Assembly: GCA_024408495.1 (NCBI GenBank) | Contig: JAKSUY010000006.1 | Span: 1 to 42,850, forward strand | Reading direction: 5' to 3' | From: Bacilli bacterium | Lineage (GTDB): Bacteria; Bacillota_I; Bacilli_A; RFN20; CAG-826 | DNA length: 42,850 bases | Shown here: positions 1 through 42,850 of the stretch, one piece after another | Layout of the letters: every line of letters starts with the position of its first letter | Position numbering within the stretch: the stretch's first letter is position 1 | Notes under the pieces: model-generated | Seen by the model: only the letters and a program-made list of their open reading frames with translations | What the model was told of the DNA's origin: nothing | Database searches by the model: none | Translations under genes and position numbers: made by a program

Positions 1-264
1 ATAAAGAGCGTAACTTTGGAAAACCATCGAAATGTCTCTATCTTTTGGCTTAACATTGTTAACTAATTTACCATCAATATAAAGTTCTCCAGCAGTGATT
101 GTTTCTAGTCCTGCAACCATTCTTAAAGTGGTAGACTTACCGCATCCAGAAGGACCAACAAAAACGATAAATTCTTTGTTTTTGATATCGATATTAAAAT
201 CAAAAACTGCTTGAACACCATTATCGTAAATTTTGTCAATGTTCCTTAATAAGAGATTTGCCAT
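1..264 (-). CDS. ugpC: Sugar ABC transporter ATP-binding protein, N-terminal 88 residues (runs off the window)
   Basis: This is the N-terminal part of a MalK/MsmX/UgpC-type ATPase that powers carbohydrate importers from the cytoplasmic side. The reading frame is open from ATG 264 to the window edge. Walker A (GPSGCGKST) lies at about residues 37-45, and the [10 protein letters not shown]-loop ends the visible part; both are textbook for this family. The start is set by a GAGGG Shine-Dalgarno 6 nt upstream. The window contains a binding protein and two permeases (33350-36841) with no ATPase beside them, and multitask ATPases of this family commonly serve such orphan importers, so this gene is a natural partner; that pairing is inference. 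It is divergent from a second, shortened MalK-like ATPase. The family is certain; the substrate cannot be told from this fragment. Confidence 0.93.
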
Positions 265-337
265 ACGAAACCCTCGCTTTTATATATTTACTATATATAA
301 TTCTAAATTATTGTTAAAATAATATCAATATAGTTTT
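265..337. promoter_or_regulatory. Divergent promoter region between two ATPase genes
   Basis: This 73-bp AT-rich spacer separates divergent starts, so both promoters must lie here or inside the neighbouring genes. A TATAAT at 296-301 and a TAAAAT at 315-320 are candidate -10 boxes for the rightward operon; the second would give a leader of only about 11 nt. No good -35 box is visible. The rightward start at 338 has no Shine-Dalgarno, while the leftward start has a clear one. Confidence 0.4.
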
Positions 338-1090
338 ATGCCTGAAATTGTCATTAAAAACCTTACCGTAAAATTCGAAGTCGGAAGGAACCATCAAATC
401 ATTACTGCGCTTGATAAATTGTCAACAACTTTTCATAATGGAAAAATCAATGTAATCATTGGTATCTCTGGCTCAGGAAAAACTACTTTACTTCGTTCTT
501 TAATCGGTAGTGTTCTAATTAATGGAAGCATTACTTTTGATGGAATTGATATTGAACCGGTTCCAACTGCGCATCGTAATATATCTTATGTTAGCCAAGA
601 ATATACCCTTCTTCCTAACAATACTATTTTTGAAAATATTGCTTTCCCATTAACTCTCACTAATGCTACTAATGAGGAAATCACTGAACGGGTCTATACA
701 ATTGCAAGAAAATTAGGCATAGAAGAATGCTTAACTAGAAGACCTCGCCACTTATCGGCCGGGCAAAGACAACGAGCCGCTTTAGCCAAAGCATTAATTA
801 AACATAGCGATTTATATTTATTTGATGAACCGTTCGCGAATTTAGACGAAAAAATTGCTACTGAATTAAGAAGGGAATTAAGAAATCTATTAATTTCTTA
901 TAATGCAACCACCATCTTTGTAACTCACAAAATTAGTGAAGCTATGGCCATTGCTGATTATATGTATGTAATAGAAGATGGAAAGGTCATTGAAGAAGGT
1001 TTACCAAAAGATGTGTATAATTCCAAGAAGAAAGTAGTGCGAGAATATTTCGCTAAGCACGATGATTTATCTAAATTGCGGCACGATTAA
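338..1090 (+). CDS. Diverged MalK-like ABC ATPase without C-terminal regulatory domain
   Basis: This 250-aa nucleotide-binding subunit of an ABC transporter has Walker A GISGSGKTT (42-50), a Q-loop at Q87, the signature LSAGQ (139-143, alanine replacing the usual first glycine), Walker B LYLFDE (159-164), a D-loop and a switch histidine at about 197. All catalytic elements are present, so it should hydrolyse ATP. The core resembles sugar-importer ATPases of the MalK/UgpC group, but it stops after about 250 residues and lacks the C-terminal TOBE/regulatory domain that takes those proteins to about 360 aa. It begins a four-gene rightward operon with three membrane proteins, none of which has a recognisable ABC permease EAA motif. 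No Shine-Dalgarno precedes the ATG. Family is certain; the transported substrate, or whether anything is transported, is unknown. Confidence 0.88.
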   Translation: MPEIVIKNLTVKFEVGRNHQIITALDKLSTTFHNGKINVIIGISGSGKTTLLRSLIGSVLINGSITFDGIDIEPVPTAHRNISYVSQEYTLLPNNTIFENIAFPLTLTNATNEEITERVYTIARKLGIEECLTRRPRHLSAGQRQRAALAKALIKHSDLYLFDEPFANLDEKIATELRRELRNLLISYNATTIFVTHKISEAMAIADYMYVIEDGKVIEEGLPKDVYNSKKKVVREYFAKHDDLSKLRHD

Positions 1091-1092
1091 TT

Positions 1093-1566
1093 ATGTATAA
1101 AGAAGAAATTAGACTTAAATACAAAAAAGAAAAGAAAAAATGGTTAATTACCTTTATTTCTTTGTATGCCTTAGCAATCATTGCTTTTGCGCTCTACCTA
1201 ATTTTTGTTAAAGCTGAATATTTCGCATTAATGACAAGCATATTCGCAATCGGTATTACTGCTTTATTATTAATAGCAACCTATGTTCTTTTAAATAATT
1301 TCTTAAATTCATTACGAATCAACCGCCATTACCAAAACATGGTAAATAGTAAAGGAGTTATTCAAGAAGCTAAAATACTTGAAATATCTTCCTCAGTAAC
1401 CACTTTATCCCAATCAATTAAAACTTATCCTGTATTAGTAGAAATTGAAGGAATTAAAAAACAACTATATGTTGCTATCTATGTAGATCATTCTGAGCTT
1501 AAAGTTAACCAAACTTATCAACTCGAAATTGTTTCACAATTTATCAAAGGAATTAAACATGAATAA
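1093..1566 (+). CDS. Small two-helix membrane protein of unknown function
   Basis: I do not recognise this 157-aa protein. It has a very basic N-terminus (Lys/Arg-rich, about residues 6-17), two hydrophobic helices (about 18-39 and 44-67), and a soluble C-terminal domain of about 90 residues with alternating beta-like segments. It starts 2 nt after the ATPase stop and overlaps the next start by 8 nt, so it is translated from the same mRNA as the ATPase and the two following membrane proteins. The context suggests a membrane subunit or accessory factor of the ATPase. There is no ABC permease EAA motif. Confidence 0.72.
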   Translation: MYKEEIRLKYKKEKKKWLITFISLYALAIIAFALYLIFVKAEYFALMTSIFAIGITALLLIATYVLLNNFLNSLRINRHYQNMVNSKGVIQEAKILEISSSVTTLSQSIKTYPVLVEIEGIKKQLYVAIYVDHSELKVNQTYQLEIVSQFIKGIKHE

Positions 1567-2152
1567 GAAACAACCAATTGTTTGGCAAAACATTAAGCGA
1601 AATTTTGTAATGTATCTAGCTATCTTGTTGATTTTTCCTTTAGTGGTTTTATATTTTGGTAATTTAAGAATCCAAATTGACCCTAAACATAAATTTGGTG
1701 TTTTTCTAGGCTTTAATAGCGAATCGGTTCAAGGAGAAAAACTTTATAAAGATTTAAAAGCAGTAACCGATAACTATGAAATTAAGGAATTAAATGTTTG
1801 GAGACAAAGTCCACAAAATAGTGAATATCAAACTTATGTTATGAGTTACGGAATTTACAATTCCGATATCCTCATTATCCCTCAATACATTTATACTGAT
1901 AACTGGGTAAAAAGTTATTTATGTGAATGCAAGAGCAATTACGGACGTAACACCTACTTAATTGACGGAATTAGATACGGAATTGAAACATACAATCACG
2001 AAAGTAAAGAAGCTTGCTTCACCGAATATGTTACTTATGATATGGATGTTAATTATCATATATTTATTTCATCTAACAGTGTTCACTTTCAAGACTATAA
2101 AGAAAAGGGAAATTCCATTATTGATACAGTGATAAAATGGATGGTGCAATAA
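1559..2152 (+). CDS. Single-pass membrane protein with extracytoplasmic domain, unknown function
   Basis: This 197-aa protein has one N-terminal hydrophobic helix (about 16-34) that is not followed by a lipobox or clear cleavage site, so it looks like a membrane-anchored protein with an outside domain of about 160 residues. That domain has several Cys (around the segment SYLCECK and later) and many aromatic residues. I chose the ATG at 1559 over an upstream ATG at 1529 because AAAGGA lies at the right distance before it and it forms a compact start/stop overlap with the preceding gene. It is the third gene of the ATPase operon. No family is recognised; a substrate-binding or sensing role beside the ATPase is only a guess. 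Confidence 0.7.
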   Translation: MNKKQPIVWQNIKRNFVMYLAILLIFPLVVLYFGNLRIQIDPKHKFGVFLGFNSESVQGEKLYKDLKAVTDNYEIKELNVWRQSPQNSEYQTYVMSYGIYNSDILIIPQYIYTDNWVKSYLCECKSNYGRNTYLIDGIRYGIETYNHESKEACFTEYVTYDMDVNYHIFISSNSVHFQDYKEKGNSIIDTVIKWMVQ

Positions 2153-2153
2153 T

Positions 2154-3131
2154 ATGGCAAAAAAATCACTAAAGGGCGCAATTAAGAATCTTGATCGGGG
2201 CGATTTACCCACTACGAGAAAAGAACAATTTAGCGACATCATGCGTAACAATTTTCGAAAACTCGTTGCTATCGGTTTTATTTTGTTTATATTCTCAATT
2301 CCTTTCATCGTTGTCTATATCCTAAAATCTTTTTACATAAGTTCTTTAGTTAGTTCGCTCACCGAAGGTGGAGCGGATATCGATGCTGATGGATTTATGC
2401 AAATTTGTAGCATGGCTAATATTTTTAATTTAATTCAAGTTCCGGCAATTGCTATTTTCTTTTTAGGCTTATCTGGGGTAGCTAAAATATATAAAGAACT
2501 ATGTTGGGGTAATCCCACTTTTATTAGCCAACAGCTCTTTAAAGGAATTAAGGAAAATTGGTTAACTTATGTATTATCTTCCTTATATTTTTCTATTTCT
2601 TTGTTCCTTTTTGATTTTCTATTTTATTTAGGAACCGCTTCGCAATCTACTCTTTTACCGATATTAGCAGTGCTGATAGTTGTGGTTCTAGTCTTTGTCT
2701 TAATGCCGATTATCTTTGTCTCATTAGCGCTAAGCAGCGTTTATAAAGATAAATATCTGCATCATTTTAAAAACGCAGCGATGATTAGTTATAAGCACTA
2801 CCTTCCCTTTGTATTATTCCCAATTATATTAGCGGGAACTTATTTCTTGCTTTATATTCCTAATATCGTATTTGCGTGTATAGCAATAATATTAGTGATT
2901 CTTTATTTACTCCCGATTGTGTTACTCGCTCATCACTTATATAATCTTCATCAATTTGATAAATACATTAATAATAATTACCCCACCATATTAAATAAGG
3001 GTTTATCCAAAAAGAAAGAAGAAGTGGATAAAAGTATCGGAGCAATCAAAGCACCTGACAACGAAAAAATGCCTGACGTTAATAAAAGTCAAAAAGAAAA
3101 CAATGATATTAACAAAGATAAATTAGATTAG
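2154..3131 (+). CDS. YesL/DUF624-like polytopic membrane protein
   Basis: This 325-aa integral membrane protein has about six hydrophobic helices (near 39-60, 88-107, 138-160, 166-193, 213-234, 236-258) followed by a charged, Lys/Asp-rich cytoplasmic tail from about residue 285. The layout, and the segment around IYKELCWGNPTFISQQLF with a following KENW stretch, resembles the YesL/DUF624 family, which is often encoded with carbohydrate ABC importers; the family's function is not established. The usual length is about 210 aa, so the tail is extra. It begins 1 nt after the preceding stop and is the last gene of the ATPase operon. Its 3' end overlaps the convergent gene by 4 nt. The family call is moderately confident. 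Confidence 0.62.
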   Translation: MAKKSLKGAIKNLDRGDLPTTRKEQFSDIMRNNFRKLVAIGFILFIFSIPFIVVYILKSFYISSLVSSLTEGGADIDADGFMQICSMANIFNLIQVPAIAIFFLGLSGVAKIYKELCWGNPTFISQQLFKGIKENWLTYVLSSLYFSISLFLFDFLFYLGTASQSTLLPILAVLIVVVLVFVLMPIIFVSLALSSVYKDKYLHHFKNAAMISYKHYLPFVLFPIILAGTYFLLYIPNIVFACIAIILVILYLLPIVLLAHHLYNLHQFDKYINNNYPTILNKGLSKKKEEVDKSIGAIKAPDNEKMPDVNKSQKENNDINKDKLD

Positions 3132-4720
3132 ATATTGCCGTTAAATAAAACCACTGGGATGTAATATTTTTCGCCTTCACCAATATAAGAAATCTCTACT
3201 ACTAAATCGTAACGAGATTCTTTTAATTCTTGAGGGATGAAGGAGAAAGTTACTTGGTTAACGTGTTCAAAGTAAGAGCCGTGTCTAATCGCTAGACTCA
3301 TAGATTTAGTATTGCCACCTTCAAACACCCAATTACTTGGTGCGTTAAGAAGTTTTACTTGTGCATAGTGGTTGATAATGGATTGATTATCAAGTTCCAC
3401 TTTAATTTCTTTCTTTTGATTTTCGGTGATTCTAACAAAGTTTTTATCATAAATCACTTTAGTGCGTAGACGGGAGAAGTTCTTTCTCACGGTATTGGGT
3501 GAATTCTTTAATAATTCAACTGGATCATCCATATTATCGAGGAATAGCACACCATCTTTACGATATTTAAATCCATCAATCGCTGGATCGATTTCTGAGA
3601 ACGGTTTAATTGTGACTAATCCGTTTTCATCAACGGAAGTTAAAAGGTCGTTAATTGAAGGCATCACCTTACCAATACGTCTTGTTAATTCATTAATATC
3701 TTTTGGGACTCTAGTTTTCCAATCATTAACAATTGTGCAAGTGGCAATAACAGGTGAGCAGGCATTAACCCATTTCTTGGGTAATTTATCTGCGCCCATA
3801 ATGATGCCTAAAATTGCACCTAAAGTACCAGCCGTACAATCGGTATCTTCTCCTAAATCAGCGGCTAAGCAAATTGATTTAGCAAAATCACCTTTACCAT
3901 AAAGCCAACCCATCATAATAATGCCCATATGGCAAGGAGCATCGTATCCATGTTTGCCTTCTGGGAAAGGATGATTCTTATAAACCGGAGCTTCTTTATT
4001 AACGCTTACTCCGTTAATGGTTTTCCAACGAGTGCCCCAATTACCATTCATTCCTCCAAATGCAGAGGGGAATTTAGTGAACAATACTTTGCGGGTTTCT
4101 AAGAAACTCTTTCCCGCTTCATAACATTTAATTACTTCTTTAACCGCTTGAGCGACTTCACAATAACTAGGAATAAAAGATAGAGCAATATCGGTTAACT
4201 TAAAGACATCTTTTTCAAAGAACGCTACTGATTCTAATACGGCTAAAAACACGGAAGCATAAATGCCTTCTCCAGAATGGTCAACACTAGAATCTTGATA
4301 TGCATAATAAGCCGCTAGATATGGATTACCGGGTGTAACACATGCCCAAATTTCACTACGAATCCAAGCTCCGTTAGAATCACGATTCTCATTACGTAAA
4401 TGTCCGCTTAGAGGTGGAAGAATTCCAGCCGCATAGTTATTTTTACCGACTCCGTATTCACAAAAATCAGCGTAAACGTTACTAGCCCAATAACGTGCTA
4501 GCATTTCACTATCAACATTTTTACCTTCATTTTCTAAGGCATAAAGCCACACTAATTGTAAATCGACATCATCATTAGGTACTGGTTTAGAGACATCTTG
4601 TTGGAAGAAAGTTAAATTATATAAACCATGGAAACACTCAAATGGTGCGCCTAAAGTTCCTCCAATGGTCTTGCCTAAAAAGCAACCTTTTACTTTATTA
4701 AGATAAGTTTTGTAGTCCAT
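3128..4720 (-). CDS. ADP-ribosylglycohydrolase (DraG/ARH) family protein
   Basis: This 530-aa protein belongs to the ADP-ribosylglycohydrolase fold, binuclear-metal enzymes that cleave ADP-ribose or related N-/O-glycosidic bonds. The N-terminus has the typical KGCFLGKTIGGTLGAP start (11-26), an acidic cluster PNDDVDLQ (48-55) matching metal-binding site one, and GEDTDCTAGTLGAI (290-303) matching the second metal site. After about residue 400 there is an extra beta-rich domain of about 130 residues, so the protein is longer than the usual 300-370 aa. It has its own extended -10 promoter and AGGAG ribosome site. In gut bacteria such long members often sit in sugar-utilisation loci, and a role as a glycosidase or nucleoside-like hydrolase is plausible; the real substrate is unknown. 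Confidence 0.85.
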   Translation of the reverse strand: MDYKTYLNKVKGCFLGKTIGGTLGAPFECFHGLYNLTFFQQDVSKPVPNDDVDLQLVWLYALENEGKNVDSEMLARYWASNVYADFCEYGVGKNNYAAGILPPLSGHLRNENRDSNGAWIRSEIWACVTPGNPYLAAYYAYQDSSVDHSGEGIYASVFLAVLESVAFFEKDVFKLTDIALSFIPSYCEVAQAVKEVIKCYEAGKSFLETRKVLFTKFPSAFGGMNGNWGTRWKTINGVSVNKEAPVYKNHPFPEGKHGYDAPCHMGIIMMGWLYGKGDFAKSICLAADLGEDTDCTAGTLGAILGIIMGADKLPKKWVNACSPVIATCTIVNDWKTRVPKDINELTRRIGKVMPSINDLLTSVDENGLVTIKPFSEIDPAIDGFKYRKDGVLFLDNMDDPVELLKNSPNTVRKNFSRLRTKVIYDKNFVRITENQKKEIKVELDNQSIINHYAQVKLLNAPSNWVFEGGNTKSMSLAIRHGSYFEHVNQVTFSFIPQELKESRYDLVVEISYIGEGEKYYIPVVLFNGNI

Positions 4721-4725
4721 AAATA

Positions 4726-4749
4726 ACTCCTAATCAATTTAGTATTATA
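4726..4749 (-). promoter_or_regulatory. Extended -10 promoter and ribosome site of the ADP-ribosylglycohydrolase gene
   Basis: On the minus strand TGATATAAT (extended -10; hexamer at 4744-4749) is followed by AGGAG at 4726-4730, 5 nt before ATG 4720. No convincing -35 lies at 17 nt, as expected for an extended -10 promoter. It separates this gene from the nag operon upstream. Confidence 0.6.
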
Positions 4750-4767
4750 TCACTAGCGAAAATGTTA

Positions 4768-5910
4768 TTAGCAAAAAACACCATTTACAATTACTTTATT
4801 AATTTTAATGTTGTCATTAAAAATAATTAAATCGGCATCATAGCCTTTTTTAATGTTACCTTTTTTAATGTTTAATAGTTTAGCGGGATTAACCGTTAAA
4901 GTTTTAATAGCATCCACAATCGGAAGCTTACAATCGTTTACTAAAACTTTTAAAAGTTTATCGCTAGTCGCAATCGAACCAGCAAATGCGGAACGATCTT
5001 TAAGTTTACACACTCCATCTTCTACAATAAAAGCAGTTCCGCTCATAACACCTTTTTTAATATTAGTGCCAGTGATTTGTAGAGAATCAGTACAAGCAAT
5101 TATCTTATCAAGACTTTTTTGCTTAACTATTAATTGAATTAATTCTTTAGGAAGGTGGCATCCATCCGCAATAATTTCTACATACATATCATCGATTAGA
5201 TATGAAGATTCAACAATTCCCAAATGCCGAAATCCGTGATTGCGGGTAATAGTAGAAGTGCACGAATATAAATGCGTAATTAGATTGGCGCCCTTTTTAT
5301 AGGCTTTAATCACATCTTCATAAGTAGCATCACTATGTCCAATCGAGGGAATGATATGGTGCTTAGTTAAGAAGTAAGCAAATTCACCATTAACATCGTT
5401 CTCTGGCGCATAAGTCCAACGAGCAATCATCTTCCCGTACTTATCAATTAAAGGGACGTATTCGCTTTTCTTTGGAAAAGTAATGAAATTAGGGCATTGC
5501 GCTCCAGCTTGAGCTTTTGATAAGTAAGGACCTTCTAAGTGTGCTCCAATGATGTTTGCTTTGCTTAAATGACTGTCTTTGCATTTAATAACATTAATTA
5601 AAGCTTCTTTCATCACCTTAAACGGACCAGCGGTAATAGTAGGAAGAATACTAGTAGTACCATGACTTAAATGAAAATCACACGCTTTTTTAACATCATT
5701 GACGTTGTTATTAATAAAAGGATGACCTCCTCCCCCATGAGTATGCATATCAATAAAGCCTGGAGCGATATAAAAATTAGAAAAATCATATGCTTTACCT
5801 ACTTTATTTAAAGTAGGAGTAACATCAACTATTTTGCCTTTCTCAATATAAATATAACCTTTAACTATTTGAGTAGGAGTAATGATTTTATTTGATTTAA
5901 GAATAATCAT
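4768..5910 (-). CDS. nagA: N-acetylglucosamine-6-phosphate deacetylase
   Basis: NagA removes the acetyl group from GlcNAc-6-phosphate in the cytoplasm, giving glucosamine-6-phosphate for NagB. The 380-aa length is normal. The amidohydrolase metal motif HTH is at 56-58 within IDMHTHGGGG, the metal-binding glutamate is in HLEGPYL (E126), later histidines appear in PSIGHSD and LITHLY, and the catalytic aspartate is in ACTDS. The C-terminal NPAKLLNI...KKGYDADLIIF stretch is the family's composite beta-domain. Its ATG overlaps the NagB stop by 4 nt (ATGA), indicating translational coupling. It is the last gene of the operon that starts at 10718. Confidence 0.96.
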   Translation of the reverse strand: MIILKSNKIITPTQIVKGYIYIEKGKIVDVTPTLNKVGKAYDFSNFYIAPGFIDMHTHGGGGHPFINNNVNDVKKACDFHLSHGTTSILPTITAGPFKVMKEALINVIKCKDSHLSKANIIGAHLEGPYLSKAQAGAQCPNFITFPKKSEYVPLIDKYGKMIARWTYAPENDVNGEFAYFLTKHHIIPSIGHSDATYEDVIKAYKKGANLITHLYSCTSTITRNHGFRHLGIVESSYLIDDMYVEIIADGCHLPKELIQLIVKQKSLDKIIACTDSLQITGTNIKKGVMSGTAFIVEDGVCKLKDRSAFAGSIATSDKLLKVLVNDCKLPIVDAIKTLTVNPAKLLNIKKGNIKKGYDADLIIFNDNIKINKVIVNGVFC

Positions 5911-6665
5911 TTTAATAATGATGAACTTTTTTCATCTAGATATAGTATAGCATTATTATGTTTTCTTAATATAGAAGCGGGACAATGTTCGTCAATCGTT
6001 CCATTTAAAGTCTCGTGTACTGCATGAGCCTTGCTAATAGCAGGCACGATACAAAATAAGTATTTAGCGTTAAATAAAGTCGGTACTGTTAAAGTTAAAG
6101 CATGAGTAGGAACATCTTTAATTTTTTTAAAGCATCCGTCGTTTACTTGTTGCTTGCGACATACTTTATCTAATTTAACGATTTTAATCATGGCTTTGTC
6201 TTTAAAATCCGCGACTGGAGGATCGTTAAAAGCAATATGACCATTCTCTCCGATACCTAAGACTACAATGTCCGCTGGATGATTTTTTAATAATTTAGAA
6301 TAACGTTTGATTTCCGCTTTAGGATTAGCTTCAGAATTTAAAACGTTAACACTTTTAAACGGCACTAAAGAAAATAAATGAGCGTTTAAGAAATTCTTAA
6401 AGCATTGTGGAGCATCTTTACTTAAACCGATATATTCATCCATATGAAAAGCATTTATCTTATTCCACGGAATGCTTTTATCCTTCACTAAAGATAATAA
6501 GACATCGTTTTGACTAGGCGCAGCGGCAAAAATAACATTAATACTCTTTTTCTTCTTTAGAAGAGACTTAAAACAGCTTGCGATATCCTTAGCTGCGTCT
6601 TTACCCATTTTCGCGCGATTTGGATAAATGTTAACACGTAATTTATCGACTAAACGACTATTCAT
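5907..6665 (-). CDS. nagB: Glucosamine-6-phosphate deaminase
   Basis: NagB converts glucosamine-6-phosphate to fructose-6-phosphate and ammonia, linking amino-sugar catabolism to glycolysis. At 252 aa it has normal length. FHMDEYIGL carries the catalytic aspartate (D76), and VVLGIGENGHIAFNDPP holds the active-site histidine (H143). The final residues lack the long allosteric C-terminus of the E. coli enzyme, as in many Bacillota forms. It overlaps the upstream oxidoreductase by 8 nt and the downstream nagA by 4 nt, so the three are co-translated. Confidence 0.95.
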   Translation of the reverse strand: MNSRLVDKLRVNIYPNRAKMGKDAAKDIASCFKSLLKKKKSINVIFAAAPSQNDVLLSLVKDKSIPWNKINAFHMDEYIGLSKDAPQCFKNFLNAHLFSLVPFKSVNVLNSEANPKAEIKRYSKLLKNHPADIVVLGIGENGHIAFNDPPVADFKDKAMIKIVKLDKVCRKQQVNDGCFKKIKDVPTHALTLTVPTLFNAKYLFCIVPAISKAHAVHETLNGTIDEHCPASILRKHNNAILYLDEKSSSLLK

Positions 6666-7527
6666 ATTTAACTTTAACCTCTTTCTTCAACTTAATTGAT
6701 TTAACAATCGCATCCATAATGAAAGTTGGCGAGGCTAAATCTTTATAAGATAAAGCTTGTTTTTTATTATGAAGAATATCGTAAAATTCTTTAAATTCGT
6801 TTAACGTACAACTATATTCATTGCTAATATCAATGGCTCTAGACTTAATCGCTTTATCCGCATTCCGAAGTGCATAATATTTATTAGTGCTTTCTTGATA
6901 CACTCCGTTAATAGAAAAATCTTTATATCTAAAGGTAACAGTGATGTTGCTTTTATATTTAGTTGCGTTAATCGCTAAAGGATAGCGACCATAAATTTGG
7001 GTAATCATTTCAATTAAATGTTGAGCGTAGAAATAAAAACCACCATAAGGACTTGAAGAATGAATCGGCGCACACACATACCCGCTAATAGTCTTACCAT
7101 CTACATCATTCTCATGATCTTTTTTAAGTTCATTAATAAAAGAATGGAAACGAAGGATTGAACCACCAACTAATTTACATTTATGTTTTTTCGCAAGCGC
7201 CACTAATTTTTTGGCATCACTTGGTTTAATGGCAAATGGTTTATCAATAAACATTGGTAAACCGCTACTTAAATAAGGAAGCGCATATTTTAAATGATTA
7301 TCCCCATGACGAGCGGTAATAATTACTCCATCAATAGTTTTTGGATTAATACGGTATGTATTAAGAACCTTCACGCCATATTCATCATGTAGTTTTTTCA
7401 TAGCATCAGGTTCATCACTATAAACCCCAACGACTTCAACATCCGAAAATTGTTTTTCCTTTTTTAATAAATTAAGCATAACCCAAGCATGCGAATTTTC
7501 GCAGCCAAGAATAATAACCTTTTTCAT
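6658..7527 (-). CDS. Gfo/Idh/MocA-family oxidoreductase (short form)
   Basis: This 289-aa NAD(P)-dependent sugar oxidoreductase has an N-terminal Rossmann fold (KKVIILGCENSHAW, with a glycine pattern less canonical than GxGxxG) and the family's catalytic EKP-type motif as DKPFAIKP (around residue 95). The family oxidises or reduces sugars, sugar acids and inositols, and some members act in redox-assisted glycoside cleavage. Here it lies between a second family member and nagB in one operon with a GH39 glycosidase, so a sugar released from a uronic or amino-sugar glycoside is a likely substrate. A good AAGGAG precedes the start. The specific reaction cannot be read from sequence. Confidence 0.87.
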   Translation of the reverse strand: MKKVIILGCENSHAWVMLNLLKKEKQFSDVEVVGVYSDEPDAMKKLHDEYGVKVLNTYRINPKTIDGVIITARHGDNHLKYALPYLSSGLPMFIDKPFAIKPSDAKKLVALAKKHKCKLVGGSILRFHSFINELKKDHENDVDGKTISGYVCAPIHSSSPYGGFYFYAQHLIEMITQIYGRYPLAINATKYKSNITVTFRYKDFSINGVYQESTNKYYALRNADKAIKSRAIDISNEYSCTLNEFKEFYDILHNKKQALSYKDLASPTFIMDAIVKSIKLKKEVKVKYE

Positions 7528-7529
7528 TA

Positions 7530-8603
7530 TTAAAATCTCCTTTTTATCGGATTGTCCTTATGAGCTTGTTCGATAATTTGGATTACCTTCATAGCGATTT
7601 CCGGAGTAACCCGCATTTTTTGCTTTTTAGTTAACGCTAAATATAAGTCTTTATAAAATAAAGCCGTCCCTACATCAATTGCGTTCCCGTTATAGGTTCC
7701 GTGTTCTTCATGAGTAATTAATTTTTCAGAACAAAAACACGGATTCTTATCTTTATCTTCAATAAAGGTTCCAATCGGAACCCGCTTAACGTTTTCGTTA
7801 GGATTAATATACTTTATATCATAGTTCATAATGTTAGTTTGGTAGGTACCTCTAGTACCAATCATCCTAAGATTATAGTTATTAAAAGCATCGGTGTTAT
7901 TAATCTCAATATCGACGACCGGGCGATTAGGTGCGCTAATAATTAATTTACAATAATCATCATAATCACCAGCGGACATTAAAGTATGAACCATTTTGGA
8001 ATAGACTAATTTAAGTTTAGGATCAAAATCTAATACGCCTAACGCAATCCCAATGGGATGCGGTCCGGTGTTATAGGCATTACCGCCTACACGTTTTTGT
8101 AGGGTTTGCCAATCCCAGCGCCTAGATAAAGAATTGTAACGAATACTCACCTCAAGAATCTTACCGATTTTATCGTGCTTCATAATACGAATGACATCAT
8201 CGTAATAAGGAGCATAGAAGGTCTGTTGGAAAGCATTAATGAATACCTTTTTCTTCTTGGCTAAATCAATTAATTCTTGGCATTCTTTAGTAGATTTCGC
8301 CAACGGCTTTTCAACCACCACATTTAATCCATGCATTATTAACTCTTTACTAATAGCATAATGAAGGTCGGAATAAGAAGCATTAATAACTACATCAATA
8401 TCTTTCTTTTTAAATAATTCACGATAATCTTTAAAAACTTCACATCCGGGATAACGTTTTAAAGATATTTTACGGCGATAATCATCTAAATCCACTACAT
8501 ATTTAACGTTGAAATAAACGTTACGTTTAGAAACAAAATAGGCTCCATGGATATCTTTGCCGCTTCTACCTTGGCCGATAATAGCGACATTTAGTTTTTT
8601 CAT
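7530..8603 (-). CDS. Gfo/Idh/MocA-family oxidoreductase
   Basis: This 357-aa oxidoreductase has GQGRSGKDIHG as the Rossmann glycine loop at residues 10-20 and the catalytic VEKPLAKS motif near residue 97, followed by the C-terminal alpha/beta substrate domain containing GGNAYNTGPHPIG, the usual active-site His region. It is the more canonical of the two adjacent family members. It sits 2 nt from both neighbours (GH39 upstream, second oxidoreductase downstream), so the pair may act in sequence on one sugar. AAGGA precedes the start at a slightly long distance. Confidence 0.9.
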   Translation of the reverse strand: MKKLNVAIIGQGRSGKDIHGAYFVSKRNVYFNVKYVVDLDDYRRKISLKRYPGCEVFKDYRELFKKKDIDVVINASYSDLHYAISKELIMHGLNVVVEKPLAKSTKECQELIDLAKKKKVFINAFQQTFYAPYYDDVIRIMKHDKIGKILEVSIRYNSLSRRWDWQTLQKRVGGNAYNTGPHPIGIALGVLDFDPKLKLVYSKMVHTLMSAGDYDDYCKLIISAPNRPVVDIEINNTDAFNNYNLRMIGTRGTYQTNIMNYDIKYINPNENVKRVPIGTFIEDKDKNPCFCSEKLITHEEHGTYNGNAIDVGTALFYKDLYLALTKKQKMRVTPEIAMKVIQIIEQAHKDNPIKRRF

Positions 8604-8604
8604 T

Positions 8605-10122
8605 TTAGTTAATTTTCCTTAATTCAACTAAACACAAGGCGTTATTAGTAAACGATAAATCTATGTTAATGGTGTCTGTTGCTTCTACTTGAAATGATTT
8701 AAATTCTTTTAAAATTGATATTTCTTTTAATTTCTTAATTTGTTCATCCGTCAAATCATTATTCATCTTCTCTTTGATAAATAATTGATATGGATTGGTA
8801 TGATTTTTATCAATTAAATAAATATTTATTAAATATTTACCATTAATATTATTAATTTCTAATTTATCATTTAAATCATCTAAATCCTTATCAAAATGTT
8901 CACTAGCATAGCTAAGTAAAACTTGATAACCGTGATTGGTTTTACTCGCTAATACGCTCAAATCAGAATTATCGGTTTTACTTTCTAATAAGGTATCACC
9001 AACTTTAGACAATATTATGTAAGCATTATAAATAGGCTTAGCGATATGATGGAGGGTAAATAAATTTCTAAAACCCGAGAAATCTACTTTCATTTCGTGT
9101 TGGCCAGATAAGCACATTAGCATCGCATCCACTTTAATATCTTTATAGATATAATCGGTAATCATTTTTCCAAAATAGGCTGCATAATGAGAATCATCGC
9201 GGAAAATTAATTTAGGGCATTCTTCAATGTTATAAAATCCATTGGAAGAGGCTCCCCATTCATCAACAATGATTTCCTTATTAGATAAATCAATATAACG
9301 AGAAAAATTATTAATAAAGAAATTATGTTTAATTAATGTGTTTTTAATATCAAACGGCAAGGAACCGTTATTAAGCTCAGTAGGAGCGGTTCCATAGGTA
9401 TGGATTGAAATATAATCAAATCTAATATTGTTATCTCTTACATAAGAGAAAAATTCATCAATAAATGCCGTAGTCCAATGACATGCTAAAGAAGGACCCC
9501 CTCTTTTTAATAAAGGAGATACCCGGTCAATAGCGTTAGTGAACTCAGTGTATAGTTTACTATATTCTTTTGCGCGTATTTTTAAGCTAGGGTCACTATT
9601 ATCTAAATTGCCCATAAAGAATAAATGTAAATCCGGTTCGTTCCAGCATTGAAGTCGCCAAGTTAAAACTAAATCTAACCCGTATTTTTCTACTATGTGC
9701 TTAGTGTATTGATAACAGATTTCTCCCCAAACTTTATAATCTTTAGGAATTGAATTAACTATCATCTTGCCTTTATAACGGGTTTTATTCTTAGCCGCTG
9801 CACTTACTAAATTAGGATCTTTTGCTAAAAAAGGAGGAAAATAAGCATAATCTAGCATGAGGATAAAACCTTTAGATATCAAATAATCTATTCTTAAATC
9901 ATTAAGAGTAAAATCATATTTTAGATTTCCGTTTTTATCTAGACTAACTATATCTTCCATCATGGTATAAAGTCTTATCATCTTAGCGACTTTATCTTTA
10001 GAAACATTATTTAATATTTCTTGTCCCCAGGAATCTTCAATTGCATCGGTAGGATGAAACTGGAGGTTGTTCCAGAAATTATGAATGGGCTTTATTACTT
10101 TATTAACGTTAACTTTTATCAT
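8605..10122 (-). CDS. GH39-type glycoside hydrolase (beta-xylosidase/alpha-L-iduronidase family)
   Basis: This 505-aa clan GH-A glycosidase has an acid/base in CWNEPD (E162) and a nucleophile in IIVDEWG (E288), both with GH39 context. The preceding SIHTYG segment and the C-terminal beta-sandwich tail (from about 390) also fit GH39. There is no signal peptide, so it should act in the cytoplasm on imported oligosaccharides. GH39 contains beta-xylosidases and alpha-L-iduronidases. Because this operon carries nagAB and the window also holds a glucuronate pathway, a glycosaminoglycan-like uronic acid-GlcNAc substrate is more attractive than xylan, but that is inference. The start has AAGGAAT upstream. 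The family is strongly supported; the specificity is not. Confidence 0.85.
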   Translation of the reverse strand: MIKVNVNKVIKPIHNFWNNLQFHPTDAIEDSWGQEILNNVSKDKVAKMIRLYTMMEDIVSLDKNGNLKYDFTLNDLRIDYLISKGFILMLDYAYFPPFLAKDPNLVSAAAKNKTRYKGKMIVNSIPKDYKVWGEICYQYTKHIVEKYGLDLVLTWRLQCWNEPDLHLFFMGNLDNSDPSLKIRAKEYSKLYTEFTNAIDRVSPLLKRGGPSLACHWTTAFIDEFFSYVRDNNIRFDYISIHTYGTAPTELNNGSLPFDIKNTLIKHNFFINNFSRYIDLSNKEIIVDEWGASSNGFYNIEECPKLIFRDDSHYAAYFGKMITDYIYKDIKVDAMLMCLSGQHEMKVDFSGFRNLFTLHHIAKPIYNAYIILSKVGDTLLESKTDNSDLSVLASKTNHGYQVLLSYASEHFDKDLDDLNDKLEINNINGKYLINIYLIDKNHTNPYQLFIKEKMNNDLTDEQIKKLKEISILKEFKSFQVEATDTINIDLSFTNNALCLVELRKIN

Positions 10123-10127
10123 ATAAC

Positions 10128-10718
10128 TTATTCCTTAAGATGTTTTTTAATAACACTCGCAACTTGAGCGGCTAATATTTGATAACCACTAGCGACATAA
10201 TGAAGACCATCAACATAACGATCTTTAACATCTATTTTCTTAGAAAGGGTAAATAGATCATCAACTGGTAAATGGCATTCTTTACTAATTTCATTAATAG
10301 CTTCATTTCTAGCATTAACGACTTTTAACCATTTTTTATGAACGCCTTTGTTATGGTTATTATTAACAATCGTAGTGTTAGCAAGAATTACATTCTTGCA
10401 TTTAAGTTCTTTTAATAATTTTTTAATATTATCCTTATAGACTTTTTTACTGATATTAATATCATGAAGTCCGTTATTATAATGGATTAAAGCATAATTA
10501 CTATCACTTTCAAATTGTTTAAGTAAAGCATGATATATTGGGCGGTTAACTGGGTAAGAAATTACAAGATGATCAACATAGGCGATTCCTTTTAATTTCT
10601 TTCTTACAAATTCTTGGTAACCATTAGTAATGCTATCCCCGATTAATAAAACCCGCGGTAAATTATTCTTAGTCGTGTAATCACACCAACTATGAATCCA
10701 TTCGAATGTTTCTTTCAT
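10128..10718 (-). CDS. SGNH/GDSL-family esterase, likely carbohydrate esterase
   Basis: This 196-aa serine esterase of the SGNH fold has the nucleophile in LLIGDSI (S29), the oxyanion-hole block as NNGLHD (about 81-86), and the catalytic dyad in VDGLHY (D170, H173). It lacks a signal peptide and so is cytoplasmic. As the first gene of an operon with GH39, two oxidoreductases and nagBA, it probably removes acyl groups from sugars. TATAAT lies 7 nt before the ATG and there is no Shine-Dalgarno, so the mRNA is probably leaderless. Confidence 0.87.
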   Translation of the reverse strand: MKETFEWIHSWCDYTTKNNLPRVLLIGDSITNGYQEFVRKKLKGIAYVDHLVISYPVNRPIYHALLKQFESDSNYALIHYNNGLHDINISKKVYKDNIKKLLKELKCKNVILANTTIVNNNHNKGVHKKWLKVVNARNEAINEISKECHLPVDDLFTLSKKIDVKDRYVDGLHYVASGYQILAAQVASVIKKHLKE

Positions 10719-10725
10719 GCCAAAG

Positions 10726-10753
10726 ATTATAACATAGTTATAAAGATAAACAA
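10726..10753 (-). promoter_or_regulatory. Promoter of the GH39/nag operon, leaderless arrangement
   Basis: On the minus strand TATAAT (10726-10731) lies 7 nt before ATG 10718, placing the transcript start at or one base before the start codon. TTGTTT at 10748-10753 with a 16-bp spacer is a modest -35. The first 33-bp repeat of the divergent ATPase gene abuts this -35. Confidence 0.6.
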
Positions 10754-10850
10754 ATATCCGAAAAGGTGGGAAAAATGACTAAAAACATATCCGAAAAGGT
10801 GTAAAAAGTAGTTGAAAACATATCCGAAAAGGTGTAAAGTGCTATTATGG
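10752..10850 (+). repeat. Three direct repeats of exactly 33 bp in the promoter of a DUF4143 ATPase
   Basis: Three units start at 10752, 10785 and 10818. Each carries the core ATATCCGAAAAGGTG (at 10754, 10787, 10820) followed by a purine-rich 13-18 nt stretch that is partly conserved (units 2 and 3 share ACATATCCGAAAAGGTGTAA). The cores are identical. The last unit ends in the gene's ATG at 10847. Such exact phasing (about three helical turns) suggests a cooperative protein-binding array. The copy number and 13-18 bp spacers exclude a CRISPR array. Confidence 0.9.
10812..10840 (+). promoter_or_regulatory. Promoter built around the third 33-bp repeat
   Basis: TTGAAA (10812-10817) and TAAAGT (10835-10840) are separated by exactly 17 bp, and that spacer is the repeat core with two leading bases. 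The predicted start of transcription is 10847, the A of the ATG, so the message would be leaderless. A protein bound to the repeat would cover the promoter, so repression, perhaps autoregulation, is the simplest model. Confidence 0.6.
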
Positions 10851-12214
10851 AAAACAGGGAAAAAGATATATTTCTTCGAAGAAAAGTGGACAAATTCTTA
10901 TCCGAATGGAAAAGCAATCCTAATCATAAACCACTTATTATTTCTGGAGCTAGGCAAATAGGGAAAACGAGTTCGATTAAAGAATTTGGCAAAACTTATG
11001 CTTCTTTTATAGAAATAAATTTTTTAACTATGCCAGAGTATAAAACGATTTTTAGCGCAAACTATCAAGTTAATGACATCATCAAAGAAATCACTCTAAT
11101 TAATCCAAAGTTAAAAATTATACCAAACAATACTCTTATATTATTCGATGAAATTCAAGAATTTCCCGATGCAATGACCTCACTAAAACCCTTTGCGCTT
11201 GATAAAAGATTCGATGTTATTTGTTCTGGATCTCTACTTGGAATACACTACAAAAGAATAAATAGTATACCAGTCGGTTTTAAAGAAGATTTTCAAATGC
11301 ATTCACTTGATTTTGAAGAATATCTTTGGGCACTAGGTTATAGCGAAGAACAAATTGAAGACATCTACACTTATTTAATTAATTTAAAACCATTACCAGT
11401 TGCTTATAAAGAAAAATTAAGTTCCTTATACCGCGATTACATTTTTTTGGGCGGAATGCCTGAAGTAGTAAAACAATTTGTGATAAATGGTACCTTTAAC
11501 GAACCGTTTAAAATTCAAAATCGCATTTATCGCGATTATGAAGACGATATAACAAAGTACGCCGAGGGATTAGACAAAACAAAAATTAAAAATATTTATC
11601 GTCATATAAATTCACAATTAGCAAAAGATAATCATAAATTCCAAATTAGTAAAATAGAAAAAGGACTTAAATCACGTGACTATGTTGGCGTAGATGAATG
11701 GCTAATTGACGCTGGGATCATAAACATTGCTCATAATTTAAATCAATTAGCAATACCGCTTGATAACTACGAAATTCCAAACAATTATCGGATTTATTAC
11801 TCAGATCACTCACTTTTTATATCTAAACTAGATGAAGAAAGCAAAAAAGACCTAATAATTAACAGCAATTTAGAAATATACAACGGGGCCCTATACGAAA
11901 GCCTGGTTTCTGAAGCGCTAATTAAATCAGGGTTTGATAGATTATATTTCTACAAAAACGATGACAATACATGCGAAATTGATTTTGTTGTGCGGATAAA
12001 AAATGAAATTATCCCTATTGAAGTAAAAAAAGAAAGGGGTAAAAGCAAATCGTTAAATGCGATATTAAATGATAAGAAATTAAACATCAAGCACGGAATA
12101 AAATTAACTAATGGAAATATTGGTTATACGAATAACATTATTACCATCCCCTATTATTTGTCCTTCTTCCTCAAAAGGTTTTTAAATGAAACCAAGTTGA
12201 TTAAATGGAAATAA
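10847..12214 (+). CDS. AAA_14/DUF4143 ATPase with PD-(D/E)XK-like C-terminus
   Basis: This 455-aa protein is of the widespread AAA_14 + DUF4143 type, whose physiological role is not established. Walker A is GARQIGKTS (34-42), Walker B LILFDE (97-102). A sensor-like SGSL follows at 127-130, and the HSLDFEEYLWALG segment (152-164) is diagnostic. The DUF4143 half carries a nuclease-fold signature: E351 in ALYESLV, D379 in CEIDFVV, and E392/K394 in IPIEVKK. All key residues are intact, so it is not a decayed copy. It lies alone, divergent from the GH39 operon, behind three 33-bp repeats. A second, only distantly similar member is at 22198-23568, also behind 33-bp-period repeats. It could be a defence, toxin-like or mobile-element maintenance factor. 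Confidence 0.92.
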   Translation: MENREKDIFLRRKVDKFLSEWKSNPNHKPLIISGARQIGKTSSIKEFGKTYASFIEINFLTMPEYKTIFSANYQVNDIIKEITLINPKLKIIPNNTLILFDEIQEFPDAMTSLKPFALDKRFDVICSGSLLGIHYKRINSIPVGFKEDFQMHSLDFEEYLWALGYSEEQIEDIYTYLINLKPLPVAYKEKLSSLYRDYIFLGGMPEVVKQFVINGTFNEPFKIQNRIYRDYEDDITKYAEGLDKTKIKNIYRHINSQLAKDNHKFQISKIEKGLKSRDYVGVDEWLIDAGIINIAHNLNQLAIPLDNYEIPNNYRIYYSDHSLFISKLDEESKKDLIINSNLEIYNGALYESLVSEALIKSGFDRLYFYKNDDNTCEIDFVVRIKNEIIPIEVKKERGKSKSLNAILNDKKLNIKHGIKLTNGNIGYTNNIITIPYYLSFFLKRFLNETKLIKWK

Positions 12215-12253
12215 TACTATTATTCTCTAATAATTATGCTTTAATCTAAAAAA

Positions 12254-12275
12254 TGGGAGTTGGGCTCCCAAAATT
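12254..12275 (+). terminator. Short hairpin after the ATPase gene
   Basis: TGGGAG (12254-12259) and CTCCCA (12265-12270) form a 6-bp GC-rich stem with a 5-nt loop, followed by AAAATTT rather than a clean T run. It lies 40 nt after the ATPase stop. It may be a weak terminator, or a structure usable in both directions. Confidence 0.4.
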
Positions 12276-12291
12276 TAAAAGAACTGTAAAA

Positions 12292-12319
12292 TATTTCTAA
12301 TAAGAAATAGTGATATAAT
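12292..12319 (+). promoter_or_regulatory. Promoter with overlapping palindrome, leaderless arrangement
   Basis: TATAAT (12314-12319) lies 7 nt before ATG 12327 and no Shine-Dalgarno is present, so the mRNA is probably leaderless. No good -35 is visible. Instead, an inverted repeat TATTTCT-N4-AGAAATA (12292-12309) fills the -35 to spacer region, a typical place for a repressor operator. Confidence 0.55.
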
Positions 12320-12326
12320 ACCTAAA

Positions 12327-13787
12327 ATGGAAAGTTTAAATTGGATTTTACTTACTAACCATAAAAATAAATATTCAATTGGCATTAAAGTATTTAATGA
12401 ATATTTTAAACGTTATATCAAAACGCCTTTAAAGATTATCTCTAATAATGAGTTAACTGACGAAATTAAAAATAATAATTCATTAATTATCATTGATGAT
12501 AAAGATAATCTCTTAATCAAAGAATTTATTAACAATAACCTATTGGATAATCCTACTAAAGAGCAAGAATATTCATTTATGGTCGGTAAGAGCCCCTATA
12601 ACAATGAACAAAGAATCATAATGGTTACAGGAAACGACTATAACGGAGTGCTCTATGGCGTTATTGATCTAATAAATATCTATTTTGGCGAAAAAATATT
12701 TACTCAAAGCCAATGTCGTTATCAATCGTTATTAATTTATAAATTTCCTTTTACTAACGCTATGACTCCTTATAAGAGACATTCTTCTCCTAATTTTCTA
12801 GAAAGAGGTGGATGGACCTGGGGAATGTGTATATATGACTATAAAAAATATTTCATCAATATGCTTAAGATGAAATTAAATCTAATTGTTATTTGGAACG
12901 ATTACGTTCCAAGAAACGCGAAAGAAATTATTAAATTCGCACATAAATGTGGAATTAAAGTCATATTCGGATTTTCTTGGGGTTGGGAAGACAAAAACGC
13001 AATTATAACCGACTTCTCTAAGGAAGAAAATAAGAAGATCTGGGCAGATAAAATAGTAAACATCTATAAAGAGCAATATCAACCATTAAACATTGATGGA
13101 ATATACTTCCAAACCTTTACGGAAAGAAAGGAAAATATCGTTAATAATCAAATTGTAGCGAAACTCGCTACTAGTTGGGTAAATTATATTGCTAATGAAT
13201 TATTTAAAGTAGAACCTAATCTAAGATTACAATTCGGTCTACATGATACATCAATTAAAAACGATACTGATTATTTAAAAGAATTAGATTCTAGAATAGA
13301 AATAATCCATGAAGATTGTGGATCAGTTCCATTTAACTATTTAGTAAACGAAAATAAAGATTTTAACGAAACGATGGAATTTGTTAAAAAGATGGTTAAT
13401 CTACGCACTAACGAAAAGACGGGATTTGTTCTTAAAGGCTTTTCAACTCTAGATTGGGATAATTTTAAACATCACGATGAAAATTTAGTTATTGGTCACG
13501 CGCCTAAAGCATTTATTAAAGAGAAAATGAAGGCTAAAGAAGCTTCCTGGCGTCTTTTACAAGGATTATGGATGGAAGGCAGTAAATTCACTAAAGACAT
13601 GTTGGAAACAATTAAAAATAATAATCCATCAACTTCATTTCAACTCTTGATTGAAGATGCGCCTATTGATGCTCGTGTATATTACCCCATTATGTTAGTA
13701 GCGGAATTATTATGGGATTTAGATTCCACTCTAGAAGAGATTCAAAAAAGAACTGCTAATTCTCCATTTACTTATTTCGCTAAATAA
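12327..13787 (+). CDS. Glycosidase-like TIM-barrel protein with GH20/GH67-type N-terminal domain
   Basis: This 486-aa protein starts with an alpha/beta domain (about 1-125) whose MVTGNDYNGVLYGVIDLINI segment resembles the accessory domain preceding GH20, GH67 and GH84 catalytic barrels. A barrel follows, from RGGWTWGMC (about 158) with IDGIYFQTFTERKE and IIHEDCGSVPF as likely active-site loops (strand ends rich in Glu/Asp). There is no signal peptide, so it is probably cytoplasmic. I cannot assign a family: alpha-glucuronidase (GH67/GH115-like) is one option given the neighbouring uronate genes, a hexosaminidase-related activity another. It stands alone on the plus strand with its own promoter and ends at a bidirectional terminator. 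Confidence 0.68.
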   Translation: MESLNWILLTNHKNKYSIGIKVFNEYFKRYIKTPLKIISNNELTDEIKNNNSLIIIDDKDNLLIKEFINNNLLDNPTKEQEYSFMVGKSPYNNEQRIIMVTGNDYNGVLYGVIDLINIYFGEKIFTQSQCRYQSLLIYKFPFTNAMTPYKRHSSPNFLERGGWTWGMCIYDYKKYFINMLKMKLNLIVIWNDYVPRNAKEIIKFAHKCGIKVIFGFSWGWEDKNAIITDFSKEENKKIWADKIVNIYKEQYQPLNIDGIYFQTFTERKENIVNNQIVAKLATSWVNYIANELFKVEPNLRLQFGLHDTSIKNDTDYLKELDSRIEIIHEDCGSVPFNYLVNENKDFNETMEFVKKMVNLRTNEKTGFVLKGFSTLDWDNFKHHDENLVIGHAPKAFIKEKMKAKEASWRLLQGLWMEGSKFTKDMLETIKNNNPSTSFQLLIEDAPIDARVYYPIMLVAELLWDLDSTLEEIQKRTANSPFTYFAK

Positions 13788-13896
13788 TATTTTTATACCT
13801 TAAAGGGTTACAATAATTAAAAAAAATTTAGAATTACAGTTTTTGTAAGTTAATTATTAATCTCATATAATCCTATAGCAGAGTTTACAGAACCGA

Positions 13897-13933
13897 AAAG
13901 GACTAGAATTTTGGGTTCTAGTCCTTTATTTTA
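13897..13933. terminator. Bidirectional intrinsic terminator
   Basis: A perfect 12-bp inverted repeat AAAGGACTAGAA / TTCTAGTCCTTT (13897-13908 and 13916-13927) with a 7-nt loop is followed by TATTTT rightward; leftward it ends in CTTTT. It lies between the convergent ends of the glycosidase-like gene and the 1169-aa lipoprotein gene and should serve both. Confidence 0.85.
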
Positions 13934-13957
13934 GATTCCAGATTTAACTTATTAAAC

Positions 13958-16900
13958 CTATTCAGTTCTAGTTAAATTTACACCTTGAGGCAACTCTTCA
14001 ATTGGAAGAGCGTCGGTGCCGTCTGTAATATTGTAATCATAGTAGCCATACACTAATGGATCGGCATCAGGAAGGGATACCTTAGTAACAGTAATTTCAA
14101 CATTTTCAAATTCAGCAGGCAACGTAGTGCAGAAAGGAGTTAAAGTGCTAGTATGTGTATTAGCACCAAATATACCACAAGCTAAATATGTATCGCCAGG
14201 CTTATTTCCAACGGTGTGGTAATCGGATGTCGTATTCGCATCAGTAAATGTGACATTAACAAATCGAGAAGTATTATCAACCCATCCACATCTTCCAGCA
14301 TAACCAACTCCAACAAAGAAGGAGGCAAATTTGCCAAAATAAGCGCCAGCTATTCCAGCATTATCGGTTGCCGCGGTAAACGAACAATCTTCCATTGTAA
14401 AGCCGTTAATAAATCTAGCTAACATAACATTTGAAAGACTATTATTAGCGCAAAGCACTCTTGTGCAAGTAACATTTTTCATTAATCCGCCTTTTCCTAA
14501 ATAACCGAATATGCCAAACTCACCTGCTTTAGCAGCATCAATAGTGTGACCACGGCCGTCAAAGACACCTCTAAATCCGAAGGTGTTTTCGTTTGTGTTA
14601 CCAGGGCTTTGTGTAACCCATGAATTTCCGCAACTAACATTCGCAGTTTGCACATAATATCCAACTCTATTTCTTGGATCTGGTTCGGGATATGTTTGTG
14701 TTTCTTCTACTGTTCTATAATCAAATAGCGCTCTTAAAGTTGCAATATCTTTTACAACCGCTGTAACATTTAAAATTGCGACAACGCCCTTATATTCATT
14801 GTCTTTAAAAAGTCTACAAACTTTATAATTCCCGGCAGGAATGCTGACTTTAGACCAATCAACAACATTATCAGAAGCCAACTCTTTTAAAGTTGAATCT
14901 GGCCATAATCCAGCATCATCACCAATAACGCCTCCAGCATCAACAGTTAACTTATCTTCACCAACAACATGATAAACATTATCAATATCTAATAATTGGC
15001 CGTCGGTCTTAATCACTTCAAATCCTTTTAATCTCGTAAAATCAACTAATTCAGTGCCGCTTTGAGAATTATCACGACATATTCCTTGATAATCTCTAAC
15101 ATAAATTTTGATATTTTTTGTTACCGGATCGTGTGTTGCACCGCCTTCAGTACCACATGAAGCGTTTGCGTTGAAACTTTCAACGCCGATTGCCCAACGA
15201 ACTTTGTCTACACATGTAGCATCAATAGTAATATCCTCCATGCGACACCAACCTTGACCAGCAACAGTTGTACAAACAAGGAAAGAACCAGCAATGCTAT
15301 CATCTGAAGGATTATAGTTAGGATCAATATATTCAAAATCAACATCTATTTTTTGGATAGTAGCATTCGCAACATTGCGCGCTAATAAAGGTGCGTAACC
15401 AGCTCTCGCCCAACCTGTAACAGAAATATTCATTAAACCAGCGTTAGTAAATTTAACATCTTTAATTACCGCGCTCGTCATAAGTGTAGTAAATAATCCC
15501 ATGCCTTTTGTATAGAAATGATCAATGGTATGACCATTGCCATCAAACGTACCACCAAAGCCATGATCCGTACCAATTGTTGGAACACCCGGGTCAAAAT
15601 ATGGAGTCGTTTTTGATAATCCTAAATTAAGATCGTTGCCAAGCATAAAGTAACCAGTTACATTATTTGTCGCCGATGTTGGAGTAACAGCCTTCAACTC
15701 TTCATAATTGGTAATTAAATTATCAACACAAGTGAAAGCAACAGGAATAGTATGTTTATCACCACTTACAGTTTCTGTTGCGGTAAAGGTAATTGACTTA
15801 GTTTCCTTTTTGCCAATTACGTGATCAGCAAATAATGTTTCTCCATTAACGGTAGCGACATTACCACTTATTGCTGTAACTGCATCATCATCAGAAGAAA
15901 CAGTGTATGCAACACCACCTTGTCCACTTAACCCAGTAAGGTCAACATCAACTGTTGTGTGGCTATTAGAAAGACCGAAATTAAATTCACCATCAACGTG
16001 AGTAATAAAACTGCGCGAAACGTCACCACATGCGCATTTATAGTCATCTTGACCGGTGCCAACCACCCAATTATGGTCATGCGTTACACTAACTTCTATA
16101 AAGTTAGATTTAACTGCATCATAATCTGTGGTTGCAGGTAATGAAGCTTGAGCGTACACAGGTGCAGTGCCAACAGAATCCGCAGTGATGTCACTCCAAT
16201 CGGTAATTTCAGTACCTTCACCATCGTTACTGTCGTAATATTTAACGGTTGCTTCGACACCACCATATTTACCAGTTGGCGCAATTGCGAATTCAGGTTC
16301 ACAACAACATGTAGTAGCAACAGAGGTAAAGTTTTCGATTTCTTCGGTAACTTTACTAATAGTTATACCACATTCTTCAACTAAATCGATTTCTTCTGAC
16401 CCATATTGGCATAGAATCTGATCGCCAACATGTAAAGGAACTACTTCTTCTTCACCATCGCCCCATGGGTCAACTAAATAATCGCCATCTTGGTTAACAA
16501 AGAAGCAATCATCTGGTTCGTAAGTGTCAACAACATCACAAACTGAACAACTTATTTCAATTTTAAAGCCTGTGGGATCAAAGTAATCAAACGCATTATA
16601 TTCTGCCGTAGAAGGATTAGTAATCGTCGGTTCTTCAAGATCGTGTTCTACAGTAATTCCAACATATTTACGATTAGCGGCATAGTGGGTCGTCTCATTT
16701 ACATCTAATCTAACCCAATATTCTACTTCGCCGGTATCATCATGAACTAAATCTTTAGGATCAGTTATTTCAACCATTTGATCTTCTTGGTATGTGTCCC
16801 CTTTATAAATTCCTACAGTTAATTCGGCTTCACCATCATCATCATATTTAGGAGTAGCTTTGCTGGTATCAGGGAATACACCACAAACAGTTTCATAACT

Positions 16901-17467
16901 ATATTCTGGAATGTTATCGAAATCATTTTTAGGTTTATTAATAGTTATGCCATTTAAAACTTTCTCTATTTGCTTGTAAACAAGTTTAACTGAAGTATCG
17001 CCGACAACAAATGAAGTGCCGGTATTATATTTAACAGTAATTTCATTATTATTAATATCAAATTTATTATGGCAATTTTCGCAAATACCCTTTGCAGAAA
17101 ATCCTGTTAAATCTAAGGTATCGCCTACTTCGTAAGTCATTGTCAATGGATTATGTTGAATTTCCCAATCCGTAATCAAATGTCCTAACGGACCAATCGG
17201 TTCGGTTTTAGTATGTTCACAAACAGTACAAGTGTACGTTTGTTCACCAGCTTCCGTACAAGTTGCAGCCTTAGTTACAACCGGGTCTCCCCAAGTGTGT
17301 TCAGCTTTATCTTTTACTACATCCGTATGCTCACAAGTAGCAGCGTGCCAGTGATAAGTGTCATCTGACGACCATTCATCTGAGAATGTGTGGGTATGTT
17401 GATTACAACCGACAAGAACCATTGGTAAAACCAACAAACCGGCCATTTTTAACGATCTAAGTTTCAT
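13958..17467 (-). CDS. Giant surface lipoprotein with CxxC-rich and Ig-like modules and a beta-helix C-terminus
   Basis: This 1169-aa exported protein has a signal peptide and lipobox LVGC with lipidation at Cys21. Residues about 22-95 form a His/Cys-rich module (HTHTF, HWHAATCEH, CTVCEHTKTEPIGPLGH) of a type seen in Bacillota surface proteins. Next come Ig-like repeats with paired cysteines (CENCHNKF, CSVCD, CACGDVSR). Two beta-helix-like segments follow, each marked by GGTFDGNGHTID or GVFDGRGHTID and then a KNV/KDV strand. The second half of the first beta-helix matches the C-termini of the lipoproteins at 24158 and 26227. It is probably a glycan-binding or glycan-processing surface protein; no catalytic motif is evident. 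It is monocistronic, with a strong promoter and a LacI-type operator. Confidence 0.85.
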   Translation of the reverse strand: MKLRSLKMAGLLVLPMVLVGCNQHTHTFSDEWSSDDTYHWHAATCEHTDVVKDKAEHTWGDPVVTKAATCTEAGEQTYTCTVCEHTKTEPIGPLGHLITDWEIQHNPLTMTYEVGDTLDLTGFSAKGICENCHNKFDINNNEITVKYNTGTSFVVGDTSVKLVYKQIEKVLNGITINKPKNDFDNIPEYSYETVCGVFPDTSKATPKYDDDGEAELTVGIYKGDTYQEDQMVEITDPKDLVHDDTGEVEYWVRLDVNETTHYAANRKYVGITVEHDLEEPTITNPSTAEYNAFDYFDPTGFKIEISCSVCDVVDTYEPDDCFFVNQDGDYLVDPWGDGEEEVVPLHVGDQILCQYGSEEIDLVEECGITISKVTEEIENFTSVATTCCCEPEFAIAPTGKYGGVEATVKYYDSNDGEGTEITDWSDITADSVGTAPVYAQASLPATTDYDAVKSNFIEVSVTHDHNWVVGTGQDDYKCACGDVSRSFITHVDGEFNFGLSNSHTTVDVDLTGLSGQGGVAYTVSSDDDAVTAISGNVATVNGETLFADHVIGKKETKSITFTATETVSGDKHTIPVAFTCVDNLITNYEELKAVTPTSATNNVTGYFMLGNDLNLGLSKTTPYFDPGVPTIGTDHGFGGTFDGNGHTIDHFYTKGMGLFTTLMTSAVIKDVKFTNAGLMNISVTGWARAGYAPLLARNVANATIQKIDVDFEYIDPNYNPSDDSIAGSFLVCTTVAGQGWCRMEDITIDATCVDKVRWAIGVESFNANASCGTEGGATHDPVTKNIKIYVRDYQGICRDNSQSGTELVDFTRLKGFEVIKTDGQLLDIDNVYHVVGEDKLTVDAGGVIGDDAGLWPDSTLKELASDNVVDWSKVSIPAGNYKVCRLFKDNEYKGVVAILNVTAVVKDIATLRALFDYRTVEETQTYPEPDPRNRVGYYVQTANVSCGNSWVTQSPGNTNENTFGFRGVFDGRGHTIDAAKAGEFGIFGYLGKGGLMKNVTCTRVLCANNSLSNVMLARFINGFTMEDCSFTAATDNAGIAGAYFGKFASFFVGVGYAGRCGWVDNTSRFVNVTFTDANTTSDYHTVGNKPGDTYLACGIFGANTHTSTLTPFCTTLPAEFENVEITVTKVSLPDADPLVYGYYDYNITDGTDALPIEELPQGVNLTRTE

Positions 17468-17491
17468 AGAAAACCTCCGTATATATTTTTA

Positions 17492-17520
17492 AGTTTACTG
17501 ATTAAGAAAAAAAAAGTCAA
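17492..17520 (-). promoter_or_regulatory. Sigma-A-type promoter of the 1169-aa lipoprotein gene
   Basis: On the minus strand TTGACT (17515-17520) and TAAACT (17492-17497) are 17 bp apart, the spacer containing a long T tract. The predicted transcript start is 17485, and a GGAGG ribosome site precedes ATG 17467 by 6 nt. Confidence 0.8.
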
Positions 17521-17527
17521 TGAAAAT

Positions 17528-17541
17528 TGTTAGCGCTTACA
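17528..17541. promoter_or_regulatory. LacI/CcpA-type operator
   Basis: TGTTAGCGCTTACA matches the LacI-family/catabolite-response consensus (TGWNANCGNTNWCA) at every defined position. It is centred at 17534.5, 49.5 bp upstream of the predicted transcript start of the giant lipoprotein gene, just outside its -35. A site of this kind upstream of the polymerase footprint is more typical of activation than of roadblock repression. The same site occurs at the same distance before the transport operon. Confidence 0.75.
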
Positions 17542-17611
17542 TCTACTTAAAATATATATTTATATATAAAAGTCTATATTTTGCCTAAAATATTGAAGAA
17601 ATTAGGGAATA

Positions 17612-18514
17612 TTATAACGCAGTTTGAGTATCGTCGGGATTTCCTTCTTTAGCGAGACGATATTCTTCACTCCAATCAAGATTACGATATTTTTTACCGC
17701 GTGGGTCTTTTTTAATAAAATCCATTAATAAATCGAGCATTTCCACGGTCCAAGTTGCTTTATCGATTTGAGCGGTCGTGAATTTACCTTTTTGGATCAT
17801 TTCAAAACCGAATTCATCCTTGATGTGGGTTTTTGCTGCACCATCAACGACTTCTACTACTAGATGGGATGGAATAAATAAGACTCCAGCTTCAGTACCA
17901 TACACGATATCCCCAGGTAAAACAGTTGCCTTACCAATACGAGTAACACTATTAAAGTCTTTCATAATAAATTCTCTAATAGGAGTTGGATCAATGCCTC
18001 GATAATAAACTTGAACATCCGGTACTTGTACCATTTGTTCTAAATCTCTAATGCCACCCCAAATAACCGCTCCACCAGTTTTGGTTCTAGTTTTTATCGC
18101 AGTAGTTAAATTACCACCCAAAAACGTTCCTTTAAAGATTTTATCGTACATATCTGCGACTACAACATCACCTTCAACAAGAGTATCCACTACCCATTGG
18201 TTATAATTACCTTTTCTTCCTTCAAGTGCGCCTTGTTTAAATGCTACATCATGTAAATCTGGACGCGTAGGCACATAACTACATGTAACCGCTCTTCCAA
18301 TAAGTTTACGCCCATCATGATGAAGAACTTTTAAATTACCTTCAAATTGCGTGATATAACCTTTTAAGTAAATTGGCTTCCAAACCTCTTCTAAGGTCAT
18401 CTCTCTTAATTTCTTTAAATATTCATCGCTAACATATGGACGTCCATCTGGAAGTCTTTTGCCCTTCCATAATGGGGTTAAAGCAATAATGTCTTCTTTT
18501 GAATTAAAACGCAT
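17612..18514 (-). CDS. RraA-like protein (HMG/CHA aldolase fold)
   Basis: This 300-aa member of the RraA/4-hydroxy-4-methyl-2-oxoglutarate aldolase family has GGNLTTAIKTRTKTGG and VIWGGIRDLEQM, the conserved metal/substrate loop with Arg-Asp, and LPGDIVYGTEAGVLFIP toward the end. It has about 70 extra N-terminal and about 50 extra C-terminal residues compared with the 160-aa RraA itself. Long members of this family are found in sugar-acid gene clusters, where dehydration or aldol cleavage of keto-acids has been proposed. Here it is the last gene of the glucuronate operon, so a pathway role after KDG or on a side product is possible. A regulatory RNase E role is unlikely. AAGGAG precedes the start. 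Confidence 0.85.
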   Translation of the reverse strand: MRFNSKEDIIALTPLWKGKRLPDGRPYVSDEYLKKLREMTLEEVWKPIYLKGYITQFEGNLKVLHHDGRKLIGRAVTCSYVPTRPDLHDVAFKQGALEGRKGNYNQWVVDTLVEGDVVVADMYDKIFKGTFLGGNLTTAIKTRTKTGGAVIWGGIRDLEQMVQVPDVQVYYRGIDPTPIREFIMKDFNSVTRIGKATVLPGDIVYGTEAGVLFIPSHLVVEVVDGAAKTHIKDEFGFEMIQKGKFTTAQIDKATWTVEMLDLLMDFIKKDPRGKKYRNLDWSEEYRLAKEGNPDDTQTAL

Positions 18515-18517
18515 AAA

Positions 18518-19471
18518 TTATTTCTCCTTATTATCAATCGCCTCTAATAATCCTTTTAAATATCCAATTGCATATAATCTACCAATTGAACCATATCCCG
18601 CTACTTTAGCGTTTTCGTTTAAGTAGGTTGGAACATGGTCAACCCGAACGGGAACATTAATATTATTATCAATATAGCATCTTAATGCTTTATTCATATT
18701 AATAGCCCCATCGTCATGAAAGGTTTCATGGAAATGAGACTTATTTCCAACTACATTACGGAAATGAACCATAAAGATTTTATCTTTAAATAATGGAATT
18801 AATTTAAATATATCTTCTCCCATCATTGTGTAACAAGCCTGACAAAAAGTTAGACCTAGATATTTAGAAGGATAAATATCATAAATCGCGTGCTTAATAT
18901 TTTTTAATGATGTCATGATACGAGATACATTAGCTAATTTACTTAAAGGTGGATCATCTGGATGTAAGGCTAATTTGATTTTATATTTTTCCGCATATGG
19001 CATAACTTTCTTTAAGAAATAAGTGTAATTATTCCATAACTCTTTTTCGCTTATTTTATATTTACTCTTCTTATAATCTTTAAGATTAAATTCGGTTACG
19101 AATGCTCCTCGGTGTAAATATTTAGCATTAGTCCTAGTCCAACCGACATAGGCCATAAAATTAAAACATACCGTCCTAATATTTAATCGATCCAAGATTG
19201 CTAATAGCTTAATGAGGATATTAATATTCTTATCTCGATTCTTATCTCCACGTTTAATACTTTCCCAAATTTGATTAGGCATTGGTTCAAGCGCAATCGG
19301 GGTAATACCAAATTTAATAAAATTATCGTAGATCGCTTTAATCTTTTTATAATTAGTAAAATCAAAGTTAGGATCATCGGGTAGGCGAATCGTCGCATAC
19401 TTAACCCCAGAGGTATAAGCATATTCCCAAGTAATGTCTTTTTCGCTACGTAAATAATCAGTTAATATCAT
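18518..19471 (-). CDS. uxuA: Mannonate dehydratase
   Basis: UxuA dehydrates D-mannonate to 2-keto-3-deoxygluconate in the hexuronate pathway. The conserved blocks are present in order: VCFNFMAYVGWTRT, LALHPDDPPL, GLTFCQACYTMMGED, and the metal/active-site block HFRNVVGNKSHFHETFHDDG. At 317 aa it is shorter than the usual 350-390, mainly through compact loops; all motif residues appear intact. Its ATG overlaps the nitroreductase stop (ATGA), so the two are coupled. AGGA lies unusually far upstream, which makes coupling the probable mode of initiation. Confidence 0.92.
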   Translation of the reverse strand: MILTDYLRSEKDITWEYAYTSGVKYATIRLPDDPNFDFTNYKKIKAIYDNFIKFGITPIALEPMPNQIWESIKRGDKNRDKNINILIKLLAILDRLNIRTVCFNFMAYVGWTRTNAKYLHRGAFVTEFNLKDYKKSKYKISEKELWNNYTYFLKKVMPYAEKYKIKLALHPDDPPLSKLANVSRIMTSLKNIKHAIYDIYPSKYLGLTFCQACYTMMGEDIFKLIPLFKDKIFMVHFRNVVGNKSHFHETFHDDGAINMNKALRCYIDNNINVPVRVDHVPTYLNENAKVAGYGSIGRLYAIGYLKGLLEAIDNKEK

Positions 19472-19983
19472 ATAATCTTAATAAAATTATCCTTTCTTTT
19501 TTTATATACAACTTTAAATTTAGGATTACGATATCCTAAAATAGCCGTACCCACAATTCGTGCATCATTAGTTATGGCAAATTCTTTCTTTAATAATTTG
19601 CCATTTTTCGAATTTAATAAATCATCCGTATGATTAATCCAACAAGAATCAATATTTAAAGAAGATGCAGCGATAAAGATATTTTCTAAAATACACGCTC
19701 CATCTTTATCAAGGAACTTATCATCCTTGGGACCATAGACTAATACCATCACTGGAGCGTTATAGTAATAATCGATTTTACTTTCTTTAAGTGAAAGCTC
19801 TCTTAATTTATTAACCATTACCGGATTATTAAGACATAAGACGTTACATATTTGTCGATTAAGTGCGCTTGGGGCTTGTTTACTAGCCTCTAATATTATT
19901 TTTAACTTACTTAAAGGGACTCTTTTATTAAGATAACTTTTACAACTATAACGTTTTTTAATCGACTTAATTGTTTCGTTCAT
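19468..19983 (-). CDS. Nitroreductase-family flavoprotein in the glucuronate operon
   Basis: This 171-aa protein has the FMN-binding N-terminus RYSCKSYLNKRVPL (a variant of RxSxRxF), SKQAPSALNRQ for the flavin phosphate region, and GTAILGYRNPKF near the end. The family reduces nitro compounds, quinones or flavins using NAD(P)H, and some members have quite different oxidoreductase roles. It has no recognised place in hexuronate catabolism, yet lies 2 nt from uxuB and overlaps uxuA, so it is co-expressed with them. It might recycle NAD(P)+ for or against the SDR reductase, but this is a guess. Confidence 0.86.
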   Translation of the reverse strand: MNETIKSIKKRYSCKSYLNKRVPLSKLKIILEASKQAPSALNRQICNVLCLNNPVMVNKLRELSLKESKIDYYYNAPVMVLVYGPKDDKFLDKDGACILENIFIAASSLNIDSCWINHTDDLLNSKNGKLLKKEFAITNDARIVGTAILGYRNPKFKVVYKKRKDNFIKII

Positions 19984-19985
19984 AT

Positions 19986-20822
19986 TTAAATACCTGGATG
20001 AGCAATAAAGCCACCATCAACCGGAATAGTTACCCCCGTAACAAAATTAGACTTATCATCATCTAATAACCACTCTAAAGTTCCCCATAAATCAATTGCT
20101 TCGCCAAAGCGCTTCATCGGAGTATGAGCATAGACGTGTTTACCTCTTTCGCTTAATCCTCCATCGGGAGTTCTTAATATCTTAATGCTTCTTTCATTCA
20201 CAAAGAAACCAGGTGCAATTGCGTTAACGCGAATATGAGCCGGCGCTAAGTAGTTAGCGAGCCATTCAGTGAAGTTATATATACCTGCTTTCGCCATGGC
20301 ATACGATACATTCTTAGTTAATGGCTTATAAGAATTCATACTAGCAAAATTAACAATTGCTCCACCGCCGTTTTTAGCCATAATCTTACCGAATACACGG
20401 CAAGGAACAACCGTACCAATCGTATTAGTTTCTAATACTTGCTTCATCGCTTCGATTGATAAATCAAAGAAACCATCTAATTTATGTTTACTAGAAAATT
20501 CATCATCGCTGATGGTGTCTTTCTTAGTGGTAGCAAGAGCGTTATTACCACCAGCGCCATTGATTAGATAATCAACTTTCTTAAATTTCTTAACGATCTC
20601 AATAGCAACCTTAGTTAAAGCTTCTTCGTTATTAACATCCACTACTTCAATTAGATAAGTTCCTTTATTCTTTTTAATTACTTTGGCGACTTTCTCTAAT
20701 TTTTCTAAAGTACGACCAATTAATACAACCTTCACTCCAGCTTTCGCTAATTGAATTGATAGAGTAGAACATAATGTTCCACCTGCACCCGTAACAACCG
20801 CTACTTTATTTTTTAATGACAT
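19986..20822 (-). CDS. uxuB: SDR-family D-mannonate oxidoreductase (fructuronate reductase)
   Basis: This 278-aa short-chain dehydrogenase has the nucleotide-binding TGAGGTLC (11-18), NGAGG after strand 4, and the catalytic Ser-Tyr-Lys set in NFASMNSYKPL and SYAMAKAG. It ends in VTIPVDGGF. The long variable region (about 95-125) and the HTPMKRFGEAIDLWGTLEWL segment resemble SDR-type fructuronate reductases of Bacillota rather than the larger E. coli UxuB. It would reduce D-fructuronate to D-mannonate. It overlaps uxaC and has AAGGAG upstream, fitting its place between uxaC and uxuA. Confidence 0.9.
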   Translation of the reverse strand: MSLKNKVAVVTGAGGTLCSTLSIQLAKAGVKVVLIGRTLEKLEKVAKVIKKNKGTYLIEVVDVNNEEALTKVAIEIVKKFKKVDYLINGAGGNNALATTKKDTISDDEFSSKHKLDGFFDLSIEAMKQVLETNTIGTVVPCRVFGKIMAKNGGGAIVNFASMNSYKPLTKNVSYAMAKAGIYNFTEWLANYLAPAHIRVNAIAPGFFVNERSIKILRTPDGGLSERGKHVYAHTPMKRFGEAIDLWGTLEWLLDDDKSNFVTGVTIPVDGGFIAHPGI

Positions 20823-22182
20823 GATGATTCTCCTTAAATAATTTATTTGCGTTTAAATAACATACTTTTTTAATAAGATTAGATAAATCTTCTTTGTTAT
20901 AGGGTAATTCCTTATTATTAATTTTATTCGCTAAATAAGAAGAAAGTACTCTTCTAAAATAATCGTGTCTAACTAATGATAAGAAGCTTCTTGAATCAGT
21001 AGTCATACCAATAAAATTAACTAAAAGAGAGAAATTAGAAATTGCATCTAAAACTTTTTCAATTTGGTATTTATGGTCACACCACCACCATGCTGGTCCT
21101 AAAGTAATTAAACCATTAACGTTATCACATGCATATGAACCAGATAATGTGGCTAATAATTCATTATCGCTTGGATTAAGAGTAAATAAGACAATTTTAG
21201 GTAAACGCTTAAAGTGTTTTTCAACTTCATCAAAGAATGTGGTTAATGATTTAACATTAACGCTATTACCAATCGTAGCAAATCCTCCAGCCGCGCCTGC
21301 TAATTCTCTTAACCGAGAAGAAGTAAAACGTTCAGCGCCGATATGAAGCTGAACTACCATATCATTATCTTTATATATTCCCATTAAAGAAAACAAGATA
21401 TAAGAAGATAAATAAGTTTTATCTAAATTAGATAATGGTTTATCTTTAATTAAACTTAAAAACCGGTTATTGTTCTTTTTATCATCTGATAGATAAAGAA
21501 AATTATTATCTAAAGCATGATCAGAAAAAACACAACCAACGTCTCTAAATGCTTTAATCCTAACTTTCAAAGCTTTTAGATAAGTATCAAGATTATTAAT
21601 CTTTACTTTAGTAAGTTTCGTTAAAGAATTAATAAATGCTTTAGTGGGAAGAAGGATATTATCCCCACGTAAAGAAGGAGTGATAACATCATTTCTTTTA
21701 AAATAAGTAATATCATCCGTTAAGGACATACATGGACAAGCCTTTTCTACTTTAAATAATTTAAGTAGATATTTAGGAGTTACTACATGTTTCTTTAAAT
21801 AAGCGTTCGCTAAAGTATATATTTTTGTCGCATTCTTTCGATTAATCGCTAATTTGATATTAAAAACAGTTTCTAATTCAACCTGACTCCAAATATATAA
21901 TGGATTATTAACTAAATTAGGATAAATTGAACACCATGCAATAAATTTATCCTTTGAACTAGCGTTCCCGGTGATTAGTTCTTCTTTAATTCCCATCATG
22001 CGCATCGCACGATGCTTATATGGATCAGGTCTAATCCATAAATCATAAATATCTAAATAACGCTTATTATTTTTAATATCTTCTATGCTTAAATGATTGT
22101 GATAATCCACAATTGGTAAAGATTTAATCTCTTGATAAAAAGATTTAGCGAGTGAAGATGATAATAAATAATCATTGCTCAT
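20806..22182 (-). CDS. uxaC: Glucuronate isomerase
   Basis: UxaC interconverts D-glucuronate and D-fructuronate, the entry step of the hexuronate pathway. The 458-aa length is normal. VDYHNH (metal-binding His28, His30) opens the amidohydrolase fold. DLWIRPDPYKHRAMRMMG is the conserved substrate block, VVQLHIGAERF lies in the core, and the late MTTDSRSFLS carries the catalytic aspartate. It is the first gene of the five-gene uronate operon. There is no Shine-Dalgarno; TAGAAT at 22192-22197 lies 9 nt before the ATG, so a very short leader is possible, or it may be read through from the ATPase gene just upstream. Confidence 0.95.
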   Translation of the reverse strand: MSNDYLLSSSLAKSFYQEIKSLPIVDYHNHLSIEDIKNNKRYLDIYDLWIRPDPYKHRAMRMMGIKEELITGNASSKDKFIAWCSIYPNLVNNPLYIWSQVELETVFNIKLAINRKNATKIYTLANAYLKKHVVTPKYLLKLFKVEKACPCMSLTDDITYFKRNDVITPSLRGDNILLPTKAFINSLTKLTKVKINNLDTYLKALKVRIKAFRDVGCVFSDHALDNNFLYLSDDKKNNNRFLSLIKDKPLSNLDKTYLSSYILFSLMGIYKDNDMVVQLHIGAERFTSSRLRELAGAAGGFATIGNSVNVKSLTTFFDEVEKHFKRLPKIVLFTLNPSDNELLATLSGSYACDNVNGLITLGPAWWWCDHKYQIEKVLDAISNFSLLVNFIGMTTDSRSFLSLVRHDYFRRVLSSYLANKINNKELPYNKEDLSNLIKKVCYLNANKLFKENHHVIKK

Positions 22183-22197
22183 ATAACTAATATTCTA

Positions 22198-23568
22198 TTA
22201 GTTTTTTATTAAAATGCATAAATAAATAGGAATAGTTGTTTTATCGGATTCAAAAGAAAGGCCTTTTACGCCGAATACCATGCGATTAACTTTTAATTGT
22301 GGATATTTTTGTTTAATGTGGTTTAAGGAAGATGTGGTATAGTTTTTAGAGCTTTTAACTTCAATAGCGGTCACTTTAAAATCAATTTCGATGAGAAAAT
22401 CTAATTCATAATGTTTAGTTTTATTTTCTTCTTTGCTGAGCAAAGAAAATTTATGACAATAAAGTTTTGCTCCTTTAGAAATTAATTGTTGAGCTACGAT
22501 TGATTCAAATATAGTACCGATGTTTATTATTTTCTTGCCTTGGATGAATTTAAAATAAATTTCGTTCATTTTTTCTTCAGATATTTGTATTAACTTAGAA
22601 AACAGTAGACCCGTATCACAGAAGTATAATTTAAATTTCTCTTCTTCAACATGAATGGCTAACGGCGATTCAAGAGTAGAAACAGTATTAATCCGATTAA
22701 CAATTTTAAAATCACAAAGATCATCTAGTGATTTTCTTATTTGATCATACCTTTTTTTGCCACTAATGCTTTTTATCACGAACCGGTTACTGGTAGTTTT
22801 CGCTAATTGGGATGGAATAGAATCAAAAATCGCAGTGCATACCGTATTGTGTAGACTATCATATTTACGTAAATCATCGCGATAAAGTTTTAATATATCT
22901 AATTTTTCATCGTTGGCTAATTTAAATGAATTAGTTTGCAAAAAAATTGATAAAACCTTTGGCATACCGCCAATAATCATATAGGTCCTAAACTTTTCTA
23001 AATATTGTTTATGGATACCAATTTCAATTGATTCGTGATTAGTTATCGAATCTTTTAATAATTCAAATGTATGATTATCCTCAATTGCCCAAAGGTATTC
23101 TTCAAAATCCATTGGGAACATATCTATCCTTCTTTCTTCCGAAGGAATCATAATATCCTTAACATTATCTTTGATGGAAATTAGAGATCCAGTTTCTATA
23201 TATCGGTATCTTCCATCATTAACTAAATCTTTAATCGCTTCTCTTGCTTTAGGGCAAAATTGAATTTCATCAAAAATGATGAGTCCGCCATCTTTTAATA
23301 CTTTATTTTGCGATAAAAAGAATTTGCGAAAGAAACCATTTATGTCTTTGACATTGTTAAATAGACTTTTTACATCGTCTGATTCATGACGAAAATCTAC
23401 TAATATGTAATTATTAGGAAAGCGCTTTTTAGCAAATTCCTCAACAATGGTTGATTTGCCAATACGACGAGCTCCTTCAATGAGCAATGCCGAATTTTGA
23501 ACAGGGGAATCTATCCATTCTTCCATTTGCTTATATATTTTTCTTCTAAATATAACTTTTTCTTCCAT
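22198..23568 (-). CDS. AAA_14/DUF4143 ATPase, second copy
   Basis: This 456-aa protein is of the same architecture as the protein at 10847 but differs along most of its length. Walker A is EGARRIGKST (31-40), Walker B LIIFDE (96-101), with DFEEYLWAIE in mid-protein and MIIGGMPKV opening the DUF4143 part. The C-terminal nuclease-like signature is present (YELDFLI then TAIEVKSSK). I moved the start from 23619 to 23568 because a consensus promoter lies in between and MEEKVIFRRK aligns with the usual N-terminus. Residues are intact, so it should be active as an ATPase. It lies alone between the uronate operon and the lipoprotein operon. The function of the family is unknown. Confidence 0.9.
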   Translation of the reverse strand: MEEKVIFRRKIYKQMEEWIDSPVQNSALLIEGARRIGKSTIVEEFAKKRFPNNYILVDFRHESDDVKSLFNNVKDINGFFRKFFLSQNKVLKDGGLIIFDEIQFCPKAREAIKDLVNDGRYRYIETGSLISIKDNVKDIMIPSEERRIDMFPMDFEEYLWAIEDNHTFELLKDSITNHESIEIGIHKQYLEKFRTYMIIGGMPKVLSIFLQTNSFKLANDEKLDILKLYRDDLRKYDSLHNTVCTAIFDSIPSQLAKTTSNRFVIKSISGKKRYDQIRKSLDDLCDFKIVNRINTVSTLESPLAIHVEEEKFKLYFCDTGLLFSKLIQISEEKMNEIYFKFIQGKKIINIGTIFESIVAQQLISKGAKLYCHKFSLLSKEENKTKHYELDFLIEIDFKVTAIEVKSSKNYTTSSLNHIKQKYPQLKVNRMVFGVKGLSFESDKTTIPIYLCILIKN

Positions 23569-23575
23569 AGTCGAA

Positions 23576-23604
23576 ATTATAAAGCTTTTATACAATAAAG
23601 TAAA
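23576..23604 (-). promoter_or_regulatory. Consensus promoter of the second DUF4143 ATPase, leaderless arrangement
   Basis: On the minus strand TTTACT (23599-23604), a 17-bp spacer and TATAAT (23576-23581) lie 7 nt before ATG 23568. No Shine-Dalgarno is present. The transcript should begin within one base of the ATG. Confidence 0.7.
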
Positions 23605-23614
23605 TACAAAACAA

Positions 23615-23680
23615 CACAAAGTTAAAAGTAATTATGACTAAATATTGCACAAAGTTAAAAGTGATATTTATTTTTTAATA
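23615..23680 (-). repeat. Two direct repeats with 33-bp period upstream of the second ATPase
   Basis: CACAAAGTTAAAAGT (plus-strand reading) occurs at 23615-23629 and 23648-23662, exactly 33 bp apart. The nearer copy ends 10 bp upstream of the -35 box. The period is the same as before the first ATPase gene, while the motif itself is different. Confidence 0.85.
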
Positions 23681-23742
23681 TTCGATTGGATGCCAATTTT
23701 TATCCAAAAATAATTTAATTTCTATAGTTCAGCAATTATTAT

Positions 23743-23888
23743 ATTAAATATTTTATAAAAAAGGATGATTATATTTAATATATTAATATATTAAAATACT
23801 ACTTTTTTGAACCAATAAAAACAGTGCAAAAATGCATATATTTTGATTAAACATTTTATGAAAAAGGACAGTAATCTTTAATGCATTA
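23743..23888. repeat. Pair of 43-bp imperfect direct repeats
   Basis: The copies 23743-23785 and 23846-23888 are 103 bp apart and share 34 of 43 positions by direct comparison, both including the string ATTTTAT followed by an A run and GGA. The second overlaps the tail of the lipoprotein remnant, so the pair may be what remains of tandem duplication of 3' ends. Confidence 0.6.
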
Positions 23889-24131
23889 AACATTTATTAA
23901 TGGTGAGTTTTGTTATTTCATAATCAAATTCAGCACCTTCACTTGTAGTTCCACACCATTCCATACGCCTTTCTTAAGAAATCCATATGCACTATAACAT
24001 GTATACTTAATCCTAACATTATTTATTCTAGCGTTTTTACACTGATTAATATTTGATGTCTTAATAAGACATTCAGCAAAAATAAAATCTACAACATCTT
24101 GATCGAGAATAAATTTATTTTCATCAACAAC
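23878..24131 (-). pseudogene. Remnant of a lipoprotein C-terminus (frameshifted)
   Basis: A minus-strand reading gives VDFIFAECLIK, NINQ, then YSAYGFLKKGVW, which align with TDFIFTGCPVK, NINQ and HNGYELLEKGNW at the C-terminus of the protein encoded just upstream (24158-26224). After that Trp the match continues in another frame as WCGTTSEGAEFDYEI against WTGTTGAAAGSTITGFEV, showing a frameshift. A TAA at 24132-24134 closes the frame upstream and no start or ribosome site exists. It is most simply a decayed duplicate of the paralogous lipoprotein family, cut down to its last 75-80 residues. Confidence 0.75.
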
Positions 24132-24157
24132 TTATACAATTATTAATATCCAGAGCA

Positions 24158-26224
24158 CTAGCCAACTAAAATAACTTCAAATCCAGTAATAGTGGATCCT
24201 GCTGCAGCTCCTGTAGTTCCAGTCCAATTACCCTTTTCAAGCAATTCATAACCATTATGCGTAGTGTACATATAATCTTGACAATATGTAATATTGTTAA
24301 CGCCTTTGCCAGATGCATTATATTGGTTAATATTTAATTTTTTAACTGGACAACCAGTAAAAATAAAATCTGTACAAGTCGCATCAATTTGACATTCAGT
24401 AACTTTTGTAGATGTGCTACTAGTTACCCCAACATATAAAGCATTTGAGCACTGTTCTATTTCACCGGCGGTTAGGTCTGCTGTTGGCGAAAAAATGTAA
24501 CTAAAATTAGCATCGACATTGTCTATTACAGCATTGCCTTTTGTATATCTTGCAAGCAACGGGGCATAAGTCCCGGCTCTTTCGTATCCAGAAATGCCAC
24601 CTTTAAGTTCGCATAATCCAGCATTATCGAAAAGGATATCTTTAATAGTACCAGATAATTGTCCAAACAACCCGACGCCTTTAGTATAGAAATTTCTAAT
24701 GGTATGATATCTTCCATCTAGAGTGCCAACAAATTCATTAACATTAGCTGTTGTTCCCCAATTCGCAACCCAAGGAGTATCTTTTGTTAAACCGCAATCA
24801 ATGTCATTTGCTAACAAATAATAACCATTAATATCAGGATCTTTTTTAGTAGTCTGACCAAACGCATGGACAACCTTTAAATCATCAAAAGTCTTAACTA
24901 GTTTATTCGCAATATTATAGCTAACGGTTATTTCATGGACTATGTTAGTTTCAACTTCTTCAGCGATATATGTTTTTGTAATTTCATCAACACTAACTTC
25001 ACTAGGGAGCGATGGGAATACTTCACTACGATTAACAGTGATAGGTTGATCTTGTGATACAACATTGTCATTTTCATCTTTTACAACATACTTAATGCTA
25101 TCATCGGAACTTAATTTAGAGAAATCTACATTTGCTGTTGTTGTAGAATCGAAGTCAAAATTAAAGTCAACTTGGGTTCTAAATGAACGCTCAGTTTTAC
25201 CACAAACAGTGCACACTAATTTATCATAAAATTTATCACTTACCCATTCTACAGAGGGATGAGTAACAGTTATATCGCATGTTTCAGTAACGGTATCGTA
25301 AGAAGCGGTGCTAGCAAGCGTAGCGGTAGCGGTATATGGAGAACCCGATACATTAAATGCGTTTTTAGCATCAGGATCTACAACATTATTATCTTTATCT
25401 TTAACTTCTACCGTTATATTCGCATCTTTATCAATTTTAGCGTAAGGAGCAAAAACTACTTTATCACCACAATGAACATCTTGGTCTTCCATACCAAGAA
25501 TTTCGTTAATGGCTTTAATAACAGTTAATCCGGTAATGTTACTAGTTTGACCACTATAGTTAGCGATTACTTTAGTCTCGCCGACCGCAAAAGAACTTCC
25601 ACTATTATCATAAGTAAACACGATATCTTTGGCAGGAATTACTAAATCTTCTCCACATTGACTACAATGAGCTTTAAAGGTTAAACCGTCAGGATTAAAT
25701 TGTTCAAAAGCATGATAAATCGTTTTAATTAGCTTTCCTTCTACATTTAAAGAAGTAATGACGTGATCTAACGACTTTCCGCTTTCAAATGTTGGAGCGC
25801 CTTCTTCTTCTTTAAATTCACCACATGCACACGTCTTAAAGTAAATAGCTGGATGATTACAAGTAGCCTCTTCTTTTAAATTAGCATTCTCAGGGAGAAC
25901 TACGGTTTGATCATATTTATGCACGCCAGTCGCAGGAATAGATTCAGTTTTTCCATAGCTACAAACCGAACAAGTGCATACTTGAGCGCCTTCAGTGCAA
26001 CACGTCGGCTCAACAGTAACAACTGGATCAGAGAAAGTATGTTCTTCCTTCACATCTTCTCCACACTTTTCGCACACATGATGATGATAAGTTTCATCAA
26101 GGTAAGTGTAATCACTCCAACGATGATCACATTCTTCCTTCTTTTCACCATTATTACAAGAGACAAGCGAAACCGGAATAGCGATTAAGGAAGCAAATAA
26201 TAAATTCTTAAATTTAATAGTCAT
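24158..26224 (-). CDS. Surface lipoprotein with five CxxC modules and beta-helix C-terminus
   Basis: This 688-aa lipoprotein has lipobox LVSC (Cys23). After lipidation comes the His/Cys-rich module (CDHRWSDYTY, HHHVCEKCGED, CSVCSYGKTESIPATG), then CACGEFKE, an Ig-like unit with CSQCGEDL, a second Ig-like unit, and CTVCGKTERSF. The last 220 residues are a beta-helix-like domain (FVGTLDGRYHTIRNFYTKGVGLF, then YERAGTYAPLLAR), closely paralleling the 1169-aa lipoprotein at 13958. It sits 2 nt downstream of the next lipoprotein gene, with GGAGAA before the start, as the last gene of the transport operon. It is probably a surface glycan-binding component. Confidence 0.85.
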   Translation of the reverse strand: MTIKFKNLLFASLIAIPVSLVSCNNGEKKEECDHRWSDYTYLDETYHHHVCEKCGEDVKEEHTFSDPVVTVEPTCCTEGAQVCTCSVCSYGKTESIPATGVHKYDQTVVLPENANLKEEATCNHPAIYFKTCACGEFKEEEGAPTFESGKSLDHVITSLNVEGKLIKTIYHAFEQFNPDGLTFKAHCSQCGEDLVIPAKDIVFTYDNSGSSFAVGETKVIANYSGQTSNITGLTVIKAINEILGMEDQDVHCGDKVVFAPYAKIDKDANITVEVKDKDNNVVDPDAKNAFNVSGSPYTATATLASTASYDTVTETCDITVTHPSVEWVSDKFYDKLVCTVCGKTERSFRTQVDFNFDFDSTTTANVDFSKLSSDDSIKYVVKDENDNVVSQDQPITVNRSEVFPSLPSEVSVDEITKTYIAEEVETNIVHEITVSYNIANKLVKTFDDLKVVHAFGQTTKKDPDINGYYLLANDIDCGLTKDTPWVANWGTTANVNEFVGTLDGRYHTIRNFYTKGVGLFGQLSGTIKDILFDNAGLCELKGGISGYERAGTYAPLLARYTKGNAVIDNVDANFSYIFSPTADLTAGEIEQCSNALYVGVTSSTSTKVTECQIDATCTDFIFTGCPVKKLNINQYNASGKGVNNITYCQDYMYTTHNGYELLEKGNWTGTTGAAAGSTITGFEVILVG

Positions 26225-26226
26225 AA

Positions 26227-28218
26227 TTATTCTCCTTCAGTAAACACCTTTTCAAGCGTGCCTTGAATCGTAACTCCAGTTGGAGCCTTAACTTCCACGT
26301 TATCCTTATACATAGATGCATAGTTATCGATTTGATCTCTAAATGCGAATTGAGAATAATATTTAACTTTAATTAAAACATTACTAAAGACTGATTTATC
26401 GCTAATTGAACACATAGCCGCAAAAGCGGTATGAACATTTCCTTTAGAACCAACTATATTATCATCACAAATAGCATCTGCGGTAGCGTCAATCGTAATA
26501 TCTTTAAAGGTATATATACCACCATTCATAATTGAGAAGAGTAAGCCTTCTTCATTTTGAACACGGTGGTCAGCTAGAGCGTGATGCGTTAAATCTATAT
26601 CCTTTTCTTTTTGTTTATTTCCAAATATATCCGCAAAAGTAATATTTACGTTTTGGATAGTGCATGGATAGCAATGGCGAGCAAAGAATGGAGAATAAGT
26701 CGCCCCCAAACCATTAACATGGTCAGCCATTCCGCAATCTACGAAATTAACATTTTTAATGACCGCACCGCTACCAATATTACCAAAGAAGCCTTGGCCG
26801 CGAACATATAAATTACTAATGGTATGGTTATTGCCATCTAATATACCTTTTAATCCAGTATCACCCCATGCGCCATTACAATATAATGGTGATGCCATAG
26901 AATATCCACAATTGATGTCATTATTTAAAACATAAAGACCATATTTAGGATTGGTAGATGCAGCGCCAGAAATGGTCTTTAAATCATTAACATCTTTAAT
27001 AAGCATAGCTAAACAGCATACTTTCTTGCAAGTAAACACTGCAGCATCCGATTTAATAATCATTTCTTTTGAATAGTCATTAATATTCTCTGAATAATTA
27101 GCGACTTGTTTTAATGCATCAGTAGAATTATAAGTAATGGTCTTACTAGCTACATCGTAACTTGTGAAAATATCAATTCCATCATAAGTAACACTAGTGA
27201 CTTGATTATTAGCAAGATAAGTTTTAATTTCGTCACCAAGTTCAATCATGCCATTAGCTCTTGCTAATTCAAGCATATATGAATCGTTTTCAATTGTAAC
27301 ATTAGGAACACCGACGTTAACGTAAATCGGGAATGTATTTCCGTCAAACGACACGTCAATTTCTCCTATGCCACTAGAAACTGCTTGAATAATATTATCG
27401 CCATAAATATAACGACAAATATCAGGATCAACGTTTTCGTAAGTTAAAGTTGGGCTAACCACTAATTCACCATTTTTGTAAACAGAGAAGTTAGGCGTTA
27501 CGGTCCCAATGAAGCCTTCAATATTACCTACATAGATAGAAGCAGTGAAGCCGTCACCATAAGGTGCAACATCTTCATTATTGGACATTAATGAAATATC
27601 CGAACCAGCCTTATCAATAGTAACATCAATTGTTCCAGCAGTTGTCTTTCCGTCATAAACAGCAGTAGCGGTAATTTTAGTTACGCCTTCTGCTTTACCT
27701 TTAATAGTTACAGTGTTTGCATTAGGAGTAAGTTCAACTAAATCCGCATTTTCAGCCTCAAATGAGAAAGTTGAGGAGCTAGTGACATCAATTTCATTAA
27801 AATAGACAAATGCATCTAAAGTAAAGGTTTCATTAACCTTAAGTTCCACTTCACTAACATCAAATTTAATAATTGGAGCATAGTGCGGATCTTTAACGGT
27901 TACAGTACAAGTTGAACTAAGTGATTCAAAAGAAACGGTAATCGTTGCGCTTCCAGAATCAACTGCATAAACAACGCCTGTATCTGCGTCAATAGTAGCA
28001 ACTGCTACATTGCTTGATTCCCATTTAAGGTTCTCTTCTTTAGCGAGTTCTTCGTTAGCGATTTTTAAGGAATCATATCCACCTTTATCTAAAGCGATAG
28101 TGGTCTTATCTAATGCAATGTCTTCTTGAGTGTATTTACTTTGAGGAGCGGAACCGCCACAAGAAACAAGAAGCGAGATTGGAACAACGAAGGCAAGTAA
28201 ACTAGATTTTATTTTCAT
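26227..28218 (-). CDS. Surface lipoprotein with Big_2 Ig-like domains and beta-helix C-terminus
   Basis: This 663-aa lipoprotein has lipobox LVSC (Cys20). Residues about 30-110 form a Big_2-type bacterial Ig-like domain (WESSNVAVATIDADTGVV then SATITVSFE). A second Ig-like unit covers about 115-205. The middle is unassigned, and the C-terminal 250 residues form the shared beta-helix-like module (GILDGNNHTISNLYVRGQGFFG then YSPFFARH). Unlike its two paralogues it lacks the CxxC-rich N-terminal module. GGAGGAG precedes the start. The gene is 13 nt from the DUF4838 gene upstream and 2 nt from the lipoprotein downstream, so it is cotranscribed with them. Confidence 0.86.
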   Translation of the reverse strand: MKIKSSLLAFVVPISLLVSCGGSAPQSKYTQEDIALDKTTIALDKGGYDSLKIANEELAKEENLKWESSNVAVATIDADTGVVYAVDSGSATITVSFESLSSTCTVTVKDPHYAPIIKFDVSEVELKVNETFTLDAFVYFNEIDVTSSSTFSFEAENADLVELTPNANTVTIKGKAEGVTKITATAVYDGKTTAGTIDVTIDKAGSDISLMSNNEDVAPYGDGFTASIYVGNIEGFIGTVTPNFSVYKNGELVVSPTLTYENVDPDICRYIYGDNIIQAVSSGIGEIDVSFDGNTFPIYVNVGVPNVTIENDSYMLELARANGMIELGDEIKTYLANNQVTSVTYDGIDIFTSYDVASKTITYNSTDALKQVANYSENINDYSKEMIIKSDAAVFTCKKVCCLAMLIKDVNDLKTISGAASTNPKYGLYVLNNDINCGYSMASPLYCNGAWGDTGLKGILDGNNHTISNLYVRGQGFFGNIGSGAVIKNVNFVDCGMADHVNGLGATYSPFFARHCYPCTIQNVNITFADIFGNKQKEKDIDLTHHALADHRVQNEEGLLFSIMNGGIYTFKDITIDATADAICDDNIVGSKGNVHTAFAAMCSISDKSVFSNVLIKVKYYSQFAFRDQIDNYASMYKDNVEVKAPTGVTIQGTLEKVFTEGE

Positions 28219-28231
28219 AACTATCTCCTCC

Positions 28232-30238
28232 TTAAATGCCCCATTCAGAATATTTACTAGCTAAAGTACAATCAGCCGATTCACGGTGCATTGTAATTTT
28301 TGATGCCATTGCATCTTCTCTAAAGGAAGTTGCCATTTCTCTAAATGAATCACCAGAGAACATACCTTTATGTAAAGATAAAATCGCAAAGCGAGGAGAA
28401 ATGCTTTCGGTAATAATCTTTTTTCTAACTAATTCGTAATTAGCAGGATCAGTGAGATATAAAGGAGCAATTTCTTCTAAAGCCTTATCGCATAAAGCAT
28501 TCCATGATTGTAATAAGCCTAAAGGCCATAATTCAGATTCTTTATCAATACGTTCATCGTAAATTGAACCCGTGACATATTCAAAGGTTTCAATTAAATG
28601 GTAGAACCAAGCGCACTCTTGTTCGTATAAGTCACGCATCGTAGCCGCTGCATCTTTATAAACATTCTTGAAATATTTATCAATTAAAGCATTAGTATCT
28701 AAATTCACATCAAACATTAAATGAGCGTCAACATATTCCTTTAAGCGATGGAAGGTAGTATGTCCACTATTGTTATGTTGAGTTTCTGGATACATCAACA
28801 TACAATTGTTTTCTTTAAAGAAACGGAATGATTCAGCGTTACTAGTGCAAGTAGGATATGGGAATAAGTAGGCTCTAAATTGAGTCTCGTATGTCCACAT
28901 ATATAAGCGCTTAGTAGCCGCTGCCCAACCTTTTACGTTATTAGCATATTTCTCATTAATCTTTTCGTAGAAAGAATAAGGGAAATAAGATTCAATTGGT
29001 GCCATAAAAGCACAAACGTGATCATTACATTTAAGTGGTTTGCCATCATTTAATTCACTAGTAATTAATGAATAAGTGCCATCTCCATTTGGATGAGTTG
29101 GACAGCCTTCAGTTGTATGATAGGCAAAGAAAGAAGTATAAATTTCACGTTTAGTGGTGCTAGTTTCTTGGGCTTTCTTTTCTAATTCAGCTTGAACAAT
29201 ATCATCAACCGCGTTACAAAATCTTACGATGACTGCAGCGCGAGAACCATTATAGGTATCAGCAAACTTTTGGCAAGTTTCGCACTTACAAGTATCACGG
29301 TTATCTTGAATAGTGATAGTAATATTATTTAAGGTCGGATTCTTTTCAATGGTTTCTAATGCTTTTGCTGCACAAATTTCAGTCATCATTTTAAATGATT
29401 CAGGATTACCATGCGCACTATAGCATAATTGTCCAGTCATTGAATCATCCGCTGTATCAGCAGTAACACCAGTGCCATCGCCATAGAATTCTGGATGTTC
29501 ATTATAATATGTTTTAGGTGGTAAATATTTAAAGGTATTGTGATAAGATGCACCATCAACACTCATAAAGATAGTTCCAGAGGTATAACCAACTGGATAA
29601 TCATAAGAACTATCCATATCTGATTGACGGTAATCGAAATCCGGTCTTTCAACAATATCCATAGTTGGAAGAACACTACCATCTAAATCATAGGTAAAGG
29701 TTTCTTGATCATAGGCATCATAGCCAATTACTTTTCTTAAGAAAACAATTGCCGAAGTTTGATAAGCCTCAGTTCCGCCAACTAAAATAAAGACCGAATT
29801 GTCTTTACTAGTCATTTGGAAACCGGTTAGACCAATATCTTTATCAGTTTTTGATACTCCTGCTTTAGCGGCTAAATCTTCGCAACCTAAAGAAATATAT
29901 TTATCAGTGGATTTATAATCAGCGATTATACTTCCATCACAAGGCATTATGCCTATTTTCGCTCCTGTTGCATTTTTTAAATGATTGGCCATAAAAGAAG
30001 CAGCTCTAACTGCATTTTCATCGCTAGCCTCATAAACAATTTTATAATCGCATTTGCTATTAGCGACAAATGGTAAACCAGTGTCATAATTCACATTAAC
30101 ATCGTGAAGAGTTCCATCAACATGGTGTTGTGGTAAATCAGGTTGGGGTTTAATTTCACCTCCGCCTCCGCCACCGCCACCACAACCGGTGATAACTAAT
30201 ACACTTGATAAGAGAGCTGTTAATCGAGCAAATTTCAT
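28232..30238 (-). CDS. DUF4838-family lipoprotein, putative glycoside hydrolase
   Basis: This 668-aa lipoprotein has lipobox VITGC (Cys19) followed by a run of eight glycines as a flexible linker. The N-terminal alpha/beta domain (about 50-190, KYISLGCEDLAAKAG, VGGTEAYQTSAIVFLRKVIG) is of the kind found before GH20/GH67 barrels. The barrel contains ITIQDNRDTCKCETCQKF, the hallmark of DUF4838 proteins, which are presumed glycosidases. I start at 30238 rather than 30247 because AGGAGG directly abuts the upstream ATG but is 9 nt from this one. It is the likely catalytic member among the surface lipoproteins of this operon. Its substrate is unknown. Confidence 0.86.
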   Translation of the reverse strand: MKFARLTALLSSVLVITGCGGGGGGGGEIKPQPDLPQHHVDGTLHDVNVNYDTGLPFVANSKCDYKIVYEASDENAVRAASFMANHLKNATGAKIGIMPCDGSIIADYKSTDKYISLGCEDLAAKAGVSKTDKDIGLTGFQMTSKDNSVFILVGGTEAYQTSAIVFLRKVIGYDAYDQETFTYDLDGSVLPTMDIVERPDFDYRQSDMDSSYDYPVGYTSGTIFMSVDGASYHNTFKYLPPKTYYNEHPEFYGDGTGVTADTADDSMTGQLCYSAHGNPESFKMMTEICAAKALETIEKNPTLNNITITIQDNRDTCKCETCQKFADTYNGSRAAVIVRFCNAVDDIVQAELEKKAQETSTTKREIYTSFFAYHTTEGCPTHPNGDGTYSLITSELNDGKPLKCNDHVCAFMAPIESYFPYSFYEKINEKYANNVKGWAAATKRLYMWTYETQFRAYLFPYPTCTSNAESFRFFKENNCMLMYPETQHNNSGHTTFHRLKEYVDAHLMFDVNLDTNALIDKYFKNVYKDAAATMRDLYEQECAWFYHLIETFEYVTGSIYDERIDKESELWPLGLLQSWNALCDKALEEIAPLYLTDPANYELVRKKIITESISPRFAILSLHKGMFSGDSFREMATSFREDAMASKITMHRESADCTLASKYSEWGI

Positions 30239-30252
30239 AAACTTCATCCTCC

Positions 30253-33200
30253 TTATTCAACCACAATATTTCCACTAGTAGTGGAAGAATTACCATATTC
30301 ATCAACCGCCATAATAATCCATTTATAAGTGCCTCTAGCAGTTGTTTTTACACCATTCTTATCAGCCTCTAACATCACAAATTGACCAGACGGATTGATG
30401 ATGTAACGAATAATCACTAATTTATCAGCAGGTGAAACATTATCGGTTACGGTAAATGTAGGTAGACCAACATTTTCGCCTAATTTCGCTGTTTTCATTG
30501 GAGTAGAGGTAATAGTAATAGTTGGAGCGGTTGTATCGATACAATGGATGAGATATTTCATAGTTCCTGAACTGGCCGGAACATTAAACGGACTCTTTGA
30601 ATCAGAGAAAGAACACGTTACGGTATAATTACCAATAATAGTTAAATCAAAGAAATATCCTTCACTTGGATCAACACCATCAAGTTTAACTCCGTTAATA
30701 TCTGTAACCACTTCTCCATTTGGATCAGTCACTGTTAAAGAACTTGATTCAACATTTGATAAAACATCGTTGACTAATATCGGAGCAGAATAATAAGTCT
30801 CATTAATATTGTAAGAACCACCGTATGAGCCATAAACAATACTATCTGGTTCAGTAGCATCGCGTTTGGTTTTAGTAAATACATTGTTAGAAACTCGACG
30901 AACTTTAATTGAAGTTTGATTCGCTGGGTTAACGCTCGTAATCTCAGTTTTAAGTATTACATAGGCACTGCTGAATTCTTCGAAATCTCCACCAACTTGT
31001 AATGTAACAGCGTTAAAGGTAAGAATTCCATAATCTAATTTAAAATCAAGAACCGTTTCATCTTTTTCAGCCGCTTTGCTTAAATCGAGATCAAATGGTA
31101 ATTCATCGCCGCCGGCCGCGCTAACATAAACTTTCTTTTTATCTTGATCGACTCTGACATTAATCTCTAATACATTACTAGCATCAAAGAAATCAACGAG
31201 AGATACTTTTATATTGCTGATATTTTTAGAATTCTCGGATGGGATAAGACGATAATTAAAATTATCCGCGAATACTGGATTTTTAAATTCATAATTTATA
31301 TCGCCAGCAGTTTTCGTAAAATCAACACCATATGGAGTAACTTCACTAGCAACATCATCGCCGCCAAAATCAAAGTATTTATCGAATTCTATTACACCAC
31401 TACTATCATAGGCTTCAAAAACAGAAACTTGCTGAGAATAAACAAGTGTGCCTTCGCATTTAAATTCCAAATTAACTTCACTGGCAGAATCAATTTTAAA
31501 CTTTTGTCCATATTTATATGTTTGACTATTGACTACTAAATCGCAATTAACATAAGTTGGAGTGTCGACATTATATTTCTTTGCGATAACTCTTGGAACG
31601 TTATATTCCATACCTTTAACTAAATTGTGCGAAATAACCGGGGTTTCACTTAAAACAGGTTTATCATTGGTTTTAACATCCACTACTAATTTAATTTCAA
31701 CTACTGAACCAATATAATCAGTAACCGTATAAGTAACTAACCATTTGCCAGTTTTATCTGGTGTGAAGTAGAATCCATTACCATCATTAAGAACTGGAAC
31801 AATTGAGGCGCCTTTACAAGCATCAACTTCAGTTGTTGGTATACCAACGCCACCAGTTATATTAACTTCAGGTAAATTAACTCTATCGCCAATCTTAGCC
31901 TCACTAACAGTGCCATCTAAGACCGCTGATAATGGTTTAACATTTGGATCTGCGATTACATAAACTACTTCTTGACCAATATTACCAATTGTATCTTTTG
32001 ATTCGTATACGATTGCGTAATAACCTTGTTTAGTAGGTGTGAAGCATCCGTTCTTCACTTTTACTACCGAAGGAGTAGAAGACGAATAATTATACCAAAC
32101 GGTTGCTTTAACATCAGTCTCACCATCAAATTCATCATAAGCGGTTGCGCTAGGAATTGGATATGGTTTATTAAGTTCAGCGTTTGGCAATTTTTCATAA
32201 TCGCCATAATTTACCTTGATTTCTGGAGGTAGAATATCATCGTACTTAATTGATGTTAAATTAACACCATGAACTTCTGTTAAACAAATGGTTGGATTTT
32301 CACTTGTTTGATTATCTTCGGTATAAAGCGATAAACGCGCTTTCCCGCTTGGGAAACCATTCCATAAATCATTAAAGAATGTAGGGCTATCAAGTTCGGA
32401 TATCAAATAGTTACCTCTTGGAGATTGTGTATAAATAGTTTTGTTATTATTATCATAATTAATTTGGAAATAACGGCTGGATGGCTTGCATGGTTTAGAT
32501 GAATAGTCCGCTCCATCTTTTGTAGTCGCAGTAAACGAAGTGGCGGTATCTGTACCCCACCAGTCTTCATCATGAATATTACCAGATCCATTAGTGTCTA
32601 AACCTTTACAGGTTTGGTTATTACCACCTGCACTCCAATACCCCATACCAGGGTTACGTTTATCATTATCATTATAAAAATATTGAATTAGACGGAATTT
32701 AATATAAATGCTTGGATCTTTCACATCACTTAACTTAAAGAAGAGGTAATGCATATCCGACACACCTTCGGTACTAGGAACAATGTAACCTTTGAATAAA
32801 GGTTTATCCAAGCTTAATTCATTAACGTCAATAGCTTCGTTAAGAGTGACCACATCATTAGGCGCAATCGAAATATTTAAACCAGGGACATCCTCTGGAT
32901 CTTTAAATTTAGCGGCTCTTGGATCAACACCATAATATAAAGATGTTTCTTCATTGGAAAATGAAGCGACGTAAGGACGAACTTTAAAGGTTTTAGTTTC
33001 TAGATAATTTTTACCATTATAATTTAAATAATATTTAAGGGTATAAACACCAGTTTGATTAAGCACAAATTCATCACTAGTGTAAGATGCGCCACGTGGG
33101 AAGGTTAAAGTGTGTGATGTGGCAGGAACAAATGTTCCTTCAATTTCAAAGTTATATGATGGAACATTAAATTCCTCATTTAAATCATATTCTTCCTCAA

Positions 33201-33330
33201 TGTCGTTGTTAACGTTAATTGGAACAACCGGACTATTGATACTTGAAACAGCTTCTTTAGCTGCACAAGCAACAATGGGAGCGGCAAGAAAAACCGCTAA
33301 TAGAGTTAGTGCTTTTTTTGGTGATTTCAT
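30253..33330 (-). CDS. Large multi-Ig surface lipoprotein, probable carbohydrate-binding
   Basis: This 1025-aa exported protein has signal peptide and lipobox IVAC (Cys22). After an Ig-like N-terminal segment (to about 110) there is a beta-rich region of about 250 residues with many aromatics (GYWSAGGNNQTCKG, HDEDWWGTDTATSF) that looks like a jelly-roll carbohydrate-binding domain. Several Ig-like repeats follow, each opening with a P-x-I/V strand and a D-x-x-G turn, for example TAYDEFDGETDVKATVWYN and CIDTTAPTITITSTPM. No catalytic motif is seen. The gene follows the inner permease by 19 nt, with AAAAGGAG as ribosome site, so it is made together with the importer. Confidence 0.82.
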   Translation of the reverse strand: MKSPKKALTLLAVFLAAPIVACAAKEAVSSINSPVVPINVNNDIEEEYDLNEEFNVPSYNFEIEGTFVPATSHTLTFPRGASYTSDEFVLNQTGVYTLKYYLNYNGKNYLETKTFKVRPYVASFSNEETSLYYGVDPRAAKFKDPEDVPGLNISIAPNDVVTLNEAIDVNELSLDKPLFKGYIVPSTEGVSDMHYLFFKLSDVKDPSIYIKFRLIQYFYNDNDKRNPGMGYWSAGGNNQTCKGLDTNGSGNIHDEDWWGTDTATSFTATTKDGADYSSKPCKPSSRYFQINYDNNNKTIYTQSPRGNYLISELDSPTFFNDLWNGFPSGKARLSLYTEDNQTSENPTICLTEVHGVNLTSIKYDDILPPEIKVNYGDYEKLPNAELNKPYPIPSATAYDEFDGETDVKATVWYNYSSSTPSVVKVKNGCFTPTKQGYYAIVYESKDTIGNIGQEVVYVIADPNVKPLSAVLDGTVSEAKIGDRVNLPEVNITGGVGIPTTEVDACKGASIVPVLNDGNGFYFTPDKTGKWLVTYTVTDYIGSVVEIKLVVDVKTNDKPVLSETPVISHNLVKGMEYNVPRVIAKKYNVDTPTYVNCDLVVNSQTYKYGQKFKIDSASEVNLEFKCEGTLVYSQQVSVFEAYDSSGVIEFDKYFDFGGDDVASEVTPYGVDFTKTAGDINYEFKNPVFADNFNYRLIPSENSKNISNIKVSLVDFFDASNVLEINVRVDQDKKKVYVSAAGGDELPFDLDLSKAAEKDETVLDFKLDYGILTFNAVTLQVGGDFEEFSSAYVILKTEITSVNPANQTSIKVRRVSNNVFTKTKRDATEPDSIVYGSYGGSYNINETYYSAPILVNDVLSNVESSSLTVTDPNGEVVTDINGVKLDGVDPSEGYFFDLTIIGNYTVTCSFSDSKSPFNVPASSGTMKYLIHCIDTTAPTITITSTPMKTAKLGENVGLPTFTVTDNVSPADKLVIIRYIINPSGQFVMLEADKNGVKTTARGTYKWIIMAVDEYGNSSTTSGNIVVE

Positions 33331-33349
33331 AAAATCTCCTTTTTAAATA

Positions 33350-34237
33350 TTATTTAATTCCGCCTACAGTGAGGTTAGACATTAATCGTTTATGGAATAT
33401 TAAGAATAAAACTAAAGGTGGTAATAAAGCGACTACGGTTAAAGACATTAACGATGGCGCTCCAGAAAGAATGCCGCATGTTTGACCACCATATTGAAGA
33501 ACAAGATAAACACCAAAGCTTAAGGTTGGATGTGTTCCAGCATAAATTAACGGTGTTTGATAATCGTTCCAGAAATTAATAAATTGTAATAAGAAAACTG
33601 TTACGAAAGTATTTCTTGCGAGTGGCATCATCACTTTAACCATGATGTTCCAGTTATTCGCACCATCGATCTTAGCGGCTTCGTTATAAGTTTCTGGTAA
33701 ATTCTTAAATGTAGAATAGAAGATTAAGAAATATAATCCTAAGAAATTAGCTTTCATAATCCATATTCCCCAAAGGTTTCCGTATAAGCCGAACATTTGG
33801 GCCATTTTGATTTCACTAGGTAAACTACCAACAATTGGTATAACCATCGCTACAATAACAATTACATAGTAAATCTTTAAGAATTTGAATTTAAAACGTG
33901 CGCATACATAAGCAGTAACACAAGGAACTAAAGTTGCAAACACGGCACAACCAACCGCATAGAAAATAGAATTACCCAACATTTCGATAAAATTAGTCTT
34001 AGCATAACTAAACTTTGTAAAAACATTTATATAGTTATCAAATTTAAATGGATTAGGCCACTCAAATAACGAATGCTTAGTGAAAAATAAGTCAGATTTG
34101 AAAGAAGAAAGCAATCCCCATACTAGAAGTGCGATTAACACTAAAGCATAAATACTTAAAACAACAAAAAGAAAAATGGTAAAACCATTAAATTTTGATT
34201 TCTTTTTAGATAAAGTAAAAGGCTTCTTGATATTCAT
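33350..34237 (-). CDS. Carbohydrate ABC transporter permease, MalG/LplC type
   Basis: This 295-aa inner-membrane permease has six predicted helices and the EAA loop EAAKIDGANNWNIMVKVMMP (about residues 188-207), which docks to a MalK-type ATPase. It pairs with the MalF-type permease upstream (6-nt gap) and the binding protein beyond. No Shine-Dalgarno is seen, so translation is probably coupled to the upstream gene. No ATPase is encoded in this operon. Confidence 0.94.
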   Translation of the reverse strand: MNIKKPFTLSKKKSKFNGFTIFLFVVLSIYALVLIALLVWGLLSSFKSDLFFTKHSLFEWPNPFKFDNYINVFTKFSYAKTNFIEMLGNSIFYAVGCAVFATLVPCVTAYVCARFKFKFLKIYYVIVIVAMVIPIVGSLPSEIKMAQMFGLYGNLWGIWIMKANFLGLYFLIFYSTFKNLPETYNEAAKIDGANNWNIMVKVMMPLARNTFVTVFLLQFINFWNDYQTPLIYAGTHPTLSFGVYLVLQYGGQTCGILSGAPSLMSLTVVALLPPLVLFLIFHKRLMSNLTVGGIK

Positions 34238-34243
34238 ATTTAA

Positions 34244-35185
34244 TTATGTCGAACTAGGACCAATCCTTTCTAGTAATTTACGCGCGCCTAAAGTTAGTGG
34301 CACAGCAATCAAGGTTAAAATAATACCAAAAGCCGCAAGCATAGTATATTTTCCTTGACCAGATTCACTAACCATGTGAGATTGTTGGAAAATATAATAA
34401 CCAATGGTTTGAACTTGTTCAGGAGCTTCTGTTCCATAGAATGTCCATACATTATGTTGATTGGTACAAATACCCGCAACTGAACTTACAAAGAAGACAC
34501 AGAAAGTCGAATAAACACCAGGTAAAGAGATGTGCCAGAATTCTTTAAATCCCGTCGCACCATCAAGTTCCGCGGCTTCAACTACTTCAGTTGAAATATT
34601 GCACATCGCATTAGAATACATTAATACTGAAGTGCCAAAACTAAACCAAAGAGTGAAGAAAATTAATTGTGGAACCATCAAACTCGGTTCATCCGTTATT
34701 CCACTTGGATATCCCATAGCCGGGCCGATATTTATGTTTATAAATGTCTTATATAAAACAATCACTACCGTAATAGAAATAATTGAGGGTAGGAACAGAA
34801 TCGTTCTAAAGAACGAATATCCACGAAGTTTCTTATATATGAAATATGAGAACATCATTCCTAAAGAAGTGCCTACAATCAAACCTAAAATCCAAAACAA
34901 TAAGGATAATCTTAATTGACTGCCAAACAAAGATCCACCCATAAAAGTAAAGGCATCTTTAAAATTAGTTGCGAAATTTTCTAAGCCCCAAGAAGATACG
35001 TTAACGCCATCAATAAATTCGATTTTTTGAAAGCAAAGAAGAATACTGTTAAAGTTAACTCCAACATAGAAGATGGCAAATTGAATCGTTGGCCATAATA
35101 ATAAAGCAAGGCAAAAAATTAAATCGCCTTTTTTATTGGCTAATCCGCCAAATCCTTTATTTATTTTTTCTCCAACCGCGGTCAT
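34244..35185 (-). CDS. Carbohydrate ABC transporter permease, MalF/LplB type
   Basis: This 313-aa inner-membrane permease has six helices and the EAA loop EAAELDGATGFKEFWHISLP (about 219-238). It is the first permease of the importer, 24 nt after the binding-protein gene, and would form a heterodimer with the following MalG-type subunit. The binding partner's large size (543 aa) suggests an oligosaccharide substrate. Confidence 0.94.
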   Translation of the reverse strand: MTAVGEKINKGFGGLANKKGDLIFCLALLLWPTIQFAIFYVGVNFNSILLCFQKIEFIDGVNVSSWGLENFATNFKDAFTFMGGSLFGSQLRLSLLFWILGLIVGTSLGMMFSYFIYKKLRGYSFFRTILFLPSIISITVVIVLYKTFININIGPAMGYPSGITDEPSLMVPQLIFFTLWFSFGTSVLMYSNAMCNISTEVVEAAELDGATGFKEFWHISLPGVYSTFCVFFVSSVAGICTNQHNVWTFYGTEAPEQVQTIGYYIFQQSHMVSESGQGKYTMLAAFGIILTLIAVPLTLGARKLLERIGPSST

Positions 35186-35209
35186 TATAAAAACCTATCA
35201 ATAATACAA

Positions 35210-36841
35210 TTATTTACCGTAAATGCCTCTTCTAGCTTTATAAATTTGTTGCATAGTATCATCTACAGTAGATTTATCTCCTTCATTGGTATGAAGATGA
35301 GTCGCTAAAGAAGTAGTAGCGCTTGGTCCAATATCAAATCCGTTAAAATATTGGAAATTAGTATTAAATGCATTTGAAGGAGATATTGGATACATAGTAT
35401 CGGTCTTTTCGTTTTCCTTAAAATCAATTAAACTACGCGTATATGGAGTTAAGGTTGCTTTAGTAGCTTCATCAACCTTATAATTTAGCGCGACTAAAGT
35501 ATTCGTAATTTTCGTAAAATTGACTAATTCCTTATCGGTGTTGATATATTGAATAAATTTTTTGGCGACATCAATTGATGCTTGATTACGTCCTTTCTTT
35601 ACAAATTCAATTGACACAATTGAATCACCAAGTACACGTCTACCATCAACAGCGGTTTTTGTATCTTCATCATAGAAAGGTAAAGGCATATAAGCAAGAT
35701 GAGATTCTTCGCCTAAGATATTGAAACCAGTTTGGCTTTTTAAATCATTAATGACAGATGTCGCTTCCGATTGCCACCAAGTACCATCAACGAGCATCGC
35801 ATATTTATTATCTTTGTAATCAGAAAGACCAGCATAACTAGCTAAGAAATAGTTTTCAGCTGTAGTATGGTTAATACTAGTATTGAAGACGTCTTTCTTA
35901 TCAAGAGCGTGTTCTCCTCCTGACCACGAAACCGCATTATCAATAAATGTTTTAGCCATTTCTACACCATTTTTAACCGCTGGGGTTGCAACAGCGCGAT
36001 AACCATTTTCTTCAGAAAGCGTTATTTCTTCTGTTTCGTTAAAATTAAGAGTTCCATCACCATTTTCTTTGTAAACCGTTAAACTATCTTTAGGATAATA
36101 GTTTTTAGCCCAATCGGTAACACCAGCTTGATTAGCCATTAAGTTTCTAAACATAGCTGAAACATAGGTAGAATAATATTGGCCACTGAAAACCACTGGC
36201 TTAATCTTCGATTCACCTTGCATTTCATCGCATAAATCAACGAATTCTTGCCAGAATTCAGGATAAGCTTTCCCTTTCCATTCAGTGCCTGAAGGAACAT
36301 CAGCCTCCTTATCGGCGTACCCATATTCTTTAAAATAATCTTTGTTATACACTATTCCATAACTTCCAAAGAAGTGAGGAACAGCATAATACTTATTATC
36401 TTTCTTGAAATAATCTTTTTGCTCAACAGTTAATTTGTCTTCGATTTTTTTGCCAGTTTCATATTCGTTTGCACCCGCAACAGCATCAGTTATGTCTTCG
36501 ACTATATTGTTGCCAATACAATAATGTAATTCGTTTTGTTCAACAAAGAATAAATCGGCATCAATTGCTGAAATTTCAGAAGGTTTGGGGTTAACAGCGG
36601 TTCCGCCAACGATATGAGTCTGAACGCCTTTTTTGCCATCTTCGAAGGAAATATCCTTAACGAGTTCTTCGAAAGCTTTTCTTTGCGTTTCAAGCCAGTT
36701 GTTCTTTAAACCTAATTCAACTGAATAGATTCTTAGTTGCGTCTTAGTATTATCAATGTCTTCACCTTTATTACAACTAACAGTCGTACTTAAAGCAACG
36801 ACCGACATTGCCATTAAAGGTAATATAAATGTCTTCTTCAT
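35210..36841 (-). CDS. Extracellular sugar-binding lipoprotein of the ABC importer
   Basis: This 543-aa solute-binding protein has lipobox TVSC (Cys23). GSYGIVYNKDYFKEYGY, with YAVPHFFG just before, and FVDLCDEM are the typical hinge and ligand-pocket segments of family-1 carbohydrate-binding proteins, and WKGKAYPEFW and several Trp line the expected cleft. The length is at the upper end for the family, as for oligosaccharide-specific members. It is the first gene of a seven-gene operon (binding protein, two permeases, four lipoproteins) with intergenic gaps of 2-24 nt. Its promoter has an extended -10 and an upstream LacI-type operator. Confidence 0.93.
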   Translation of the reverse strand: MKKTFILPLMAMSVVALSTTVSCNKGEDIDNTKTQLRIYSVELGLKNNWLETQRKAFEELVKDISFEDGKKGVQTHIVGGTAVNPKPSEISAIDADLFFVEQNELHYCIGNNIVEDITDAVAGANEYETGKKIEDKLTVEQKDYFKKDNKYYAVPHFFGSYGIVYNKDYFKEYGYADKEADVPSGTEWKGKAYPEFWQEFVDLCDEMQGESKIKPVVFSGQYYSTYVSAMFRNLMANQAGVTDWAKNYYPKDSLTVYKENGDGTLNFNETEEITLSEENGYRAVATPAVKNGVEMAKTFIDNAVSWSGGEHALDKKDVFNTSINHTTAENYFLASYAGLSDYKDNKYAMLVDGTWWQSEATSVINDLKSQTGFNILGEESHLAYMPLPFYDEDTKTAVDGRRVLGDSIVSIEFVKKGRNQASIDVAKKFIQYINTDKELVNFTKITNTLVALNYKVDEATKATLTPYTRSLIDFKENEKTDTMYPISPSNAFNTNFQYFNGFDIGPSATTSLATHLHTNEGDKSTVDDTMQQIYKARRGIYGK

Positions 36842-36874
36842 AAAAAATCTCTTTTTTTATAGAAATACTTTTGT

Positions 36875-36883
36875 ATTATACCA
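36875..36883 (-). promoter_or_regulatory. Extended -10 promoter of the transport/lipoprotein operon
   Basis: On the minus strand TGGTATAAT (hexamer 36875-36880) is an extended -10 box, while the -35 position (36898-36903) reads a weak TTTTTA. The predicted transcript start is 36868. AAAGAGA before the ATG is a modest ribosome site. Confidence 0.7.
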
Positions 36884-36910
36884 CAGGATTATGTATATAA
36901 AAAGCAAAAA

Positions 36911-36924
36911 TTTAAGCGCTTACA
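36911..36924. promoter_or_regulatory. LacI/CcpA-type operator of the transport operon
   Basis: In the direction of the binding-protein gene the site reads TGTAAGCGCTTAAA, with the perfect core palindrome TAAGCGCTTA (36913-36922). It is centred at 36917.5, exactly 40 bp from the -10 centre and 49.5 bp from the predicted transcript start. The same spacing is found at the 17528-17541 site. Confidence 0.75.
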
Positions 36925-36974
36925 ATGTAACATTTATGACGCCTAATTTAAATGATGTAATAATATGGTTAAAA

Positions 36975-38369
36975 TTAAATAATTTTATTAGGATTTAGGA
37001 TATTATTAGGATCAAAAACTTTCTTAATACCACGCATTAGCTCAATTTGGCGGTCTCCTAATAACTTATGCATATAAGGCATTTTCGCTAAGCCAATCCC
37101 GTGTTCACCAGAAATTAAGCCACCAACCTCATTCGCCTTATCATACATTTCATTAAAAATATCACCTAATTTCTTCTTAAATTCATCTTTACTTAAATTA
37201 TCGCGACATACATATATATGAAGGTTACCATCACCTGCATGACCGAAAGAAGGTATTCGAATGTTATATTTCTTCTCTAAAGAAAGGGTGAAATTAATAT
37301 AATCAGCAACTTTAGCACGTGGCACGACTACATCACATTCATCCATTTCAGTTGTAGATGCTTTAATCGCCTCTAAAAACGCTCCTCTAGCCTTCCACAC
37401 AGCATCTTTTCTCTCATCAGTATCAACAATTAAAGCATCAATCGCGCTTAATTTATTAATACAAATATCCGCAGCTTTCTCATAATTATGCTTTAATAAT
37501 TCTTTAGTTTTAGCATCAAATGTTAATAAAATATAGGCCTCGCTTTTAGTATTTGGGAACTTTCTCCCTAAATATTCTTCAGCAAAAGCAATTGTATTTT
37601 TCTCAAAAAACTCAATACAAGTTGAATCTAAATTTTCTTTAATAATGCTAGGCACAGCTTTTAAGGCTAATTCTTTACTTACAAAAGGCACTAACAAGGA
37701 TATAGTCTCTTCTGGTTTAGGAATAAGTTTTAAGATGGCTTTTGTAATTACACACAAAGTTCCTTCACTGCCAATTATTAAATTCTTAAGTGAATAACCA
37801 GTTGAATCTTTTACCACACTCCGACCAAAATTAGTAATTGTTCCATCCGCTAAAACAACCTCTAACGCCATTACCCAATCACGAGTGACCCCGTATTTCA
37901 CCGCGCGCATTCCTCCAGCATTAGTAGAGATATTACCGCCGATAGTCGCAGTTTTCTCACCTGGATCAGGAGCATAGAAATATCCTTTAGGTTCAACATA
38001 AGAATAGATATCCATTAACAAAACACCTGGTTCAACAGTTAAGGTTAAATTATCTTCATCTAGATTTAAGATACGATTCATTTTACTCATATCAAGAAGG
38101 ATACCGCCTTCAAGCGGGACACATGCACCCACTAAACCAGTTCCGCTCCCTCGAACAGTTACTGGAATCTTTTTTTCGTTAGCGTATTTAAGCACCTCAC
38201 TTACTTCGTTAGCGTTACTAACCACTAACACTATTTCAGGCATGTGTTGCACTTGAGATAATTCATCTCTACTATAATCAGGCGAAATATTTTCTTTAGT
38301 AAATAAATGGTCTTTATCAAAAAGAGAAGAAAAATATTTTATGTCGTTATCATCAATTTTCTTATACAT
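36975..38369 (-). CDS. lctD: FAD-dependent lactate dehydrogenase subunit of a bifurcating complex
   Basis: This 464-aa GlcD/LctD-family flavoprotein has the PP-loop FAD-binding region (VTVRGSGTGLVGACVPLEGG, about 71-90), DPGEKTATIGGNISTNAGG, and the C-terminal GHAGDGNLHIYV and GEHGIGLAKMP substrate/FAD motifs. With the Etf subunits encoded immediately upstream it matches the LctBCD complex of anaerobes such as Acetobacterium woodii. That complex oxidises lactate with NAD+ by using reduced ferredoxin (electron confurcation). A glycolate or other 2-hydroxyacid substrate remains possible. AAGGAG precedes the start. Confidence 0.9.
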   Translation of the reverse strand: MYKKIDDNDIKYFSSLFDKDHLFTKENISPDYSRDELSQVQHMPEIVLVVSNANEVSEVLKYANEKKIPVTVRGSGTGLVGACVPLEGGILLDMSKMNRILNLDEDNLTLTVEPGVLLMDIYSYVEPKGYFYAPDPGEKTATIGGNISTNAGGMRAVKYGVTRDWVMALEVVLADGTITNFGRSVVKDSTGYSLKNLIIGSEGTLCVITKAILKLIPKPEETISLLVPFVSKELALKAVPSIIKENLDSTCIEFFEKNTIAFAEEYLGRKFPNTKSEAYILLTFDAKTKELLKHNYEKAADICINKLSAIDALIVDTDERKDAVWKARGAFLEAIKASTTEMDECDVVVPRAKVADYINFTLSLEKKYNIRIPSFGHAGDGNLHIYVCRDNLSKDEFKKKLGDIFNEMYDKANEVGGLISGEHGIGLAKMPYMHKLLGDRQIELMRGIKKVFDPNNILNPNKII

Positions 38370-38372
38370 AAT

Positions 38373-39575
38373 TTATTTTTTCTCCTTTTTAAGTTCATTA
38401 ATTAATTTAGGTAAGAAAGTAAATACATCAGTTACAATTCCATAATGTGCAATATCAAAAATCGGTGCATTCTTATCCTTATTAATAGCAATAATTAATC
38501 CGCTCCCTTTCATACCTGCAACAAATTGAACTGCGCCAGATATTCCTAAAGTAATAATTAATTTAGGCGCAACCGTTTTACCCGATAATCCAATTTGGTA
38601 TTTAGCCTCCATAACTCCTTCTTCTACTAAAGGACGAGAAGTAGCCAATAAACCACCTAATAGATTAGCAAGCTCTCTAGCAAGCTTAATATCATCTTCA
38701 TTTTTAAAGATTCGACCAATAGCAATAATTACATCGCTTTTAGCAATGTCTAAACTTTTTTCTTTATTAACTTTCTTGATTAATTTAATAAGCGAATCTA
38801 AGTTAACGTCTTTATTATCCATCTTAACTATTTCACCAATAATCTTTTCTTTGTTTGGCATTGGGAAGATTTTTGGACGAACGGTTGCAAGTTGTGGGCG
38901 TGTATTAGTAGTAATAATTTGCGCCATAACATTTCCACCAAATGCAGGACGTACTTGAATTAAATCAGTATTCTCTTTCATCCCTAGTTTAGTACAATCA
39001 GCGGTTAGTCCGGTTTTAAAATGCGCTGCGATTTTAGGAGCAAAACTTCTTCCTAAGGGGGTACCGCCAAATAAAATCGTAGATGGCTTAATCTTATTTA
39101 CAAAATCAAATACGCAATTTGCGAATCTAGTCACATTAAAATCTTTATATAGTTCATGCTCATAGACATATAAAGTATTAATACCATACGATAATATTTC
39201 ATCTTGGTATTGATTGATTTGGGTTTGGTTTGCAATTAATAAAGCATAGACCGGATGATGAATAACGCTTGCTAATTCTTTAGCCTTGCCAATCAATTCA
39301 AAAGTAACAGGATGAACGCCATCATTAGTTAATTCAACAAATACACAAATCCCTTTATATAAATTCTTATCAATCTTGGGAATATTGTCCTCAACCTCAA
39401 TGATTTTAATCGGACCATCAGGATATTTTCTTTGGCACGCACCGCATGTCTTACAAGCAGAATTAACATCAAGTTTGCCGTTATTATATTCAATCGCTCC
39501 AAACGGGCAAACCTTAACCAAATTATTAGCGATTTCGCTTGTGACCTTACTTTGATCAATTATTAACTTTCTCAT
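38373..39575 (-). CDS. lctC: Electron-transfer flavoprotein alpha subunit with N-terminal ferredoxin-like domain
   Basis: This 400-aa EtfA-family protein carries an extra N-terminal iron-sulfur domain (about 1-65) with CPFGAI (Cys23) and CKTCGACQ (Cys41, 44, 47), enough for one [4Fe-4S] cluster. The C-terminal FAD domain has TSRPLVEEG, GLSGKTVAPKL, GISGAVQFVAGM and IAINKDKNAPIFDIAHYG, all typical. The added ferredoxin domain is characteristic of the LctC subunit of lactate-dehydrogenase/Etf complexes. Its ATG overlaps the lctB stop (4 nt). Confidence 0.92.
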   Translation of the reverse strand: MRKLIIDQSKVTSEIANNLVKVCPFGAIEYNNGKLDVNSACKTCGACQRKYPDGPIKIIEVEDNIPKIDKNLYKGICVFVELTNDGVHPVTFELIGKAKELASVIHHPVYALLIANQTQINQYQDEILSYGINTLYVYEHELYKDFNVTRFANCVFDFVNKIKPSTILFGGTPLGRSFAPKIAAHFKTGLTADCTKLGMKENTDLIQVRPAFGGNVMAQIITTNTRPQLATVRPKIFPMPNKEKIIGEIVKMDNKDVNLDSLIKLIKKVNKEKSLDIAKSDVIIAIGRIFKNEDDIKLARELANLLGGLLATSRPLVEEGVMEAKYQIGLSGKTVAPKLIITLGISGAVQFVAGMKGSGLIIAINKDKNAPIFDIAHYGIVTDVFTFLPKLINELKKEKK

Positions 39576-40360
39576 AATAATTTATTCTCCATAAGAATCT
39601 TTTTAACATCATTTACTAATTTATCATTATCGCCTGTAAGCAAAGTCTTTTTATCATTCTTTTCTGGATTAAACATTTTCTCCACACGCGTTGGAGAACC
39701 TTTTAAACCATAATGGTTTTCATCTTTATCACTTAAGTCATTAAAGGTGATTTGCCTAAATTTAGCATCTTTAAAAAGTAAGCTTCTTTTATAAGATGGT
39801 AAGCGAGGCGTAGCCGCATCCTTTTCAATGGTAATTAAACAAGGATAATTAATTTCTAAAGTCTCAATAGTCTCTTCTAAAGAAGTTTCAACAACAATTG
39901 ATTTATCTTTAATTTCAATAATCTTATTTACGTAGCATACATGAGGAATATTTAAATGCTCTGCGATTTCTGCTCCAACTTGGGCGGTATCGCCATCAGT
40001 GGTCTGCTTCCCACATATAATTAAATCAAAATCGCCTGAAGCTTTAATGCCCTGCATTATGGTATAGGAAGTCGCTACTACATCAGCTCCACCAAATTTA
40101 CGGTCGGTAATTAAAATACCTTCATCGCATCCCATATAGAGTGCTTCGTTTAATATCGAAGTTGCCATTGGTGGTCCCATAGTAATTGCTTTAACATGCG
40201 CGCCTTTCTTTTCTTTAATGAGTAAGGCCATTTCTAACGCAAATAAATCATATGGATTCATTTTAACGTTTGAACCATCGCGAATTAATGTTCCAGTAAC
40301 CGGATCAATTTTTACATTACTAGAAGCGGGAACTTGTTTAATACACACCAAAATGTTCAT
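39572..40360 (-). CDS. lctB: Electron-transfer flavoprotein beta subunit (bifurcating)
   Basis: This 262-aa EtfB-family protein has MNILVCIKQVPA at the start, LFALEMALLIKE, and FDLIICGKQTTDGDTAQVG, the nucleotide-binding block seen in bifurcating Etfs. It is the first gene of the lctBCD-type operon. No Shine-Dalgarno is present; TATCAT at 40371-40376 would give a leader of only about 4 nt. Two copies of a palindrome lie upstream. Confidence 0.92.
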   Translation of the reverse strand: MNILVCIKQVPASSNVKIDPVTGTLIRDGSNVKMNPYDLFALEMALLIKEKKGAHVKAITMGPPMATSILNEALYMGCDEGILITDRKFGGADVVATSYTIMQGIKASGDFDLIICGKQTTDGDTAQVGAEIAEHLNIPHVCYVNKIIEIKDKSIVVETSLEETIETLEINYPCLITIEKDAATPRLPSYKRSLLFKDAKFRQITFNDLSDKDENHYGLKGSPTRVEKMFNPEKNDKKTLLTGDNDKLVNDVKKILMENKLL

Positions 40361-40370
40361 AGTAGTAAAT

Positions 40371-40376
40371 ATGATA
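40371..40376 (-). promoter_or_regulatory. Putative -10 of the lctBCD operon
   Basis: TATCAT on the minus strand lies 10 nt before ATG 40360. No -35 match is seen at 16-18 bp, which fits an activator-dependent promoter. It is weaker than the other promoters listed. Confidence 0.4.
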
Positions 40377-40400
40377 GCATAATTCCAATACGTTTATTTA

Positions 40401-40468
40401 GTAGTATGCAACTACATTTTATGCATTTTTATCAAAATATTAACGTTTTTATGGTAGTGTACTACTAC
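40401..40468. promoter_or_regulatory. Two copies of palindrome GTAGT-N5-ACTAC upstream of the lct operon
   Basis: GTAGT-N5-ACTAC occurs at 40401-40415 and again at 40454-40468, 53 bp apart (about five helical turns). Each is followed by ATTTT and TGCAT, so the copies are longer direct repeats. An extra half-site (GTAGT on the plus strand) lies near the start codon at about 40363. The distal copy overlaps the stop codon of the GH20-like gene. GntR-family regulators of lactate genes bind comparable GT..AC palindromes, but which protein binds here is not known. Confidence 0.65.
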
Positions 40469-42066
40469 ATTTTGCATGCCGTTATCGTTTGTAGTTGGTA
40501 ATTAGTGTAAATGATTTTGCTATCCTGATGAATATTCGCAAAAGCCCGGTCAAAAGGAAGCCGTTCTTCTTCGAGTTCTTCAATTCTTTGAATTTCACCA
40601 TTAACATACTTATTAAGGCGAACGATAGTTGATTCTAAACGCGCTAATAGGCCGCCTAAACGAAGTTCGTGCACCTCTAATCCAAATGACTTATTTTCTT
40701 TAAACCACATATCGCGGAAATCATTTGCGAATTCTTTTAGATACTTAATACATTTTTTGTATAAAGGAATTAAATTAGTAAGAGCTACTTTATCTTTCTT
40801 TAAATAGGCATTCCTTGTTTTAACCCCTAAACTAGCTTTAACCGATAATACTCGGCACAATGAAGATAACATCTTTGGAATATATCCATATTCATTGAAT
40901 TTGCTAACGAGTCGTTTTAATTTACGGTAATAGGAGCTATATACTTCATCAATTCCATCAAACACCACACTATCAAGTAAACCAATTAACGGATCATTAT
41001 ATAAAAGATATTTACAAGGATTCGCTAACGGAGCGCTTTTATCTAAAACGTTTGGTAAATCTAATTTCATAAAATCATCGTATTTAATTTTGAAGGTATT
41101 AAAGAAAGCCTCTTTAATCACTTTAGATGATTTTTCTCCATTAATAACCTTAGATAAATAAAATACGCTAGGAAGAGAAGCAAAGGATGGACATTCAGCA
41201 CCATCATCGCCCCATAAAGTAATCATAATATTGTTTATGCCCACGTCATGTGCAGCCAAAATGGCGTTTTTCGAACGGTCAATACCCAATTTATTCATCG
41301 GAGCAAATCCTGCCCAACACCAAACACCGCAAGCAAAGGAAATATGACTAGCGTCGGTAATGGCTAAATGTTTCTTAAAATTATTAAGATGGAGTTTATA
41401 GTCATTAGAATGATAATCCCAATGAGCAAGATGAATATCGTTAGGTATTAATGATGCAATCTCCGGATCTTTTCTAAAATCATCCTGGTAATATGTGGTG
41501 CCTTTAATGGCGTATGACCAAACTTCAATTGTGAAACCGTGTTTTTTAGCAATCTCATCAACGCGCTTTAAATGGCGAAAGAAAATCTTGGTCGCGTTTT
41601 CGTATTTATTAAATTCAAGATAACGACCGCGCGAGAACATATACGCTTCATCCATGCCTACATTAATATGTCTTCCTCGAATGTTATTAGCAAAGAAACT
41701 AAACATCTTATCGATTAAAGCATAAGTCCTTTCGTTATTAGCAAGCAAAATATCTTCGCAATCTAGAATTTCTTTATAAGTATTCCAGGCAAAGATTTGA
41801 TTTAAATGCGCTAAAGTCTGAATGCATGGGATAAATGTAAGTCCTTGTTGATAAGCATAATCATCAATTTCTTTTATTTCACTAGCGGAATAACGACCGC
41901 GCATATGTCCAAAGTATGGTTCTCCTACCAAACTATATACATCTTCCATATATAAAGAGAACGAGGTGAAATTCATCTGCTTAGATAAATCAATCCATTT
42001 CTTAACTGTCGATAAATTTCTAACTGCATTACGCGAGCAGTCAATCATTACTCCTACTCGATTCAT
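40465..42066 (-). CDS. GH20-like beta-N-acetylhexosaminidase-family protein
   Basis: This 533-aa protein begins straight at the TIM barrel (GVMIDCSRNAV), without the usual N-terminal GH20b domain and without a signal peptide. The barrel has FIPCIQTLAHL, and INVGMDEAYMF with the GH20 Asp-Glu pair (D139-E140), where the Glu is the acid/base and the Asp orients the substrate acetamido group. The C-terminal 200 residues are helical, with a family-typical heptad-like stretch. It would release terminal GlcNAc or GalNAc from imported oligosaccharides. AAGGAG precedes the start. It follows the GH130 gene by 19 nt, so the two are cotranscribed. Confidence 0.85.
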   Translation of the reverse strand: MNRVGVMIDCSRNAVRNLSTVKKWIDLSKQMNFTSFSLYMEDVYSLVGEPYFGHMRGRYSASEIKEIDDYAYQQGLTFIPCIQTLAHLNQIFAWNTYKEILDCEDILLANNERTYALIDKMFSFFANNIRGRHINVGMDEAYMFSRGRYLEFNKYENATKIFFRHLKRVDEIAKKHGFTIEVWSYAIKGTTYYQDDFRKDPEIASLIPNDIHLAHWDYHSNDYKLHLNNFKKHLAITDASHISFACGVWCWAGFAPMNKLGIDRSKNAILAAHDVGINNIMITLWGDDGAECPSFASLPSVFYLSKVINGEKSSKVIKEAFFNTFKIKYDDFMKLDLPNVLDKSAPLANPCKYLLYNDPLIGLLDSVVFDGIDEVYSSYYRKLKRLVSKFNEYGYIPKMLSSLCRVLSVKASLGVKTRNAYLKKDKVALTNLIPLYKKCIKYLKEFANDFRDMWFKENKSFGLEVHELRLGGLLARLESTIVRLNKYVNGEIQRIEELEEERLPFDRAFANIHQDSKIIYTNYQLQTITACKM

Positions 42067-42085
42067 ATATTTGCTCCTTAAATAA

Positions 42086-42850
42086 TTAAGCTTTTTGCTT
42101 CAAAACATATTTCACTAATTCGTTAAAATTAGCGGTGGCTAAACCTATGTATTTATCTGCGCAACCATAATAGATATATAAAGTATTATCTTTTAACACT
42201 GTTGCCGTCGGAAACACACAACCATTATAAATACCATTTAATTCAAATGGAGTGTCGGGTTCCATAATGTAATCTTTCGTACGCGCAATTACTTTACTAG
42301 GATCTTTTAAATCTACAATAATTGCACCTACTCGATATACACCTTTTTTATCAACCCCGTGATAAAGCACAAACCAGCCATATTTAGTTTTAATAGGAAC
42401 GCTACTAATTCCAATTCGTTGTACTTCCCATTTTGGATTTTCACCAGTTAATAATAATTTAGGATTATTAAAGGCTAGTAAATCTTTTGCTTTTGAAATG
42501 TAAATAGAAGGCATCTTATCGCGCTTAAATTTTGGACGCGAAATCATATAATAATATCCATTAATTTTTTCAGGAAATAAAACAACATCTCGATCATCAA
42601 TATCAGCTTCAGTTAGACGACCTAATTTTTGATAATGTACGAAATCTTTAGTGGCCGCAAGATAGGTAATAGTGATATTTTTTCTAGCCATTAAAGGTAA
42701 ATCATCTTTATCATAAACATCATCTTTTGCAATGTAGATTGGTGGGAACGGCCAATCTGGGAGCCAATAAGGACCAGGAGCATAACTTCTAGCCGCATAG
42801 GTCATAAAATAGGTATTACCAATTTTAGTGATACGTGGATCCTCAACACA
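42086..42850 (-). CDS. GH130 beta-mannoside phosphorylase-like protein, 5' end outside the window
   Basis: The reading frame is open through the window edge, so the visible 254 residues are the C-terminal part. VEDPRITKIG at the edge is the hallmark GH130 block. It is followed by DDRDVVLFPEK, YYMISRP, SSVPIKTKYGWFVLYHG, NGCVFPTA and YIYYGCADKYIGLA, the order and spacing expected for the five-bladed propeller. GH130 enzymes phosphorolyse beta-1,4-mannosides to mannose-1-phosphate. Members acting on Man-beta-1,4-GlcNAc in N-glycan degradation are known, and the adjacent GH20-like gene makes that substrate attractive, though it is inference. Confidence 0.9.
   Translation of the reverse strand, partial: CVEDPRITKIGNTYFMTYAARSYAPGPYWLPDWPFPPIYIAKDDVYDKDDLPLMARKNITITYLAATKDFVHYQKLGRLTEADIDDRDVVLFPEKINGYYYMISRPKFKRDKMPSIYISKAKDLLAFNNPKLLLTGENPKWEVQRIGISSVPIKTKYGWFVLYHGVDKKGVYRVGAIIVDLKDPSKVIARTKDYIMEPDTPFELNGIYNGCVFPTATVLKDNTLYIYYGCADKYIGLATANFNELVKYVLKQKA

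Follow-up and report, generated by a model that had tools for sequence, protein, structure and literature searches.

Direct-repeat arrays of clade-specific period at the promoters of DUF4143 ATPase-nuclease genes: candidate self-bound operators

In two clades of the DUF4143 family, genes for ATPase-nucleases carry short arrays of direct repeats at their own promoters, and the period of the array, 23 bp or about 33 bp, is set by the clade of the encoded protein. We consider it probable, from sequence comparison, that these are self-bound operator arrays, whereby the encoded ATPase-nuclease would bind the array at its own promoter and set its own transcription. Four observations form the basis of this reading, namely the coupling of array to gene, the clade-fixed period, motifs that three genes keep to their own promoters, and the co-variation of motif bases with a protein helix in the 23-bp clade.

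Two DUF4143 genes of one genome and their arrays

The window referred to throughout is the whole 42,850-nt stretch of DNA that was analysed (contig JAKSUY010000006.1 of a Bacilli bacterium), and its two DUF4143 genes and their upstream features are as follows.

22198..23568, minus strand: second DUF4143 ATPase-nuclease, the focus gene (L008), 456 aa, with AAA_14 ATPase, winged helix-turn-helix and PD-(D/E)XK nuclease; 33-bp clade, PDC-S01 match
23576..23581, minus strand: putative -10 box TATAAT of the focus gene, read from the sequence, 7 nt before the ATG
23599..23604, minus strand: putative -35 box TTTACT of the focus gene, read from the sequence, with a 17-nt spacer to TATAAT
23615..23629, minus strand: focus array copy 2, ACTTTTAACTTTGTG on the coding strand, offset by 33 bp from copy 1, with the -35 box about 10 bp downstream
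23648..23662, minus strand: focus array copy 1, ACTTTTAACTTTGTG on the coding strand
10847..12214, plus strand: first DUF4143 ATPase-nuclease (L005), with the Pfam domains and a PDC-S01 match of 476 bits; same 33-bp clade
10754..10768, plus strand: first-gene array copy 1, ATATCCGAAAAGGTG
10787..10801, plus strand: first-gene array copy 2, ATATCCGAAAAGGTG
10820..10834, plus strand: first-gene array copy 3, ATATCCGAAAAGGTG, filling the 17-nt spacer between the putative -35 box TTGAAA (10812-10817) and the putative -10 box TAAAGT (10835-10840)

The focus protein scores well above the Pfam gathering cut-offs for both PF13173 (AAA_14, 86.2 bits against 27) and PF13635 (DUF4143, 65.8 bits against 28.1), and its start is best read as the ATG at 23568 rather than the listed TTG at 23619. 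The original prediction placed two copies of CACAAAGTTAAAAGT 33 bp apart upstream of this gene, and exact 15-mers do lie at 23615-23629 and 23648-23662 with that offset, the repeat matching at 17 of 18 positions when extended. It also held that the motif is unlike that of the first gene while the period is identical, which is borne out by ACTTTTAACTTTGTG and by the three copies of ATATCCGAAAAGGTG, spaced 33/33. Across the 42,850 bp, 15-mers recurring within 75 bp occur in these two arrays alone and always at 33, and in 4000 dinucleotide shuffles of the 230 bp upstream the score of the focus array was never reached, whichever period between 12 and 60 was considered. The suggestion that both genes are probably leaderless comes out as plausible, with the promoters read from the sequence: the putative TTTACT-N17-TATAAT of the focus gene ends 7 nt ahead of its ATG, which makes a leaderless transcript plausible there, and the first gene looks leaderless as well.

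The source genome (1.28 Mb in 72 contigs, approximately 85% complete) contains 11 DUF4143 matches. Among the upstream regions read, three genes have an array of their own at 32-33 bp (AAAGTCGCTTGAATTTTCG, ATATCCGAAAAGGTG and ACTTTTAACTTTGTG) and two at 23 bp (GCAAAATAGTAAAG and AACATAAAGTGATTTTCG), and four intact genes have none. L001, L007, L009 and L011, DUF4143 genes of other clades, are without arrays, and close to the promoter of L009 there is instead an inverted repeat, GGGAAA/TTTCCC. A further locus, L002 (G000:C10:22157-22660), holds a broken DUF4143 gene with a decayed array closely like that of the first gene of the window, and here gene and array seem to decay jointly. Elsewhere in the window, three large minus-strand ORFs, at 13958-17467 (1169 aa), 24158-26224 (688 aa) and 35210-36841 (543 aa), gave no Pfam match at E 0.001.

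Two periods, fixed by protein clade

Direct repeats with periods of 12-60 were scored in the 230 bp around the gene start, with a core sample of 146 DUF4143 genes from genomes of the same genus and taxonomic family (all sets together comprise approximately 300 genes). A score of at least 18 was found upstream of 54.8% of the 146 genes, inside 0% of genes and in 0 of 1460 shuffles, and the periods at this score were 23 (37 genes), 46, that is 2x23 (7 genes), 32 (9 genes), 33 (23 genes) and 34 (4 genes), with no others. On the protein tree, a 23-bp array is present in 50 of the 52 genes of one clade and a 32-34-bp array in 42 of the 55 genes of a second clade, neither clade carrying the period of the other; in about a quarter of the genes of this second clade, an array was not detectable by the scan. 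The remaining DUF4143 clades are without arrays beyond one weak 33-bp match and one match of another period inside a gene start. Spacing in these paralogues is thus far from random, as originally proposed, and is fixed within a clade; however, the single conserved period expected at the outset has to be replaced by two.

The control set comprised 458 other genes in the same loci, three of which view the same arrays from the opposite side, and 16 control genes (3.5%) had a repeat score of at least 14, with scattered periods and no peak. Chance and low complexity are ruled out by the shuffles, the gene interiors and the 455 neighbouring genes. Functionless minisatellites, arising by chance or made by slippage, might be suspected in DNA that is AT-rich, and the identity of copies within an array does show homogenisation, but two sharp, clade-specific periods that recur across phyla and are absent from control genes and other DUF4143 clades leave this explanation with almost no probability.

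The repeats, of fixed period, sit at the promoter of the gene itself, which is the arrangement of an operator array. Most arrays of the 23-bp clade comprise 3-4 repeats and most of those of the 33-bp clade 2-4. Of the 37 genes of the 23-bp clade whose promoter is clear, 18 have a -35 box that begins 0-10 bp past the array. In the clade-23 motif a variable core is set in a weak common frame ([CT][AG]CAAA..., A at 13, T at 15), and the clade-33 motif is made up of a 5' part that varies, an A/T tract and TGTG.

The periods are kept across a range of bacteria that runs from mycoplasmas to Bacteroidota, Spirochaetota, Fusobacteria, Actinobacteria, Chlorobi and Gammaproteobacteria. Loci of the 33-bp clade were found in named genomes of Bacteroidota, Fibrobacterota, Spirochaetota, Clostridia, Bacilli, Negativicutes, Lentisphaeria, Coriobacteriia, Elusimicrobiota and Proteobacteria, and the period of their arrays at a score of at least 14 is always 31-33. 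For the 23-bp clade, 51 of 53 arrays from other families of the same class, mycoplasma-like genomes included, are at 23 or 46. Plasmid and phage-like records contributed arrays from Bacteroides (23), Collinsella (23 and 33), Prosthecochloris (23), Glaesserella (33), Fusobacterium (32), Segatella (33) and one phage-like contig (33); in the same scan the DUF4143 loci of Rhizobium and Ruminococcus albus had no clear array. Mycoplasma-like genomes that read TGA as Trp hold the members L300, L317, L322, L323, L325 and L327-L333, most of them with recognisable 23-bp arrays.

Private motifs and the protein segment that tracks them

The motifs of three genes, the focus gene, the first gene of the window and L102, were searched for in their genomes, allowing one mismatch at most. 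The focus motif has three sites in the 1.28-Mb genome, these being the two array copies and one isolated one-mismatch site on another contig, which is about background given that a reversed-pattern control also gives one match. The other two motifs were found in their own arrays alone, apart from the related decayed relic. The private specificity among paralogues that had been predicted is therefore upheld in that three motifs are private to their own promoter, but active avoidance of cross-talk finds no support. Two paralogues of one genome do not differ more in motif than two proteins of different genomes that are as closely related, either in clade 23 (43 pairs, p=0.73) or in clade 33 (19 pairs, p=0.22), and selection for orthogonality was set aside on these tests. 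Helix and site may simply have drifted together as the motifs diverged.

This confinement to one locus also bears on whether the arrays belong to mobile or replicating DNA. The iterons of plasmid Rep proteins are tandem direct repeats of about two helical turns beside the gene of their binder, with specificity that differs between relatives, and they are similar to the DUF4143 arrays in period and specificity. DUF4143 genes also occur on plasmids and phage-like contigs, and their AAA+ fold is like that of initiators. Nonetheless, replication- or partition-type iterons, or the insertion or homing site of a mobile element, appear very improbable to us as an explanation, considering that most arrays consist of 2-4 repeats directly adjoining the promoter of an ATPase-nuclease whose gene is mostly chromosomal, that the three motifs were without a second locus, the related relic excepted, and that no origin, replication genes or replication partner gene were seen at the loci examined. 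BrickBuilt of Porphyromonas gingivalis, a 23-nt minisatellite with one shared sequence at 19 loci that lies within a MITE with terminal inverted repeats (PMC4596501), has 23-nt tandem repeats in common with the DUF4143 arrays, however, the latter differ in sequence from array to array and each occupies a single locus. A MITE of this type is ruled out, with the DUF4143 motifs at a single locus per genome bar the one relic.

Which part of the protein follows the motif was addressed in clade 23 with 118 protein-motif pairs, using circular alignment of the motifs and the similarity of protein windows corrected for the rest of the protein. Similarity in motif columns 6-13 is explained, over and above the remainder of the protein, by similarity in residues 245-255 (partial r 0.173, against a mean of 0.010 and sd of 0.037 over all windows), the twelve best windows all lie within residues 239-260, and an earlier motif alignment gives the same peak. 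Among clade-23 proteins less than 45% identical, the same helix segment is the best predictor of the motif (0.447 vs 0.375, sd 0.018). Among approximately 9600 residue-column pairs, that of residue 250 and motif column 11 belongs to the top two; in weighted counts Lys goes with G (8.5 of 8.8), Pro with A (5.4 of 6.6) and Val with A (3.1 of 3.2), and column 12 is C for most Asn and Arg. Residue 250 and column 11 also co-change across 57 disjoint nearest pairs (p=1.1e-4), which places this residue first among 419 residue columns; of the windows in this test, that of the helix does not lead (0.27, sd 0.17), and it is the single residue 250 alone that ranks first. The effect size of the coupling is modest. 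Residue 342 in the nuclease domain (L004 numbering) co-varies with columns 1-3, the 5' frame, as strongly as residue 250 does with column 11, and so other parts of the protein may contact DNA or shared ancestry may contribute.

An AlphaFold model from the 23-bp clade (pLDDT 90.5) places residue 250 at the start of a helix at 249-261, which comes after a helix at 234-242 and is followed by a wing strand, and the model suggests that 249-261 is the recognition helix of the DUF4143 winged helix. In variability, positions 249, 250 and 253 rank at the 95th-98th percentile, and T251 and Y255, between and around them, are nearly invariant. This is the pattern of a DNA-reading helix, and most likely the encoded protein reads its own array. 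A separate regulator binding the arrays, with the gene travelling with its array, would be the other way to couple the two; regulators can bind evenly spaced repeats, and protein and array would then be co-inherited. We regard such a regulator as improbable, given that gene-specific motifs would need one regulator per gene, yet most DUF4143 genes are solitary (80 of 108 have no same-strand ORF within 40 bp downstream), and that, among distant proteins, it is specifically the recognition helix that the motif follows.

In the 33-bp clade no protein window stands out with either of two motif alignments, a possible reason being the low copy number of most arrays and a noisy motif register. For the focus protein, the model (pLDDT 87.2) has helices at 244-256, 265-269 and 274-286 and a strand at 290-296, which we read as the equivalent helix-turn-helix (244-286) and wing (290-296), and by analogy self-recognition may extend to this clade. 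The original prediction that motif groups track protein groups accordingly stands at the level of period and clade and, for the private bases, in the 23-bp clade, where they follow the recognition helix. Motif type is in any case not independent of protein type, with the period tracking the clade and clade-23 bases tracking residues 245-255.

Operator reading and a defence-candidate family

Under the self-bound operator reading, several copies of the ATPase-nuclease would occupy the 2-5 repeats at the promoter of their gene side by side, with gene-specific bases read by the winged helix of every subunit, and the repeat of 23 or approximately 33 bp would correspond to the footprint and stacking distance of one subunit in the respective clade. 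The assembled complex, on or beside the -35/-10 region, would then set transcription of the gene. Autorepression seems the likelier sign of control, as the nuclease would have to stay low until needed, like other potentially harmful nucleases. More speculatively, 23 and 33 bp exceed whole helical turns by about 1.5-2 bp, so that neighbouring subunits may be turned against each other by 50-70 degrees, similar to what is seen in helical AAA+ assemblies. Binding, oligomerisation and repression are what we infer from the observed coupling, together with the same logic in the 33-bp clade of the focus gene. Control proteins of toxin-antitoxin and restriction-modification systems are DNA binders that control their own promoter through repeated sites, usually palindromes for dimers. 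The DUF4143 arrays are like these in being candidates for self-control through repeated sites, however, they are direct repeats of fixed period, and the proposed binder is the ATPase-nuclease itself, mostly without a partner gene.

All DUF4143 proteins tested match PDC-S01, a single-gene candidate in PADLOC, members of array-less clades included. The focus protein does so at 314 bits, the first-gene protein at 476 bits (the 33-bp clade thus at 314-476 bits) and L004 at 185 bits, and the AAA_14-DUF4143 make-up is the same. PDC-S01 is an ATPase fused to a PD-(D/E)XK nuclease and was the fourth most common defence candidate in prokaryotes in a 2026 survey; validation of phage defence is pending for most PDC candidates, and defence activity of the PDC-S01 family itself is unproven (PMC12988326). 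The Walker A/B residues K, D and E of the ATPase are present in 100% of both clades, and the nuclease residues are nearly as constant, at 99-100% for E346, D348, E362 and K364 in clade 23 and at 99% for E377, 90% for D379, 96% for E392 and 100% for K394 in clade 33. Fold comparison indicates a predicted fold resembling Orc1/Cdc6 on origin DNA, STAND/NLR ATPases, RuvB and clamp loaders, and a sequence search of the PDB gave one weak match per clade and nothing further. The open-licence papers searched on DUF4143, COG1373, PDC-S01 and repeats gave no description of promoter arrays, of the two periods or of the helix-motif link, which is weak evidence of absence.

These properties also invite a bolder and, in our estimation, rather doubtful idea, in which this common defence-candidate family would use its self-encoded, gene-specific array as a lock. 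The array, read by the fast-evolving helix, would park the ATPase-nuclease in an inactive state on its own promoter, and an invader that displaces the protein would thereby increase its synthesis and set the nuclease free, with release or re-expression once the array is vacated, making the array part of the defence. The almost full conservation of the Walker A/B and nuclease residues in array-bearing genes speaks for this, in that the DNA-bound protein would keep both enzymes, as do the PDC-S01 match of every member and the likeness of the predicted fold to Orc1/Cdc6 on DNA and to STAND/NLR ATPases. However, the array-less DUF4143 clades match PDC-S01 too, and the array is therefore not needed for the presumed function.

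For PDC-S01 the arrays provide a first concrete handle, in the form of a probable binding place, helix, spacing and promoter. With its own site beside every gene, the family amounts to a ready set of protein-site pairs for the study of winged-helix recognition and for mutually independent regulators. If the lock were real, the family would be a natural library of thousands of paired helices and sites, from which the winged-helix DNA-recognition code could be read.

Two further details of array anatomy may be recorded. Arrays of period 46 upstream of L125, L111, L077, L080, L295, L306 and L327 comprise two alternating types of 23-bp unit, which hints at a higher-order, perhaps dimeric, organisation. 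Upstream of L278 lies an unusually long array of approximately eight near-identical 23-bp units.
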